This document shows positions 1 to 64,000 of a stretch of 64,000 nt of DNA, piece after piece (position 1 is the first letter of the stretch; each line of letters begins with the position of its first letter). The position numbers were made by a program, and so were the translations under genes. The stretch is taken from contig NZ_BDAP01000001.1 of assembly GCF_001598915.1 (NCBI RefSeq), positions 1 to 64,000 on the forward strand. Reading direction: 5' to 3'. The DNA is from Williamsia muralis NBRC 105860 (lineage in GTDB: Bacteria; Actinomycetota; Actinomycetes; Mycobacteriales; Mycobacteriaceae). The notes beneath the pieces were generated by a model, which was given only the letters and a program-made list of their open reading frames with translations, did no database searches and was not told the origin of the DNA.

Positions 1-1
1 A

Positions 2-367
2 AATGCCCTGGCGCCGCCCCTGAAGATCCACCACGACCGGGAGGGCGAGGCCTGGTCTGAGTTCCACCTCGGCGCCGCATATGAGGGTCCGCCGGGAATG
101 GTGCATGGTGGCGTGTGCGCCTTGGTTCTCGACCACATACTGGGAGAGACCTCGAGCCACGGCAAGCGGACGAAGTTCACGGGCACCATCGAGGTGAAGT
201 ACCTGCGGGCGACCCCGCTGGGTCCGGTGCGTGCCGACGCCTGGATCGATCGGATCGAGGGAATCAAGACCTACGTCGTGGGCACGCTGTCCGACCAGGA
301 CGGTGTCACCGCCGAGGCGCGTGGGGTGTTCATCGTCCCCAAGTGGGCTCGCGAGCCCGGTGAGTAG
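2..367 (+). CDS. PaaI-type hotdog thioesterase, 5' partial
   Basis: The reading frame is open from base 2, so the N-terminus lies outside the window. The visible 121 residues contain the hotdog-fold (4HBT/PaaI) signature PPGMVHGGVCALVLDHILG, in which the His-Gly-Gly turn and the following helix normally form the acyl-CoA site. It is followed by a strand (TIEVKYLRATPLGPV) and the C-terminal strand with FIVPKW. Such proteins hydrolyse acyl-CoA thioesters in the cytoplasm; the substrate cannot be told from sequence. The stop lies 25 bp before the start of a histidine kinase on the same strand, so the genes may be co-transcribed. Confidence 0.8.
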   Translation, partial: NALAPPLKIHHDREGEAWSEFHLGAAYEGPPGMVHGGVCALVLDHILGETSSHGKRTKFTGTIEVKYLRATPLGPVRADAWIDRIEGIKTYVVGTLSDQDGVTAEARGVFIVPKWAREPGE

Positions 368-392
368 ACACATCGAGTAGAACGGGAGCGCG

Positions 393-1502
393 TTGTCCGC
401 CATCTCCAGCCGGCTCACCGCATGGCGTGATCTTCGCTGGGCCTTCGCCGCTGTGTGGTTGCTCTTCCTCGCCTATCCCGTTCTGACCGTGAGCAAGTCG
501 GACACCATGAGCACGGCGGAGCGGGTCTACACCCTGGTCCTGCTCGGCGGGTTCGCAGTCGGGTATCTCCTCACATGCGTCTACGTGCTGTTCGGGACGT
601 CCCGGCATTCGGACCGGCGACGGGCAGCGCCGGTGGCGTTCGTCGCGCTCGCCGTGGTGGCCGCGGCGACAACGGTCACGCTCGACCAAGAGGTGTTCGC
701 GCTGGCCCCTTATCTGATGGCCGTCGCCGCACTGTCATTCGCACTACCGGTGTCGGTGGCCATCTTCGTGCTCCTCACCGGTTCGGCGGTGGTGATGCCG
801 GAGATCGTCGACGGCTGGGAGCTCGACACGGGCGTCGTGGTGATGCTGTTGGTCGTCGGTCCGACCGTGCTCGCGGTGAGGATCTTGCGCGCCCGCAAAG
901 AGCTGCGTGAGGAGTCCGAAGCGGCGAAACGCAGCCTCGACGAGCAATTGGCCATCGTCGCCGAGCGAGAGCGCGTCGCCCGAGACGTCCACGACATCCT
1001 CGGGCATTCGCTGACGGTCATGACGGTCAAGTCCGAGCTCGCGGGCCGGTTGATGGACGTCGATCCGACGGCGGCGAGAGCCGAACTCGCCGACCTGCAC
1101 CGCATTTCGCGCGAAGCCCTCGCCGAGGTCCGCACCACCGTGGGGGGCTTGCGATCGCCGGATCTGGCGACCGAACTGCTGGCCGCCGACACGGCCCTCA
1201 CCGCCTCCCGGATCGCTGCCGATCTACCTGCTGACGCCACTGTCGCCGCACCGCAGAACCGGGTGTTGTTCGCATGGGTACTGCGTGAGGCGGTCACCAA
1301 CGTCGTACGTCATTCCGGAGCGACGACCTGCCGGGTGCGCTTGCAGCCCAACGCGATCGACATCGTCGACGACGGTGTCGGGCTCGACGGCTCGGTGTCG
1401 GGCAACGGGCTCCGCGGCCTTCGAGAACGGGTCCAGGCCGCGGGCGGCACCCTCACCCTCGGCGGCGACCACGGCACCGAACTGCGAGTGTTGGTCCCAT
1501 GA
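393..1502 (+). CDS. DesK/NarL-type sensor histidine kinase
   Basis: The 369-residue protein starts at TTG with GGGAG about 7 bp upstream. Residues about 15-165 form several hydrophobic membrane segments without an obvious extracellular sensor domain. A short coiled linker leads to a HisKA_3 dimerisation motif, ERERVARDVHDILGH, with phospho-acceptor His200. The HATPase domain shows an N-box (REAVTNVVRHS) and G-boxes (DDGVGLDG, GNGLRGLRERV). Its stop overlaps the start of the response regulator by 4 bp (ATGA), marking a cognate pair. Kinases of this class often sense membrane state or antibiotics and control adjacent ABC transporters. None is adjacent here, so the signal is unknown. Confidence 0.92.
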   Translation: MSAISSRLTAWRDLRWAFAAVWLLFLAYPVLTVSKSDTMSTAERVYTLVLLGGFAVGYLLTCVYVLFGTSRHSDRRRAAPVAFVALAVVAAATTVTLDQEVFALAPYLMAVAALSFALPVSVAIFVLLTGSAVVMPEIVDGWELDTGVVVMLLVVGPTVLAVRILRARKELREESEAAKRSLDEQLAIVAERERVARDVHDILGHSLTVMTVKSELAGRLMDVDPTAARAELADLHRISREALAEVRTTVGGLRSPDLATELLAADTALTASRIAADLPADATVAAPQNRVLFAWVLREAVTNVVRHSGATTCRVRLQPNAIDIVDDGVGLDGSVSGNGLRGLRERVQAAGGTLTLGGDHGTELRVLVP

Positions 1503-2110
1503 CCGAGATCCGGCTGCTGCTCGCGGACGATCAGGCGCTCGTGAGGGGTGCCCTGGCGGCCCTGCTCGACCTCGAATCCGACCTGCGGGTGGTCGCTCAG
1601 GTGGGGCGTGGTGACGAGGTCGTGGAACATGCACGCGACGCCGAGGTCGATGTCTGCCTGCTCGACATCGAGATGCCCGGGGCCGACGGCATCGAGGCGG
1701 CCGAAGCGCTGCACCGTGAACTCCCGCACGTGCGCAGTCTGATCGTCACCACGTTCGGCCGACCCGGATATCTGCGCCGGGCGATCGAGGCGGGAGCGTC
1801 GGGATTTGTCGTGAAGGACACCCCGGCGGCCGAACTCGCCGATGCGGTGCGGAGGGTTCACGCCGGCCTCCGCGTGATCGACCCCACCCTGGCCACCGAG
1901 AGCCTCACCACCGGACAGAATCCGCTCACCGAGCGTGAGCAGGACATACTCCGCAGTGCACTGGGCGGGGCGACGGTCGCGGTCATCGCCTCCCAGGTAC
2001 ATCTGTCCCCGGGCACGGTCCGCAACTACCTGTCGAGTGCGATCGGCAAGACAGGAGCGGGTACGCGGGCCGAAGCCGCTCAGATCGCCCAGCGACACGG
2101 ATGGTTGTAA
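1499..2110 (+). CDS. NarL/LuxR-family response regulator
   Basis: The 203-residue partner of the preceding kinase begins inside the kinase stop codon (ATGA). The receiver domain has the acidic pair D10/D11, phospho-acceptor D56 in CLLDIEMPG, the switch Thr in IVTTFG and the conserved Lys in FVVKD. The C-terminal LuxR helix-turn-helix begins at PLTEREQDIL and continues through VHLSPGTVRNYLSSAIGKTG. It should bind DNA as a phosphorylated dimer. The target genes are unknown, since the next gene (gltB) has its own long leader. Confidence 0.93.
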   Translation: MTEIRLLLADDQALVRGALAALLDLESDLRVVAQVGRGDEVVEHARDAEVDVCLLDIEMPGADGIEAAEALHRELPHVRSLIVTTFGRPGYLRRAIEAGASGFVVKDTPAAELADAVRRVHAGLRVIDPTLATESLTTGQNPLTEREQDILRSALGGATVAVIASQVHLSPGTVRNYLSSAIGKTGAGTRAEAAQIAQRHGWL

Positions 2111-2418
2111 CGCCTGTTCAGAGAGGGTTTGACGGTCATCTCGAAGTCGTGGCACACTCGCGATTTCAATACGGCGCGGGTGGCGTGAGAAAATGATCTG
2201 ATGCCTGAAGCAGGAGTGATCCTCCATGCGGTGGGCAAACACGATCCGCGGTCAGCAATGGCGCTGGCCTCGGTGCACGGAAATGCTGCTCAGCAGCGCT
2301 GTATGCGCAGGTGAGAGCGGTGCGGTGGTCCTGACAAGGGCTGCCACAACCCGTGCGCCGTAACCTACAGCTGAAACGGTGCGCTCGCACGGCGAACGCG
2401 ATGTTAAGGGCGAAAAGT
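2111..2418. other. 308-bp leader region between response regulator and gltB
   Basis: No convincing gene was found; a 37-codon ORF from 2201 lacks a ribosome site and coding bias. The region probably carries the gltBD promoter. At 2360-2377 there is GTAAC, 8 bp, then GAAAC. This resembles a GlnR half-site pair but the spacing is two bases too long. AAGGG at 2406-2410 is the likely gltB ribosome binding site. Confidence 0.4.
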
Positions 2419-6997
<4,579 letters not shown>

Positions 6998-7005
<8 letters not shown>

Positions 7006-8464
7006 CCAGAAGGGCTTTCTCAAGCACCCCGAACGTGAATTGCCGCAACGGCGGCCGGTCCCGCTGCGACTCATGGACTGGAAAGAGGTCTACGAGGACT
7101 TCGATCGCGACAAGCTTCGCGTCCAGGCCAGCCGATGCATGGACTGCGGGATCCCGTTCTGTCACAACGGTTGTCCTCTCGGAAACCTGATTCCCGAGTG
7201 GAACGACCTCGTGTACAAGGACCGTTGGGCAGACGGCATCGACCGTCTGCACGCCACCAACAACTTCCCGGAGTTCACCGGTCGGTTGTGCCCGGCCCCC
7301 TGTGAGGCGTCGTGCGTGCTGGGCATCAACCAGCCTGCCGTCACCATCAAGCAGGTCGAGGTCGAGCTCATCGACAACGCCTTCGATGAAGGCTGGGTCA
7401 CGCCGGTGCTGCCGACCGAGAAGACCGGCAAGTCGGTTGCGATCGTCGGGTCAGGCCCTGCGGGTCTCGCTGCGGCGCAGCAGCTCACGCGCGCCGGCCA
7501 CGACGTCACCGTCTTCGAGCGGGCCGATCGGATCGGTGGTCTGCTCCGCTACGGCATCCCCGAGTTCAAGATGGAGAAGCACCACATCGACCGCCGTCTG
7601 GACCAGATGGTCGCCGAGGGCACCCAGTTCCGTGCGGGTGTCAACGTCGGTGTTGACGTGACCGTCGAACAACTCAAGGCCGACTTCGACGCGGTGGTGC
7701 TGTGCAACGGCTCCACCAAGGGTCGCGACCTTCCGATCCCGGGCCGTGAACTCGATGGCATCCATCAGGCGATGGAGTTCCTCCCGTGGGCCAACCGGGT
7801 TCAAGAGGGCGACGACGTCGTCGACGGTGACGGCATGCCGCCGATCAACGCCAAGGGCAAGAAGGTGATCATCATCGGTGGTGGTGACACCGGCGCGGAC
7901 TGCCTCGGTACATCGCTGCGTCAGGGCGCCGAGATCGTCCACCAGTTCGAGATCATGCCGCGCCCGCCGGACGAGCGCGCCGACTCCACTCCGTGGCCCA
8001 CGTACCCCCTGATGTACCGGGTGTCCTCGGCCCATGAAGAGGGCGGTGAACGCGTATTCTCGGTGAACACTGAGCAGTTCATCGGTGAAGACGGCAAGGT
8101 CACCGGTTTGCGTGCGCACGAAGTCGTGATGAACGCCGGCCGTTTCGAGAAGGTCGAAGGCAGTGACTTCGAGCTCGAGGCCGACCTCGTTCTGCTGGCC
8201 ATGGGCTTCGTCGGACCCGAGCGCGAGGACTTCCTCGACAAGCTCGGCGTGGAGTACAACGAACGCGGAAACGTCAAGCGCGACGACAACTTTCAGTCGA
8301 CGGTCCCCGGTGTGTTCGTGGCCGGCGATGCCGGTCGTGGCCAGTCGTTGATCGTGTGGGCGATCGCCGAAGGACGGTCTGCGGCTGCCGCTGCGGACAA
8401 GTTCCTCACCGGCGCCACCCTGCTCCCCGCACCCATCGTTCCCACCCTGGCACCGCAGCGCTGA
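6998..8464 (+). CDS. gltD: glutamate synthase small subunit
   Basis: This 488-residue FAD/NADPH-binding partner of GltB passes electrons from NADPH to the large subunit. The GTG start at 6998 lies 8 bp inside gltB, implying translational coupling. N-terminal 4Fe-4S ligands are Cys47, 50, 55, 59 ([13 protein letters not shown]) and Cys98, 102, 106 (CPAPCEASC). The FAD dinucleotide fold is [17 protein letters not shown], the NADPH fold is [19 protein letters not shown], and the closing FAD motif is [14 protein letters not shown]. Length and order are typical of the family. Confidence 0.97.
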
Positions 8465-8465
8465 A

Positions 8466-8486
8466 GGTGCGGGATCGCTCCCGACC
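8466..8486 (+). terminator. hairpin downstream of gltD
   Basis: GGT and CGGGA pair with TCCCG and ACC around a TCGC loop, with one bulged G. The hairpin starts 2 bp after the gltD stop. There is no T-run, which is common for actinobacterial terminators. Confidence 0.5.
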
Positions 8487-8566
8487 TGTCAAGATGAATC
8501 GGAACACGCCTGTGTTCTGATTGGTATCGAGCTGTGATAAGCAGTTTTGCTCGGGAGGAAAAGTTC

Positions 8567-9517
8567 ATGCGGGTGGGCACTGTTCTTGGTTGGCGGCGAC
8601 AGCGTGGACGCCGCACACGCGCGATGACGAGTGTGTTGGCAGCAGCTGTGGTGGCGGCCGGGGCATTGAGTGCAGTGTCGGCACCCACCGCATCGGCTGA
8701 TCCCGCGGGCTGTCCAGAGCTCTACGTGTTGGCCATTCCCGGAACCTGGGAGAAGTCGGCCGACGCCCAGATCCGCGGAATGCTCGCCTACCCCACGACA
8801 GGCCTCGGCGGCGAGACCCAGACCCAGCTGGTCGGGTACAACGCCACCGCCTTCCCCTGGGAGAACGGCGGTGCCGTCTACGGCGAGTCGAAGGCGCAGG
8901 CCGTGGCCAACGCCGAGGGCCTGGCCATCACGATGACCAAACGGTGCCCGGGTACGAAGGTCGCCCTGATCGGCTACAGCCAGGGTGCTGACGCAGCCGG
9001 CGACCTCGCCGCCGACATCGGGACCGGCAGGGGAGCCATCGCGCCCGCCAAGTTCGCCGGCGCAGTGCTGATCTCCGATCCGCGGCGCTCGAAGCAGGAT
9101 GCGCTCATCGGACCGACGCTGTCGGGCGAGGGCAACGGAGGGCCACGTCAGGGCGGGTTCGGATGGGTGAAGAACCGCACCTTCACCATTTGCGACCCGG
9201 GCGACCAGTACTGCAACATCCCCCGGGACTACTACGTCTCCCGCGTGGTCGGGTATCTGGCCGAGACCAGTAACCCGAACCCCGACATGTTCGCCCAGTA
9301 CCAGGCCGAGGCCGCTGCGATCTTCAGTGAACTGGTGACCCGCGGCGGACCCGGTGCCGTACTGAACGAACTCAGCAACGAGAAGGCCCGCTCGCAGATC
9401 ATGGCGTTCAACCGCTTCATCGAATCGGGCTCGCACACCAACTACGGCAACTTCCAGGTGCAGCCGGGCGTCACCGCACTGCAGTGGGCCCAGAACTACC
9501 TGGCCGGTCTGGCCTGA
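8567..9517 (+). CDS. secreted cutinase-family serine hydrolase
   Basis: The ATG at 8567 is chosen because GGGAGGAA (8553-8560) sits 6 bp upstream; the GTG at 8534 has no such site. The basic N-terminus and hydrophobic stretch form a signal peptide with likely cleavage after A44 (ASA-DP). The mature protein is an alpha/beta hydrolase of the cutinase/Culp family. The nucleophile is Ser138 in LIGYSQGAD, a disulfide-flanked Asp lies in CDPGDQYC, and a His lies in SGSHTNYGN. Such enzymes hydrolyse esters or lipids at the mycolate envelope. The gene stands alone and is followed by a tandem repeat array. Confidence 0.9.
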   Translation: MRVGTVLGWRRQRGRRTRAMTSVLAAAVVAAGALSAVSAPTASADPAGCPELYVLAIPGTWEKSADAQIRGMLAYPTTGLGGETQTQLVGYNATAFPWENGGAVYGESKAQAVANAEGLAITMTKRCPGTKVALIGYSQGADAAGDLAADIGTGRGAIAPAKFAGAVLISDPRRSKQDALIGPTLSGEGNGGPRQGGFGWVKNRTFTICDPGDQYCNIPRDYYVSRVVGYLAETSNPNPDMFAQYQAEAAAIFSELVTRGGPGAVLNELSNEKARSQIMAFNRFIESGSHTNYGNFQVQPGVTALQWAQNYLAGLA

Positions 9518-9519
9518 CG

Positions 9520-9980
9520 TACTTCCTCCGGTTCCGACCAGTTCCTCCGGTTGCAACCGGAGGGTCTGACTGGAGTCGGCGGGTTTGGGCGGGGGTGGTG
9601 TACTTCCTCCGGTTTCGGCTACTTCCTCCGGTTGCAACCGGAGGGTCTGACTGGAGTCGGAGGGTTTGGCGGGGGTGGTGTACTTCCTCCGGTTCCGACC
9701 ACTTCCTCCCGTTGCAGTCGGAGGGTCTGACTGGAGTCGGAGGGTTTGGTGGGGGCGGTGTACTTCCTCCGGTTTCGACTACTTCCTCCGGTTGCAGTCG
9801 GAGGGTTTGACTGGAGTCGGAGGGTTTGGTGGGGGCGACCTACTTCCTCCGGTTTCGGCCACTTCCTCCGGTTGCAACCGGGGCGTTTGCCTGGGGGTTC
9901 CGCGTTTCCTCCGGTTCCGACCACTTCCTCCGGTTGCAACCGGAGGGTCTGACTGGAGTCGGAGGGTCTGGTGACACCTG
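9520..9980. repeat. 80-bp tandem repeat array, six copies
   Basis: Units begin TACTTCCTCCGGTT at 9520, 9601, 9681, 9761 and 9841. A sixth copy beginning about 9903 follows a shortened fifth unit. The period is exactly 80-81 bp for the first four units. Each full unit has two TTCCTCCGGTT boxes about 20 bp apart, then GACTGGAGTCGGAGGGT and a G-rich tail. In units 1, 2 and 6 the second box extends into a perfect 20-bp palindrome, CCTCCGGTTGCAACCGGAGG. The array starts 3 bp after the cutinase stop and lies between convergent genes. All frames are open through it, so ORFs here are artefacts. Confidence 0.93.
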
Positions 9981-10232
9981 CCCGCCCGCCGTGTTACCCC
10001 TGGGGAAGATGTGACTCGCCCGCGTGGCAACCCGAATCCGGACATCTCCGGGCGTAGCGTGACGTTCACCACATTGTGGCAGCAACACCCCTGGTGAGGC
10101 CTGTGCAGAGGTAACGACGCGGCGGGCCGTCACGACACACAACGCGAAGGTACGGATGTTCAAGGGTTTCGACTCTGGACGATCGCGGTACCCAGAAAGT
10201 TATCCGCTGCACTAAACAGGACGTGATCAGTC

Positions 10233-10400
10233 GTGAAACTGGCGAAGTCGCACAACAGCCGCCGCACCCCACTACTCGGACGACACCCGCACATTTTCGG
10301 TTCGGATGGGCTGATCGCGCATCGACGACTCGCTCGAATGCTGCCCGAAGAGGGCGAGCGACTGGTGACAGTCGCCGACCTGCGGAACTTCAACCTCTGA
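10233..10400 (+). CDS. possible small protein, 55 aa
   Basis: A GTG-started frame encodes a basic 55-residue peptide beginning VKLAKSHNSRRTPLLG and ending TVADLRNFNL. An in-frame stop at 10224 fixes the N-terminal limit. About three quarters of third positions are G/C, and the stretch is otherwise empty between the repeat array and a convergent hydrolase. AGGA lies 11 bp upstream, a weak ribosome site. No family is recognised. It could be a genuine small gene or a remnant of a longer one. Confidence 0.35.
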   Translation: MKLAKSHNSRRTPLLGRHPHIFGSDGLIAHRRLARMLPEEGERLVTVADLRNFNL

Positions 10401-10416
10401 TCGATCCGGCTGGGGA

Positions 10417-11295
10417 CTACCTGTCGGCGATCGCGCGGGCGGCAAAATCCTCGATCAGCCCGGCGGCGACATCGGGCTGCTGGACGATGAAGAAGTGGCG
10501 CGCGGGAATCACTGGCGCGTAGTCGGCGCCGAGGAATCGGGCGTACCGGGCCTGCTTCCAGTTCCAGAACAGTCGGACCGGTGTGCGCCGCCCGGGCAGC
10601 GCGGAGACAACCAGAGTCGGCGCCGTGAGAGGCATCGTCCGTCGCATGGCCACCAGTTCTGAGTTGAGCACCCCGAACGCGACCTGCTCGACGAGAAGTG
10701 CTCGTGGATAACGACTTCCGCCCAGCACCTCCCCGATCCAGTGGCGCTGCTCTGCCGTGTACCCACCGGGTGGCCCGGGCGACGTCGCGATCGCATGGCC
10801 GCGGATGCCGGCCGACCGGGGAAGCCGCAGAGCCTTGATGAGGTGTGCGGTGAGGTGCGCCAACCGGTTGCTGAGGCCTGGCGGCACCATCTGCAGGGGC
10901 AGCATCACGTACGACCCGTCGAGCATGACGACTGCGGCCACCCGCTCCGGCCGGCCGCGAGCGAATCCCTCCGCATAAAGCGACGCCAGCGAATGCCCTG
11001 CGACCACAACGGGTTCGGTGACCCCGACCGCGTCCAGCAGTTCGTCGATCCGCCGGTTCTCGTCGTCGATCGACGGGATCTGGCCGGGAGGGAGTGGATC
11101 GGACAAGCCGTAGCCGGGCCGATCGTATCGGATCACCGTCCACCGGTCGCGGAGCAGTTCGGCGAGGTGATCGAAGTCGAACCAGTTGCCGCCGAGTGCG
11201 GCCAGGAGAAGCAGTGGTGGACCCTGGCCCTCGACGACCACATGGGTGCGTAGGCCGCAGATGGTGAAGAACGCACCGGGCGGCTGCAGCTGCAT
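10417..11295 (-). CDS. alpha/beta-fold hydrolase
   Basis: This 292-residue cytoplasmic protein has the alpha/beta-hydrolase pattern. A strand and oxyanion region (PLLLLAALGGNWFDF) are followed by YDRPGYGLSD, a nucleophile elbow VVAGHSLASLYAEG with the catalytic Ser, a lid region, and a late His in IPARHFFIV. The classical HGxG is replaced by ALGGNW. The substrate is not predictable. It is the last gene of a minus-strand run beginning with lysX, 50 bp after the preceding amidotransferase gene. Confidence 0.85.
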   Translation of the reverse strand: MQLQPPGAFFTICGLRTHVVVEGQGPPLLLLAALGGNWFDFDHLAELLRDRWTVIRYDRPGYGLSDPLPPGQIPSIDDENRRIDELLDAVGVTEPVVVAGHSLASLYAEGFARGRPERVAAVVMLDGSYVMLPLQMVPPGLSNRLAHLTAHLIKALRLPRSAGIRGHAIATSPGPPGGYTAEQRHWIGEVLGGSRYPRALLVEQVAFGVLNSELVAMRRTMPLTAPTLVVSALPGRRTPVRLFWNWKQARYARFLGADYAPVIPARHFFIVQQPDVAAGLIEDFAARAIADR

Positions 11296-11345
11296 CGAGC
11301 CATTCTATGCCGGGCTCACCACTCGGCACGGCCGGCGGAAACTGG

Positions 11346-12179
11346 TCAGGTGGGTGGTTGCGGTCGAAACGGTCGTTGTTCGTCCGGGCCCTTCTGCACG
11401 ATGAGAGCGCTGGACGGCGGCACCTCGTGCCACAGCCCGGGAAGCGTGACCAGCGGTTCGGACACCACCACGCGGGCTTCCTCCGAGAAGTGCGCAAGAC
11501 GTTCGTTCTCCGGATACAGCTCGCGAACCGACTCGACGTCGCCGCTGACATACAACGTGTTGACCACCGGGCCGCTCGCGTAGCGCACGGCGTAGAGCCG
11601 CTCACCGTCGGTGAGCCCGATCGTCATCTGGACAGGCTCGGATATGCCCTGCGATGCCGCCAGCGCTTCGATGTGACCGGCCATCCGCTCCAGACCGCCG
11701 AGTGGATCGTCCTCCAGCCCGAAGGTCAGCGCGAGGTAGAACATCACCTCCGAATCCGTTGATCCACCGATGCTCTCGAACAGGTCCGGTCGCACGGCGA
11801 GGATGAGGTCGCGTCGGAGACGTTGGAAGTCGGCGATGAAACCGTTGTGTACGAACATCCACCGGCCATACCGAAATGGGTGGCAATTCGTTTGTTGCAC
11901 TGGGGTACCGGTGGCCGCCCGCACATGTGCGACGAACAACGACGATCGCACCGTCGCCGACAGCTCGCGAAGGTTTTCGTCACCCCAGGCGGGGGCGGCG
12001 CTACGGAACAGCGTGGGCCGGCCCGCCTCGCTGTACCAGCCCAGTCCGTGACCGTCGGCGTTTGCGGTGGGAACATCGGGCGCAGCAAGGCGACTCTGCT
12101 GGATCAGGGAGTGCTCGGGGTCGTAGAGAAGTTCTTTGGGATTGATCGGATTCCCGTAGTAGCCGAGCCAGCGACACAT
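11346..12179 (-). CDS. class II glutamine amidotransferase (YafJ/EgtC-like)
   Basis: The 277-residue protein starts MCRWLGYYG, so Cys2 becomes the N-terminal nucleophile after Met removal, as in GATase_2 Ntn hydrolases. Supporting motifs are NADGHGLGWYSE, FVAHVRAATG and NCHPFRYGRWMFVHNG, which supply the glutamine-binding and oxyanion residues. It is a free-standing domain without a synthase partner. EgtC of ergothioneine synthesis belongs to this fold, but no egtABDE genes are adjacent, so a specific role is not assigned. It lies 44 bp after the membrane protein gene on the minus strand. Confidence 0.85.
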   Translation of the reverse strand: MCRWLGYYGNPINPKELLYDPEHSLIQQSRLAAPDVPTANADGHGLGWYSEAGRPTLFRSAAPAWGDENLRELSATVRSSLFVAHVRAATGTPVQQTNCHPFRYGRWMFVHNGFIADFQRLRRDLILAVRPDLFESIGGSTDSEVMFYLALTFGLEDDPLGGLERMAGHIEALAASQGISEPVQMTIGLTDGERLYAVRYASGPVVNTLYVSGDVESVRELYPENERLAHFSEEARVVVSEPLVTLPGLWHEVPPSSALIVQKGPDEQRPFRPQPPT

Positions 12180-12223
12180 GGGTCATCTCGTTCTCTGAGC
12201 GCCGGAGGAGATGGGTGCAGCGG

Positions 12224-12982
12224 TCAGGGCGTTCGCTGTTCGCGACCGCCGACGAGATCACGCATCCGGTCACGACGACCGACGTACAACTCGAACCGGC
12301 GCTCGGCGCGCTCGAGCTTGCGTTCAGAGTAGAACCTGCGCGCCCAGTACGAGGTCGGATGAGCCAGCCGCAACGCGCCGATCAACCCGAGTAGTGGCAC
12401 CGGCAGCCCGATCAGTCCTGTCGCGAGCTTGCCCTTGAGCAGACAGATCACCGAGTAGGCGACGTGCACGAGCACGATCGCCGCTGTGATGGCCACGCTG
12501 GTGCTGGACGGATTGCCCTCGTCGATCCCGCCGAGGGGAGTGGTGCCGACCAGCATCGCCACACCGAACACCGTCGCGATCATCACCGCGTCGATCGACT
12601 TGCGCCCCTCTTCGGACCAGTACACGTCTTCCAGATGCAGCCACAGCGCGAACTCGTCGAGCGCGAGGGCGGCGCCGATCCCGAACGCGGCGGCCAGCAC
12701 CTCGCGCCACGGCGGGTCGGGCTGGAACCGGAACTCGAGCAGCCCGGCGGTGAGGATCAGCAAGATGCCCCACACCTGGTGGTGGATGTGTACTCCACCG
12801 ATGTAGATGTCGTTCACCGGTCCGCCTGACGAGGCCTCGGCATCGTCCGGCGTGTTCTCACTCCGAGCCCGGATGGATCGGGTGATCCAACGCGTGATGC
12901 CGTAGGTCACGATGAAACCGACCAGGGCGAACACGGCCGCAGACCGGCCTGTCTCGACCACGTGGGTCATGTACCAGTTCAA
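12224..12982 (-). CDS. conserved integral membrane protein
   Basis: This 252-residue protein has an N-terminal helix (FALVGFIVTYGITRW), a short acidic loop, and the motif YIGGVHIHHQVWGI before a second helix. Further helices contain ALALDEFALWLHLEDVYW, DAVMIATVFGVAMLV and ITAAIVLVHVAYSVICLL. The tail is basic. The conserved His and Asp/Glu residues at membrane edges suggest metal or proton chemistry, but the function is unknown. Its start is 19 bp after the lysX stop, so it is probably co-transcribed with lysX and may act with it at the membrane. Confidence 0.75.
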   Translation of the reverse strand: MNWYMTHVVETGRSAAVFALVGFIVTYGITRWITRSIRARSENTPDDAEASSGGPVNDIYIGGVHIHHQVWGILLILTAGLLEFRFQPDPPWREVLAAAFGIGAALALDEFALWLHLEDVYWSEEGRKSIDAVMIATVFGVAMLVGTTPLGGIDEGNPSSTSVAITAAIVLVHVAYSVICLLKGKLATGLIGLPVPLLGLIGALRLAHPTSYWARRFYSERKLERAERRFELYVGRRDRMRDLVGGREQRTP

Positions 12983-13001
12983 GCGTCAACCTTCAGAGCG
13001 G

Positions 13002-16000
13002 TCACTTCGGCTTCGCGAGTGGGAACGCGAGCGTCTCCCGGATCGACTGTCCGGTGAGCAACATGACGATGCGGTCCACTCCGATGCCGAGTCCGCCGGT
13101 GGGGAACATGCCGTGTTCGAGGGCCTGCAGGAAGTCCTCGTCGAGTTCCATCGCCTCGGGGTCGCCGCCCGCGGCGAGCAACGACTGTTCGGTGAGCCTC
13201 CGGCGCTGCTCCACCGGGTCGGTCAATTCGGTGTAGGCCGTACCCAATTCGACACCCCACGCAACCAGGTCCCAGCGTTCGGTGACACCGGGGATGGTGC
13301 GGTGCTGGCGCGTCAGCGGTGACACCGACGTCGGGAAGTCCTTGTAGAACGTCGGGAACGTGGTCTGGTCTTCCACCAGGTGCTCGTACATCTCCAACGC
13401 GACCTGACCGGCATCCCAGTCGTTGCGGTAGGGGATCTCGTGCTTGTCGCACAGTTCCTTGAGGTACTCCACCTCCGAGTACGGGGTGACCTCTTCGCCG
13501 ATCGCCTCCGACACCGCGCCGTGCAGTGTCTTCACCGGCCACTCACCGGAGATGTCGACCTTCTCGATCTCCCCGTCCTTGCCCTCGATGTAGACCACCT
13601 GCTCGCCGTGCGCGGCGACCGCGGCGTTCTGGATCATCTCGCGGGTGAGGTGCAGCATGCGGTCGTAATCGCTGTGCGCCTCATACGCTTCCAGGCTGGT
13701 GAACTCCGGGTTGTGCTTGAAGTCCACACCTTCGTTGCGGAAGTTGCGGCCCATCTCGAACACGCGTTCCATGCCGCCGACGCACAGCCGTTTGAGGTAC
13801 AGCTCGGGAGCGATCCGCAGATACAGATCGAGGTCGTAGGCATTGATGTGTGTGCGGAACGGCGCCGCGTTCGCGCCGCCGTGGATCTGCTGCAGGATCG
13901 GCGTCTCCACCTCGAGGTAGTCGCGGCCGGAGAGGTAGTCGCGCATCGACTTCACGATGGCGCTGTGCACTCTCATGAGTTCGCGGGCTCGGGGATTGAT
14001 GGTCAGGTCCACGTACCGCTGACGCACTCGCGCCTCGGGGTCGGTGAGCCCACTCCACTTGTCCGGCAACGGATGCAGACACTTACCGAGCATCCGCCAG
14101 TCCTTGGCCAGCAGCGACAATTCGCCCTTGCGGCTGCGCCCCACCACTCCGCTGACCTCGATGAGGTCGCCGAGGTCGACGGTGCTTGCCAGGTCGAGGG
14201 TTTCCGGCTTCAGTGCGCTCGCATCCACGAGTACCTGCACGTCCCCGCTCCAGTCGCGCACATCGCAGAACACGACCTTGCCGAAGTCACGCATGCGGAT
14301 GACGCGGCCTGCCACCCGGGCGGTGGTCCCTTCGGGCGCGCTGACGGCCTGCGCGATGGTGTGGGTGGGCGGATAGGCGGGCGGATAGGGGTCGACGCCG
14401 GCCGCGGTCAGCTGTTCCAGTTTGGCCAGACGGACGCGGACCTGCTCGGGACGCCGCGGTCCGCGATGCTCGGCCTTCTCCTCGCTGGCGATCTCCGCGG
14501 CGATCGCGTCGATGTCGACACCGGGCGGCACCGAAGAGGCATCGCCGGTGAAGTCGTTGCCCTGCCCGAACTTCGGCAGCTTCACAAATCCTTCGTTGAC
14601 CACCGCGGCCAGGCCCACTCGCGGGATCGTGCGGCCGTCCTCGAAACACAGGAACCGGGGAACCCACTCGGGGTGGTACTTGGCGTTCGACTTGTACAGA
14701 GATTCCATCTGCACGAACTTCGACGCGAAGGTGAGAGCGCCGTACATCGCCCGCATGATCGGGCCCGCGCCGATCTGGCCGCCTTCTTCGAACACCACAC
14801 GGAAGGCTGCGAAGTTCATCGAGATGTCGAGGATGCCGAACGCTTCGGCGTTCTCGGCGAACTCGGTCACCATCGTCTCGACCAGCCCGTTGATCGAGTC
14901 CCGGTCGCGGCGCATCACATCGAGCGATGCGCCGGTCTGGCCCCAGGGGACAAACGAGAGCATGCCGACGACCTTCTCGTTTGCGGTGCCCGCGTCGCGC
15001 ACTGCCTCCACGAGGATGGACCGGCCGTCCGCAGGGTCACCCAGACGCCCCAGCGCCATCGAGAAGCCACGTTCTTCGTCGGTGTCGCGCCATTCGTCGG
15101 CGCGCGCGATCACCGCGGCCATCTGTTCGGGGGACAGATCCTCGTGGCGGGCGATACGCACAGTGATTCCGGCGCGCTTGGTGCGGGCCACCGACTGACG
15201 GACGGCCTTCATCTCCGGTCCGTTGAGGTTGTACCCGCGGGTGTGGACGATCGCCTCGTCGCCGATGTTGAGTGTGGTGAATCCGGCAGCGTCCCACGCC
15301 TCGGCGCCGGTGGCACTCACACCGATCGCGCCCGGATGCCAGCCGTACCGGTCGCAGATCTTGAGGAACTCCGCGATCGCGTCGGGCCAGTAGCGCTTGT
15401 CGCCCACGGGGTCTCCGCCGGCCATCGCCGTGCCTACCTCCACCCGATAGGTGATCGCAGCCATGCCGTTCGGAGCGAAGACAACCGCCTTGTCGTGGCG
15501 GGTGGAGAAATACGCCAATGAGTCGTCGCCGCTGAAGCCATCGATGAGCAGCCGCAGCAACCTCTCGTCGGTCGCGGTCATCGAGTTGTTCGACCGCTGC
15601 GAACGGAACAGGATCAACGCCGCGGCGATGAGCGCCAGAGCGCCGAGCAGACCCAGGAACGTCTCGACGGGTGCATAGGAATGGTGCTCGTCGAAGTCGG
15701 TCGAGAGGTCGACGGACCCGAACGTCACCACATGGTTGATCGCGTAGGGCAGTCGCTGGGAGGCGGTGAGGGTGTGGGGGAAGATCTCGACGAGCGCCCA
15801 GCCGATCAGCGAACCGATGACCAGGCCGGCGACCAGCACGCCGGCAGCGCGCCAGAGAGCGCCACGGCGCACACGGGTATAGAACTGCCGATAACTCGCG
15901 ATCAAATACATCAGGGCAAACACGTGCAGGACGACGCCGATGCAGATATTGATCCGCACCACGGTGTTCACGCCGTTTTCCGACGACAACGGCTCGAATA

Positions 16001-16373
16001 GGTAGAGCGCATTTCCGATGGCATAGACGGCGACGTACGCCACCGTGATCCACCACGCGATCCGCTTGCGGGATGCGAGTGCAAAGGCGAGCAGTGCCAG
16101 AACGAACGCCCAGGCGAAGCTGGTGTCGGGTGCGGAGATCAGATAGTTGTCGACGTAGTCGCGAGGCACCTCGGTGAGGCGCCGAAACTGCAGGGAGATG
16201 CTGCTGAGCAGCGAGATGGCGGCGAGGACGCCCGCAACCCAACTGACGTACCGGGGCGCGTTCTTGAACCATCCCGCAGGTGGGACCAGGCGAGCCGGCC
16301 GACGGGGCGCAGGAGTTGCCTGGCTGCTCACATCGATTGAGTCGACCGTGGTTTCGGGTGAATCGACGCTCAC
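13002..16373 (-). CDS. lysX: bifunctional lysyl-phosphatidylglycerol synthase / lysyl-tRNA synthetase LysX
   Basis: The 1123-residue fusion makes Lys-tRNA and transfers lysine to phosphatidylglycerol, giving the membrane positive charge and cationic-peptide resistance. The N-terminal half has about six membrane helices ([16 protein letters not shown] onwards). A cytosolic DUF2156 transferase domain follows (ATRHDK region; [11 protein letters not shown]). The C-terminal half has an OB fold ([18 protein letters not shown]) and the class II synthetase core with motif 2 [20 protein letters not shown] and motif 3 [12 protein letters not shown]. Its length is close to mycobacterial LysX. It is divergent from an S4-domain gene and heads a minus-strand run. 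Confidence 0.95.
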
Positions 16374-16435
16374 AGGTGTTGCCTTTCCGCAGCTGGTCCG
16401 CAGTAACGTTATCTCTCAGATGGGAGGATTGAACG

Positions 16436-16675
16436 GTGAGCCGAGAAACAGTTCCGATCCGAGACAATTCCATTCGACTGGGCCAATTCCTGAAGCTGGC
16501 AAATCTCATCGAATCCGGGGCCGAGGCAAAAGAAGTCATCGCGGACGGATTGGTCAGCGTGAACGGTGAGACCGAGACGCGGCGCGGCCGACAACTGGTC
16601 ACCGGCGACGTCGTGGAGATCGGCGGCACCGAGGCAGTGGTCGGCGGACCAGACGATGGTGCGCTCCCGGACTGA
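16436..16675 (+). CDS. RNA-binding S4 domain protein (YaaA/RlbA-like)
   Basis: This 79-residue protein starts at GTG, preceded by GGGAGGA. It consists almost entirely of one S4 domain: IRLGQFLKLANLIESGAEAK, then the alpha-L turn VIADGLVSVNGETETRRGRQL and GDVVEIGG. Small S4 proteins bind structured RNA, usually ribosomal. It is divergent from lysX across 62 bp, so the two probably share a regulatory region. Confidence 0.88.
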   Translation: MSRETVPIRDNSIRLGQFLKLANLIESGAEAKEVIADGLVSVNGETETRRGRQLVTGDVVEIGGTEAVVGGPDDGALPD

Positions 16676-16724
16676 TGTCCACGGCCGCGTTCAGCTGACT
16701 CGGATGCGGGCCGGTCAGCAGTGG

Positions 16725-16738
16725 TTACCGGTCGGTAA
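16725..16738. promoter_or_regulatory. palindromic operator upstream of rraA-like gene
   Basis: TTACCG-GT-CGGTAA is an inverted repeat with a 2-bp centre, 24 bp before the ATG at 16763. Its size and position suit a TetR-type repressor. No TetR gene is next to it. Confidence 0.5.
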
Positions 16739-16762
16739 GTAAGAGTCGTTAGGCTGAGGTGC

Positions 16763-17248
16763 ATGAGTGAGATCACCTTCGTCGCCACCGCCGACCTCGT
16801 GGACGAGATCGGCGAGGAGGTACGCAGCTGCGACCTCCAGTTCACGCAATTCGGAAAGCGCAGGGAGTTCGTCGGCCGGGTCACCACGGTTCGGTGCCTC
16901 CAGGACAACGCCCTGCTCAAGCAGGTGCTCGGCGAACCCGGCAACGGCGGGGTCCTCGTCGTCGACGGCGCCGGATCAGTGCACACCGCCCTTGTCGGCG
17001 ACGTGATCGCCGAACTCGGGCGGTCCAACGGATGGAGCGGGATCATCGTGCACGGTGCGGTCCGCGACTCGAAGCTGCTCGCCGGCATCGACATCGGTAT
17101 CAAGGCTCTCGGCACCAACCCGCGCAAGTCCACCAAGACCGGAGCCGGAGAGCGTGACGTCCCTGTTGAACTGGGCGGTCTGACCTTCAATCCCGGCGAC
17201 CTTGCATACAGCGACGACGACGGCATCGTGCTCGTCGCGGCCGAATAG
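16763..17248 (+). CDS. RraA family protein
   Basis: This 161-residue protein has the RraA/HMG-aldolase fold: [16 protein letters not shown], the glycine-rich [19 protein letters not shown], and the core [20 protein letters not shown]. Some family members bind RNase E and inhibit it. Others are 4-hydroxy-4-methyl-2-oxoglutarate aldolases or oxaloacetate decarboxylases, with the metal site in the G-x-x-R-D region visible here. The short length fits the RraA regulator branch. The stop is 12 bp before an aldehyde dehydrogenase gene, which argues for an operon and possibly a metabolic role. Confidence 0.85.
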
Positions 17249-17260
17249 GAGACATTGATC

Positions 17261-18814
17261 ATGGGCAAGCCAGATAAAGCCACGTTCGACCGTTTGCGGG
17301 CGCTCATCGCCATCGACGATCCGGACGCCCGCTCCACGCGCTCGGTTCTCGAGGCGTTCACGGGCGAGGAGATGACCACAATCCCGGTCGGCACCGCCGA
17401 CGACGTGCGGGCCGCATTCGAGCGGGCGCGCGCCGCACAGGTCGAGTGGGCGAAACTCTGGCCGCGTGACCGTGCCAAGATCCTGATCGACTTCGCGGCC
17501 CTGGTGCTCAAGAACAGGGATGCGCTGGCCGACATGGCGCAGGCCGAGACCGGCAAAGCGCGCGCCTACGCCCAGGAGGAAGTGCTGGACGTGTCGATGA
17601 CTGCCCGGCACTACGCCAAGACCGGCCCGCGGCTCCTGGCGGCGAGCAAGGTCAAGGGAATGCTGCCCCTGGCCACCGACGCCCGCGTTCGGTATCAGCC
17701 CAAGGGTGTCGTCGGCGTGATCTCGCCGTGGAACTACCCGATGACCCTGGCTGCCTCGGACGGGGTCGCCGCCCTGATGGCCGGTAATGCGGTGGTGCTC
17801 AAGCCCGACAGTCAGACGCCGTACTGCGCCCTCGCCGTGGTCGAGCTGCTCTACCAGGCCGGCCTGCCGAAGGATCTGTTCGCCGTGGTTCCGGGGCCGG
17901 GCTCTGTTGTGGGACAAGAGATCTTGGCTCAGGCCGACTACCTCATGTTCACTGGGTCTTCGGAAACCGGCGCGCAGCTCGCCGAGCAGGCCGGCCGTCG
18001 CCTGATCGGGTTCTCCGCCGAACTCGGTGGCAAGAACCCGATGATCATCACCAAGTCCGCCGACATCGACAACGCTGTCGAAGGTGCAGTGCGCGCCTGC
18101 TTCTCGAACTCGGGGCAGCTCTGTATCTCGATCGAGCGCATCTACGTCGAGAAGCCGATCGCCGATGAATTCTCCGCGAAGTTCGCGCAGCGGGTGTCGG
18201 CGATGAAGGTGGGCAAGTCCTACGACTTCTCCACGGAGATGGGGTCGTTGGCCTCGGCGGACCAGGTCGACACCGCCGAACGGCACGTCGAGGACGCCAA
18301 GTCCAAGGGCGCCGTGGTTCTCGCCGGCGGGAACCGCCGTCCCGAACTCGGACCTTTCTTCTTCGAGCCGACCGTTCTGTCCGGGGTTGCCGACGGGATG
18401 GAATCGTTTGCCGGCGAGACCTTCGGACCGGTTGTCGCCATCTATCCGGTGGATTCCGTGGACGAGGCCATCAAAGAGGCCAACAACACCGAATACGGCC
18501 TCAACGCAAGCGTTTTCGCCGGGTCATCGGAGGAAGGCCGCAAGATTGCCGCAGAACTGCGCGCCGGCACGGTCAACCTGAACGAGGGCTACGCGGCGGC
18601 ATGGGGTTCCACTGCGGCTCCGATGGGCGGTATGGGCAAGTCGGGCGTAGGCCGCCGTCACGGCGCCGAAGGGCTTCTCAAATACACCGAGCCCCAGACG
18701 ATTGCCGAGCAGCGGGTGATCGGTCTTGGTGGCATCAAGGGCGTGCCGCAGGGGCTCTTCCTGCGGACCGTTCCGGCGTTCGTGAAGTCGCTGAAGTTCC
18801 TGCCCGGTCGGTGA
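17261..18814 (+). CDS. gabD2: succinate-semialdehyde dehydrogenase (NADP+)
   Basis: This 517-residue aldehyde dehydrogenase starts at the ATG at 17261, with AGGAG 9 bp upstream; a TTG 6 bp earlier is the alternative. Key motifs are the cofactor and oxyanion Asn in GVISPWNYPMTLA, the general base Glu in FSAELGGKNP, and the catalytic Cys in NSGQLCISIERIYV. The overall sequence, including GKARAYAQEEVLD, resembles actinobacterial GabD2. That enzyme oxidises succinic semialdehyde to succinate, bypassing part of the TCA cycle. It is co-oriented 12 bp after the rraA-like gene. Confidence 0.85.
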   Translation: MGKPDKATFDRLRALIAIDDPDARSTRSVLEAFTGEEMTTIPVGTADDVRAAFERARAAQVEWAKLWPRDRAKILIDFAALVLKNRDALADMAQAETGKARAYAQEEVLDVSMTARHYAKTGPRLLAASKVKGMLPLATDARVRYQPKGVVGVISPWNYPMTLAASDGVAALMAGNAVVLKPDSQTPYCALAVVELLYQAGLPKDLFAVVPGPGSVVGQEILAQADYLMFTGSSETGAQLAEQAGRRLIGFSAELGGKNPMIITKSADIDNAVEGAVRACFSNSGQLCISIERIYVEKPIADEFSAKFAQRVSAMKVGKSYDFSTEMGSLASADQVDTAERHVEDAKSKGAVVLAGGNRRPELGPFFFEPTVLSGVADGMESFAGETFGPVVAIYPVDSVDEAIKEANNTEYGLNASVFAGSSEEGRKIAAELRAGTVNLNEGYAAAWGSTAAPMGGMGKSGVGRRHGAEGLLKYTEPQTIAEQRVIGLGGIKGVPQGLFLRTVPAFVKSLKFLPGR

Positions 18815-18819
18815 CCGAC

Positions 18820-18852
18820 GATGCCGGCCGTGTGTTCCGCGCGGCCGGCATC
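18820..18852. terminator. bidirectional terminator hairpin
   Basis: GATGCCGGCCG (18820-18830) pairs perfectly with CGGCCGGCATC (18842-18852) around an 11-base loop. It lies between the converging stops at 18814 and 18855. Confidence 0.75.
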
Positions 18853-18854
18853 AC

Positions 18855-19286
18855 TCAGGGCGTGCCCTGGACCTGTTGTTCCGCACACGCGATGACGGCG
18901 TCCAGATCGAGTCCGTACGGCGTCGCATCGACCAGGCTGTAACGCAGGAGCCGACCCGCCCCGCGCTCGACGAGACGCGCTGCGCCCCTGGGATTTCCGC
19001 GCAGATGATGCGTCAGGCCGACGCAGATCTGGGCCAGCCCCTGCCACAGCTCCCGTTCGTCGGGCGGGCATGTCTTCCAGCGGACCTCGAAGACCTCGTG
19101 GGCTGCGAACGGACGTCCGGCGTCGATGAGTTGACGTGCCAGCGCGATGGTTTCGGCGGGTGGTAACGGTTCTTCGGAGACCGGTTCGACACCCTCGGCG
19201 CCGTACGGCAGCGGCCTGCCCAGCTCGTCGCGCGGCCGGGCCTGCCGAGCGCGGCCGTCGGGGTCGCGGTCGCGACGTTCAGGCAT
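18855..19286 (-). CDS. DUF309 domain protein
   Basis: This 143-residue protein starts at the ATG at 19286 (MPERRDRDPDG). The core is the DUF309 helical domain: AARQ-type helix IALARQLIDAGRPFAAHEVFEVRWK, then ERELWQGLAQICVGLTHHLRGN and GAARLVERGAGRLL. The HEVFE motif has conserved acidic and His residues. Function is unknown. Its start overlaps the stop of the small upstream gene by 8 bp, so the two are translationally coupled. Confidence 0.85.
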   Translation of the reverse strand: MPERRDRDPDGRARQARPRDELGRPLPYGAEGVEPVSEEPLPPAETIALARQLIDAGRPFAAHEVFEVRWKTCPPDERELWQGLAQICVGLTHHLRGNPRGAARLVERGAGRLLRYSLVDATPYGLDLDAVIACAEQQVQGTP

Positions 19287-19482
19287 CGTCCACCTCGTTG
19301 CCCGTCCTGCCGCCCAGCCAGGCGAGGACCGCAGGATCAGCCGATTGCAGGCGCTGTACTTCTTCGCCACCGTCGCAGGTGCACATCGAGATGGTCACGG
19401 CAGAGGCGGTCCGGGACGTCACGCGCCATACCGCACCTGAATCCGTCCACCGGATCAGCGATTCGATCACGTTCTCGTCCAC
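19279..19482 (-). CDS. small conserved protein coupled to DUF309 gene
   Basis: This 67-residue protein is read from a GTG with a strong GGGAGGAA site upstream. The sequence (DENVIESLIRWTDSGAVWRV; CTCDGGEEVQRL; VLAWLGGR) suggests a small beta-rich fold with a Cys-x-Cys. The strong ribosome site and the 8-bp overlap with the DUF309 gene support it as real. No function is recognised. Confidence 0.75.
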   Translation of the reverse strand: MDENVIESLIRWTDSGAVWRVTSRTASAVTISMCTCDGGEEVQRLQSADPAVLAWLGGRTGNEVDDA

Positions 19483-19513
19483 GATTCCTCCCTTCCGGCG
19501 GTCGGTGTCAAAA

Positions 19514-19957
19514 CTATCCCGTCACATACCAACTCTGGGACAGCAGCAGGATCCCGGCAGTGACGAGCGCGGCCACTTTGAGCACTTCGGCGCCGATGTA
19601 CACGTGATGTGCGTGCGACCTCGGCGCTTGCTCGCCGGCGATCACCCGATCCGACCGACGGGTGAGCGGTGGTCTGACCACGATGACCTGAAACGCGAGG
19701 ATCGCGATCGCACACAGGCTTGGGATCAGCACCCGGTACGGGACGTCGCCGACCACCATCGCGATCGTCAATACAACCGCAAGGATCGCCTCGACTGTGT
19801 TCAGCGCCCGGAACACAAGCCGCCCGATGCCCAGTCCCATTTTCAGATCCACCCCGGGAGCGCGGAACTTCAGTGGAGCTTCCAGGAAGGAGATGGCCAG
19901 TACCATCCCCAGCCAGATGAAGACGCAGGCTGTTGCGATGGCTTGTGCTGTGGTCAT
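19514..19957 (-). CDS. four-helix membrane protein
   Basis: From the ATG at 19957 the 147-residue protein has helices IATACVFIWLGMVLAISFLE, TVEAILAVVLTIAMVV, LIPSLCAIAILAFQVIVV and VLKVAALVTAGILLL. Between helices 1 and 2 lies the conserved-looking APLKFRAPGVDLKMGLGIGR. A longer frame to 20083 exists but adds a hydrophilic, unsupported leader that overlaps the neighbouring SDR gene. It is divergent from that SDR gene across about 110 bp. Function is unknown. Confidence 0.7.
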   Translation of the reverse strand: MTTAQAIATACVFIWLGMVLAISFLEAPLKFRAPGVDLKMGLGIGRLVFRALNTVEAILAVVLTIAMVVGDVPYRVLIPSLCAIAILAFQVIVVRPPLTRRSDRVIAGEQAPRSHAHHVYIGAEVLKVAALVTAGILLLSQSWYVTG

Positions 19958-20067
19958 GCTGCGGGGGTCCCATCGTTCGGAGTCGTTCGCAGTGCCATCA
20001 TCGAGGACAAGGTGCCTCAGCAACAGCACGTGCTCGACCAGCGAGTCCACGACGACGGGAGAATCCG

Positions 20068-20916
20068 GTGACTCAACATCCATCCATCGCGGTCACGGGG
20101 GCTACCGGCAATGTCGGGGGATCGGTCGCGCGTGCCCTGTCGGAGGCCGGGACAGCTCTCCGGTTGGTGGTGCGTTCGCGCGGGCGCGCGCCGGTGTTGC
20201 CCGGGGCAGCGGTCGCGGAGACGAGCTACGGCGACCACGACGCCGCGGTCGCCGCGCTCGCGGACGTCGACACCTTGTTCATGGTGTCGGCCTCGGAGAG
20301 CGCAGACCGGCTGGACCAACACCGCACTTTCGTCGATGCGGCTGTCCGGGCCGGTGTGCAACACATCGTCTACACGTCATTCCTGAATGCGGCACCCGAC
20401 GCGACTTTCACTCTCGCGCGCGATCATTGGGCAACGGAGGAGCACATCCGCGCGTCGGGTGTGCAGTTCACGTTCTTGCGCGACAGCTTCTACATCGATT
20501 TCCTGCCGAGCCTCGCCGGCACCGACGGCGTGATCCGTGGCCCGGCCGGCGACGGCGCGGTGGGTGCGGTGGCGCGTGCCGACGTCGCGCGAGTGGCGAC
20601 CGCGGTTCTCTCCGATCCGGCATCACACCGGGGTGAGACGTACGACCTCACCGGTCGCGAATCAATCACCTTCGACGAGGTGGCGCGGATTCTCACCGAA
20701 ACCAGCGGTCGCACAGTCACATTCCACAACGAGACGATCGACGAAGCCTACGAGTCACGCAAATCGTATGGGGCGCCGGACTGGCAATTGGATGCCTGGG
20801 TGTCCACCTACACCGCGATTGCTGCGGGTGAACTGGCAGCGGTGACCGACAGTGTGGAGACCATCACGGGCCGGCCGCCGATGACATTGCGCGACTTCGT
20901 CGTCGGCTCGGCGTGA
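20068..20916 (+). CDS. NmrA/QOR2-type atypical SDR oxidoreductase
   Basis: The 282-residue protein starts at the GTG at 20068, with GGGAG 6 bp upstream. It opens with the NAD(P)-binding motif IAVTGATGNVGGSVARAL and has VHIVYTSF-like strand HIVYTSFLNAAP and the FLRDSFYIDFL segment typical of NmrA-like and NAD(P)H:quinone oxidoreductase-2-like proteins. These either sense NADP(H) ratio or reduce quinones. The classical YxxxK pair is not evident. The substrate is unknown. Confidence 0.8.
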   Translation: MTQHPSIAVTGATGNVGGSVARALSEAGTALRLVVRSRGRAPVLPGAAVAETSYGDHDAAVAALADVDTLFMVSASESADRLDQHRTFVDAAVRAGVQHIVYTSFLNAAPDATFTLARDHWATEEHIRASGVQFTFLRDSFYIDFLPSLAGTDGVIRGPAGDGAVGAVARADVARVATAVLSDPASHRGETYDLTGRESITFDEVARILTETSGRTVTFHNETIDEAYESRKSYGAPDWQLDAWVSTYTAIAAGELAAVTDSVETITGRPPMTLRDFVVGSA

Positions 20917-20928
20917 CCGTGCACGAGC

Positions 20929-20959
20929 GCTGACGATCCTGGCGGGAGCGCTCGTCAGC
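20929..20959 (+). terminator. possible terminator hairpin
   Basis: GCTGACGA (20929-20936) can pair with TCGTCAGC (20952-20959) around a 15-base loop, 13 bp after the SDR stop. The stem is modest and there is no T-run. Confidence 0.35.
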
Positions 20960-21088
20960 AACCCTGTGGTTCGCCGAAGGTTTTCGATCGTCGCTCGCAG
21001 GCTATGCCTACCTGAACAAACGTTGTAGAAACAGCTGGCCCCCGGGCGACGTCGGCCGGCTGATTCTCGGTTGCACCAGGAGATGCGA

Positions 21089-22426
21089 ATGACGGCTGAT
21101 GCCGAAACCGGAACACAGGCAACAGGCGATGAGCCCGCATCCAAACTGAAGCGGAAGATAACCGGCCCGCTGCTGTTCTTGTTCATCTTGGGTGACGTGC
21201 TCGGAGCCGGTATCTACGCCCTGATGGGAGTGCTGTCCGAAGAGGTGGGTGGCGCGCTCTGGGCCCCGCTGATCGTCGCCCTCCTGCTGGCCCTGCTCAC
21301 CGCCGGCTCCTATGCCGAGTTGGTCACCAAATATCCGCAGGCCGGCGGCGCAGCGATCTTCGCCGAGCGGGCCTTCAAACAACCGATCGTCTCGTTCCTC
21401 GTAGGTTTCTGCATGCTGGCCGCAGGCGTCACGAGCGCAGCCGGACTGGCGTTGGCCTTCTCCGGCGAATACCTCAAGACCTTCATCGATGTGCCGACCG
21501 TCCCGGCCGCGCTGGTGTTCCTGGCACTGGTGGCCTGCTTGAACGCACGCGGCATCAGTGAGTCGGTGAAGAGCAACGTGGTCATGACGATCATCGAGGT
21601 CAGTGGACTGGTCATCGTCATCGCAGTGGTCGGGGTGATGCTCGGCGAAGGTAGAGGTGACGTGTCCCGGGTGACCGAGTTCCCGGACGGCTCAACCCCC
21701 GCGATGGCCATCCTCAGCGGTGCCATCATCGCGTACTACTCGTTTGTCGGATTCGAGACCTCGGCCAATGTTGCCGAAGAGATCCGCAATCCCAGTCGCG
21801 TGTACCCCTTGGCCCTCTTCGGGTCGTTGGCAACAGCCGGGCTCGTCTACGTGCTGGTGGGACTCGCCAGCTCGATCGCCCTGCCCGCGAGCGTCTTGTC
21901 CGAGTCGTCGGGACCACTGCTGGCCGTTGTCGGGGAGTCCGGTGTCGGCATCCCCGACTGGGTCTTCAGCCTGATCGCACTGGTGGCCGTGGCCAACGGC
22001 GCTCTGCTCACGATGATCATGGCCAGTCGCCTCACCTTCGGTATGGCCGAACACAGGCTTCTGCCGAGCGCACTGGGGAAGGTGCTGCCCAAGCGGCGTA
22101 CCCCGTGGGCGGCGATCGTGGCGACGACGTTGGTGGCCATGCTGCTCACACTCACCGGAGACCTGTCGACATTGGCCGAGACAGTGGTGCTGCTGCTCCT
22201 GTTTGTCTTCATCTCGACGAATATCGCTGTGTTGGTGCTGCGGCGGGATCCTGTCGACCACAAGCACTTTCGGGTACCGACAGTCATTCCGATCCTGGGT
22301 GTCGCGTCGTGCGTGCTGCTGTTGACCCAGCAGAGCGGTGAGGTCTGGATGTATGGCGGGCTCCTTCTTGCGGTGGGTATCGCACTTCATTTCGCGGCGG
22401 TCTGGGTTCGTCGACGTGCCGCGTGA
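21089..22426 (+). CDS. APC-superfamily amino acid permease
   Basis: The 445-residue permease starts at the ATG at 21089, where AGGAG is 6 bp upstream; the TTG at 21071 and ATG at 21083 fit worse. About twelve membrane helices are visible. Helix 1 carries the substrate-binding GDVLGAGIYALMG, the diagnostic APC unwound segment. Helix 6 has IIAYYSFVGFETSANVAEE. It most likely imports an amino acid or related amine with protons. No neighbouring catabolic gene indicates the substrate. Confidence 0.88.
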   Translation: MTADAETGTQATGDEPASKLKRKITGPLLFLFILGDVLGAGIYALMGVLSEEVGGALWAPLIVALLLALLTAGSYAELVTKYPQAGGAAIFAERAFKQPIVSFLVGFCMLAAGVTSAAGLALAFSGEYLKTFIDVPTVPAALVFLALVACLNARGISESVKSNVVMTIIEVSGLVIVIAVVGVMLGEGRGDVSRVTEFPDGSTPAMAILSGAIIAYYSFVGFETSANVAEEIRNPSRVYPLALFGSLATAGLVYVLVGLASSIALPASVLSESSGPLLAVVGESGVGIPDWVFSLIALVAVANGALLTMIMASRLTFGMAEHRLLPSALGKVLPKRRTPWAAIVATTLVAMLLTLTGDLSTLAETVVLLLLFVFISTNIAVLVLRRDPVDHKHFRVPTVIPILGVASCVLLLTQQSGEVWMYGGLLLAVGIALHFAAVWVRRRAA

Positions 22427-22507
22427 CGCTCGCGTCTCGCGGTGCGGATGGCGCCGACGAGGGCGCGAAGCAGCCCGGGGTCAAATCCGGGTGGGTAGTC
22501 TCCAGAG

Positions 22508-23062
22508 ATGAGCAAACCATCTGTCCGACCTATGGATTCGGACACCGCGGGTCGTTTGCGGGCGGCGGAGTTCACCTATCCGGAGGTCGGTGCGACCGCG
22601 ACCGGTATGCCGTCCGGTTACCACCACCTGCGACGAGAAAGAGTCGTGGGATCGGGCGCTGCGGTGTTTCGTGAACTCGGCGACGCTGTTCTGAGATGGC
22701 AGGTGCAGCTCGGCGCCGGCCTGACGGTGACCAGTCCCGACGCGAGAGTCAGCGAAGGAAGTATCGGGCTGGTCGGGCTCGGCGTGGGTGCGGCCCGGCT
22801 GAAGGCGCCGGTGCGAGTTGTGTACGTGCTCGACGAGCCCGATCGCTGTGGTTTCGCCTACGGCACCTTGCCCGGCCACCCAGAAGCAGGTGAGGAGCTG
22901 TTCTGCGTCGAGCACCGAGCCGACGACAGTGTGGTGCTGGTGGTCGCAGCCTTCTCACGCCCACACTCGGTTCTCGCCCGGGCGGGCGGACCGCTCGGGA
23001 GACTGGGTCAACGCCTGGTGACGAAGCGCTATCTTCGTGCGCTGGACAATCCAGAGAGCTGA
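22508..23062 (+). CDS. DUF1990 family protein
   Basis: This 184-residue protein has the DUF1990 features: LRAAEFTYPEVGATATG near the N-terminus, GYHHLRRERVVGSG, FRELGDAVLRWQVQLGAGL, and RCGFAYGTLPGHPEAGEELF. The family is widespread in actinobacteria and has no established activity. Its 3' end overlaps the convergent merR gene by 34 bp. Confidence 0.82.
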   Translation: MSKPSVRPMDSDTAGRLRAAEFTYPEVGATATGMPSGYHHLRRERVVGSGAAVFRELGDAVLRWQVQLGAGLTVTSPDARVSEGSIGLVGLGVGAARLKAPVRVVYVLDEPDRCGFAYGTLPGHPEAGEELFCVEHRADDSVVLVVAAFSRPHSVLARAGGPLGRLGQRLVTKRYLRALDNPES

Positions 23063-23442
23063 TCCGGCGACGTCGAAGCTTTCATGGCGTCGCGCACATG
23101 CGTTCGTAGCTCGGAGATCCCGGCTCTCTGTGCCCGAAGACGACGCATCGCGTCGGCCAGCTGATTTTCGCGCTCGTCGAGTTGCCGTAGGGCTTCACGG
23201 CGTTCCTCGTCGGTCGCCTCGTCGGGGTCGGCGCACGCAACGCGAAGGATGAAAGCGGACTCCGACAACGACAGTCCTGACGCCAAGAGGCATCGGATGT
23301 CTTCGACGGTCTGTACGTCTTCTTTCCGGTACCGCCGATAGCCGTTCGGATCACGCGTCGGCGTCAGCAAGCCGGCCTTTTCGTAATGCCTGAGCATGCG
23401 GGAGCTGGCGCCGGTGATGTCACTCAAGTCGCTGATGTACAT
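23029..23442 (-). CDS. MerR-family transcriptional regulator
   Basis: This 137-residue regulator has an N-terminal winged helix (MYISDLSDITGASSRMLRHY, then GLLTPTRDPNGYRRYRKEDV) and a long antiparallel coiled-coil helix (QLDERENQLADAMRRLRAQ). The C-terminal region is short and has no Cys cluster, so it is a ligand or redox rather than a classical metal sensor. It is divergent from an NAD(P)H oxidoreductase gene across 63 bp that contain a palindrome, the normal arrangement for a MerR activator and its target. Confidence 0.9.
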   Translation of the reverse strand: MYISDLSDITGASSRMLRHYEKAGLLTPTRDPNGYRRYRKEDVQTVEDIRCLLASGLSLSESAFILRVACADPDEATDEERREALRQLDERENQLADAMRRLRAQRAGISELRTHVRDAMKASTSPDQLSGLSSARR

Positions 23443-23473
23443 CGATGCCTCTTCTCGAGATGGACCTTGACCT

Positions 23474-23487
23474 TGACACTGATGTCA
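23474..23487. promoter_or_regulatory. MerR operator candidate
   Basis: TGACA-CTGA-TGTCA is a perfect inverted repeat in the 63-bp divergent region. It overlaps TTGACC/TTGACA -35-like boxes and precedes TAGTTT, as expected for a MerR site lying between -35 and -10. Confidence 0.6.
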
Positions 23488-23505
23488 TAGTTTACCGTCG
23501 CCGGT

Positions 23506-24171
23506 ATGAGCAACGCAGATCAGCAGTCCGATGTCATCCTGGTGGTTGTCCACCCCGACACCGAATCGGTCACCTGGAATGTGGCCCGAGCGATGAAAGA
23601 GAGCATCGCCGCCGAAAAGCTCACTGCCACAACGTATGACCTGGCGGCGTCGGGATTCGACCCCGCCTTCAACAGCGACGATCTCGCACATTTCCGAGGC
23701 CTCGCCGGGGTCCCTGTGGACGTCGCGGAGCAACAGCAGATGTTGCGATCTGCCGCAGCGGTGGTGTTGGTTTTCCCGGTCTATTGGTGGTCGCTGCCGG
23801 CACTCGCCAAGGGCTGGATCGACCGCGTCTTCACACGCGGCTTCGCCTATGACGATCGAGTCGCCGACGCCCCGAGCGCCATCAAAGGCCTGCATCTGGT
23901 GGCGATCGGCGGAATCGATGAAGGGACCCATCAGCGCCACGGATACAAAGAGGCGATGACGCTGCAGATGATCCATGGGATCGCGGACTACTCGCGCATC
24001 GAGGCGTCGTCGCTCGAATTCCTCTACGACGCAGATTCCGACGACCCGGCCGTTCGGCGTGAACTGATCGCTCAGGCCGAGGTCATCGGCGCCAAGATCG
24101 CGGCGAGTGTGGTCGGGCAACGCGAATCGGCATCACCACAACAGCTTTCGTCTCTCGGGCTATCGACGTAG
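23506..24171 (+). CDS. flavodoxin-fold NAD(P)H oxidoreductase
   Basis: This 221-residue protein is of the Flavodoxin_2 (NQO/MdaB/KefF) family. It has an N-terminal FMN/FAD-binding strand ILVVVHPDTESVTWNVARAM, then VVLVFPVYWWSLPALAKGWIDRVF, the characteristic active-site segment of quinone reductases, and TRGFAYDD. It likely performs two-electron reduction of quinones or electrophiles in the cytoplasm. It is divergently transcribed from a MerR gene, suggesting induction by its toxic substrate. The last 12 bp overlap the 3' end of the convergent lysine-rich gene. Confidence 0.87.
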   Translation: MSNADQQSDVILVVVHPDTESVTWNVARAMKESIAAEKLTATTYDLAASGFDPAFNSDDLAHFRGLAGVPVDVAEQQQMLRSAAAVVLVFPVYWWSLPALAKGWIDRVFTRGFAYDDRVADAPSAIKGLHLVAIGGIDEGTHQRHGYKEAMTLQMIHGIADYSRIEASSLEFLYDADSDDPAVRRELIAQAEVIGAKIAASVVGQRESASPQQLSSLGLST

Positions 24172-24783
24172 CCGCCGGATGGTCAGGAAGATGAGCGCCA
24201 AGAGAACCACGGCGCTGCCGATTTTGACCACCGGGCCTGTTGTCGACGGCTCAGGCAGAGGCAGAGGTTCCGTGCGCTTGAGAGCAGTGAACCGGGCCTG
24301 CTGATCCTCGTCCGGAGTGGACGCCGAGGGTTTCGGGTGTGTGGGTTCCGGTGTCGCGGCCGGGGCGGGAGCGGTCTTGGGAGACGGGGGAGCCGAAGAC
24401 TGTGCCGGGGTCGACTTGGGTGGAGCCGTGTTGCCCGGCTTGCCAGGACCCTTGCGTACCGGAGGCTTCTTGGCGGGTGCCTTCTTCGATACGACGTGTT
24501 CAGCGTTGGCGTGATCGGGTGTGCCGGCGTCAGGGCTACTCTGCGCAGACGCCTTTGTGGGTGGAGTGTGGCCGGGCCCAGCCTTTTTCGCCGGGGCCTT
24601 CTTGGCGGCGGTCTTCTTCGCAACCTCCTTCTTGGGGGCTGATTTTTTCGCCGCCTTCTTGGCGGCGGTCTTCTTCGCCGGGGCCTTCTTCTCAGGAGCC
24701 TTTTTCGCAGCCGACTTCTTGGCCGGCGGGGCGGGGCGCTCGCCCGAGTGATCGGAGTCGGGCTGGGAGTCCGGGTCGGCCAT
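24160..24783 (-). CDS. lysine/alanine/proline-rich protein with C-terminal membrane anchor
   Basis: The 207-residue protein starts at an ATG with AAGGAG 9 bp upstream. Residues about 20-70 are an H1-like repeat of AKK/PAKK motifs (KKAPAKKTAAKKAAKK), as in actinobacterial histone-like proteins. A disordered Pro/Ser/Thr stretch follows. The extreme C-terminus is a hydrophobic helix (VVKIGSAVVLLALIFLTI) ending RRLRR. The layout is that of a tail-anchored protein with a cytosolic, probably nucleic-acid-binding arm. Low complexity makes homology weak evidence. The role is inferred, not known. Confidence 0.75.
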   Translation of the reverse strand: MADPDSQPDSDHSGERPAPPAKKSAAKKAPEKKAPAKKTAAKKAAKKSAPKKEVAKKTAAKKAPAKKAGPGHTPPTKASAQSSPDAGTPDHANAEHVVSKKAPAKKPPVRKGPGKPGNTAPPKSTPAQSSAPPSPKTAPAPAATPEPTHPKPSASTPDEDQQARFTALKRTEPLPLPEPSTTGPVVKIGSAVVLLALIFLTIRRLRR

Positions 24784-24934
24784 ACGGCTCAGCTCCTTCG
24801 AAGACGGGCGGACTGATCACCGCGTCTCGATTCGGCCCGGAGGTACTGATCCAGGCCTGCATTGAGACGGGGGGCGACGTCACGTGTACGTGGCTGCGCC
24901 GTCGTCAATCATGCCCGGTTCCGGCTGGTTCGGC

Positions 24935-25861
24935 TCAGCTGGGTGCGGTGGTCCCGAGCCCGGCGGCCAGTCCGATGACAACCGCCATCAACAGCACCTC
25001 GACGATCGCGCGTCGCAGCGATGCCTGTTCGGAAATGCGATGGGTGTGGGCCGAAGGCAGCCACCGCCGCCGTTGATCGGCAGCCACCGCAAGCAACGCC
25101 ATCATGCCCACCGACTTCGCCAGCAGGATCCGGCCGTAACCCGTGGACCAGACCTCGCTGATCGAATCCAACTCCAGCAGGGCAGCGACCACACCGCTGA
25201 CGATCAACGCCAGGACCAGCCATTGCGCGTACCGCGAGAACACGGGCAGCACGGTTGCCCAGCCCTTTCGGCCGCGGACGGTGAGGGCGAGAGCCGCGAG
25301 AGAACCGCACCACCAGCTCGCCGCGAGTACGTGAACGGCGATGAGCAATGCGCCGCCGGTCAGCTGTCCCAGATGCCCGGTGACGGGTCCGATCAACAGA
25401 CCCAGCGCGGCGAGGGCGCCGACGGCTTCGGGCGCGATCAGACTCGGATACCGGATCCAGACCGCGCAGAACAAGGTGACCGCCAGCGCGCACATCGCCG
25501 CGATGAGACCCGCGGTGGTGCCGTTGACCCGGAAGAAGTCGTTGATGCCCACCTCGTGCGGTGCGAGCCCCGTTCGTTCGGCGGCACCCAGCCATGCACC
25601 TACCAGCAGCGACACAGCCCACACCGCAGCGACCACCGATGCCAGACGCAGCACCGGCGGGGTGAGCTCTTCGCCGCCGAGGAGTTTGACGGTGGACAGA
25701 CCGAGCACGGTCATCCCGGCGAGCAGGGCGACGGCCCCCGCGATCGATTCGGCTTCGGGGCCGGCGGGACGGGCGAGCGCCCAGGCCAGCAACAAGCCCA
25801 GCCAGACCGCGGGCACGGCGACGAGCAACCACTCGCGCCGCGCCGCGCCCGCGGTCGTCAC
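24935..25861 (-). CDS. copD: copper resistance/import membrane protein CopD
   Basis: The 308-residue protein has about eight membrane helices and the CopD-family core: GPVTGHLGQLTGGALLIAVHVLAASWWCGSLAAL, containing His residues in and near the membrane, and a later ISEVWSTGYGRILLAKSVG loop. CopD works with periplasmic CopC in copper uptake or tolerance. It is the last gene of the minus-strand ycnI-copC-copD run, 6 bp after copC. Confidence 0.85.
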   Translation of the reverse strand: MTTAGAARREWLLVAVPAVWLGLLLAWALARPAGPEAESIAGAVALLAGMTVLGLSTVKLLGGEELTPPVLRLASVVAAVWAVSLLVGAWLGAAERTGLAPHEVGINDFFRVNGTTAGLIAAMCALAVTLFCAVWIRYPSLIAPEAVGALAALGLLIGPVTGHLGQLTGGALLIAVHVLAASWWCGSLAALALTVRGRKGWATVLPVFSRYAQWLVLALIVSGVVAALLELDSISEVWSTGYGRILLAKSVGMMALLAVAADQRRRWLPSAHTHRISEQASLRRAIVEVLLMAVVIGLAAGLGTTAPS

Positions 25862-25867
25862 TGTCCG

Positions 25868-26380
25868 CTACTTCTTCCGCTGGGGACGCAGTGCAAACGC
25901 CAACCCGGCACCGAACACCACCACGCCGCCCACGATGAACGGCCACACCGGGATTCCTGATGACGAGGAATCGTCGGCGTCCACCGCAGGGCCCGGAGTT
26001 CCCGAGCCCGCGACGGTGAGCTCGAAGTCGAGCTGACCTTCCACCGGATGGCCGTCGGCCGACGTGATCCGGTAGTTGATCAGGTACGTGCCGGTCGGCC
26101 CCAACTCGCGCACCGGGACGGTGACCGTACGGCCGGTGACCGTCGGTTCACCGTCCTGCCAGTAATGCTCGTCCGGCCCGACCACCTTCAGCACGGCGTA
26201 GTTCTTCTGCACCGGCTCGTTGAAGGTGAGTGTGACCGCTGCCGGACCGGCCGCCAGCGGCGCGCCATCGGCCGGATCAGATCCGATCAGCGCCGAATGG
26301 GCCGCCGCGGTCGGTGCCCAGGCCACCGTCGCGAGAACAGTCATCACCAGCGCGACGATCGAGAAGGTCAGACGCCTCAT
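25868..26380 (-). CDS. copC: copper-binding protein CopC
   Basis: From the ATG at 26380 (GAGG 9 bp upstream) the 170-residue protein has a signal peptide ending TAAA, so the mature protein starts with His, as needed for the CopC Cu(II) site (HSALIGSDPADG). The beta-sandwich continues with VTLTFNEPVQ and ITSADGHPVEGQLDFEL, whose DGHPV gives a second copper ligand. A C-terminal helix (VWPFIVGGVVVFGAGLAFAL) anchors it. A GTG at 26395 overlapping the ycnI stop (GTGA) is an alternative start. Confidence 0.9.
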   Translation of the reverse strand: MRRLTFSIVALVMTVLATVAWAPTAAAHSALIGSDPADGAPLAAGPAAVTLTFNEPVQKNYAVLKVVGPDEHYWQDGEPTVTGRTVTVPVRELGPTGTYLINYRITSADGHPVEGQLDFELTVAGSGTPGPAVDADDSSSSGIPVWPFIVGGVVVFGAGLAFALRPQRKK

Positions 26381-26391
26381 CGAATCTCGCC

Positions 26392-27087
26392 TCACTGGCG
26401 TTTACGCGCGAGGGCGCCGATCGCGACGCCGATTCCCAACGCGCCCAGCAAGATTCCGGCACCGGCCAGCCAGCGGGCGGTGTCGTCGGTGCTGTCGGTG
26501 TCTGAGGACGCGGAGTTCTCCGAGGCGGTCTGGGTGTCTTCCTCGTGAGTCGCCGAATCGGCGTCGGCGGTCGGTGCGCCGAGCGTCACCGTGGGCGCGG
26601 GCTTGTCGGGCTCGGGCTGACCCTCGACGGTCGGCTGGTCCCAGCGGACCACCTCACCGTCGGAGTACGTCTGCGTTGCGGCCATGGTGACCGTCTCCTG
26701 CTCCGGCAGGGGCCCACCGGACACCCGGAACTGGAGGAACTCGCCGGGCCGGATGCCGGGGTTGCCGTCGGCGACCTTCCAGGTCACCTCCGTGGCCGCT
26801 TCGGTGGCCGGGTCCTTCTTCACCTCGGCGGTCCAACCGGGCAACGGCTCGGTACGGGCGGAGGTCAGGTTGGGCAGGGCGACGGTCAGTGCGACCGTGC
26901 TGGCGGTGTCCGACTCGTTGGGGACCCGGAACGTGATGACGCCGTAGCCACCCTGGGTGAGACCGTCACCTGCCGCGGTGACGTGTGCCGAGGCCGAACC
27001 CGCGCCCAGCAAACTCAGGCCACCGACCATCGTGACGGCGGCGAGTGACGCACCGAGAAGACGGAAGCGTCGCTTGAACAAAGACAT
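26392..27087 (-). CDS. YcnI-family (DUF1775) copper metallochaperone
   Basis: This 231-residue exported protein has a signal peptide ending ASA. The mature N-terminus begins HVTA, and the N-terminal His is the copper ligand known in YcnI proteins. The DUF1775 beta-sandwich follows (GGYGVITFRVPNESDTAST; LPGWTAEV; FLQFRVSGGPLPE). After an acidic Ser/Asp-rich linker, a C-terminal helix (WLAGAGILLGALGIGVAIGAL) anchors it. It overlaps the copC region and completes a copper-handling operon. Confidence 0.88.
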   Translation of the reverse strand: MSLFKRRFRLLGASLAAVTMVGGLSLLGAGSASAHVTAAGDGLTQGGYGVITFRVPNESDTASTVALTVALPNLTSARTEPLPGWTAEVKKDPATEAATEVTWKVADGNPGIRPGEFLQFRVSGGPLPEQETVTMAATQTYSDGEVVRWDQPTVEGQPEPDKPAPTVTLGAPTADADSATHEEDTQTASENSASSDTDSTDDTARWLAGAGILLGALGIGVAIGALARKRQ

Positions 27088-27174
27088 GGATGTTTCCTAA
27101 CGGAGATGGGTGAAACCCACCCGGGTGACCGTGTCGATCTACGGGCTCGGGCGGATGAAGGGTGTGGGCGAAGA

Positions 27175-27657
27175 TCAATTCGCCGGTGGACCCCGAACCC
27201 CTGTCCCGCCAGGAGCGAACACCCCGACCAGAGGTCGTAGATGGGGTGAGGGAGGAAGATTCGAACTCGCGAGTTCGGCAACCGGGCCGCCGAGAAGGCG
27301 GCGCACGACGGCCAGGACCGACGTGATCACCCCGTACAGCGAGGTACCGCCGGCGATGAGCAGCGCGCACACCGGGATCGCGATCAGGTGGGTCACCAAC
27401 ATCAGCGTCTGCGACCCGTGTGCATGGGCCATCGGGTCTGCGGTGGCCGAGAGGAGCATGTGCCCGGCGATCTGGGCGCCGGTCAGCACCGCGAGCAGGG
27501 CGAGTGGGGAGTTGAGCCGACGACACAGGGTGGCCGCGACGACTCCGACCAGCAGGAGCAGCAGCATTCCCGCGGAGTCAGGAAAAACGCCTGAAGCCGC
27601 CCCGTGGGCAGCAATTGCCAGCGCCGGGGCGGTCAGGAGGATGGACAGAGCGGTCAG
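27175..27657 (-). CDS. membrane protein of copper operon, likely CTG start
   Basis: The ATG at 27567 would begin inside a helix. Extending the same frame upstream gives 30 more codons with export-signal character (TALSILLTAPALAIAA) followed by HGAASGVFPDSAG. No ATG, GTG or TTG exists before the in-frame stop. The best start is CTG at 27657, with GGAG 7 bp upstream, overlapping the preceding stop as CTGA. Four membrane helices follow, with ADPMAHAHGSQ between them: His/Met residues that could handle copper. A hydrophilic tail ends the protein. It lies 87 bp before ycnI. Confidence 0.65.
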   Translation of the reverse strand: MTALSILLTAPALAIAAHGAASGVFPDSAGMLLLLLVGVVAATLCRRLNSPLALLAVLTGAQIAGHMLLSATADPMAHAHGSQTLMLVTHLIAIPVCALLIAGGTSLYGVITSVLAVVRRLLGGPVAELASSNLPPSPHLRPLVGVFAPGGTGVRGPPAN

Positions 27658-28349
27658 GGACGCACTCCGAGGCGTGCGAGCAGATCGGCGTCGATGGCGG
27701 CCAGCTCACGACTGATGGCGGCGTGCGCACTGCGGCGCCGTGCGGCGGGCATGTGTTCGGCTGCCGCAACAGCGGTGGACAGGTCTGACAGCCGCTGGTT
27801 CATCGTCGACGCGAAGGTCTTGGTCTCGGCGTCCGACGGATGCTTGGCGGTGAGGGTCTGCAACGAGGAGTTCGCACCGGCGATGCGTGCCGACAGAGCG
27901 GCGCCATGGCCGCTGTACTTGTTCAGCTCGGCAACGGGGACACCTGCGCGATCGGCCTGGATCCGGCTGATCTGCTCGCGGGCGGCAGTGCTGGCGCGGT
28001 AGGCGATCGGCACCAGGATCGGCGAGAGCACCTTGGCGACCTGCAGATAGCGCTTGACCCGAGCGGGCGAGAGCACCTTGCCATCGGCGACCGCCTTGGC
28101 GTTGGCCTGCGCGATCTTGACGCTCGCCGAGTTCGTCTTGTCGGCGATCTTCAGTGCACTCTTGTCCGACTTGGCCTGCGCCTTGCGCGCCTTCTTGGCG
28201 AGCTTGCGCTGCTGCTTGAGCTCTTCCTTGGCGAACTTGCGCCCGGACTTGTCTTCGAGGCGGGCTTCGAGCTTGGCCTTCGCCTTGAGGGCCTTGGCCT
28301 CAGCTTTGCGCTGTGCCCGGCTCTTGCGTCCGGAACTGAACAAACCCAT
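27654..28349 (-). CDS. Lys/Ala-rich helical protein (DUF6474-like)
   Basis: From the ATG at 28349 the 231-residue protein is cytosolic and mostly helical. A very basic N-terminal half (KAEAKALKAKAKLEARL; KQQRKLAKKARKAQAK) is probably coiled-coil. The middle segment VLSPILVPIAYRASTAAREQISR is better conserved-looking, with a helical tail. It resembles a family found in mycolic-acid actinomycetes that I recall as DUF6474, but that label is uncertain. Its stop overlaps the start of the copper-operon membrane gene, so the two may be co-transcribed. Confidence 0.65.
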   Translation of the reverse strand: MGLFSSGRKSRAQRKAEAKALKAKAKLEARLEDKSGRKFAKEELKQQRKLAKKARKAQAKSDKSALKIADKTNSASVKIAQANAKAVADGKVLSPARVKRYLQVAKVLSPILVPIAYRASTAAREQISRIQADRAGVPVAELNKYSGHGAALSARIAGANSSLQTLTAKHPSDAETKTFASTMNQRLSDLSTAVAAAEHMPAARRRSAHAAISRELAAIDADLLARLGVRP

Positions 28350-28475
28350 GCGTTGGGGACCTCTCGTTAGCTTGGTCGAGCATCGCCGTCGGCGGTTGAC
28401 GAAATTGTCCTGCAGTTGCGGTACAAGCATTACATAGCGGGGGTACGGCAGGTGCCCCAGATCGGTGAGGAGAGG

Positions 28476-30197
28476 ATGGTGTGGATGGCAACTCGTTCAT
28501 CGGTGCCATCCGGCCCGACAAGACCGCCGCTGCTCAGTCCCAGGGATCTGAGCGGCTGCGAACATCGGCTTGCCCTCGATTCCCGATTCCCCGGCTCAGA
28601 GAAGGTCGCCGAAGACCCCGCGGTGACGCTGCGCAAAGAAGCGGCGGCCGAGCACCGTGAGCGTGTGCGCGACATGCTCCATGCGGTCCATTCGATCGAA
28701 CTCAGCGGTTGGGCCGACGTGGGCAGCGGCGGCGGCAGCCGGCAGAGGGCCGAGCGAACCATGGCGGCCATCGCCTCCGGGGCCAGATGGATCTGGGGCG
28801 CGTCCCTGCCCGACGACGAGGCCGGTGGCCGCCGCGGGTGGGCGGAGCTGCTGATCCGCATGGACGATCCGCCACGGACGTCGGGTTACGTGCCGGTCAT
28901 TGTGGTCAATCACAAGGCTTCCGACCCCGGATCGGGCGCGGTGACCAGCCCGGTGTGGAGTTGGCAGCCGATGCTCGACGAGACGCGGAAGGTTCGCGGC
29001 AATTCGCGGGACACCGTTCGGCTGGCGCAGCTGTACCGGATGCTCGAGGCGCTTGGCGTCGCAGGGGTCGACCCGGGAACCGGCAAACCGGTCGGCGCGG
29101 TGATCGGCCTCGACACCGACTGCATGGTGGTCCTCGACCTCACCGACACGCTTGTCCGATACGACGCGCTGCTGGAGCGCCGGGCCGGCATCGCCGCGGG
29201 CCGGATATCGACGGCACCGTCACGGATCGGGGAGTGCCGCAACTGCGCGTGGTGGTCCAAGTGCGGTCCGGAACTGCACGAGGCGCGCGACGTGAGCTTG
29301 GTGGTCAACGGCAATCTGACACAGCTGCTCGCGACGGTGGGCGTTCGCACGGTGGACGAACTGGCCGCCTACGACGGTCCCGTGCCCGACGGCTGGCCGG
29401 GTAACAGCCTCGCTGACTCGATCCTGTTGGCGCGTGCCTGGCTGGCTCAGGTGACGCTGATCCGGCGAATGCCCGAGGTGCAGGTTGCGCGGGCCGACGT
29501 GGAGGTCGACGTCGACATGGAGAGTTACCAGGACGACGGCGCCTACCTCTGGGGCACGTTGCTCACCGACAACACCGATCCCGCCCGAGACGTCAGATAC
29601 CGCCCTTTCGTCACCTGGCAACCGCTGCCCACCCAGGACGAGGCCCGCTCGTTCGCCGAGTTCTGGCAGTGGCTGATCGACGAACGCGACAAGGCCCTGA
29701 GCGAGGGCAAAACCTTTGCGGCCTACTGTTATTCGCAGCAAGCCGAGAATCGTTGGCTCCTCGGGTCGGCTGACAGGTTCGCGGGATCGCCCGGTGTGCC
29801 GAGCCGTGAAACCGTGCAGGAGTTCATCAACTCAACGCACTGGGTCGACATCTATGAGGCCGTCAGCGTGAACTTCCTCAGCCCCGAGGGCAAAGGCCTC
29901 AAGAAGGTGGCGCCCCACGCGGGCTTCCACTGGCGCGACGACGAAGCCGGCGGCGAGGCGTCGATGCAGTGGTATCGGCGGGCAGTGGGCCGCGACGGCG
30001 AAGAGGTGGATCAGACCCAGCGGGTGAGGTTGCTCGAATACAACGAGGACGATGTGCGCGCCACGAAGGCGTTGCGCGAATGGATGACAACCACGGCAGC
30101 TCAACAGGTGCCGCTGGGTTCGGATCTACCCGTGCCTGCTGTCGTGCCAGGGCACGATGGGGTGCCTACGCCCCGGATTGATCCCGCCGCCCACTGA
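28476..30197 (+). CDS. TM0106-family RecB-like nuclease with RNase H-like domain
   Basis: This protein of about 573 residues has an N-terminal RecB-like (PD-(D/E)XK) region containing PVIVVNHKASDP. Next is a Cys-rich segment (GECRNCAWWSKCG), a likely Fe-S or zinc site. The C-terminal RNase_H_2/DEDD-type domain has VDVDMESYQDDGAYLWG and LEYNEDDVRATKALREWM. Such proteins are predicted nucleases in DNA or RNA processing. GAGGAG/AGAGG lies just before 28476; GTG 28479 and ATG 28485 are also possible starts. It is divergent from the Lys/Ala-rich gene. Confidence 0.82.
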   Translation: MVWMATRSSVPSGPTRPPLLSPRDLSGCEHRLALDSRFPGSEKVAEDPAVTLRKEAAAEHRERVRDMLHAVHSIELSGWADVGSGGGSRQRAERTMAAIASGARWIWGASLPDDEAGGRRGWAELLIRMDDPPRTSGYVPVIVVNHKASDPGSGAVTSPVWSWQPMLDETRKVRGNSRDTVRLAQLYRMLEALGVAGVDPGTGKPVGAVIGLDTDCMVVLDLTDTLVRYDALLERRAGIAAGRISTAPSRIGECRNCAWWSKCGPELHEARDVSLVVNGNLTQLLATVGVRTVDELAAYDGPVPDGWPGNSLADSILLARAWLAQVTLIRRMPEVQVARADVEVDVDMESYQDDGAYLWGTLLTDNTDPARDVRYRPFVTWQPLPTQDEARSFAEFWQWLIDERDKALSEGKTFAAYCYSQQAENRWLLGSADRFAGSPGVPSRETVQEFINSTHWVDIYEAVSVNFLSPEGKGLKKVAPHAGFHWRDDEAGGEASMQWYRRAVGRDGEEVDQTQRVRLLEYNEDDVRATKALREWMTTTAAQQVPLGSDLPVPAVVPGHDGVPTPRIDPAAH

Positions 30198-30208
30198 AGA
30201 GGTGAGAG

Positions 30209-31009
30209 TCAGCCGCGGCCGTTGCGCAGCGACTCGAGGAATGCGCCGCTACCGAACAAGGCGACCGAACCCAAGACGAGTAGCCCGGCAGGCGACAGAT
30301 CGCGAGCCACCTCGGCGCCCGCGCAGCCGCCACCGGTCCCGGCGCCCATCAGGCAGGACGACGCGGTGGGTGTGGCAGCGGGCGGGGTGTTCGGGTCGGA
30401 CAGCGGATCGCCCTGTGGGACAGCGGGTTCGGAGTCACCTGGGGTCAGTTCGGGCGTTCCGGTACTCGGTGCCGGGGAGCCAGGTGTCGGGGAGCCCGGC
30501 GCCGAGGGAGTCGATGCGTCCGGTGCCGGCATACCGGGGATCGGCAGGCCCGGGATAGGAAGACCCGGAATCGTGATGGCCGGCAATTCGATTCCGGGTA
30601 GTTCGGCGGTCGGGGCCGTGGGGAGACCGTCGTCGTCGCTACCGGTATTGCCGTTGTTCCCGGGGATGCCGGTGTTGCCGCTCCCATTCCCGTTGTTGCC
30701 GTTACCGCTGTTGCCGTCACCTTGACCGAGGTCCGGCGTCGGGCCGGTGACCGATCGAGCCGGTACTCGTGATGTCTCGATGCTCTTCACGCCCGGAGTG
30801 TGGTCGGCGTTGCCGTTTCCGGAGTTCGTCGGTGGAGTGTTGTCGGAGCCGGGCCGGGACGTCACGGTGACCTCGGGCGGGACTTCGGGATCAGCAGCTG
30901 CGGACGGCGAGGTCAGGGCGAGGAGAATGCCGCCGACCACCAACCCCAGCGACGCGACGAGCACCGAGAACCACACCGTGGTCGGGCGCATCACGCGATG
31001 CTTCGGCAT
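30209..31009 (-). CDS. secreted Pro/Gly/Asn-rich protein with C-terminal anchor
   Basis: From the ATG at 31009 the 266-residue protein has a signal peptide or anchor (VWFSVLVASLGLVVGGILLAL, then SAAADP). A long low-complexity region follows: NGN/GNG repeats, then IPGLPIPGLPIPGMPAP and PSAPGSPTPGSPAPSTG. Near the end is SSCLMGAGTGGGCAG, then a hydrophobic helix (LSPAGLLVLGSVALFGSGAF) and a basic tip. It is a cell-envelope protein of unknown role. Its 3' end meets the nuclease gene 12 bp away; its 5' end faces an EspR-like regulator across 277 bp. Confidence 0.75.
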   Translation of the reverse strand: MPKHRVMRPTTVWFSVLVASLGLVVGGILLALTSPSAAADPEVPPEVTVTSRPGSDNTPPTNSGNGNADHTPGVKSIETSRVPARSVTGPTPDLGQGDGNSGNGNNGNGSGNTGIPGNNGNTGSDDDGLPTAPTAELPGIELPAITIPGLPIPGLPIPGMPAPDASTPSAPGSPTPGSPAPSTGTPELTPGDSEPAVPQGDPLSDPNTPPAATPTASSCLMGAGTGGGCAGAEVARDLSPAGLLVLGSVALFGSGAFLESLRNGRG

Positions 31010-31286
31010 CGAGTCCTCCAGTCCGGAAATCACCAGGGGCGGGCTATTGAATTTTCGGCATCTTCACGGTTTATTCAGGTGGGCTCGATCAGCGTTGAAC
31101 GAGTCCGAAAGTGAAGTACCGAAGACCGACTCCGCGCAGCGTGAAGCTGTTTGGCTGCCTCAGGGCTGTAAGCTACCATATGGCAAACACGGCGTGCGGA
31201 GTAGTGAATTTCATACTTCTGGCTGGTCTCCGTTCGGTGATCGGCCCTCACTGGGAGGCACACGGAGAATGCGCGTGGAGCGTGGC

Positions 31287-31817
31287 ATGACCGACGACAT
31301 GGACCAAGCAGACACCGAGAACGTATTTGATCCCGGTCTGTTCGCGCGACGTCTGGAAGAGCTGTTCCGAACGGTCCCTGGCCCCAACGGTCGTGCCTAC
31401 AGCGCCAAAGCCATCGCCAATCGCTCCACTGAACTGGGCTTTCGTCTCGGTGAGTCCTACTTGAGCCAGCTCCGGTCGGGAAAGGCCAAGTCGCCGTCGT
31501 TCCGCACGGTCGAAGGCATCTCAGCGGCATTCGGCGTCGACGTCCACTACTTCCTGGAAGATCGGGCCGCCCAGCGCACCCGCGACCAGATCGACCTGAT
31601 GCGGCTACAGGCCGACAGCAATGTCCAGCTCGCCGCGTTCCGGCTGGCCGGTCTGTCGAGTGACTCGGTCACCGTGGTCAACGAACTCATCAAGGTCCTC
31701 CGGGTTCAACAGGGTCTGCCCGCCGACCCGCCCGACCTGCTCAAGTCGGCCGAACCCGAATTGGGGCATGGTCACTCGGGACTTCGAGTGGTCGAAAGGC
31801 ACGAAGCCGCAGACTGA
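31287..31817 (+). CDS. EspR-like XRE-family regulator
   Basis: This 176-residue protein starts at the ATG at 31287, with TGGAG 6 bp upstream; the ATG at 31269 is an alternative. The N-terminal helix-turn-helix contains FARRLEELFRTVPGPNGRAY and GESYLSQLRSGKAKSPSFRT, closely resembling the YLSQLRSGN element of EspR, with GISAAFGVDVHYF. A C-terminal helical region (LAAFRLAGLSSDSVTVVNEL) likely dimerises. EspR-type proteins are nucleoid-associated regulators of envelope genes. It is followed 28 bp later by an ImmA-type protease gene, suggesting control by proteolysis. Confidence 0.85.
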   Translation: MTDDMDQADTENVFDPGLFARRLEELFRTVPGPNGRAYSAKAIANRSTELGFRLGESYLSQLRSGKAKSPSFRTVEGISAAFGVDVHYFLEDRAAQRTRDQIDLMRLQADSNVQLAAFRLAGLSSDSVTVVNELIKVLRVQQGLPADPPDLLKSAEPELGHGHSGLRVVERHEAAD

Positions 31818-31845
31818 TCGCGGGGGCACCGTCTTAAGATGGAGC

Positions 31846-32358
31846 ATGCGATCCGAGCGCGAACTACGGGCATTGTGCCGCCGCGAACTCGGCGGTCTCG
31901 ACCTGGATCTGCCTCTCGACGCTGAACAACTCTGCGATCTGTACGGCGAGCGGCGTGGTCGGCCGATCAAGATCGTTGCGCACCCGATGCCGGCCGGTAT
32001 GCCGAACGGTGTCTGGTTGGTGGCGGCCGACGCCGACTATTTCTTCTGCCAGGCTGCCACGACCAAGCTCCATCGCGATCAGATCATCATCCACGAGTTC
32101 GGCCACCTCATCGCAGGTCACCAGTTGATCGACCAGGTCGAGAACCGGCTCATCGGGAGTCCGGCAGGTGGCGAAAACACCGACGACGCACTGAGTCGTA
32201 CGTGCTATTCGGATGAACGTGAATGGGAAGCAGAGTTTTTGGCAACACTGATAGGAGAATGGGCGGCAAAAGCCACCCAGGGCGTCGGAAAGACGGCCGG
32301 CCATGATGGATTACGGGGAATCCAAAGCATCCTCGGGGGGCACAACGGATGGTTGTAG
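31846..32358 (+). CDS. ImmA/IrrE-type zinc metallopeptidase
   Basis: This 170-residue protein carries the HExxH zinc motif HEFGHLIAGHQ (about residues 83-93) and a downstream acidic ligand region REWEAEFLATLIGEW. ImmA/IrrE proteases typically cleave a paired XRE repressor in response to a signal. Here the pair is the EspR-like gene upstream. The ribosome site is weak. The stop codon overlaps the start of the DUF6545 membrane gene by 10 bp. Confidence 0.85.
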   Translation: MRSERELRALCRRELGGLDLDLPLDAEQLCDLYGERRGRPIKIVAHPMPAGMPNGVWLVAADADYFFCQAATTKLHRDQIIIHEFGHLIAGHQLIDQVENRLIGSPAGGENTDDALSRTCYSDEREWEAEFLATLIGEWAAKATQGVGKTAGHDGLRGIQSILGGHNGWL

Positions 32359-33506
32359 GGGTAGTCAACGCCATCGCGTTGGCGTTGTTCGCCCTCGCTC
32401 TGTGCTGGCGTATCGACCGCCTTCGCAGGGAAGCCGCCGGTCTGCAGCCGGTCGCAATGACCGTTGCCATCTCGGCGACAACTCTCGCCTTTGTGGTCAG
32501 TAACCCACGCGTACGGCAGTGGCTCAACGACGACTTCTTCCCGGGCGCGGACCGGTTGTCGATCTATTGCCTGCTCGCGATCGGTGTCGCCGCCCTGGTG
32601 GTCGTGTTTTTGTACGGGACAACCGAGGAGCAGCGGCAGCGGCGCGCAGGCGTGGAAGCAATCCCGCTGGTGGTCACCCTCATCGGCCTCAACGTGGCGA
32701 TGCTGGCCACGCCCGTGCCGGTCCGTACCGAGCACATGTCCGACTGGACCGTGCACCATGTCGGATACGCACTGTTTTTCGTGATCGCCGATTGCTACGT
32801 GGCGTATGGGATGGCGGCCTGCGTGGTGTCGATCGGGCGATACGTACGTCACGCCGAGGGATATCTTCGCCATTCCCTGATCATCCTGTCGACCGGGTTG
32901 GGGTTGCTGGGGGTCGCGGCCCTGATACAGACGCTGTACGTCGTCACCGCCGGACTGCACATGGCGCACCTGAATGTGTTGCTCAACGTCGCGGCCGTCT
33001 TGGCCGTCCTGGGGGCGGTCCTGTTCCTCGCCGGTATCTGCTACCCGCTGGTGCGAGCGCGAGTGATGTCGTTCCTCCACGACCGCCGGCACCGCAGTCA
33101 GTACCGGGAACTCGAGCCTTTGTGGGCTTTGACCACGTCGGCACTGCCGGGGGTGGTGTTGCCGTCGCCGCCGCAGGGTGCATTCGACGGTTCGATCATC
33201 TGGCTCTTCCAGCGGCGGGTGGTCGAGATCCGCGACGCATTGCTGCAGCTGAGCCCTTATCTGCCCGACGACTTCGATGAACTCGAATCGGCGGCCCAGG
33301 CCACCGCGCTCCGCGACGCGGTGAATACCTACGTCGACCTCGGCGGATCAGCCGGGGCGGTCCGGCAGGTCCTCGCCGGGGCCGGCGATGACCTCGACAG
33401 CGACGCCGCACCGCTACTGCGGATATCTCGTGAACTGGCGCGCAGTTCCGGTCCGTCGCGGCCGGACTCGGTGACGTCGCGGCAAAAACAGAACCGGACC
33501 GGCTGA
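32349..33506 (+). CDS. DUF6545 / MAB_1171c-type seven-helix membrane protein
   Basis: The 385-residue protein starts inside the protease gene. It has about seven N-terminal hydrophobic helices (first NAIALALFALALCW, last VLLNVAAVLAVLGAVLFLAG), then a cytoplasmic domain of about 140 residues beginning YRELEPLWALTTSALPGV and containing FQRRVVEIRDALLQLSPYL. This architecture, next to XRE and ImmA genes, matches the MAB_1171c family of predicted membrane proteins in actinobacteria. Transport activity is only a database label. A receptor that signals to the protease is equally possible. Confidence 0.75.
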   Translation: MVVGVVNAIALALFALALCWRIDRLRREAAGLQPVAMTVAISATTLAFVVSNPRVRQWLNDDFFPGADRLSIYCLLAIGVAALVVVFLYGTTEEQRQRRAGVEAIPLVVTLIGLNVAMLATPVPVRTEHMSDWTVHHVGYALFFVIADCYVAYGMAACVVSIGRYVRHAEGYLRHSLIILSTGLGLLGVAALIQTLYVVTAGLHMAHLNVLLNVAAVLAVLGAVLFLAGICYPLVRARVMSFLHDRRHRSQYRELEPLWALTTSALPGVVLPSPPQGAFDGSIIWLFQRRVVEIRDALLQLSPYLPDDFDELESAAQATALRDAVNTYVDLGGSAGAVRQVLAGAGDDLDSDAAPLLRISRELARSSGPSRPDSVTSRQKQNRTG

Positions 33507-33520
33507 AGGCCGGTCCGGTT
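33492..33520. terminator. strong terminator hairpin
   Basis: AACCGGACCGGC (33492-33503) pairs perfectly with GCCGGTCCGGTT (33509-33520) around a 5-base loop that contains the DUF6545 stop codon. It separates this gene from the convergent SDR gene. Confidence 0.85.
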
Positions 33521-33550
33521 CGAGTGTTCAGTTGCTGGTGACGTCAGTGG

Positions 33551-34312
33551 TCAGCGCGGAGCCATCCGCAGCGCGCCGTCCATGCGGATCGTCTCGCCGT
33601 TGAGGTAGTCGTGGTCGACGATGAAAGCGGCCAGTTTGGCGTAGTCGCTCGGATCGCCAAGGCGCTTGGGGAACGGGATGCCGGCTTCGAGCGTCTTCTT
33701 GAACTCCGGGGTGATCCCGTCGAGCATCGGGGTGTTGATGGTGCCCGGGGCGATCGTGTTGACCCGCACGCCCACCTGCGCGAGGTCGCGGGCAGCGGTG
33801 ATGGTCATGGCATGCACGCCGCCCTTGGATGCGGTGTAGGCGATCTGACCGATCTGGCCCTCGAATGCCGCGACCGACGCGGTGTTGATGATGACGCCGC
33901 GCTGGTCGTTCTCGTCCACCGCTGCCTGGCTCTGCATCCGGTTGGCGGCCAAACGCATCACGTTGAAGGTGCCGACCAGGTTGATCTCGATGATCTTCTT
34001 GAACAGGTCGAGCTCGTGGGGCCCCTTCTTCGTCAGGATGCGGCTGGCCCAGCCGACACCGGCGCAGTTCACTGCGACGCGGAGCGGGGCGCCGGATTCG
34101 GCGATGGTGTCCAGTGCTGCCTCGACATCGGCTTCGCTGGTCACGTCAGCTGCCAGGAGCGTGACGCCGTCCACCGCGGTTGCCTTGTCGATCGAAGGCT
34201 GCAGGTCGAGCCCGAACACAACCGCCCCGGCATCGGCGAAGCGCTTGGCTGTTGCCGCGCCCAGTCCCGATGCTCCGCCGGTGACCAATACCGCTGATCC
34301 TGAGATCTCCAC
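33551..34312 (-). CDS. SDR, type II 3-hydroxyacyl-CoA dehydrogenase-like
   Basis: This 253-residue classical SDR has the NAD motif VTGGASGLGAATAK, NCAGVGW, the catalytic Ser in INTASVAAFEG and the YxxxK pair in AYTASKGGVHAM. The insert and ending (LNGETIRMDGALRMAPR) resemble the 17beta-HSD10/3-hydroxyacyl-CoA dehydrogenase group, which oxidises short 3-hydroxyacyl-CoAs and some steroids or alcohols. No beta-oxidation neighbours are present, so the substrate is inferred from family resemblance only. Confidence 0.85.
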   Translation of the reverse strand: MEISGSAVLVTGGASGLGAATAKRFADAGAVVFGLDLQPSIDKATAVDGVTLLAADVTSEADVEAALDTIAESGAPLRVAVNCAGVGWASRILTKKGPHELDLFKKIIEINLVGTFNVMRLAANRMQSQAAVDENDQRGVIINTASVAAFEGQIGQIAYTASKGGVHAMTITAARDLAQVGVRVNTIAPGTINTPMLDGITPEFKKTLEAGIPFPKRLGDPSDYAKLAAFIVDHDYLNGETIRMDGALRMAPR

Positions 34313-34369
34313 TGATGCCGTCCCTTCTACAAAGTGTCCGCGGGGGTTGTTCAGCCCGCTGGGATCACC

Positions 34370-35203
34370 CTAGTCAGTGGCTGTGGCGACAGGTCGATCG
34401 GCTACGAGGCCGGCGGGGTGCTCACCGGGCAGGCCGGCTTCCGGTTCCGGCTCGGCGAGGAGTCGTTCGCGTTCGGCGGCCCGGTTCTGCTCGCGGTGGC
34501 TGTGGACGTACCAGGTGCCTGCGCTGACGATCATGGCAACGGCGGTGATGGTGGCCATCGTGACGATGAAGTTGTTGGCGGTCACCAGGCCGTCGGTGGT
34601 GAGCCACGCGGCGAAGACGAAGAAGAGTGCAGCCGCGCCGTAGGCGATCGCCTTCTCGGGGAGCTTGCGGCCGAGGATTGCGCCGACGGCGATGGCCAGG
34701 GCGTCGGCGGCCACCATGCCGACGGTCGATCCGATCCAGACACCGACCCAGTTGTGGTCGGTGGCCAGGGTGATGGTGGCCAGCATGGTCTTGTCGCCGA
34801 GTTCGGCGAGGAAGAAGGATCCGATGACCGCGAACAATACCGATTTCTTCACCCGATCGGCCTTGTCGGATTCGTCGGTGTCGAGGCTGTCGCCGCGCAG
34901 GGTCCAGAAGCCGAACAGCAACATTGCCAGTCCACCGACGATTGTCATCAGGTCGGTGGGGATCGAGAGACCGAGTACGTGTCCGAAGAGAACAGAGACC
35001 GCATGCACGGCGGTGGTGGCCACCGTGATGCCGAGCAGGACAACCCACCAGCGGTAGCGGATGGCGTACGTCATTGCCATCAGCTGGGACTTGTCGCCGA
35101 GTTCGGCCACGAAGATCACGCCGAAGCTGACCAGGAGTGCGGATATCACCAGACCAACGTAAGCGCCGCTCACGACTGTTTGCAACTGATCGAATGCCCG
35201 CAT
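34370..35203 (-). CDS. TMEM165/GDT1 (UPF0016) family cation exporter
   Basis: The 277-residue membrane protein has two homologous halves of three helices, each with the ExGD(K/R) ion-binding motif: VAELGDKSQLMAM and LAELGDKTMLATI. The family exports Mn2+ (or Ca2+) in exchange for protons; bacterial members give manganese tolerance. A cytosolic linker and a C-terminal Arg/Glu-rich tail (EQNRAAERERLLAEPEPEAG) flank the pore. Palindromes that could bind a MntR/DtxR-type regulator lie 30-60 bp upstream. Confidence 0.9.
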   Translation of the reverse strand: MRAFDQLQTVVSGAYVGLVISALLVSFGVIFVAELGDKSQLMAMTYAIRYRWWVVLLGITVATTAVHAVSVLFGHVLGLSIPTDLMTIVGGLAMLLFGFWTLRGDSLDTDESDKADRVKKSVLFAVIGSFFLAELGDKTMLATITLATDHNWVGVWIGSTVGMVAADALAIAVGAILGRKLPEKAIAYGAAALFFVFAAWLTTDGLVTANNFIVTMATITAVAMIVSAGTWYVHSHREQNRAAERERLLAEPEPEAGLPGEHPAGLVADRPVATATD

Positions 35204-35232
35204 TTATGCAGGTAGGGAGCCCCTTTTCATAA

Positions 35233-35263
35233 GTTTGGGTACCCGAACATTAGGGTTCCCTTA
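35233..35263. promoter_or_regulatory. adjacent palindromes upstream of GDT1 gene
   Basis: GTTTGGGTACCCGAAC (35233-35248) is a 16-bp palindrome with one mismatched pair. TTAGGGTTCCCTTA (35250-35263) resembles half of a DtxR/MntR box (TTAGG...CCTAA). Both precede the GDT1 start at 35203 and are likely operator sites for metal-responsive control. Confidence 0.5.
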
Positions 35264-35332
35264 CCCGGTGATTCGCGGGAGGGTTGCCGCGAGGCTGTGA
35301 CGTGCGGACATGGATGGTCGGAGGCTGGTTTG

Positions 35333-35614
35333 GCGGCTCGGGTGGCTGGGATTTGCGCGCTTCGCAGACCGAGCGGCTGCCGGTTTGTGAGCGGGCCAGG
35401 TCTACCGCTCGCGGAACTTGAGTTTGCTCGGTCTACGGACCGAGCGTCGCCCAATTCCCGAGCGGGCTGGACCTACCGCTCGTGTGGCTGGGGTTTGCGC
35501 GCTCCGCAGACCGAGCGTCGGCGGGTTCCCGAGCGGGCCAGGTCTACCGCACGCGCAACTCGAGTTTGCTCGCCCCGTAGACCGAGCATCGGCGGGTTTC
35601 CCGACCGCTCAACC
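35333..35614. repeat. 71-bp tandem repeat array, four copies in alternating types
   Basis: Units begin at 35333, 35404, 35475 and 35546, exactly 71 bp apart. All share GACCGAGC and GAGCGGGC(C/T)GG boxes. Units 1 and 3 share GTGGCTGGG then TTTGCGCGCT. Units 2 and 4 share GAGTTTGCTCG, giving a 142-bp higher-order period. Unit 2 contains a perfect hairpin, GCTCGGTC-TACG-GACCGAGC. The array fills the gap between the GDT1 promoter and the 3' end of a minus-strand gene. Confidence 0.9.
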
Positions 35615-35620
35615 CCCTAC

Positions 35621-36178
35621 TCAAGCAGCGAGGAGCATCGCCAGGACAGCGGTATCGGGATCGGTTCCCAGATCCAGACCTACCTGATTGCGCAGGGTCA
35701 CCACAGTGCCGTCGGCTTCGGCCTCGGCCCATCCCGCACGGTGTTCGAGGCCGAGTTCGGGAAGTCCTGGCAGCAGTACGCACCCCGAGGCAACGTCTGA
35801 ACACTCGGGCAGGGACGGTCGCGTCTCGGACGGGGGATGGAGCATGAACAACGCGGGCGGCGGAGTGTGGAACGGGCCGACCTCGGTGAAGTTGTTGTCG
35901 ATCACGCTGCCGACCGCGAGCATCAACCCGACGGTGTCGGGGTCGCACTCCTCTGGTTTGTCCTCGATGACGCTGAACACGGTGGTGGTGCGGAGAAATC
36001 CCGGCCGACAGGCGATGCGGACCGATGCGACGAGTGTCTGGGTCCACTCCAGAGTGGTGTCGGGCCAGCGGCCCGAGATCAGGATTCCGCGTAGCTCGCC
36101 GTGGCGGTGGAACGGGGTCAGTCCGATGGGTATCGACCCGGACCGCGACATTTCATGGCCGGTGGCGTCCTCGCTCAT
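35621..36178 (-). CDS. hypothetical protein, 185 aa
   Basis: The frame is soluble, acidic and has no signal peptide. Recognisable stretches are FHRHGELRGILISGRWPD, VIDNNFTEVGPFHTPPPALFMLHPP and GTVVTLRNQVGLDLGTDPD. The high third-position GC supports coding. No family is recognised. It may belong to the group of uncharacterised actinobacterial proteins of this size. It lies upstream of the tandem repeat, whose edge is only 6 bp from the stop. Confidence 0.65.
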   Translation of the reverse strand: MSEDATGHEMSRSGSIPIGLTPFHRHGELRGILISGRWPDTTLEWTQTLVASVRIACRPGFLRTTTVFSVIEDKPEECDPDTVGLMLAVGSVIDNNFTEVGPFHTPPPALFMLHPPSETRPSLPECSDVASGCVLLPGLPELGLEHRAGWAEAEADGTVVTLRNQVGLDLGTDPDTAVLAMLLAA

Positions 36179-36338
36179 GGTTACCTCCTGTTGCCGGAAG
36201 TTCCTCTGCTCAGGTCGCCTTTGACCAAGTGTCGAACTCTATTCGCAGCATGCCCGGTAAACGATTGGCACACAACCCGACTCGAGTGCTAATCGCGGCG
36301 GTTAACAGGAAGTTTCCCTCTGGGGGCGAAGACGCCGA

Positions 36339-36367
36339 CGGCGGCCACCCGAGTGGGGTGACCGCCG
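36339..36367 (-). terminator. terminator downstream of sodA
   Basis: CGGCGGCCACC (36339-36349) pairs with GGTGACCGCCG (36357-36367) with one mismatch and a 7-base loop, 28 bp past the sodA stop. Confidence 0.6.
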
Positions 36368-36394
36368 CCTGCGAAAAGGGCTGTACGAAAGTGC

Positions 36395-37024
36395 TTATGC
36401 GGGCACGATCAGGCCGGAGCCCTGTGCCTGTGCCTTGGCAAAACGCTCCGCGGCGTCTGCCCAGTTGACGACGTTCCACCATGCCTTGACGTAGTCAGGC
36501 TTGACGTTCTGGTAGTCGAGGTAGAAGGCGTGCTCCCACATGTCGAGCATGACCACGGGGATCAGGCCCACCGAGGTGTTGCCGTGTTGGTCGGTGAGCT
36601 GCTGGATGACGAGCTTGCCCTCGATGGTGTCGTATCCGAGGATCGCCCAGCCGCTGCCCTGCAAAGTGGTTGCCGCAGCGGTGAAGTGCGCCTGGAACTT
36701 GTCGAATCCGCCGAACTGGTCATCGATTGCCGCTGCCAGTTCGCCTTCGGGCTTGTCGCCACCGTTGGGCGACAGGTTCTTCCAGAAGATCGAGTGGTTC
36801 GTGTGGCCGCCGAGGTGGAAGGCCAGGTTGGCCGACAGCTGGAAGACCTTGTCGGCGATGGTGCCGTCTTCGCGCGCAGCCGCCAACTTCTCCAGTGCGG
36901 TGTTCACGCCCTTCACATAGGTGGCGTGGTGCTTGCTGTGGTGCAGCTCCATGATCCTGCCGGAGATATGCGGCTCGAGAGCTGCGTAGTCGTAGTCCAG
37001 ATCCGGCAAGGTGTATTCAGACAC
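36395..37024 (-). CDS. sodA: superoxide dismutase, Mn/Fe family
   Basis: The 209-residue enzyme starts at the GTG at 37024 ([13 protein letters not shown]), with GAGAGGAA 5 bp upstream. Metal ligands are the His in [12 protein letters not shown], the His in [11 protein letters not shown], and Asp and His in [11 protein letters not shown]. The second-sphere position that is His145 in the M. tuberculosis Fe enzyme reads Gln here (LTDQHGN), as in Mn-type mycobacterial enzymes, so manganese is the likely metal. No signal peptide is visible. It detoxifies superoxide in the cytoplasm or after non-classical release. Confidence 0.95.
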
Positions 37025-37248
37025 ATTGTTCCTCTCACTATGTGGGGACACGCGTGCCCCCTTATTGATGTCCTCTGGGATCTATCCCTCGAGTGCAACT
37101 TCCACCCTTGCTCAGGAGATTGGGTTGTGCAATAGGACGTGAGCAATGCGCCTCAAGCCCGGTTGAGGTTTGCGGGGGTTGTGCTGGGGTGATTCACAGG
37201 TGCGGGGGTGCCGCATTCGCGGTCGACCACAGTCGGCTCAAGTGCCGG

Positions 37249-37467
37249 TTACGCGACAAAAATCAGGGCGAGCAAAAGAAGGAACAGGGCGAGCACGCTG
37301 ATGCCGGTGGTGATGCATCGTGCTCCGACGTTGATGGGCTCGGCGCCTGGCCATGAACGGGGCCGGCGGTCGAAAACCGGTACGCCGCTGCCGCTGTCGG
37401 TCGAGGCTGCCACCCGATCTCCCCTCGTCAACTCGTGGTCCCGCGGGTCGTCAGTGATAACGATCAC
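37249..37467 (-). CDS. small single-helix membrane protein
   Basis: The frame from the GTG at 37467 gives 72 residues: a polar N-terminal part (TDDPRDHELTRGDRVAAS) with DRRPRSWPGAEPINVG, then a C-terminal hydrophobic helix, ISVLALFLLLLALIFVA. GGGG lies upstream of the start. The membrane segment and fit between neighbouring genes support it. No family is recognised. Confidence 0.5.
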   Translation of the reverse strand: MIVITDDPRDHELTRGDRVAASTDSGSGVPVFDRRPRSWPGAEPINVGARCITTGISVLALFLLLLALIFVA

Positions 37468-37722
37468 ATACCCCGGTGGTGCACAGCTAAACACGTATGG
37501 GCGCAGTACTCAAGCTGCGGCGGATCGGGGACCGCGATCGAACGCCCACAAGGCAGCTGCAGGCTGATGTGGGTCGTTTGACCAGGTCCGACGGGCCGCT
37601 GTCGGCGATCTCCGGGTCGGGAACCACGTCGCCGCAATAGGGTGGTCGTAAAGAGAGCGGTCGTCGACGTCCGCGTTCCGCAGTGGGTGACGGAAGCACC
37701 CCTTGCCGAAAGGAATCAGCCA

Positions 37723-38883
37723 TTGGTCAGCACAGTCGGTCTACCGCGCGAGATGCGAATCGGGGCGGGCGCACTCGATCAGCTGGTCGACGTGGTGACC
37801 GGGTTGGGATCGCGGCGGCCGATGGTGATCACGGACGGTTACCTGGCAGGCGGCGGCCGGGTTGATCAGCTGATCAGCGCACTGATCGAGGCCGGCCTCG
37901 ATGCGGTGTATTTCGACGGAACTGTGCCCGACCCCACCACGGCTTCGCTTGACGCCGGGCTTCGCGCAGTGCGCGACCACGGTGCCGACCTCCTCGTCGG
38001 ATTCGGTGGGGGCAGTCCGATGGACACCGCGAAAGCCCTCGCTCTGCTCGCCGTCGAAGGCGGCACGATGCGTGACTACAAGGCGCCCCTACGCAACGAC
38101 AGCTCCGGCCTCCCGGTGGTCGCTGTACCGACCACGGCAGGCAGTGGTTCGGAGGCCACCCAGTTCACGATCATCACCGACAGCGACAGCGACGAGAAGA
38201 TGTTGTGCATCGGCCGGGCGTTCCTGCCGGTGGCCGCGATCGTCGACTTCGAGCTCACCATGACGATGCCACCGCGTCTCACCGCCGACACGGGTATCGA
38301 TGCGCTGACCCACGCGGTGGAGGCCTACGTCAGCCGGAAGAACAACCCGTTTTCCGACGGGTTCAGTCTTTCGGCGATCACGACCATCGGCCGGAACCTG
38401 CGCAGGGCCTACACCGACGGCTCCGACCGCGAGGCCCGGGAAGCGATGATGCTGGCCTCCACGCAGGCGGGGATCGCATTCTCGAACTCAAGTGTGGCCC
38501 TCGTCCACGGGATGAGCCGGCCCATCGGGGCGCACTTCCATCTCGCACACGGACTGTCGAATGCGATGCTCTTCCCCGCGGTCACCCGGTTCTCCCTGTC
38601 GGCAGCGACCTCGCGATACGCCGACTGCGCCCGCGCGTTCGGGTGCGCAGATCCCGACACCTCGGACGAGAACGCCGCAGAACGACTGGTCGATGCCATC
38701 GTCGATCTGTGCCGCGACCTCGCCGTCCCAACGCCGAGCGAGTGTGGCATCGACCGCGGCCGCTGGTTCGGACTGTCCGCACTGATGGCCGAGCAGGCAC
38801 TGGAGTCGGGGTCGCCCGCCAACAACCCGCGGGTTCCGAACGCGGGAGAGATCGAAGCCATCTACGCCGAGATCTACCGCTGA
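37723..38883 (+). CDS. iron-containing (group III) alcohol dehydrogenase
   Basis: The 386-residue enzyme starts at the TTG at 37723 (VSTVGLPREMRIGAGALD), with AAGGAA 8 bp upstream; the frame extends further upstream without a better site. The NAD-binding motif is GGGSPMDTAKALAL. The metal-binding Asp and His residues are in DTGIDALTHAVEAYVS and VHGMSRPIGAHFHLAHGLSNA, with PTTAGSGSEATQF between. Family members reduce aldehydes such as lactaldehyde or oxidise diols; maleylacetate reductases are related. The substrate is not determined. Confidence 0.87.
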   Translation: MVSTVGLPREMRIGAGALDQLVDVVTGLGSRRPMVITDGYLAGGGRVDQLISALIEAGLDAVYFDGTVPDPTTASLDAGLRAVRDHGADLLVGFGGGSPMDTAKALALLAVEGGTMRDYKAPLRNDSSGLPVVAVPTTAGSGSEATQFTIITDSDSDEKMLCIGRAFLPVAAIVDFELTMTMPPRLTADTGIDALTHAVEAYVSRKNNPFSDGFSLSAITTIGRNLRRAYTDGSDREAREAMMLASTQAGIAFSNSSVALVHGMSRPIGAHFHLAHGLSNAMLFPAVTRFSLSAATSRYADCARAFGCADPDTSDENAAERLVDAIVDLCRDLAVPTPSECGIDRGRWFGLSALMAEQALESGSPANNPRVPNAGEIEAIYAEIYR

Positions 38884-39044
38884 TCGACTCCGGGTCGGCA
38901 CGACCGCGGACCGACAGTGCGGCGTCGGCCAACTATCATCGCTGCGGGCAACCAGATGGGCCTTGCCGCCCGTCATGAGCGCCGAGCTGCGGGCAGCAGG
39001 TCGGTGGGTGAGCTCGCCATGGCAGGAAAAAGTGAGGTGGTCCG

Positions 39045-40571
39045 ATGGCACGCCCGACAGCGGCGCAGCTCTACGCCGCCTACGGGGACAACGCGGACAG
39101 CGATGTCACCCTGCGACTGTTGAGGTCCCGGAACGCGGTGCCCTATCTCGCGATCATGGCTGCGCGTCTGGCCGACGGTCAGGTGGACGGCGACCACCTC
39201 GCGGCGGGTATCGATCGAGACTTGGCGGACTTGGCCGTGCACTGGACCGAGCGAGGGTGGGAACTGCCCACGGCCGATGACCTGCTGGACCGCTGGGTGC
39301 GGGCCGGGTATCTCGCCCGAACCCTGCACGCCGACTCCCAGCGAGAGCGGTACCAGCTCACCCGCGGTGCCACGCAGGCCATCGCGCAGGTTCAGGCCGT
39401 GCGCCGTAACCGCACGGTGGCCACCGAGACCGTGCTCGAGCTGGTGATGTCGCGGCTGTCGAACATCGCCGTGTCGATCAACCCGGATCCCGGCGAGCAC
39501 ATCCGCGACATCGATCAGAAGATCGCCGAGCTCACCAGACGGCGGGAAGAACTCGCAGCGGGCGCCATCCCGGCGGTCGATTCGCGGCGGGTGCTCGACG
39601 ACATCCGGATGGTCACGTCGCTGGCCGAACGGATGCCCGCCGACATCATCGGATACGGCGAGAAGATGCGTGAGAACTCCCGCGCCCTGCTCACCAGTGG
39701 CCTCGATGCCGAGCACGGCTCGCACGCCGACGTGCTCAACCGGATGTTCGACGGCCATGATGCGCTGGCGGACTCCGACGAGGGCAAGGCCTTTGACACC
39801 TTCTACACGCTGATCGCGGATCACCGGTTGCGCGACGACCTCGAGTCGAGCATCCGGCAGATCGCCGAGGGCATCCCGAATCTGCCGCACGACATCCTCG
39901 ACACACTCACGGGTTTCATCGACCGGATGTGGGATGAGGTGCAGTCGGTGGACGAGGTGCGTGGTCAGGTCTACCGGCGCATCAACACCTTCGTGAAAGA
40001 CGGCGACTTCCTGCACTATCGCGCGTTGCGCAGCCAGATCGCCGATGCGCAGCGTGCCGCCGCCGCTGCGTTTGTGCACGCGGGGCCGGGCAAAGACCTG
40101 GGCATCGCGGTACCGATGAGCGCCGCTGTGTCCAATTCGGTCGGCGCGTTGATCTTTCACGACGGGATCGTGGATTCGCCTGGGGCGGTTGCCGACACCG
40201 TGGGTGAGATCAACATCGACCCTGCCGATCTGGTGGGTGCCGAATCGATCGATTGGCATGCACTGACCGACGCGGTGAACGAGGCCGTGGCCGACGGTCC
40301 CGCCGAGATCGACGATGTGCTGGCGTTGTTGCCCACGGCCCGGACCGGTGACGTGATCGGGATCTGGTCGCTGGCGCAGCGCCATGGCGCCGCAGAACAT
40401 GGGCGGGACGAGGTCACCGTGCTCGCTCACACCGCTCGCGGGATGCGCGAGATCCGTTTGCCCGCAGTCCAATTCACACATTTGCTGCCCGATCCGATAA
40501 CCGCTCAGCCACACGAGGTGATGCATTTGCTCGATGAACCAGCCGAGCCTGTCCGAGGTGCGACCCGGTGA
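39045..40571 (+). CDS. jetA: Wadjet JetA / MksF (DUF3375), kleisin-like subunit
   Basis: The 508-residue protein matches the DUF3375 pattern. An N-terminal winged-helix region (AAYGDNADSDVTLRLLRSRNAVPYLA, in part), a coiled middle (DIDQKIAELTRRREEL) and helices RVLDDIRMVTSLAERMPADI and FIDRMWDEVQSVDEVRGQVYRRI are visible. In Wadjet and MksBEF complexes JetA is the kleisin bridging the SMC heads. GAGGTGG precedes the ATG. The stop overlaps jetB by 4 bp (GTGA). The 161 bp upstream separate it from the Fe-alcohol dehydrogenase and should hold the promoter. Confidence 0.88.
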   Translation: MARPTAAQLYAAYGDNADSDVTLRLLRSRNAVPYLAIMAARLADGQVDGDHLAAGIDRDLADLAVHWTERGWELPTADDLLDRWVRAGYLARTLHADSQRERYQLTRGATQAIAQVQAVRRNRTVATETVLELVMSRLSNIAVSINPDPGEHIRDIDQKIAELTRRREELAAGAIPAVDSRRVLDDIRMVTSLAERMPADIIGYGEKMRENSRALLTSGLDAEHGSHADVLNRMFDGHDALADSDEGKAFDTFYTLIADHRLRDDLESSIRQIAEGIPNLPHDILDTLTGFIDRMWDEVQSVDEVRGQVYRRINTFVKDGDFLHYRALRSQIADAQRAAAAAFVHAGPGKDLGIAVPMSAAVSNSVGALIFHDGIVDSPGAVADTVGEINIDPADLVGAESIDWHALTDAVNEAVADGPAEIDDVLALLPTARTGDVIGIWSLAQRHGAAEHGRDEVTVLAHTARGMREIRLPAVQFTHLLPDPITAQPHEVMHLLDEPAEPVRGATR

Positions 40572-41338
40572 GCACGCCAGAAGATGATGTGGTGGTCCAG
40601 GAAGGCGACGATCTGTTCGTCGACTCACCCGAAGCGATCAGTGAACCATCGGTCGACCTGTCACACTTCGCATTCGACGGATCCGAGCCGGTCGGAACGA
40701 TCAGTGAGGCGCGGATCGACGCCCGCTTCGACGGTGATACTTCGGCTCTGCCTGCGCCGGTCTGTTACGCGCTGCAGGAGTTGGTCGCCGCCGCACACGT
40801 ATCGGCGCGGTCTCGCAACTGGAAGACCATCGAGGTGCACGAGGAGATCATTCGGTCTCGCCTGTCGGAGCTGAATCTCCAGCTTGAGATCAACCGCGAG
40901 CACAAGTATGCGTTCACCCGCCAGGTGTCTGAGAACGACCCGCGGCAGCGGAACATCTTGCGCGCGCAGACACTCACCCTGGCAGCGTCGGTCCTCGCGT
41001 TGTTCCTGCGACAGAAGTACTTGACCAGTGCCGATGAATCGGTGGTCACCGAACGGGGCGAGATCATCGACCACATGCTCACCTACAAGCCGGTGTCCGA
41101 CACCGACGAGGCGGGCTTCATCAAGCGGATCGATGCGGCCATCAATCAGCTCGAATCACGAAAGATCATTCGAGCGTTGCCGGGAACGGACCGGTTTGTG
41201 GTGCACGGGGTGATCGCTTCGCTCCTCGGGCCCGAACAGGTGGCTGCCTACACAGAGGCCTACCGCAGGCTTGCTGGTGAGCACACCGAAGAGGGCACCG
41301 ACCTCACCGAACTCGATGACCAGGAGCGCACGTCATGA
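40568..41338 (+). CDS. jetB: Wadjet JetB / MksE (DUF4194)
   Basis: The 256-residue DUF4194 protein starts at a GTG inside the jetA stop. An acidic N-terminal tail precedes two winged-helix units: CYALQELVAAAHVSARSRNW and EIIRSRLSELNLQLEINREH, then AASVLALFLRQKYLTSADES and FIKRIDAAINQLESRKIIRAL. These are KITE-type subunits that bind the kleisin and regulate the SMC ATPase. It is translationally coupled at both ends; its stop overlaps jetC by 4 bp. Confidence 0.88.
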   Translation: MSTPEDDVVVQEGDDLFVDSPEAISEPSVDLSHFAFDGSEPVGTISEARIDARFDGDTSALPAPVCYALQELVAAAHVSARSRNWKTIEVHEEIIRSRLSELNLQLEINREHKYAFTRQVSENDPRQRNILRAQTLTLAASVLALFLRQKYLTSADESVVTERGEIIDHMLTYKPVSDTDEAGFIKRIDAAINQLESRKIIRALPGTDRFVVHGVIASLLGPEQVAAYTEAYRRLAGEHTEEGTDLTELDDQERTS

Positions 41339-44300
41339 CCGAGATCCTGGAAGTGGACACAGCCGGCGGATCTCGACCGGTTGACCGCGATACGTCATCG
41401 CCACTGGCCGCCCCCGCGGGCAAGCGCACCCTCAATATCGGTCAATTCCGTTTGACCAGACTGCAACTGGTCAACTGGGGGACGTTCGACGGGTACAAGG
41501 ACTACCCGATCGACGAGCGGGGCGTGATGCTCACCGGGCCGTCCGGGTCGGGCAAGTCATCGATGATGGACGGCCATTCGGTGGTGCTGCTGCCCACCTA
41601 CGATCAGGTGTTCAACGCGTCGGCCGATCTGTCCGCGAAGGGTGCGAAGAAGGCGGCTCGGTCGATGGCCGACTACGTGCGCGGCGCGTGGGCGGAGAAC
41701 GACGACCGGTACAACCAATCGCAGGTGCAGTACCTGCGGGCCGATGGTGCCACCTGGTCGGCGATCGCGGCGACCTACGACAACGGCGCAGGGTCTGCCA
41801 CCACCGCGGTGGCGATCAAGTGGTTCCCGGGGTCGGGCACCGACGGCAGTTCACTGCGGTCGTGGTACCAGCTGCATGACGGGAATTTCGACCTGCTCGG
41901 CCTGAACACTTGGGCGCAGAACGGATTCGACATCCGCCGGTACCGGTCGGCCAACCCGACCGTGGAGTGTTTCGATGTGCAGAGCGCCTACCAGGAGGCG
42001 CTGAGGCGACGTGTGGGAATCGGCCAGTCGTCGGCAGCCCTGTCCCTGATGGGCAAGGCGAAGGCCATGAAGAACGTCGGTGACCTCAACCTGTTCATCC
42101 GGACGTACATGCTCGATCGGCCCGACACCTACGCCAAAGCCGAACGGCTGGTGGAGAACTTCACCCAACTCGACGAGGCGTATCAGGCCGCGGCCCGCGC
42201 CAACGCGCAGGAGCAGGTCCTCCGGCCGATCCCGGCGGCATGGGAAACATACTGCAGCGCTGAAGAATCCACCACACGCGCGGGCACGCTGTTGGGTCCG
42301 CCGATGAGGGCCTTCATGCGTGAGCATCGGCTGACGCTCCTGCAACAGCGTCTGGATCAGATCGACGCCGACCGGATGAGGTTGGACAACGAGGTGGCCA
42401 ACTGGGAGAACCTCGCGGACGAACGCGAGGAGCGCCACAGCTCGCTGCGCGACCAATTGACCGCCGAGAAGGGCGAACTGACCACTCTGGAGTCGGAGCT
42501 CAAATCCTTCGAGGCGCAGGTGACGGCCCGTAACCGCGCCTACGAACGGTATGCGACGTTGGTGGGCGGACTGGGGGAGCAGACCCCCGAAACCCAGGAC
42601 GAGTTCGCCGCCCTGCGGATGCGCGCCCCGGAGATCGCAAGGGCGGCAAGAGAAGCCGCCGACAGGTTGGCCACCACGGCACACAGCTTCTTCGCCGCCG
42701 AGACCGATGCCAGGCGCGAGTTCGAGGCGGTTGTGGAAGAGCTGGCGAGCCTGAACACTCGGCGGTCGCTGCTGCCACGCGAAGTGCTGGCACAACGCGA
42801 CGGCATCGCGCAGGCCACCGGGGTCCCGCCCGCCGAACTGCCGTTCGCCGCCGAACTCATCGACGTCGACCCCGCCGCCAAGGATCGCTGGGCCGGGGCC
42901 GCCGAGAGAGTGCTGCGCGGACTGGGCATGACCATGCTGGTGCCGGCTCGGCACCGTACCACCATCGGCGAGTTCGTCAACCGGACCAACATCGGCGGAG
43001 TGCTCGAATACCGCGTCTACCAGGAGGACTCAGCGGTTGCTGCCGACCCGGTTCGCGGTTCGCTCGCCGAGAAACTGATCGTCGACCGGAAACACCCCGC
43101 CGGAGCGTGGCTGGCCACAGTTGTCGCCCACAGCGCTGAACACATCTGCGTTGATCTGCCGTCCCAGCTTGACGAGCACACACTCGCGGTCACCCCGCAG
43201 GGACTGGTGAAGTCGGGCCGCGACCGTTTCCGCAAGGACGACCGGCGTTCGGTGTCCGACCGAACACAGTGGATCCTCGGCTCCAACACCGACGGCAAGC
43301 GCACAGCTCTCGAAGAGCTCAAGGCTGAGCTCGAACTCCGGTATCAGCAGGCGCGGCAGGCGGCTCAGGACAAGCGGGACCTGTTGGAGCAGAACCGCGA
43401 ACGCGCGAAGAACGCCGACGCCCTGACCGGCTACGCGTCGTGGGCCGAGTTGAACTGGTGGTCGTCGCGGCGTGACGCCGACGAACTCAACGCCCGCATC
43501 GATCGCGTTCGCGAAAACCGGGTGGATCTGGCCGAGCTCGAGGAGCAGGTGGAGATTGCCCGGGCCGACTGGCGAGAGGCCGTCGCTCGGGTGGGTGCGC
43601 TGGGCGATCAACTCGGACACATCGGCTCGGACTGGGATCGATGGTTCGCCGAGTTCGAGCAGGTCAAGAACGAGGGCACCAAACTCGACGATTCCGACCG
43701 GGAGTACCTCGCCGAGGTGCTCGCCGAGACGCTCGCCGACGGCGGCAAGACGCTGACCCTGGACAACTACGGCGAGGTGCGGTCTGATCTGCGCAATTCG
43801 CTCGAAGCCGTTGTGGGCAAGGCGAATGCCGAACGTGACGGTGCCGAGAACCGAATTGTCCGCGCCGCCGAGGCCTTCCTGCGGGAATGGCCGGAGGCAG
43901 CATCGAACTTGAGTGCCACGGTGGAGTACGCGTCCGATCTCGTCTCGATTCATCAGAGCCTGGTCGAGCACGGTCTGGCGTCGACACAGCAACGGTTCCG
44001 GCAGCTCATCACCACCGACATCAGTCACTCGGTCTCCAACTTGTACAAGGAGATCGGCGACACCAACAAGCGCATCACACAGGGCATTGCCGAGGTCAAC
44101 ATCGGCCTGCGCAGGGTCGACTTCAACGAGGGCACCTACCTGCAGATCGCGCAGTTGCACAATCCCACTGACGAGTCGCGGGAGTTCGGCAAGATCGTCG
44201 ACGCGATGATCCGCGACGCGCCTGCGGCCAAGTCGGGTGACGGCGCGGTCTTGGCGCGGCAGTTCTACCGCATCCGTGGGCTCGTGGCCCGGCTCACCGG

Positions 44301-44793
44301 CACCGACGCGGAGAACCGCCGCTGGTGCGACAACGTGCTCGACGTCCGCAACAGCTACACCTTCTACGGCAAAGAGCTGAGTTTTGATGCCGCACCGGAC
44401 GATCCGCCCGTGCACACCTACCGCAACACCGCATCCAACTCCGGCGGCGAGCAGGAGAAGCTGGTGGCGTTCTGTCTGGCTGCGGCCCTGAGCTTTTCGC
44501 TGAGCCACGGCGAGGACCATCGTCCGGGTTTTGCGCCACTCATGCTCGACGAGGCGTTCAGTAAGTCCGACGAGACCTTCAGTTCGCAGTCACTCCGCGC
44601 ATTTGAACAGTTCGGGTTCCAGCTGATCATCGCCGCTCCGATTCGTATGGTGGGCATCGTGGAACCGTTCATCGGCCAGGTCATCCTGGTGGACAAGCAG
44701 ATCGGCGACACGGGTGCCCGATCGGATGCACGCGCGGCCACGTTCGGAGAGTTGGCGAAGGCGCGGGCGTCGTCGGGCCGACGCGAATCATGA
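41335..44793 (+). CDS. jetC: Wadjet JetC / MksB SMC-like ATPase
   Basis: This 1152-residue MukB/SbcC-like ATPase has an N-terminal head with Walker A GPSGSGKS (residues 68-75). Long coiled-coil stretches (LRDQLTAEKGELTTLESELK; DLAELEEQVEIARADW) flank a central hinge-like globular region. The C-terminal head has the ABC signature NSGGEQEKL (about 1035) and Walker B FAPLMLDEAF with D1072/E1073. All ATPase residues are intact, so the complex should be active in DNA loop extrusion. The last four bases are the start of an AlkZ-like gene rather than the usual jetD. Confidence 0.92.
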   Translation: MTEILEVDTAGGSRPVDRDTSSPLAAPAGKRTLNIGQFRLTRLQLVNWGTFDGYKDYPIDERGVMLTGPSGSGKSSMMDGHSVVLLPTYDQVFNASADLSAKGAKKAARSMADYVRGAWAENDDRYNQSQVQYLRADGATWSAIAATYDNGAGSATTAVAIKWFPGSGTDGSSLRSWYQLHDGNFDLLGLNTWAQNGFDIRRYRSANPTVECFDVQSAYQEALRRRVGIGQSSAALSLMGKAKAMKNVGDLNLFIRTYMLDRPDTYAKAERLVENFTQLDEAYQAAARANAQEQVLRPIPAAWETYCSAEESTTRAGTLLGPPMRAFMREHRLTLLQQRLDQIDADRMRLDNEVANWENLADEREERHSSLRDQLTAEKGELTTLESELKSFEAQVTARNRAYERYATLVGGLGEQTPETQDEFAALRMRAPEIARAAREAADRLATTAHSFFAAETDARREFEAVVEELASLNTRRSLLPREVLAQRDGIAQATGVPPAELPFAAELIDVDPAAKDRWAGAAERVLRGLGMTMLVPARHRTTIGEFVNRTNIGGVLEYRVYQEDSAVAADPVRGSLAEKLIVDRKHPAGAWLATVVAHSAEHICVDLPSQLDEHTLAVTPQGLVKSGRDRFRKDDRRSVSDRTQWILGSNTDGKRTALEELKAELELRYQQARQAAQDKRDLLEQNRERAKNADALTGYASWAELNWWSSRRDADELNARIDRVRENRVDLAELEEQVEIARADWREAVARVGALGDQLGHIGSDWDRWFAEFEQVKNEGTKLDDSDREYLAEVLAETLADGGKTLTLDNYGEVRSDLRNSLEAVVGKANAERDGAENRIVRAAEAFLREWPEAASNLSATVEYASDLVSIHQSLVEHGLASTQQRFRQLITTDISHSVSNLYKEIGDTNKRITQGIAEVNIGLRRVDFNEGTYLQIAQLHNPTDESREFGKIVDAMIRDAPAAKSGDGAVLARQFYRIRGLVARLTGTDAENRRWCDNVLDVRNSYTFYGKELSFDAAPDDPPVHTYRNTASNSGGEQEKLVAFCLAAALSFSLSHGEDHRPGFAPLMLDEAFSKSDETFSSQSLRAFEQFGFQLIIAAPIRMVGIVEPFIGQVILVDKQIGDTGARSDARAATFGELAKARASSGRRES

Positions 44794-45872
44794 GCACGAC
44801 GTTGTCGATGCGGCAATGGAACCGCACGCTCCTGCAGCGCCAGCATCTACTCGAAAGAGTGGACGAAGACGTTCTCGAGGTGCTCGACCGTTGCGTCGGT
44901 CTGCAGTCGCAGGACCCGAGGTGCGCGTTCTACGGCCTCTGGTCACGAATCGCCGACTTCGACCCCGTTGATCTCGATCAGCTGATGGCTGAACGCGAGG
45001 TGGTGCGAATTGCTCTGCTGCGCAGCACCGTGTTCCTCATCGACAGTGAGGATGCGCGATGGATCCGGCCGCTCTCCCAGCCTCTGATGGACAAGGTGTT
45101 GCGGTCGAACCACTACAAGCTGATCGGCGATGCCGATCCCGCTCAGGTGGTGGACTACGGACGAGAATTGTTGCGCGGCAATCAAATGACCGTCAAGGAC
45201 CTCAAAACGGCGTTGTCGGAGCGCTGGCCGACAGCAGACGCGTCGTCCCTGGTGACGGTGGTGCGCTGCCTGGAGTCGCTGGTTCAAGTGCCTCCCCGGG
45301 GCACGTGGCGAGGTTCTGCGACCACGACCTATCAACTGTTCGACGACTGGTGCGGGGCAGGCGAACCCGCCGTGACCGGGGACGAGGCCATCGCCGATCT
45401 GGTCCGGCTCTACCTGCGTGGGTTCGGCCCGGCATCGATCAACGGCATCCAGACATGGTCGGGGATAACCGGTCTGCGCCCGATCGTCGAGGCGATGGAA
45501 GCGGACTGGGAGCTCGCGAAGCTGCAGGGGCCCGACGGCGAGGAACTCTTCGACATCGAAGGCCTGGCGCCGGCCGACGAGGGGGTCGATGCCCCCGCCC
45601 GTCTGGTTGCGCCCTTCGACAACATCGTGCTGGCCCAGGGCGCCGATCGGCGACGGGTGATCGACGACGAGGTGTTCAAGAAGACAGCTACGCCCAACGG
45701 CCGTTCCCCCGGGTTTGTTCTCGTCGACGGTCGGGTGGCGGGTATCTGGAATCCCCGCAATGACGGCAAGCGAATCACGGTGGAGGTCGAGTACCTGCTG
45801 AAGGTGTCCGCAGCGGATCGCCGCGCAGTCGATCGCGAGCGCGATCAGCTGATCGAGTTCTGCAACTCATGA
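44790..45872 (+). CDS. AlkZ/YcaQ-like winged-helix (HTH_42) DNA glycosylase-type protein
   Basis: The 360-residue protein begins in the jetC stop (ATGA overlap). It belongs to the HTH_42 superfamily: LSMRQWNRTLLQRQHLLER, then CVGLQSQDPRCAFYGLWSRI, RIALLRSTVFLIDSEDARW, LYLRGFGPASINGIQTWSGI and VAPFDNIVLAQ...R, as in AlkZ. Gln39 and Gln41 match the catalytic Q-x-Q of AlkZ, which unhooks interstrand crosslinks and removes bulky N-alkyl adducts. Winged helices bind DNA. Position and coupling imply that it works with the Jet SMC complex in place of the JetD nuclease; that link is inference. AraC follows 58 bp later. Confidence 0.82.
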   Translation: MSTTLSMRQWNRTLLQRQHLLERVDEDVLEVLDRCVGLQSQDPRCAFYGLWSRIADFDPVDLDQLMAEREVVRIALLRSTVFLIDSEDARWIRPLSQPLMDKVLRSNHYKLIGDADPAQVVDYGRELLRGNQMTVKDLKTALSERWPTADASSLVTVVRCLESLVQVPPRGTWRGSATTTYQLFDDWCGAGEPAVTGDEAIADLVRLYLRGFGPASINGIQTWSGITGLRPIVEAMEADWELAKLQGPDGEELFDIEGLAPADEGVDAPARLVAPFDNIVLAQGADRRRVIDDEVFKKTATPNGRSPGFVLVDGRVAGIWNPRNDGKRITVEVEYLLKVSAADRRAVDRERDQLIEFCNS

Positions 45873-45930
45873 ACACCTCACGCCGCACCTGCGGTCACCT
45901 TCGCTCAGATCTGCACCTGGCCCGGCTGCC

Positions 45931-46770
45931 ATGACCATCCAGGATCTGCCGCCCGGTACGGCGAAGGCACGTCGGCGCCCCGACGCCCCGGTTGCGGAAG
46001 CGGTCGACAAACGAATGCTCCCGGTTTACGAGGCTGGTGCCATCGACGTCCCGTTTGTGATCGCCGGCAACTACGAGGTGATGGCGCGTAACACCTTCTG
46101 GGAGGAGCACTCCCATCCCACGCATGAGCTGCTCTGGACGGAGCGGGGAGCGTCGACGGCCACCATCGGATCACGGATCTGGGCGATTACGCCGTCTGTG
46201 GGTCTGTGGGTGCCGGCGGGCGTACGACATTCGGGATGGACACCGGAGGGCATCACCTTGCGGGCCGCGCAGTTCAGTTTCCGTGCGGCTCCGTCGATCT
46301 CGGCCGAGCCGGTGGCGGTGGAGATGTCCACGTTGCTGTTGTTGCTGCTCGATCGGCTGACGGTCGACGGGCTGGACCTCGCCTCGCGGACGGCGACAGA
46401 GGCGATGGTGCTCGACGTGCTGGCCCCCGCGAGGCACGAGGTGTCGCTGCGAGTGCCGACGGCGGCGCTGCTGTCGCCGATCGTCGCGGCGATTCGGGCC
46501 GACCCCAGCGATTCGACCACGTTGGCGCAGTGGGCGGTTCGACTCGGTGTCAGCACCCGCACCATCACCAGGGTCTTCCACGCCGAAACCGGTGTCGGGT
46601 TCAGTCGATGGATCGCGACGGCGCGAGCCCAGCACGCCATCGAGTTACTGGCCCGGGGCGAGGCGATTGACGAGGTCGCCTATTGCGTCGGCTACCGGTC
46701 GGCGAGCGCATTCGGCACGGCCTTTCGGCGGGTCACCGGGATGAGCCCAGGGCGATTCCGGGCCCACTGA
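45931..46770 (+). CDS. AraC-family transcriptional regulator
   Basis: The 279-residue regulator has an N-terminal cupin ligand domain (NTFWEEHSHPTHELLWTERG; WVPAGVRHSGWTPEG) and a C-terminal double helix-turn-helix (LAQWAVRLGVSTRTITRVF; IDEVAYCVGYRSASAFGTAFRRVTGMSPGRF). The target is unknown. It follows the Jet operon on the same strand but 58 bp away without overlap, so membership is doubtful. It is convergent with an SDR gene behind a terminator hairpin. Confidence 0.88.
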   Translation: MTIQDLPPGTAKARRRPDAPVAEAVDKRMLPVYEAGAIDVPFVIAGNYEVMARNTFWEEHSHPTHELLWTERGASTATIGSRIWAITPSVGLWVPAGVRHSGWTPEGITLRAAQFSFRAAPSISAEPVAVEMSTLLLLLLDRLTVDGLDLASRTATEAMVLDVLAPARHEVSLRVPTAALLSPIVAAIRADPSDSTTLAQWAVRLGVSTRTITRVFHAETGVGFSRWIATARAQHAIELLARGEAIDEVAYCVGYRSASAFGTAFRRVTGMSPGRFRAH

Positions 46771-46798
46771 CAGCGGTACGCGTCAACTGACTGTGGGA

Positions 46799-46828
46799 GG
46801 CCGAACGAGAGGTTGTTCCCGTTCGGCC
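46799..46828. terminator. bidirectional terminator hairpin
   Basis: GGCCGAACG (46799-46807) pairs with CGTTCGGCC (46820-46828), and flanking GTGGG/CCCAC can extend the stem. It lies between the convergent AraC and SDR genes. Confidence 0.7.
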
Positions 46829-46846
46829 GGGCCCACTCCGGTTCTG

Positions 46847-47587
46847 TCAGTGTGCTTGTGCCAGAGCAACGGCGTCGGGGCCGGCGGGGAAGCGCAGGGT
46901 GCCTGTGGTGTCGTGGACAGCGCGCCAGACTGTCTCGGCGACGTCGAGAGGCGTGGTGACATTGCCCTGCACGCTGAAGGCCTCCAAGATCGGGCCGGCG
47001 AAGTCGGCGTACGTGTCGGGGAGGAAGCCGCTGATGTCTCCGCCGTTGGCTGTGAACTGGGTTGTAGGGCAGTAGCCGGGCTGGACGAGTTTGGCTCGGA
47101 CGTCGAACGCGGCAAGTTCGAGTGCCAGCGACGCCGTGAAGCCTTCGACGGCCATTTTGCTCGCCTTGTACATCGCTGTGAGCGGCATCGCGCCCAGGAC
47201 GACGCTGGAGCTCACGTTGACCACAACGCCCGAGCGCCGTTGGCGGAACTGGGGGATGACTGCTTTGGTCGTGGCCATGACGGCGAAGGTGTTCGTCTCG
47301 AACAATTCGCGCGCTTTGTCCACCGGAGTGGCCTCGACCACGCCGATAGATCCGATTCCGGCGTTGTTGACCAGGACGTCGATGGGGCCCGCCTCGGCGA
47401 ACGCGGCGGCGATGCTGTCGGCGTCTGTCACGTCGAGCGGCAGGATGTTGATGCGGTCGGATGCTGGAAGGATGTCCTCGCGGGGTGTGCGCATCGTGGC
47501 GATGACGTTCCACCCTTGCGAGTGGAAGTAGCGGGCGGTCTCGAGGCCGTATCCGGAGGAGGCTCCGGTGATCAGGATTGTTTTCAT
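46847..47587 (-). CDS. short-chain dehydrogenase/reductase
   Basis: From the ATG at 47587 the 246-residue protein has the SDR motifs ILITGASSGYGLETARYF, VLVNNAGIGSIG, catalytic Ser in NVSSSVVLGAM and YKASK as the Tyr-Lys pair. The long C-terminal region fits oxidoreductases of the DltE/retinol-dehydrogenase-like group. It is divergent from an AraC regulator with direct repeats between them, suggesting that the regulator controls it. Confidence 0.87.
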   Translation of the reverse strand: MKTILITGASSGYGLETARYFHSQGWNVIATMRTPREDILPASDRINILPLDVTDADSIAAAFAEAGPIDVLVNNAGIGSIGVVEATPVDKARELFETNTFAVMATTKAVIPQFRQRRSGVVVNVSSSVVLGAMPLTAMYKASKMAVEGFTASLALELAAFDVRAKLVQPGYCPTTQFTANGGDISGFLPDTYADFAGPILEAFSVQGNVTTPLDVAETVWRAVHDTTGTLRFPAGPDAVALAQAH

Positions 47588-47623
47588 GTCTTCGACACTA
47601 GTGCTGCTAAACAGGACCATCTA

Positions 47624-47648
47624 TAGTTTATGGCCCGAAGTAGTTTAT
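47624..47648. promoter_or_regulatory. direct-repeat AraC operator candidate
   Basis: TAGTTTAT occurs at 47624-47631 and again at 47641-47648, 17 bp apart start to start, in the 109-bp divergent region between the SDR and AraC genes. Spaced direct half-sites are typical for AraC-family binding. Confidence 0.5.
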
Positions 47649-47696
47649 TGATAGTCCGGTTTCTCGCGAGAATGCCGCAGCCCCATGGGAGTCCCG

Positions 47697-48626
47697 ATGA
47701 CCGATCCTCTATCCGAAGTCGTGCAGATGCTGCGGCCTCAGGGGGTGTTCTCCAAGCGCATCTCCGGGGCCGGCGCGTGGGGCGTCCGCTACACAGCATT
47801 CGGTCAGCCCGGGTTCTGCATTGTGCTGGGGGGCAGCTGCCGACTGGCGGTGGCCAACGAGCCCGAGATCGTCCTGGAGCAAGGCGATTTTGTTCTGCTG
47901 CCGACCACTCCAGCGTTCGACTTCACGGGATTTCACGACGTGGAGCCCGTCCTGATGGACCCGCGCGAGATGACCGGCGACGACTTGGATGTGGACTACT
48001 CAGACGGGCAGGAACCCGAGGTACGGATTCTGGGAGGCAGCTTCGTGTTCGACTCGCCGGACGCGACGCTCTTGAGTTCGTTGCTCCCGGCGGTCGTGCA
48101 CGTGCGTGGAGTCGAACGGTTTGAGCCGCTGGTCTCGCTCGTGGCCGACGAAGCCCTGCACGAGCGACCGGGGCGTGAGCTGGTGCTGGCCCGGCTCGTC
48201 GAGGTACTACTCGTCGAAGCACTGCGGACGACGGTCACCTCACAGACGCCCCCTGGACTGCTCCGCGGCCTGGCTGACCGCAAACTCGCCCCCGCCGTCC
48301 ATCAGATGCATGAGCATGTCGACAAGCCTTGGACGGTCGCTCAATTGAGCAAGGTCGCGACCTTGTCGCGATCTGCGTTCTTCGACAGGTTCACTCGACA
48401 TGTGGGGATGCCTCCCATGGAGTACCTGATGGCATGGCGGATGGCGGTGGCACGCGATCTCCTCCGCAATGACGACCTGGGAATAGACGAGGTGGGGCGT
48501 CGGGTCGGCTACGGCTCAGCCAGCGCATTCAGCACCGCATTCAGCAGGTACACGGGCGAATCTCCCAGTAGCTATGCCCGCAGATCCTTTCGCAGCAAGC
48601 CGGTAGCGAGATTGAACGCGGGCTGA
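47697..48626 (+). CDS. AraC-family regulator with cupin_6 domain
   Basis: The 309-residue protein starts at the ATG at 47697 with GGGAG 5 bp upstream. The N-terminal cupin_6 domain (GVRYTAFGQPGFCIVLGGSC; EQGDFVLLPTTPAFDF) is followed by two helix-turn-helix units: WTVAQLSKVATLSRSAFFDR and IDEVGRRVGYGSASAFSTAF. This architecture is common in activators sitting beside the oxidoreductase they induce, here the divergent SDR gene. Confidence 0.9.
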   Translation: MTDPLSEVVQMLRPQGVFSKRISGAGAWGVRYTAFGQPGFCIVLGGSCRLAVANEPEIVLEQGDFVLLPTTPAFDFTGFHDVEPVLMDPREMTGDDLDVDYSDGQEPEVRILGGSFVFDSPDATLLSSLLPAVVHVRGVERFEPLVSLVADEALHERPGRELVLARLVEVLLVEALRTTVTSQTPPGLLRGLADRKLAPAVHQMHEHVDKPWTVAQLSKVATLSRSAFFDRFTRHVGMPPMEYLMAWRMAVARDLLRNDDLGIDEVGRRVGYGSASAFSTAFSRYTGESPSSYARRSFRSKPVARLNAG

Positions 48627-48750
48627 GCTTGTCGCCTACTCGGGAATGGCGGCGTGTCGGGATAGTCCATGCGGTGACGCCCGGATCCGTTGTGGCAGGC
48701 GCGACTTGACTGGTGACTTGTCAGAGTGAATCGCGTTGCCGCGACACCCT

Positions 48751-49032
48751 TTACGAGTCCTTCTTGCCCCAGCGTCCTAGCGCATCGATCGCTTCGCGCA
48801 AGGCCAGCCCGCGATCGGTCAACGCGTAAGCCCGGGTGTTGTGCCGGAGGGGAAGACGGGTCAGTACGCCGGCCGCTTCGAGCTCACGTAGGCGGGTTGC
48901 GAGCATGTTCGTCGGGACGCCGAGGTCGCGCTGCAGATCGCCGTACCGCTGTGGCCCGTCAAGCAGCCGCTCCACGATGAGCAGGGCCCACCGTGCTCCG
49001 ATGATGTCGAGGGCAGCGGCGAGGTCGCTCAC
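48751..49032 (-). CDS. HxlR-family winged-helix regulator
   Basis: This 93-residue protein begins at a GTG overlapping the VOC gene stop (GTGA). The HxlR core is ALDIIGARWALLIVERLLDG, RYGDLQRDLGVPTNMLATRL and LRELEAAGVLTRL, with YALTDRGLALREAI. No N-terminal Cys is present, so it is probably not a thiol-redox sensor of the YodB/HypR type. It likely represses its own operon through the palindrome upstream of the VOC gene. Confidence 0.88.
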   Translation of the reverse strand: MSDLAAALDIIGARWALLIVERLLDGPQRYGDLQRDLGVPTNMLATRLRELEAAGVLTRLPLRHNTRAYALTDRGLALREAIDALGRWGKKDS

Positions 49033-49433
49033 GTGGCCGGATCGGCGTCCGGCTTCATCCAGAACGGCGAGTAGTGGTAGCCGTCGAGATCGTCGAACTG
49101 GCGCTGGTACATGAAGGGATAGTCGTCGGTGTCACCGATTCGCCCGCCGGCCGCGGCGGCGCGCTCGACGAGGTCATCGACCGCCTGGCGGCTGTCGAGG
49201 TCGAACGAAACCGTGACCTTCGAGGGGGTTTGGGGTCCGCCGACAAGCTCCTCGACACCGCCGACGCTCGCGTACATCTCGCGGCTGCCGAGCATTACGT
49301 ACTGCTCGGGAGCAATCGCGAAGCACGACACGTTGTGGTCGGACATTTCGGCGTTCAGGGTCCATCCGAGGGCCGTGTAGAAGGCGGTCGTGCGTTCGAC
49401 GTTCTCGACGGGGCAGGTGATGAAGAGGCTCAT
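49029..49433 (-). CDS. VOC (glyoxalase/bleomycin-resistance fold) protein
   Basis: From the ATG at 49433 the 134-residue protein is a single VOC unit: MSLFITCPVENVERTTAFY, then LGWTLNAEMSDHN, MLGSREMYAS, and FDDLDGYHYSPFWMKP near the end. It resembles the YglI/PhnB-like extradiol group rather than true glyoxalase I. Its role may be binding or inactivating a small electrophile sensed by the HxlR protein. A promoter and palindrome lie immediately upstream, and the transcript may be leaderless. Confidence 0.85.
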   Translation of the reverse strand: MSLFITCPVENVERTTAFYTALGWTLNAEMSDHNVSCFAIAPEQYVMLGSREMYASVGGVEELVGGPQTPSKVTVSFDLDSRQAVDDLVERAAAAGGRIGDTDDYPFMYQRQFDDLDGYHYSPFWMKPDADPAT

Positions 49434-49442
49434 GAGAACCAT

Positions 49443-49459
49443 ACTTGCAAAATGCAAGT
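49443..49459 (-). promoter_or_regulatory. HxlR operator within VOC-hxlR promoter
   Basis: ACTTGCA-AAA-TGCAAGT is a perfect 17-bp inverted repeat. Read on the minus strand, TTGACG is followed 17 bp later by AAGTAT, with the palindrome filling the spacer. The predicted transcript start is within a few bases of the ATG at 49433. Confidence 0.65.
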
Positions 49460-49625
49460 GAGCCGTCAAGGGTTCCAACCTCGCGCTCTCGCCGAGCTGT
49501 GTTGGTGGAGCGCTTATGTTTTGGCTGAATCCCGGAGGGAGGGCGAACCCCAGCGGCCGTCATGACGCGGGAGTCTGCGCGGGAGTAGCGAATAGTCCGC
49601 GGCAGGCGGCATACGGCAGGTTGCG

Positions 49626-50015
49626 TCAATTGGTCAGGTCGACGCAGATCGTGAGCAGGCTGGTCCCGAACGTCCGAACCGCGAAGCTGTTGGCTCGCGG
49701 CAGCTGGCGCAATCGGGTGCGGGGATTGTCGTCGGGCATGAGGCGAGCTGTGCCGTTGTGCCATCGACCTCGGAGTCGCACCCTGACGGCGGGGTTCGCC
49801 TTGATGTTCTTGACGTACTGCGAGTTTTCGCCGAACTCGGAGACGAACCAGAACTGGTCGCCGACGCGGCTGCCGTCCAAGGGTGTGTGGCGGGGTTGAC
49901 CCGACTTGCGTCCGGTCGTCTCCAGGAGCGTGTGGCTCGGCAATCGTGTAGCCAGCGGGTTCACCAGGCGTCGTTGAACAACCTTGGTGACGCGGTCACG
50001 TACGTCGGTAGTCAT
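49626..50015 (-). CDS. DUF385/F420-dependent nitroreductase-family protein
   Basis: From the ATG at 50015 the 129-residue protein has the deazaflavin-dependent nitroreductase (Ddn-like) pattern: HTLLETTGRKSGQPRHTPLD, FWFVSEFGENSQYVKNIKAN and VRVRLRGRWHNGTARL. These enzymes use reduced F420 to reduce quinones, nitro compounds or other substrates. AGAGGA precedes the start. A perfect palindrome lies upstream in the divergent region. Confidence 0.87.
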   Translation of the reverse strand: MTTDVRDRVTKVVQRRLVNPLATRLPSHTLLETTGRKSGQPRHTPLDGSRVGDQFWFVSEFGENSQYVKNIKANPAVRVRLRGRWHNGTARLMPDDNPRTRLRQLPRANSFAVRTFGTSLLTICVDLTN

Positions 50016-50057
50016 CGCTGTCCTCTTGTGTCGAAGATGGGCATGTCTCACAATACG

Positions 50058-50074
50058 TGTCTCGCTGCGAGACA
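50058..50074. promoter_or_regulatory. perfect palindrome, TetR-like operator
   Basis: TGTCTCG-CTG-CGAGACA is a perfect 17-bp inverted repeat, 43 bp upstream of the DUF385 gene. A second TGTCTCAC half-site lies nearby at about 50044. The form suits a TetR-family repressor, none of which is encoded nearby. Confidence 0.55.
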
Positions 50075-50135
50075 ACTTATTTCGCGTAGGCAACGATGGC
50101 GCAAGCTCGGCCGACACTGGGCCGGGAAGTATCTG

Positions 50136-50789
50136 GTGTCACGTCGAAACCGGCCGGCCGGGCCGTTGCGCTATGTCGCATACTGGCGGTTGATGATTCT
50201 TCCCGCGATCTTCAACTACAGGCGTGAACAGCCGCCGCCTCAGCTCGGCGAGCGCGATGAATGGCATCTCTCCTGGAACTCAACTTCTGCTGACCTGTGG
50301 GCCGGTCTGCGCTCAGACTGGCGCCTCGACGCCGCGTTGCAGGCTCGACATGACCAAACAACCACCCCAATATCCGGCCAAAAGCAACCGATACTGCCGG
50401 CGATTGCAACCGCTGGTGAGGTGCAGATCGACTGTCGCGTCTATGGTTCGGTGCCCGAGAACATCACCCTGTCTGGTGCTGTGCACATCACTGGCCGGGC
50501 CGGCCACGAAGACCCAGACCGCCGAGGCCTGCCACCTCGCTCGATGACCGCAGCGACCGTGACACGAATGCAACTGGCCTCAATAGTCTTCGATCACCGA
50601 CCCGCGATAAACATCGACAACCCCGACCCCAGTCGGCAATACACGAATCTTGAGCCCATCGCGGGCACCGAATGGTTCTACGAACTCGCGCAGCCCCCAG
50701 TCCAACTACACACCTACCGACCGCACGAGCGCGAGCCCGGCGAATTGCGCCAAGAACTACTACTAGTCGACCTCGACACAACGAGCTAG
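50136..50789 (+). CDS. hypothetical protein, 217 aa
   Basis: The best start is the GTG at 50136 with GGAAG 6 bp upstream; an ATG at 50193 is the alternative. The protein is soluble, with WHLSWNSTSADLWAGL, AGEVQIDCRVYGSVPEN, SMTAATVTRMQLASIVF and a hydrophilic end. Third-position GC is lower than in the flanking core genes. No family is recognised. It is the first gene of the composition-shifted island and is followed by a copy of a 34-bp dispersed repeat. Confidence 0.5.
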   Translation: MSRRNRPAGPLRYVAYWRLMILPAIFNYRREQPPPQLGERDEWHLSWNSTSADLWAGLRSDWRLDAALQARHDQTTTPISGQKQPILPAIATAGEVQIDCRVYGSVPENITLSGAVHITGRAGHEDPDRRGLPPRSMTAATVTRMQLASIVFDHRPAINIDNPDPSRQYTNLEPIAGTEWFYELAQPPVQLHTYRPHEREPGELRQELLLVDLDTTS

Positions 50790-50850
50790 TCGTACTAGGA
50801 GGCCTTGCGAAACATTCTGTGGGAATATTGGTCTCGACGAAATTCGGATC

Positions 50851-50884
50851 ATGTCGGGTGGAGTCGACAACGTGCTGGCGAGGG
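50851..50884 (+). repeat. 34-bp dispersed repeat, copy 1
   Basis: It begins ATGTCGGGTGGAGTCGAC and continues AACGTGCTGGCGAGGG, the most diverged of the five copies. It sits 32 bp before a hypothetical gene start. Confidence 0.65.
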
Positions 50885-50916
50885 TGGGTGGCCAGCCAAT
50901 GTGGTGTCATGGATCT

Positions 50917-51504
50917 GTGGTGCTGAACTCGTGCGCGATCCCAGACCCAGCCGCCTGGATCGTCAACTCCGTCCTCGAGTGGTACGACCTCGCCGTGTTC
51001 GGGCCGGCAGGTTTTGATGCGTATGCTCGCTTGCGCTTTATGCCTGATCCGATCGGCGACGACGATGACACCGACGACCAACCTGATGGGCCCTCAAACG
51101 ACCAGGCCAAAGTCGAAAGACTCTGCAAACTCTTGCATTCTGCGACCAGCGCCCCAGATGACTGTTACTTCGCGATCTGGGACGGGTGGCCAAATACCTC
51201 CGACCTCATGCGGCAGAGCGCGCGGATGCACATTCCCAACCGGACCTACTACCTACTCCACGGTCCTCTGTCCGACTTCGGGCAGTGGGGTGTCCGCGAA
51301 ACCGGATACAACCCAGCAGCATTCGTGTGGCCGGCCGATCACGCCTGGTGCATTGCGTCGGACGTCGATCAGCATTGGGCTGGCATCGGAGCAAGCGCCG
51401 ATACGATCAATCGATTACTTGCACAACAGGACTTAGACATTGTCGCCGTCGACCCCGACGCTGGCTTTCCAGTTCATCGAGTTGTAAGCAGATGGCAATC
51501 ATAA
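50917..51504 (+). CDS. hypothetical protein, about 195 aa
   Basis: The frame is open from 50851, but that ATG lies in the dispersed repeat and lacks a ribosome site, so GTG 50917 or 50920 is more likely. The protein contains IVNSVLEWYDLAVFGPAGFDAYARLRFM, an acidic loop, CYFAIWDGWP, RTYYLLHGPLSDFGQWG and PADHAWCIASDVDQHWAGIG. It resembles uncharacterised actinobacterial proteins of about 200 residues with FAIWDGW- and HWAG-type motifs. No function can be assigned. Confidence 0.6.
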   Translation: MVLNSCAIPDPAAWIVNSVLEWYDLAVFGPAGFDAYARLRFMPDPIGDDDDTDDQPDGPSNDQAKVERLCKLLHSATSAPDDCYFAIWDGWPNTSDLMRQSARMHIPNRTYYLLHGPLSDFGQWGVRETGYNPAAFVWPADHAWCIASDVDQHWAGIGASADTINRLLAQQDLDIVAVDPDAGFPVHRVVSRWQS

Positions 51505-51868
51505 GCGCATCGGCACCCGTCGTCGTCGAGCCTGACGTCGAGGCTGCATCGGCTCAAGCAACTGGCTCGAAATCCTCTGGGGGCCTGCCCAATCAGCATG
51601 TGGTAGGTGCAGCAGCTATTGCTGATATGCGTCGCGCCGAAACTGGTAGGCGACCCCGGTAACTCTCAAAGCTAGCCCGATCACGCCGATCGCCCTGCGC
51701 TGCAATCTGTTGCGGGCTTATTCAACCCTCGAGATGCAGAACACCACTAGTGAAGCGCAGAGCGACCCCAGAACATCAGGTACATGTGGAGGTTGGCGAG
51801 GATGCGATATATCAGCGGTGACGTAATGCATTGCACTGCACTTGCTTACATCGATGGAATCCGTATTG
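51505..51868. other. 364-bp gap without a supported gene
   Basis: A 56-codon frame at 51492-51662 starts inside the previous gene and has no ribosome site. The rest holds nothing convincing. Base composition is lower in G+C than the core. Confidence 0.4.
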
Positions 51869-51902
51869 ATGTCAAGTGAACTTGACCACCTGCTGGTGGG
51901 GC
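51869..51902 (+). repeat. 34-bp dispersed repeat, copy 2
   Basis: This copy is closest to the consensus. GTCAAGT-GA-ACTTGAC is a perfect 16-bp palindrome, followed by CAC and CTGCTGGTGGGGC. It lies 37 bp before the lipoprotein ORF start. Confidence 0.75.
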
Positions 51903-51939
51903 GCGTGCTGCTCGTCCGGCGTAGTGCAATACTGCCTGC

Positions 51940-52062
51940 ATGCTGACCCGCTCTGCGATCACCGTGGCGTGCGGGTTCGTCGCGTCTGCCCTTCTTTCCT
52001 CTTGCGCGTCGGGCCAGCAGGAACAATGGGTCACGTGTGGGAGATCCATTGATCAGTGGTGA
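51940..52062 (+). pseudogene. truncated lipoprotein, 40 codons
   Basis: An ATG opens a clear lipoprotein signal: MLTR, a hydrophobic stretch VACGFVASALL and lipobox LSSC with Cys22. Only 18 residues (ASGQQEQW... ending DQW) follow before a stop. A 40-residue lipoprotein is too short for a normal family, so this looks like a 5' remnant cut off where the reversed DUF4440 sequence begins; the two 3' ends overlap by 10 bp. A genuine micro-lipoprotein cannot be excluded. Confidence 0.5.
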
Positions 52063-52422
52063 CGCACTTGGGCTTCCGTGGACGAGACGAGAGTGCCCTG
52101 ATGAAACAACAACTTCCAGCCACCATCTGACTGACGCCAGAGGGAGCTGCGCATTGCATGCCGCCCGGCTCGATCGGTTTCGTATGTCAAGTGGACAAGG
52201 CCGGGTTCGATTTCCCGTCCGACGAAACCAAAGCACTCAATGTGCTGGCCGTCGGGCTCGGCGACGAGTGTCGAGATGATCTCGGCCCGCGTCCATAGCC
52301 TGCCAGAGGCGCCAATTTCTTGGAAGTCACTATCCGAGCAGCTCGTCGATCCGATGTGCCGAGCACCGCGTCTCCGGTTCCAACAACTGTCGCTCGAGAA
52401 TGATGACATCGTCGATGACCAT
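52053..52422 (-). pseudogene. DUF4440 / SnoaL-like protein, frameshifted
   Basis: The first frame reads from the ATG at 52422: VIDDVIILERQLLEPETR, then HRIDELLG, and hits TAG at 52330-52332. The next frame continues perfectly with SDFQEIGASGRLWTRAEIIS and ends FHQGTLVSSTEAQVRHH. Removing one base at the junction restores DELLGSDFQEIGASG, the expected DUF4440 sequence of about 120 residues. So a single-base insertion (or a sequencing error) disrupts an NTF2-like fold protein. These proteins bind or transform small ligands. Confidence 0.75.
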
Positions 52423-52537
52423 GTGGTCATTATGTTCGACGGTGCACGCGCATGTCGAGATCCGGAAAGCGACGTATCCGTGGATCGCAACGAAGGCGGA
52501 ATCGCTTGTGCTCCCCGGTTCACCGGGAAGATAGACT

Positions 52538-52567
52538 ATGTCAAGTAAACATGACGAGGTGCTAGTG
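52538..52567 (+). repeat. 34-bp dispersed repeat, copy 3 (3' end degraded)
   Basis: ATGTCAAGTAAACATGAC is followed by GAG and GTGCTAGTG. The conserved GGGGC end is replaced. It lies 115 bp beyond the start of the frameshifted DUF4440 gene. Confidence 0.6.
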
Positions 52568-52635
52568 CCTAGGGTTAGCTGGCTGCGGCTCGTTCAACGT
52601 GGGTCGGTCTTTCAGCTCCGCTGTCATCCAGGCGG

Positions 52636-53115
52636 TCAGCCAACTCGCCGTTGTTCAACGACTGGCAATTCGATCAGGGTGTTGAGGGCTTTGATGTTGT
52701 GGGTGCCGCACTCGTCCTTCGGGAACCGGGGTATCAAGCCGAGTCCGCCGGAGTTGATCAACCAAACTTCTGGGAGACGCATTGTCGACGCGTCACACGT
52801 GTTGTCCTGTTCGCGGTCTCTACGAGCGAAGTCGGCGACCACGGCTGTGAAGTCGCCGCGGTACCGGGTGTACAGGTATGGGCGGCCTGATTTCTCGCGC
52901 GGACTGCCAACAATCTTCTCACCGCACACGATTGCCTCAACGGGCACGAAGCCATCGGGTATCCGCGATGGTGGCGGCGCCCAATTGCCTACACAGGCCG
53001 GAACCTCTAGCTGTACTGGTGTGGCAGGGGGCGATTCTATGTAGTCAGGTCCACAACCGGCCAGCAAGGGTGCGACGACGACTGCGGTTGCTGTCAGGAT
53101 CTGCCGGCGGGCCAT
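52636..53115 (-). CDS. putative lipoprotein
   Basis: From the ATG at 53115 the 159-residue protein has MARRQILTATAVVVAPLLAGC with lipobox Cys21, so it is lipid-anchored outside the membrane. The mature part has paired cysteines (VPACVGNW; AIVCGEK; NTCDAS; DECGTH) and YLYTRYRGDFTAVVADF. It ends QRRVG. No family is recognised. GC content is lower than the core, consistent with the island. Confidence 0.65.
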   Translation of the reverse strand: MARRQILTATAVVVAPLLAGCGPDYIESPPATPVQLEVPACVGNWAPPPSRIPDGFVPVEAIVCGEKIVGSPREKSGRPYLYTRYRGDFTAVVADFARRDREQDNTCDASTMRLPEVWLINSGGLGLIPRFPKDECGTHNIKALNTLIELPVVEQRRVG

Positions 53116-53238
53116 GAGACCAAACCCGTAGTCGCTCACTACTTCATGTTCCATGGGGTGCACCCGGAACGCAATCGGCATCCCGAATCAACTCATCGGG
53201 ACTCGCGATCGTCCCACGCGAATCCAGCCCGCATGGTC

Positions 53239-53823
53239 TCAACGGTTGCGACGGCGGGCGACAAGTAGGTATGCGGCAACGGCAACAGCGAGGACCGAAG
53301 TCGCCACGGACGCAGCTACCCACGGCAATCGTTTTGAGGATGTGTCGGCCTCATCAGATGACGCCTGCGAGAGTGTCAATCCTGGGCTAGCGGACGTTGA
53401 TGGATCCCATGGCGCCGGCCCAGGCCGTCGTAAGAGAAAGGAGAAGCTGCCGGAAATGGGGTCCCCACCGGTCAGAACGGCTTCGTAGCGCACTTCGTAG
53501 CGGTCTGCCGGTGCTTGCGGTGACGACACGGGTGATGTCACGAACGGGCGGCTCATTGTCCGGCCGGATCGGGTGACCGCTCCACTGGGGTGCTGCAGGA
53601 TGCCGGGCCCATCGACAGTCAGAAAGAAGACATCTGGCCCAATGTCCTTGGAAAAAGTAACTGCCACCTCTGAAGGGGCGACGTCGATCGTGGCGCCGTT
53701 GGCAGGCGTCGTCGACAACACCACGGGGTACGGGCCCGCGGTTGCCGAGCCAGTACAACCGAGCATCCAAACAATTAGCGCGACAGTTGCCCATGTCATG
53801 ACACGCCTGGTCACGCGATCCAT
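53239..53823 (-). CDS. CopC-domain membrane-anchored protein lacking the N-terminal copper His
   Basis: From the ATG at 53823 the 194-residue protein has a signal peptide, a CopC-like beta-sandwich (PYPVVLSTTPANGATIDVAP; VAVTFSKDIGPDVFF; YEVRYEAVLTGGDPISGSFSFLL), a linker, and a C-terminal helix VATSVLAVAVAAYLLVA with RRRNR. Unlike the copC at 25.9 kb, it lacks the mature N-terminal His and the DGHP His. It is therefore unlikely to bind Cu(II) in the usual way. It may be a divergent structural paralogue. Confidence 0.7.
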   Translation of the reverse strand: MDRVTRRVMTWATVALIVWMLGCTGSATAGPYPVVLSTTPANGATIDVAPSEVAVTFSKDIGPDVFFLTVDGPGILQHPSGAVTRSGRTMSRPFVTSPVSSPQAPADRYEVRYEAVLTGGDPISGSFSFLLRRPGPAPWDPSTSASPGLTLSQASSDEADTSSKRLPWVAASVATSVLAVAVAAYLLVARRRNR

Positions 53824-54110
53824 CGGATATGTGCTGAACACGAAGGCATTTTGGCACACAGCGGGACGTCCGAGCAGGAGATCGACCCACGGTTTGTCAC
53901 GTTGACGGCCCAGACCAGACGCGTCATCAGCCGGCCGCGCCCAGGACGTCGCGACTGCGATGGCGATCAGCGTGACAATCACACACGACGTCTGACGGCA
54001 AGGTCCACCGGACGTGCGACCTCATCCAACCTACTCATCACGCGTGTAGTGGATGCGGGGCTGCTGTACGCGCTGATCAGTGGTTGGAGTACACACGCGT
54101 TCGCGTTGTG

Positions 54111-54130
54111 TTTCGTCACTGGTGACGAAA
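54111..54130. repeat. inverted repeat in 450-bp divergent gap
   Basis: TTTCGTCAC-TG-GTGACGAAA forms a 9-bp stem, followed by an A-run on the plus strand. It lies in the 53824-54274 gap between the divergent CopC-like and membrane-protein genes. That gap otherwise holds only repeat copy 4 and no supported gene. It may be an operator rather than a terminator. Confidence 0.5.
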
Positions 54131-54171
54131 AAAGATTGAGTCACAATCTGTTACGCCGAAGAGATACCGGT

Positions 54172-54205
54172 ATGTCACGTTAATTCGACAACGTGCTGGT
54201 GGGGC
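54172..54205 (+). repeat. 34-bp dispersed repeat, copy 4
   Basis: ATGTCACGTTAATTCGAC is followed by AAC and the fully conserved GTGCTGGTGGGGC. It lies 69 bp before the membrane protein start. Confidence 0.75.
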
Positions 54206-54274
54206 CGTCGTACTTAGGTCTACGACATGAACGCTCGGTCGATCACGAGGGCAACCTCGTGACAGGATGCGCGT

Positions 54275-54754
54275 ATGGAGCACCATCACCGCGAGCGCCC
54301 AGGGACGCTCCGGCGCGTGTGGCAGGTTCTCCACGTGATCGCGACCATCATGATTCCCTGGGTGCTGGTTGCTTATTATTTTGGTTCGCACACGCAGACA
54401 ATTACGGAGGAAGCCCGCCTTGTTGCGGACTTCCACATGATCGCGGCAATCGCGGCAAGTGCCTTGCTGCTGAGTACGACGGGGCTGCGCCTGTCCGGCC
54501 GCAGTGTTGCTGCGACCGTCCCCTTCGCGATCATTTGGGCGATCACGCTCGCCTTCTCCGTAACCCAGATCCGCGAGTACGGCGACCAATTCCGGTGTGA
54601 CGCCGAGCTGTGCATGCCAGGATTCGGGCTCTTCCTCACTGTCGTCCCGTTCGCAATCGTGGTCACCTTCGCCGTCCTCGGCTCAGCGGCGTTCAGTGTG
54701 GCCACCCGCCGCGCCGACGATTGGTCTTTCCAAGCGTCTTCACGCGCCACGTAG
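54275..54754 (+). CDS. four-helix membrane protein
   Basis: The 159-residue protein starts at an ATG with AGGA 8 bp upstream. A His/Arg-rich N-terminus (MEHHHRERPG) precedes helices VLHVIATIMIPWVLVAYYF, FHMIAAIAASALLLS, VPFAIIWAITLAFSV and VVPFAIVVTFAVLGSAAF. A Cys pair (FRCDAELCMPGF) lies in the loop before helix 4. Function is unknown. Repeat copy 4 lies just upstream. Confidence 0.65.
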   Translation: MEHHHRERPGTLRRVWQVLHVIATIMIPWVLVAYYFGSHTQTITEEARLVADFHMIAAIAASALLLSTTGLRLSGRSVAATVPFAIIWAITLAFSVTQIREYGDQFRCDAELCMPGFGLFLTVVPFAIVVTFAVLGSAAFSVATRRADDWSFQASSRAT

Positions 54755-54819
54755 CTGAACCCGTCTCGCACAGTCGCGGGGATCACGTCGCGCACGTGGC
54801 CCACCCGCCCGGTGGATGC

Positions 54820-55677
54820 TCAGAACGGTGCGTCAGCGGCGAACGCTTTGCCTATCGGGGTAATCAGTTCGGCCATTCGTCGGGTACCGGTACTTCCGAT
54901 CGGTGCCCACAGGGCCGCGCAATGCTGGTCGGTTTCGATCTCGATTTGTTCGCGGCCCGCGGTGCCTGTCTCGGTGACTGTCCCGTCGGTGTTGAGCCAC
55001 CCCTTTGCGGTGAGAGACGCTGCCGCGGCTGCCCATTCGTGGTCGTTCCACAGTCGGGTTGCTCGCAAGAGCGCGGTTGGGACGCGGCCGGTCGCGCCCT
55101 GCATCACGGTGCATTCGCAGGGTCCGAGGTTGTTATCGGCGAGCACTACGAGGTGCGCATCCCCGCGCCATTCGCGGACTACGGTGATCTGCTGCCACAA
55201 CGCGAGCAGCGGATCGGACGGCAACGGAACCGCCGCGTTCGCGGCCGCCAGAGGTTTGCCGGCGAAGTCGGCGGCTTCGATGACAAGGTCCAGCAGGGAT
55301 CGGGCCTCGGCGATGTGGCGGGCAGACAGGGTCACACCGGCCCGCCGCATGGCTCGGTCGACCGCGCGAAAGCGGGCGGCCTGCCATTGCTGCGGCGACG
55401 CGTAGTCCCAGACACCCGTCATGGCCTGGACCGCTCGTGGACTGAAGTTATAGAACGTCGCCGCGGTTACCTGCCATGGAACCGCGCCGAGAGCGGCAGA
55501 TCGAAATGCGAAGTAGCGGGGCCCTCTCTCGGTCACACCCAGCTTGGCCGCCTCGTCGGCGGACTCGGGGGCGAGGTATACGAACAGGTGGGCCGCAGTG
55601 ACAGCTGCAGCCGCATCGCGGACAGCGCCGAGGTCCAGCTGCGATGTGGGTTCAAACGTCTCGGTGGCATGCATCAT
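54820..55677 (-). CDS. SCO6745-like protein
   Basis: The 285-residue soluble protein begins at an ATG overlapping the GntR stop (ATGA), with GGAG 6 bp upstream. It is largely helical: YFAFRSAALGAVPWQVTAAT, FSPRAVQAMTGVWDYASPQQW, AARFRAVDRAMRRAG, and WNDHEWAAAAASLTAKGWL near a winged-helix-like end. The pattern matches the SCO6745 family of unknown function found in actinobacteria. Coupling to a GntR regulator suggests that it is expressed under its control. Confidence 0.7.
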   Translation of the reverse strand: MMHATETFEPTSQLDLGAVRDAAAAVTAAHLFVYLAPESADEAAKLGVTERGPRYFAFRSAALGAVPWQVTAATFYNFSPRAVQAMTGVWDYASPQQWQAARFRAVDRAMRRAGVTLSARHIAEARSLLDLVIEAADFAGKPLAAANAAVPLPSDPLLALWQQITVVREWRGDAHLVVLADNNLGPCECTVMQGATGRVPTALLRATRLWNDHEWAAAAASLTAKGWLNTDGTVTETGTAGREQIEIETDQHCAALWAPIGSTGTRRMAELITPIGKAFAADAPF

Positions 55678-56345
55678 GTTGTGCTCCTTGGGTTATCGAG
55701 GCCATTGGTGGTTCCGATGATGTGGGCTGCTAGGGCAGCGGCGGCCGCTTCGCCAGCCTTGTTCATAGCGAGTTCTTTGAGCTGTCGATGTTCGGTGAGC
55801 GCGTCGCGATCACGGTGGCTGGACGCTGACCAGCGGCGAGAGAGTTCACTCGCAGTCCACAGCCGATCGAAAGTGTCCAGCAGGACGTCGTTGCCGCACG
55901 CATCGAGCAGCGTCCGATGGAAGCGGTAGTGGGCACTCGCCCATGCGTCCGAGTAGTGGACGTCGTCCTCATGTTCGTATCCGGGTGTGTTTTCCAGGCG
56001 GTGGTGTGCAGCGCTCACCCGTGCTTCCCATTCAAGATCACCACGCTCTATCGACATTCGCAGCATGGTCGGCTCAACGACCGACCGCGCCTCCGCGACA
56101 ACCTGCCACCGGCCATCACCTGCCTGGGGAACTACAAATCCGCGGTTCGGCAGTCGCTCCGCCAGGCCTTCTCCCACCAGGCGCAACAGGCATTCTCGGA
56201 TCACCGACAGGCTCACGCCCCTCGCTGCGGCGAGCTCCTGCGGTTTCAGTGCGCCGCCGGGGGGCACATCGCCGTGCAAAACGGCCGCACGCAACCACTC
56301 GTACGTTTTCGACGAAGGTGTTTCTGGCGTCTCAGCCTGCCTCAT
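55674..56345 (-). CDS. GntR-family (FadR/FCD) regulator
   Basis: This 223-residue regulator has an N-terminal winged helix (LRAAVLHGDVPPGGALKPQE; GVSLSVIRECLLRLVGEGL; NRGFVVPQ) and a helical FCD ligand domain (SVVEPTMLRMSIERGD; AHYRFHRTLLDACGNDVLL; ALTEHRQLKELAM). The His/Asp positions typical of metal-assisted carboxylate binding are present (D, H in HYRFH and EHRQL). Direct repeats overlapping its start probably mediate autoregulation. It is coupled to the SCO6745-like gene. Confidence 0.87.
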   Translation of the reverse strand: MRQAETPETPSSKTYEWLRAAVLHGDVPPGGALKPQELAAARGVSLSVIRECLLRLVGEGLAERLPNRGFVVPQAGDGRWQVVAEARSVVEPTMLRMSIERGDLEWEARVSAAHHRLENTPGYEHEDDVHYSDAWASAHYRFHRTLLDACGNDVLLDTFDRLWTASELSRRWSASSHRDRDALTEHRQLKELAMNKAGEAAAAALAAHIIGTTNGLDNPRSTT

Positions 56346-56375
56346 ATAATCGACTGTACACCTATAATCGATTAT
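56345..56375. promoter_or_regulatory. GntR operator repeats
   Basis: TATAATCGA(C/T)T occurs twice as a direct repeat (from 56345 and 56363). The second overlaps the perfect 12-bp palindrome ATAATCGATTAT (56364-56375). The AT-rich block lies across the gntR start and promoter. The 56376-56651 stretch beyond it shows no supported gene. Confidence 0.6.
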
Positions 56376-56651
56376 CTAGGTACGGCGACAGATCTCACGC
56401 CTCGACCGCACTTTGTGAGCAGAAGAAGGCGAGCCGGCGGGCCGCTGTTTGCCGGGCTACTTCCGCCATCGCTGACGGCGACGGAAGCTACCTCCACTGC
56501 GACGGCCCACAGGTAAGTGCGGCTTTGGGCCTTGGGAAGTCCCGCCCCGCCTCGACTGCACGACACCCTGCAGCAGACAATCTCCGGCTACGTTTCGCAA
56601 CTGGTGGCTAAACATGTTGCGGTGCACCAGGTTACGCAGACATCCTATGTT

Positions 56652-56685
56652 GTGTCATATAAACTTGACGCTGTGTCGGTGGGGC
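56652..56685 (+). repeat. 34-bp dispersed repeat, copy 5
   Basis: GTGTCATATAAACTTGAC is followed by GCT and GTGTCGGTGGGGC. It lies 9 bp before a small ORF. Confidence 0.7.
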
Positions 56686-56694
56686 ACTCGCGCG

Positions 56695-56955
56695 ATGACG
56701 GATACGTGTGTTGAACCAGGACAGTGTCAGACGTCTTCACGCCCCACCGAGGGCCGGTTCGAACGCAAGCTCGCCGAGCTGCTCGAAATGGCCGACGAAC
56801 GTGTAGCTCTGCGCACGCGCCGTCGCACTGGCCGAACAAGGGGTGTCACGTCAGCGCCGCTCAGTACCGATCCATCAACGCGCTCGACGCAGCCCACATG
56901 TCCGTTTCGCGACATTCGGTGTCGCATTTGCTCGATTGCAAACCTGCACAGCTGA
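56695..56955 (+). CDS. possible small ORF, 86 aa
   Basis: The frame has a helical, charged N-terminal part (GRFERKLAELLEMADERVAL) followed by a basic stretch and a Ser/Thr/Cys-rich end that looks non-coding. There is no clear ribosome site. It may be the decayed start of a regulator gene. It is listed because it directly follows repeat copy 5. Confidence 0.25.
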   Translation: MTDTCVEPGQCQTSSRPTEGRFERKLAELLEMADERVALRTRRRTGRTRGVTSAPLSTDPSTRSTQPTCPFRDIRCRICSIANLHS

Positions 56956-56967
56956 CCCTAACGTTAC

Positions 56968-56981
56968 TTAGGCAAACCTAA
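56968..56981 (+). promoter_or_regulatory. IdeR/DtxR iron box
   Basis: TTAGGCAAACCTAA matches 13 of 14 positions of the core DtxR/IdeR consensus and is preceded by TTAC. It lies about 120 bp upstream of the siderophore-binding protein start at 57100 and should give iron repression of the ABC operon. Confidence 0.8.
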
Positions 56982-57099
56982 TCCGTTCTCCGATCAGGGT
57001 CCCGCTGCTGTCCACAGATGAACACGCGCGGACGTTCGGTGACCGATCCTCGGCGCCGCCGCGGTCGGTGGAATGGGGTATCACGATCGAAAGGGAACC

Positions 57100-58122
57100 A
57101 TGCCTCGCGCATCACGATTGGTCGCATTGACTGCGGCCGCGCTTTTGGCCACCGGGCTCGCAGCGTGCTCGTCGTCGTCCGACGACAACGGGTCGGGGGA
57201 CGGCGACTGGACGCCGATCACCATCCAACACGCCCTCGGGACCACGACGATCGACGAGAAGCCCGAACGCGTCGCGACGGTGAACTGGGCCAATCACGAG
57301 GTGCCTTTGGCCCTCGGAGTGGTGCCGGTCGGTATGGCGGCGGCGAACTTCGGTGACGACGATGGTGACGGCGTGCTGCCATGGGTGGAGGAGAAGCTCC
57401 AAGAACTCAAGGCACCTACGCCGGTGCTGTTCGACGAGACCGACGGCGTCGACTTCGAAGCTGTTGCGAACACGCAGCCCGACGTCATCCTCGCCGGCTA
57501 CTCGGGTCTGACGCAGGAGGACTACAACACCCTCAGCGAGATCGCTCCCGTGGTCGCTTACCCGGTGACCGCCTGGGGCACACCGTGGCGCGAGACCATC
57601 GAGCTGAACAGCAAGGCGATCGGCAAGGAAAACGAGGGCAAAGAACTCGTCTCCCAGCTCGAGAAGGAGATCGCCGACGCAGCTGCCGAGCATCCGCAGA
57701 TCGCGGGCAAGAACGTCATGTTCCTCACCCACGTCGACACAACCGACCTCAGCGAAGTCAGCTTCTACACAACGCATGACACCCGCGCCGCGTTCTTCGA
57801 AGACCTCGGAATGGCGACTCCGCCGAGCATCGCGACCGCGTCGGCCGGCACCGAGAAGTTCTCGCTGTCGCAGAGCGCCGAACAGGTGGACGCGCTGAAC
57901 GACGTCGACGTCATCGTCACCTACGGCGGCGCCGACCTCGTCAACGCGCTCAAGGCCGACCCGCTGCTGTCGAAGATGCCGGCTGTCGCCTCCGACGCGA
58001 TCGTCACCCTGCCGAGCAGCGACCCTCTGGGCACTGCCGCCAACCCGACACCGCTGTCGATCTCATGGGTCCTCGACGACTACCTGTCGATGCTCGCGCA
58101 GGCTTCAGACAAGGTTCAGTGA
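57100..58122 (+). CDS. iron-siderophore ABC transporter substrate-binding lipoprotein
   Basis: From the ATG at 57100 (AAGGGA upstream) the 340-residue protein has a lipoprotein signal ending LATGLAAC with Cys23. The mature part is a class III (Fe/B12-type) binding protein: TTTIDEKPERVATVNWANHE, FEAVANTQPDVILAGYSGL, YPVTAWGTPWRET and SISWVLDDYLSML. It captures ferric siderophore outside the membrane. It is the first gene of a four-gene operon under an IdeR box. Confidence 0.93.
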   Translation: MPRASRLVALTAAALLATGLAACSSSSDDNGSGDGDWTPITIQHALGTTTIDEKPERVATVNWANHEVPLALGVVPVGMAAANFGDDDGDGVLPWVEEKLQELKAPTPVLFDETDGVDFEAVANTQPDVILAGYSGLTQEDYNTLSEIAPVVAYPVTAWGTPWRETIELNSKAIGKENEGKELVSQLEKEIADAAAEHPQIAGKNVMFLTHVDTTDLSEVSFYTTHDTRAAFFEDLGMATPPSIATASAGTEKFSLSQSAEQVDALNDVDVIVTYGGADLVNALKADPLLSKMPAVASDAIVTLPSSDPLGTAANPTPLSISWVLDDYLSMLAQASDKVQ

Positions 58123-58132
58123 CTCACAAGTC

Positions 58133-59212
58133 GTGACGACGGACAAGCAGGCGACACCTAGCGGACTCCGCAAGGCTGAACCCTCTCCAGCCCTCTCGGG
58201 CGCCGCCGCAGTGCGGCGCCCGAGAAGGGTTCGAGCACTGTGGCTGCTGATCGCGGTCGCAGTGCTCGTGGTGTTGGCCATCCTGTCGGTCAAGGTCGGT
58301 TCGAGGTTTGTCGGGTGGGCTGACGTGATGGGCGCGCTCGACGGCACTGACGGGAGCATCGAGCAGGCTGCTGTCGAAAAGCGCATTCCGAGAACGCTGT
58401 TGGCGATGATCGTCGGTGGCGCCCTCGGCGTCTCGGGCGCGGTCATGCAGGGCGTGACCAGAAACCCCATCGCAGACCCGGGCATTCTGGGCGTCAACAT
58501 GGGGGCTTCGCTCGCCGTGGTCATCGGTCTTTCCTACTTCGGGCTCACGTCATCGACCAGCTTCATCTGGGTGGCCATCGTCGGTGCTGCTCTCGCAGCG
58601 ATCTTCGTCTACACCGTGGGATCACTCGGGCGCGGCGGGACCACCCCGCTCAAGCTCGCGTTGGCGGGGGCCGCGACATCCGCGGCTCTGCTCTCCCTGG
58701 TCACCGCACTTGTGCTGGGCCGCAACGACACTGCCGATGTGGTGCAATCGTGGCGGGTGGGCGGTGTCGGCGGCGGTACATTCGACAGCATCGAACGTGT
58801 GCTGCCGTTCCTCGCCGTCGGCTTCCTGATCTGCTTGTTGTCCGCGCGTGGTCTCAACTCGTTGGCGTTGGGAGACGATCTGGCCGCCGGACTCGGTGAG
58901 CGTGTTGCCCTGGTCCGCGGCGGCGCGGCACTGGGTGCGGTGATCCTTTGTGGCGCTTCGACTGCCGTGACCGGTCCGATCGCGTTCGTCGGACTGCTGG
59001 TGCCCCACGCGTGCCGGCTGATCGTCGGTGTCGACCACCGCTGGCTACTGCCGTTCTCGGCGATCACCGGCGCCGCGCTCTTGACCGGCGCCGATGTGCT
59101 CGGCCGAATCATCGCCCGTCCCGCCGAAATCGACGTGGCGATTCTGACGTCCCTGATCGGTGCACCGTTCTTCATCTACATCGTGCGACGCCAGAAGGTG
59201 GGCACGTTGTGA
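58133..59212 (+). CDS. FecCD-type iron-siderophore permease 1
   Basis: The 359-residue permease starts at GTG 10 bp after the binding-protein stop. After a basic cytosolic N-terminus, about nine to ten helices follow, with the family motifs RIPRTLLAMIVGGALGVSGA, RNPIADPGILGVNMGASLAV and GPIAFVGLLVPHACRLIVG, the last being the ATPase-contact loop. It forms a heterodimer with the next permease. The stop overlaps that gene by 4 bp. Confidence 0.93.
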   Translation: MTTDKQATPSGLRKAEPSPALSGAAAVRRPRRVRALWLLIAVAVLVVLAILSVKVGSRFVGWADVMGALDGTDGSIEQAAVEKRIPRTLLAMIVGGALGVSGAVMQGVTRNPIADPGILGVNMGASLAVVIGLSYFGLTSSTSFIWVAIVGAALAAIFVYTVGSLGRGGTTPLKLALAGAATSAALLSLVTALVLGRNDTADVVQSWRVGGVGGGTFDSIERVLPFLAVGFLICLLSARGLNSLALGDDLAAGLGERVALVRGGAALGAVILCGASTAVTGPIAFVGLLVPHACRLIVGVDHRWLLPFSAITGAALLTGADVLGRIIARPAEIDVAILTSLIGAPFFIYIVRRQKVGTL

Positions 59213-60249
59213 GTGTGCCTGTCGTGACAGCAGAGTCGATCGCCGAGAGCCGGCAGAGCCGTGGACGTCGGCGTCAAGCCGTGATCGCTGTGCTCGCCGT
59301 GCTGATCGCAATCGGATTCGCGGTCAGCCTGATGGTGGGGCACACGTACTACCCACCCGGCGACGTCCTGAAAGTCATTCTGGGCGAACAGGTGCAGGGT
59401 GCGACATTCACTGTCGGACGACTGCGTCTGCCTCGCGCTGTGCTCGCGGTTGCCGCTGGTCTGTGTTTCGGCTTCTCCGGCATCGCCTTTCAGACCATGT
59501 TGCGCAACCCGCTGGCCAGTCCGGACATCATCGGTATTAGCGCCGGTGCGAGCGCCGCGGCCACCTTTGCAATCGTGACCCTGTCACTCGGGGCCACCCA
59601 GGTCTCGATCTTTGCGATCGTCTCCAGCCTCGCGGTCGCGGTGCTCATCTATGTCCTGTCGTTCAAGAGCGGCGTGGTGGGCACCCGGCTGATCCTCATC
59701 GGAATCGGTTTTGCCGCAATGCTCCTCAGCATCACCGACTACCTCCTGGACCAGGCTGCCGAGTGGGATCTGCAGGAGGCAACGCGTTGGCTGACCGGGA
59801 GTCTGAACGGAACGTCCTGGACCGAGACGATCCCGGTCCTCGTCGCCCTGGTGGTGCTCACCCCGATCCTGCTGAGCCAGACTCGTAACCTCGCCATGAC
59901 CCAGCTCGGCGATGACGCCGCGTCAGCACTCGGGGTGCGGGTCAACCGCACCCGACTCATCGTCATCGTCTCCGCAGTCGGGCTCATCGCGTTCGCCACG
60001 GCAGCCGCCGGCCCGATCGCATTTGTCGCTTTCCTCTCCGGTCCGATCGCGGCCAGGCTGGTCGGACCTAACGGCTCGCTCCTCATCCCGTCCGCGCTCG
60101 TCGGCTCCTTGCTTGTACTGGTGGCGGATTTTGTCGGTCAGTTCGCGCTCGACACGCGATACCCGGTGGGCGTCATCACCGGTGTGATGGGCGCTCCCTA
60201 CCTCATCTACCTCATCATCCGCACCAACCGCGGAGGCGGCTCACTGTGA
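59209..60249 (+). CDS. FecCD-type iron-siderophore permease 2
   Basis: The GTG at 59209 overlaps the previous stop as GTGA, giving 346 residues; the open frame extends upstream but has no better start. Motifs are RLRLPRAVLAVAAGLCFGFS, RNPLASPDIIGISAGASAAA and AGPIAFVAFLSGPIAARLVG. Its length and helix pattern match BtuC/FhuB-like subunits. It pairs with permease 1 and the downstream ATPase. Confidence 0.92.
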   Translation: MSVPVVTAESIAESRQSRGRRRQAVIAVLAVLIAIGFAVSLMVGHTYYPPGDVLKVILGEQVQGATFTVGRLRLPRAVLAVAAGLCFGFSGIAFQTMLRNPLASPDIIGISAGASAAATFAIVTLSLGATQVSIFAIVSSLAVAVLIYVLSFKSGVVGTRLILIGIGFAAMLLSITDYLLDQAAEWDLQEATRWLTGSLNGTSWTETIPVLVALVVLTPILLSQTRNLAMTQLGDDAASALGVRVNRTRLIVIVSAVGLIAFATAAAGPIAFVAFLSGPIAARLVGPNGSLLIPSALVGSLLVLVADFVGQFALDTRYPVGVITGVMGAPYLIYLIIRTNRGGGSL

Positions 60250-61052
60250 CCACCACACACTCGCTGACCATCGAGAATCTGACACTCGGGTACGGCAACA
60301 GAAACGTCATCGAAAAGCTCGACCTGACCATCCCCCCGGGGCAGGTCACCGCGATCGTCGGGGCGAATGCGTGCGGCAAATCGACCCTGCTGCGGTCGAT
60401 GTCGCGGTTGCTGGCGCCCCGCACCGGCCGCGTGGTCCTCGACGGCAAAGAGGTACATCGGACTCCCGCCAAGCAGTTGGCCCGCACGCTCGGGCTGTTG
60501 CCGCAATCGCCGATCGCGCCCGAAGGCATCACGGTGGCGGACCTGGTGGGACGTGGTCGCCACCCACATCAGGGCATGTTCGCGAGGTGGAGCAAAGAGG
60601 ACGATACGGCGGTCGCAGAGGCTCTCGATGCCACCGAGACAGCCGCTCTCGCGGATCGGCCGGTCGACGAACTCTCCGGCGGACAACGCCAAAGAGTGTG
60701 GATCGCAATGGCCCTGGCCCAGCACACCGATCTGTTGCTGCTCGATGAACCCACGACGTTTCTCGATGTCAGTCACCAGATCGAGGTCCTCGATCTCCTG
60801 ACCGACCTCAATCAGCAACGCGGCACCACCATCGTCATGGTCTTGCACGACCTGAACATGGCGGCCCGTTACTCCGACCACCTGATCGCGCTGGCCGACG
60901 GAACACTTCATGCCGCTGGGAAACCCGCAGAGGTTCTCACCGAGGACACCGTTCGCGCGGTGTTCGGTCTGGAGAGTCAGGTCATCACCGATCCCACATC
61001 AGGGAAGCCGTTGATGTTGCCGCTGGGTCGGCATCACACGATCACCGTATGA
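60246..61052 (+). CDS. iron-siderophore ABC transporter ATPase
   Basis: This 268-residue ATPase starts at a GTG in the permease stop. Walker A is GANACGKST (Ala where most have Gly), the Q-loop is LLPQSP, the signature is LSGGQRQRV, Walker B is LLLLDEPTTFLD and the H-switch is VLHDLNMAARYSDH, the FecE/FepC-type pattern. All catalytic residues are present. It powers import of ferric siderophore. Confidence 0.95.
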   Translation: MTTTHSLTIENLTLGYGNRNVIEKLDLTIPPGQVTAIVGANACGKSTLLRSMSRLLAPRTGRVVLDGKEVHRTPAKQLARTLGLLPQSPIAPEGITVADLVGRGRHPHQGMFARWSKEDDTAVAEALDATETAALADRPVDELSGGQRQRVWIAMALAQHTDLLLLDEPTTFLDVSHQIEVLDLLTDLNQQRGTTIVMVLHDLNMAARYSDHLIALADGTLHAAGKPAEVLTEDTVRAVFGLESQVITDPTSGKPLMLPLGRHHTITV

Positions 61053-61204
61053 GTCGAGCTGTTCGGTCACTCCCAGAGTCGTCGCGGATTCCGGGTCTGC
61101 ACCTGTCCGTCGCGAACTCGCGGCCGCCCGTGTCGCGGGCACCGGACTCGCTTCCGCGATAACGTCGTCCTGGCGGGAACGAACCGAACAGGCTGGGGGT
61201 CATC

Positions 61205-62158
61205 GTGAACCGTTTCGCTCTCGTGTCCGGATCAGCCGGCCAGATGTTGCGCGAACAGAAGGTCCGTGTACTCCGCATCTACCTGGCCGCCACGACGTTC
61301 CTGTACTTCGTCGGGGTGTTCTTGACGCTGATATCACCGAGACGGTCACAACTTCCGGACACGACCGGCGGCATCATCGCAGTCGTACTCGGTGCCGGCG
61401 CACTGATCTACCTCTCCGTCAGCCGAGCGAGGCTGGCTCCGGCGATCGCCGCCGCCATGATCAGCACGCCGATGGTAATCGCTTATCACACTTCAATCGT
61501 CGCAGACTTCCCTTGCTTGATTGGCGTGATGTTCCTGGCCATGTACCTGCGGGCCTTTTATGCACCCAAGCTCGCGGCGGTGCTCGTCGGACTACTCACG
61601 ACCGCGACCGTGGCGGCACTGGCAATAGGACCAGCGGCGAAACTAGGGATCACCTACGTCATTTTCGCCGTTGCGATCGTCGGAGCGGCAGAATCTTTCG
61701 GATTGGTGACTCGGTCGCTCGTCACCATCGCGTGCACCGACCCACTCACAGGCGTGCTCAACAGGGCTGGGTGGGAGATCGCGACCACCGAACAACTCGC
61801 GCGCGCACGGTCAACCCACGCGACCATCACGGTCGCGGTATTCGACATCGACGACTTCAAGAATGTGAACGACTCTCTTGGGCACCAGGTAGGCGACCAG
61901 CGACTCATCGAGTATGCGCAGCAGTGGAGCTCGGTGATCCCGAAAGGCGCTGTTCTCGCGCGCCTCGGTGGCGACGAGTTTGCTCTCTTCATCGCTGGTG
62001 TCGGACAGACATCTGCAGCAGAGGTGATCGAGCAGCTCCGATCCGCGGTCCCCGAGGCAAGTGTCGGAATCGCCACCAAAGATGCCCGTGCCACAACCAT
62101 TTCCGACCTTCTCGAGCAGGCGGACGCGGCGCTGTACGACGCAAAACGAGGACGTTGA
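61205..62158 (+). CDS. membrane-bound GGDEF diguanylate cyclase
   Basis: The 317-residue protein starts at a GTG. About six N-terminal helices (YLAATTFLYFVGVFLTLI to YVIFAVAIVGAAESFGL) form a membrane module without a recognised sensor domain. The GGDEF domain follows: DPLTGVLNRAGWE, VFDIDDFKNVNDSLGHQVGD and intact LGGDEF (about residues 254-259). No RxxD inhibitory site precedes the motif. It should make cyclic di-GMP from GTP. No EAL partner is in the window. Confidence 0.9.
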   Translation: MNRFALVSGSAGQMLREQKVRVLRIYLAATTFLYFVGVFLTLISPRRSQLPDTTGGIIAVVLGAGALIYLSVSRARLAPAIAAAMISTPMVIAYHTSIVADFPCLIGVMFLAMYLRAFYAPKLAAVLVGLLTTATVAALAIGPAAKLGITYVIFAVAIVGAAESFGLVTRSLVTIACTDPLTGVLNRAGWEIATTEQLARARSTHATITVAVFDIDDFKNVNDSLGHQVGDQRLIEYAQQWSSVIPKGAVLARLGGDEFALFIAGVGQTSAAEVIEQLRSAVPEASVGIATKDARATTISDLLEQADAALYDAKRGR

Positions 62159-62220
62159 GACTGCCGGACCCCGCCCCAAGGACGGCGCCCCATTCTCAAG
62201 CAACGAGCCGTCGGACACCT

Positions 62221-62913
62221 CTACTGATCGTTTGTGTGGGACGTGATCACGCCGTTGAGTGCTGCCCACTGAAGCAACATGATCGTCTTGGCGTCTGCGA
62301 TGCGGCCGTCGGCGATCATGGCGAGCGCATCGGCGAATGGGATCTCAAGCCGTTCGATGTCTTCGCCCTCCCCAGCGACTCCTCCACCGGGGCCGTCCAT
62401 GTCGGACGTGGTGTAGGGCGCGGCGTAGAAATGAATGCGCTCGGTGACCGACCCTGGGCTCATGAACACATCGAACACGTGGTGCAGCGGGCCGACCCTC
62501 ACCCCGAGCTCCTCGTGGGCTTCGCGTCGGATGGCGGTGGCCGGGTCGTCGTCGTCCAGCAGTCCGGCCGCCGTCTCGATCAGCATGCCGTCCGGGTGGC
62601 CGTTGACATACACCGGAAATCTGAACTGCCTCGTCAACAGCACCACACCCCGTGCGTTGTCGTAGAGCAAGATGGTTGCGCCGTTGCCCCGGTCGTAGGT
62701 TTCCCGTTGTTGGGTGACCCACTCGCCGTCGTGGCGCTGGTAGTCAAAAGTCGTGCGTCGCAGGACATGCCAACCCTGCGAAGACAGCTCAACGTCGCGG
62801 ACCACAACGCGCTTGTTGCCGGTGAGGTCTCGACCTGCTTGGTCGAGCCCCGTTCTTCCCCGGTGGTCGGGCAGATCGATACCGGGAGTTCCTTTGGCGG
62901 ACGGCGTGGTCAT
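62221..62913 (-). CDS. NUDIX hydrolase (NudK/GDP-mannose pyrophosphatase-like)
   Basis: From the ATG at 62913 (GGAG upstream) the 230-residue protein has a family N-terminal domain (WHVLRRTTFDYQRHDGEW) and the Nudix box GLLDDDDPATAIRREAHEEL. The usual Glu five residues after the first Gly is Asp, while REAHEELG with the metal-binding glutamates is intact. QFRFPVYVNG and MSPGSVTERIHFYAA are typical of the NudK group, which hydrolyses GDP-mannose or ADP-ribose. It is 16 bp downstream of an acetyltransferase gene. Confidence 0.87.
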   Translation of the reverse strand: MTTPSAKGTPGIDLPDHRGRTGLDQAGRDLTGNKRVVVRDVELSSQGWHVLRRTTFDYQRHDGEWVTQQRETYDRGNGATILLYDNARGVVLLTRQFRFPVYVNGHPDGMLIETAAGLLDDDDPATAIRREAHEELGVRVGPLHHVFDVFMSPGSVTERIHFYAAPYTTSDMDGPGGGVAGEGEDIERLEIPFADALAMIADGRIADAKTIMLLQWAALNGVITSHTNDQ

Positions 62914-62929
62914 GGTCTCCTCTCCCTTG

Positions 62930-63412
62930 TCAGGGTTGCTGTACGTCGCTGTCTGATCTCGTGTCTGGACCATTGGTGCGACGCAAGTGTAGAAGGGGGA
63001 ACGGGCGGCCGTCCGAATCCAGCGGCGAGCGCCCGGTCTGCTCGAATCCGCGTCGTTTGTAAAAGGCGACTGCGTCCGGGTTCTGTTCGTTCACATCGAC
63101 ATCGATGGTGCCCTGCGCCTGAAGGGCTCGATCCAGCAGAGCTGTACCCACTCCGCGGCCGTGTGTTGTGGGATCGACGAACAACATCTCGAGCCGACCG
63201 TCGGTGGTGCCGCTGAAACCGACCACGCGGCCGCCCAATTCGGCGACCACGAGTTCAACCATCGGAAAGAACTCTGCTGCGAGACGCTCTGAGTACCCGT
63301 CGACATCCGAGGGGGAGAGGAAGTGGTGGGTAGCTTCTACTGCGGCGCGCCAGACCTCGACCAGCCGGACCGTATCCCGCTCTTCGGCTCGCCGGAGTAC
63401 CAGTTCAGGCAT
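62930..63412 (-). CDS. YjaB-like GNAT acetyltransferase
   Basis: From the ATG at 63412 the 160-residue protein is a GNAT domain: ELVLRRAEERDTVRLVEVWR, ATHHFLSPSDVDGY, LEMLFVDPTTHGRGVGTALL (acetyl-CoA loop) and VNEQNPDAVAFYKRRGFEQTGRS. The set closely resembles E. coli YjaB (FIDPDVRGCGVG; NVNEQNEQAVGFYKKVGF), a protein-lysine acetyltransferase. The acceptor is not known. It appears co-transcribed with the NUDIX gene. Confidence 0.87.
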   Translation of the reverse strand: MPELVLRRAEERDTVRLVEVWRAAVEATHHFLSPSDVDGYSERLAAEFFPMVELVVAELGGRVVGFSGTTDGRLEMLFVDPTTHGRGVGTALLDRALQAQGTIDVDVNEQNPDAVAFYKRRGFEQTGRSPLDSDGRPFPLLHLRRTNGPDTRSDSDVQQP

Positions 63413-63584
63413 GGCTCGTCCTGTGCATGACTGAGCACAGTAGTTCGGGCAAAAGCCGACAGGCAAGGACTTATAGGGCCTGTGCATGGCGAGCGGCCGG
63501 TCGACGAAGCCGCCAAACGCATCGGTGGTGCGAATGGCGGCTCCGAAGGATTTTCAAGATTGTGGCGTCGACGTACGCCCGGCG

Positions 63585-63980
63585 TCAGCTGTAGAAGTAG
63601 ACCGTCTTGGTCTCGGTGGTGCCCTTCTCGCCCCAGTAACCACGGATCACGGCCTTGTACTGGGTGTCCTCGTATGCGGTGGCCAGGCTGCGGCAGGTGT
63701 TGCCCGCGCCGCCGCCGGCGTAGGTGTTTCGCTCGGTGAAGTCGTGTCCGGGTCCCGAGCGGCTGATCGCGGTCAGCGTCACCCGTACAGTCCGTACCCC
63801 TTCGGTATTCCAGGCGAAGGCGCAGAACTGATCGTCACCGTCGTTGTAACTGGCGGTTCCACCTTGTGTGCTCGTGGAGAACGAATTGGCCGACGCAGCA
63901 GGAGCTCCCAGCACACTGAGCACACCGGCCGCAGCTACGGTGAGAGCAGCCAAGGACGCTTTTGTCATGGTTCTTTTCAT
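63585..63980 (-). CDS. small secreted protein
   Basis: The 131-residue protein has a signal peptide (MKRTMTKASLAALTVAAAGV to APAASANS). The mature domain of about 99 residues has two cysteines (FCAFAW; GNTCRSLATAY) that could form a disulfide, and a beta-rich sequence ending KTVYFYS. No family is recognised. It may be an extracellular binding protein or a small inhibitor. The start is the ATG at 63980 or the ATG at 63968. Confidence 0.65.
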   Translation of the reverse strand: MKRTMTKASLAALTVAAAGVLSVLGAPAASANSFSTSTQGGTASYNDGDDQFCAFAWNTEGVRTVRVTLTAISRSGPGHDFTERNTYAGGGAGNTCRSLATAYEDTQYKAVIRGYWGEKGTTETKTVYFYS

Positions 63981-64000
63981 GAACCTGACCCTAGGTTCGT

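Follow-up and report, generated by a model that had tools for sequence, protein, structure and literature searches.

A 207-residue protein encoded in the window (the whole 64,000-nucleotide stretch of Williamsia muralis DNA analysed here) is probably the Williamsia counterpart of Mycobacterium tuberculosis Rv3852, tail-anchored and bearing an arm of the DNA-binding type; we put the probability of this whole explanation, its mechanism included, at about 70%. This architecture has a precedent in Rv3852, and the novelty, which is modest, lies in the Williamsia and Gordonia members, the wider distribution and an exchanged linker. It is disputed whether Rv3852 acts as a DNA tether, as a helper of Wag31 or as neither, and the Williamsia and Gordonia counterparts, from genera that are harmless, offer a natural comparison, in which the parts that were kept would point to the core function and the exchanged linker to the partner.

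An intact arm-plus-anchor gene in Williamsia

The protein opens with an acidic stretch (MADPDSQPDSD) and continues through a lysine arm and a proline-rich linker to a hydrophobic stretch that ends in RRLRR (Table 1). A sequence-only reading had described an AKK/PAKK arm, a disordered linker and a terminal hydrophobic helix with RRLRR, and counts, hydropathy and AlphaFold2 bore out each of these elements. Residues 19-72 hold 20 lysines, and the protein contains AKK 9 times (mean 0.9, maximum 6 in 10,000 composition shuffles) and PAKK 4 times, the arm being lysine-rich by composition and free of any strict tandem repeat. The highest 19-residue Kyte-Doolittle window reached 2.34 at residues 184-202; in 2,000 shuffles the best window averaged 0.40 and peaked at 1.82. 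AlphaFold2, supplied with a 17-sequence alignment, predicted a single helix at residues 182-206 with pLDDT >90 in its last two blocks, and outside that helix the model was disordered, of low confidence and without secondary structure (mean pLDDT 56.8). No solved structural relative was found with an E value of 0.1 or lower. With the limit set at E = 0.001, Pfam returned HC2 alone, with neither an HU domain nor DUF883.

Table 1. Features of the arm-plus-anchor gene and its neighbourhood (window coordinates)
Feature	Coordinates	Strand	Basis
Arm-plus-anchor ORF, 207 aa, ATG start	24160..24783	-	ORF list, homologues, NCBIfam, hydropathy, AlphaFold2
Lysine-rich AKK/PAKK arm, residues 20-68	24580..24726	-	Composition; weak sub-threshold Pfam HC2 match
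Linker motif KPGNTAPPKSTPAQ, residues 115-128; P121 and P126 invariant (n = 17 sequences)	24400..24441	-	Alignment
Membrane-proximal linker motif ARFTALKRTEPLPLPEP, residues 163-179; F165 invariant, L168 and P173 nearly (n = 17)	24247..24297	-	Alignment
C-terminal hydrophobic helix, residues 182-206	24166..24240	-	Hydropathy and AlphaFold2
Terminal RRLRR, residues 203-207	24163..24177	-	Sequence
CopD, conserved neighbour	24935..25861	-	Pfam and locus comparison
CopC, conserved neighbour	25868..26395	-	Pfam and locus comparison
YcnI-like DUF1775 protein, conserved neighbour	26392..27087	-	Pfam and locus comparison
DUF6474 protein, conserved neighbour; Pfam match starts at residue 28, the ATG of MGLF	27654..28430	-	Pfam and locus comparison
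EspR-like gene, part of the common neighbourhood	31299..31817	+	PDB EspR chains, E 9.4e-11

A protein search returned homologues in 8/8 genomes of the same genus (E 1e-15 to 4e-106), and arm, linker and anchor were kept together in their ORFs (n = 8). Relative to a more distant Williamsia (L165), nucleotide changes at codon positions 1, 2 and 3 numbered 57, 43 and 117, the third position being changed most; the corresponding counts relative to the two nearest Williamsia, 16/2/21 and 13/4/17, are small and less clear. The arm-plus-anchor ORF is thereby confirmed as real and as correctly described by the earlier reading.

Several observations attach to individual copies. In G006 (L004/L083) the arm is split over two reading frames, either by a true frameshift or by a sequencing error in repetitive DNA. 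The Williamsia muralis record L161 encodes a DUF6474 protein identical to that of the window together with an arm-anchor protein 91% identical to it. Record NZ_JNYV01000002.1 (L162), titled Kitasatospora arboriphila, also has an identical DUF6474, with an arm-anchor protein 93% identical, and looks like a mislabelled Williamsia. In the window, the 3' end of the arm-anchor gene overlaps by 12 bases (24160-24171) with a convergent FMN-reductase-type gene (23506-24171, + strand) that lies downstream of it.

Distribution of the family and retention of the anchor

We surveyed 80 named loci, the best 80 among 354 relatives retrieved with DUF6474 as the query and thus not an even sample. An intact arm-plus-anchor ORF was present in 55/80, once in each, and no second such ORF was found at a positive locus in the 1,527,594 bases of the set. 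By record title, the gene was intact in 6/6 Williamsia (L162 included), 3/6 of the deligens/maris/CHRR-6 group of Williamsia, 3/3 Gordonia and 43/49 mycobacteria, and it was found in 0/13 Rhodococcus, 0/2 Aldersonia and 0/1 record titled Acidobacteriaceae. Of the six mycobacterial misses, four are arms that run off the contig end, one consists of gene remains flanking a run of N, and one lies on a contig that ends too early. One positive locus, L238, is counted in the 55/80 and stands outside the gene-order table and the linker-pattern counts given below.

Homologues lacking the anchor had been named beforehand as evidence that would tell against the proposed architecture. No uncut arm gene without a hydrophobic tail was found at this place in the 80 named loci, where lysine-rich ORFs without a tail were otherwise limited to DUF6474 and to an ORF at another position in L238.

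A strict scan of 80 loci drawn from 28 genera recovered 25 arm-anchor genes, in 7/8 loci of the window's genus, 12/12 of the mycobacterial genus, 4/5 of the Gordonia genus, plus a single gene in each of two further genera. These 25 do not include L083, the frameshifted copy from G006, which the strict criteria missed. Two further ORFs near DUF6474, each from another genus, were seen at looser settings only and were left out of the counts. One (L136, about 6992, + strand) has PAAPK instead of a PAKK arm and a C-terminal helix, and is perhaps a diverged relative of the family; the other (L143, about 5664, + strand) is a small protein with a moderately lysine-rich body and a C-terminal helix with a basic end, a weak case.

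The NCBIfam Rv3852 model (NF050153) found matches at 1e-10 in 177/198 genomes of the mycobacterial genus. Inspection of 12 of the 21 genomes without such a match showed the arm-anchor ORF still present in 10, and in the other 2 none was found at slightly looser settings. Members of the family include M. parafortuitum, M. senegalense, M. wolinskyi and M. septicum, all of which are fast growers. The family thus extends beyond 'only slow-growing mycobacteria', and the published statement to that effect is contradicted. For M. smegmatis mc2 155, the accessible text of PMC5433769 reports that an Rv3852 orthologue is absent, and one listed paper, PMC3207917, matches both Rv3852 and Gordonia. A literature search short of most subscription journals returned no match for Williamsia together with nucleoid-associated.

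The linker differs between the two branches

Alignment A2 comprised 17 Williamsia/Gordonia-type sequences (the window, 7 Williamsia, 3 from the maris/CHRR-6 group and 6 from the Gordonia genus); L139, which comes from a further genus and has no detected ATG upstream of its arm, was excluded. Positions M1, K33, P121, P126, P135, F165 and P184 were invariant, and L168 and P173 were among those nearly so. The mycobacterial alignment (A3) held 22 of 45 mycobacterial sequences. The pattern FTxL[K/R] occurred in 16/16 Williamsia/Gordonia members and 0/45 mycobacterial ones, and the pattern AAQAKSTV in 42/45 mycobacterial and 0/16 Williamsia/Gordonia members; L139 had neither. Two sequences of the mycobacterial genus (L244 and L245) combine AAQAKSTV with GSTAPPKSGP, a segment similar to NTAPPKSTP of Williamsia, and may be regarded as the best available sequence bridge between the branches.

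Proposed mechanism and competing readings

According to the accessible text of PMC8233713, Rv3852 ('H-NS') remains on DNA while its C-terminal helix holds it at the membrane, and Rv3852 without that helix goes to the nucleoid and condenses it. The available part of PMC4433263 likewise reports that the lysine-rich repeats bind DNA and that the protein is found in the membrane fraction, and describes the physiological relevance of DNA binding as uncertain, with no matching knockout phenotype.

By analogy, we infer DNA binding, topology, partner and role for the Williamsia protein as follows. With no signal peptide, it would be synthesized in the cytoplasm and keep its lysine-rich arm there, where the arm may bind DNA by charge and with no sequence specificity. 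The C-terminal helix would insert into the inner membrane, with RRLRR at the helix end, and membrane-near DNA would thereby be held loosely at the envelope. A partner probably docks at the FTxL[K/R] motif that immediately precedes the helix, and since Rv3852 binds Wag31, a polar scaffold of the DivIVA/Wag31 type is the foremost candidate. The sequence-only reading had suggested that the protein could tether the chromosome to the membrane, an architecture set apart there from soluble HupB/H1-like proteins. With Rv3852 as the guide, a membrane-anchored DNA-binding arm is indeed the best-supported reading, but this architecture had already been described for Rv3852 (PMC8233713).

The same literature can be turned toward polar growth, with the protein serving as a membrane tether for machinery of the DivIVA/Wag31 type, its basic arm binding acidic proteins, lipid or RNA, and the chromosome not being its main business. 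The C-terminal helix of Rv3852 is dispensable for its binding to Wag31, and the polar place of Wag31 is altered in the knockout, as described in the accessible portion of PMC8233713. Moreover, PMC6155035, in the part available, employs Rv3852 to mark the membrane and states that its function as a candidate NAP 'was disproved', citing Odermatt 2017; the nucleoid role and tether function of Rv3852 itself are disputed. The genome to which the window belongs also has a DivIVA protein, and the best conserved part of the Williamsia/Gordonia-type linker is the membrane-proximal motif. Against this stand the move of helix-less Rv3852 to the nucleoid and the fact that the Wag31 binding comes from Rv3852, whose mycobacterial linker differs from that of Williamsia. 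We consider a mainly polar function possible, at somewhat less than even odds.

A membrane-anchored DNA-binding arm also has to be weighed against a location of the arm outside the cell, where it would bind polyanions in the manner of the lysine-rich tail of heparin-binding hemagglutinin (HbhA), or where the protein would be wall-anchored. RRLRR follows the helix and few charges precede it, which by the local charge rule would favour a C-terminus inside and an arm outside, and would be unusual for an arm-inside protein; the PAKK-tailed HbhA and HupB are also reported at the cell surface (PMC10665949, accessible text). However, a positively charged patch containing a di-arginine is likewise found at the end of the tail anchors of E. 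coli ElaB and YqjD (PMC5525287, available part), and Rv3852 binds Wag31 and DNA (PMC8233713). In addition, the first 60 residues of the window protein contain no hydrophobic stretch (best 10-residue hydropathy window -0.62), so no signal peptide is apparent on the basis of hydropathy, and LPXTG is absent from its sequence. We consider a surface role very unlikely.

Gene order carries the argument for kinship with Rv3852

Model NF050153 matched residues 78-207 of the window protein with an E value of 4.7e-12 and 46.6 bits, below its curated cut-off of 100 bits, a value passed by only 76/198 genomes of the mycobacterial genus too. The C-terminal 67 residues alone gave no match to the model, and in a whole-genome search the best match in the window's own genome was another frame, of 470 aa, at 37.9 bits. 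Since lysine-rich arms in other frames match the same model, membership by sequence profile is not decisive. Comparison of the profiles of the two branches aligned the anchor alone (24 columns), a result that argues against claiming much on sequence grounds. It is gene order that carries the argument.

In the window, DUF6474, YcnI, CopC and CopD lie upstream of the arm-anchor gene on the same strand, and an RNase_H_2-domain gene and the EspR-like gene lie beyond DUF6474 on the opposite strand. Among the 80 named loci, the order DUF6474, YcnI, CopC, CopD, arm-anchor is common to Williamsia loci and many mycobacterial loci, and CopC stands between DUF6474 and the arm-anchor gene in 44/54 tabulated loci that have the gene. 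Closeness to DUF6474 in these loci is by construction, because they were collected through DUF6474. Starting instead from the Rv3852 model, matches lay beside DUF6474 on the same strand, with gaps <2.7 kb, in 18/18 mycobacterial genomes that had both places among the matches listed (of 20; the other 2 had no DUF6474 place among the matches listed). The neighbourhoods differ at their edges: the EspR-like gene has the opposite orientation in mycobacterial loci compared to the Williamsia window, no RNase_H_2-domain gene turned up in the mycobacterial loci compared, and RraA, directly downstream of the arm-anchor gene in many mycobacteria, is not so placed in Williamsia, where its matches fall elsewhere in the loci and on the other strand.

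These data bear on whether the Williamsia/Gordonia gene might be unrelated to Rv3852, a lysine arm and a terminal helix having arisen twice at the same chromosomal place. The anchor-only profile alignment, the difference between the linkers and the occurrence of lysine-rich AKK arms in other frames would allow it, yet two origins would have to produce the same position on the same strand, following DUF6474 and in most cases CopC, a single arm-anchor ORF at each positive locus, similar protein starts (MADPD and MADPQ in the two branches) and the bridging sequences L244 and L245, a coincidence that we regard as highly improbable.

A copper role, suggested by the CopC/CopD neighbours, was rejected as the leading interpretation on two grounds. 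The arm-anchor gene follows DUF6474 in the three named Gordonia loci (L204, L224 and L230), where CopC and CopD gave no match, and the 13 Rhodococcus and 2 Aldersonia loci have CopC/CopD matches with no arm-anchor gene.

DUF6474 was found in 245/251 genomes of the family, and the N-terminal half of the window's DUF6474 protein is lysine/alanine-rich; no paper naming it was found in the literature search, again with most subscription journals outside its reach. It is a possible partner of the arm-anchor gene. On a broader view, which we offer tentatively and hold to be rather doubtful as a whole, a membrane-anchored nucleoid tether would be old in the Mycobacterium-Gordonia-Williamsia lineage and no peculiarity of slow growers, its membrane-proximal docking motif would have been exchanged outside mycobacteria (FTxL[K/R]) such that the DNA arm connects to different envelope partners in different genera, and the adjacent DUF6474 may be its working partner.

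Comparison with known systems

HC2 (PF07382) shares a lysine/alanine-rich composition with the window protein but is not known to have a membrane helix. The Pfam match reached 23.5 bits, below the gathering cut-off of 40. The label 'Histone-H1-like' given in the earlier reading therefore holds for composition only, and kinship with histone H1/HC2 was rejected.

HupB (mycobacterial HU) and HbhA resemble the window protein in their AAKK/AKKA repeats (PMC10665949, accessible text). Their lysine-rich region is C-terminal, as given in the available part of PMC4433263, whereas the window protein has it at the N-terminus and a membrane helix at the opposite end; unlike HupB, moreover, the window protein has no HU or other folded domain detectable by Pfam or AlphaFold2, the latter giving one helix. 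ElaB and YqjD belong to DUF883, to which the window protein has no Pfam match, and YqjD may recruit ribosomes (PMC5525287, available part).

The closest parallel is Rv3852. The window protein differs from it in carrying FTxL[K/R] where the Rv3852 type has AAQAKSTV and in scoring below the NF050153 cut-off, and the gene differs in not being directly followed by RraA. In contrast, both proteins combine an N-terminal lysine-rich PAKK/AKKA arm, a disordered linker and one C-terminal helix followed by basic residues, and both genes take the same place downstream of DUF6474, often with CopC/CopD.
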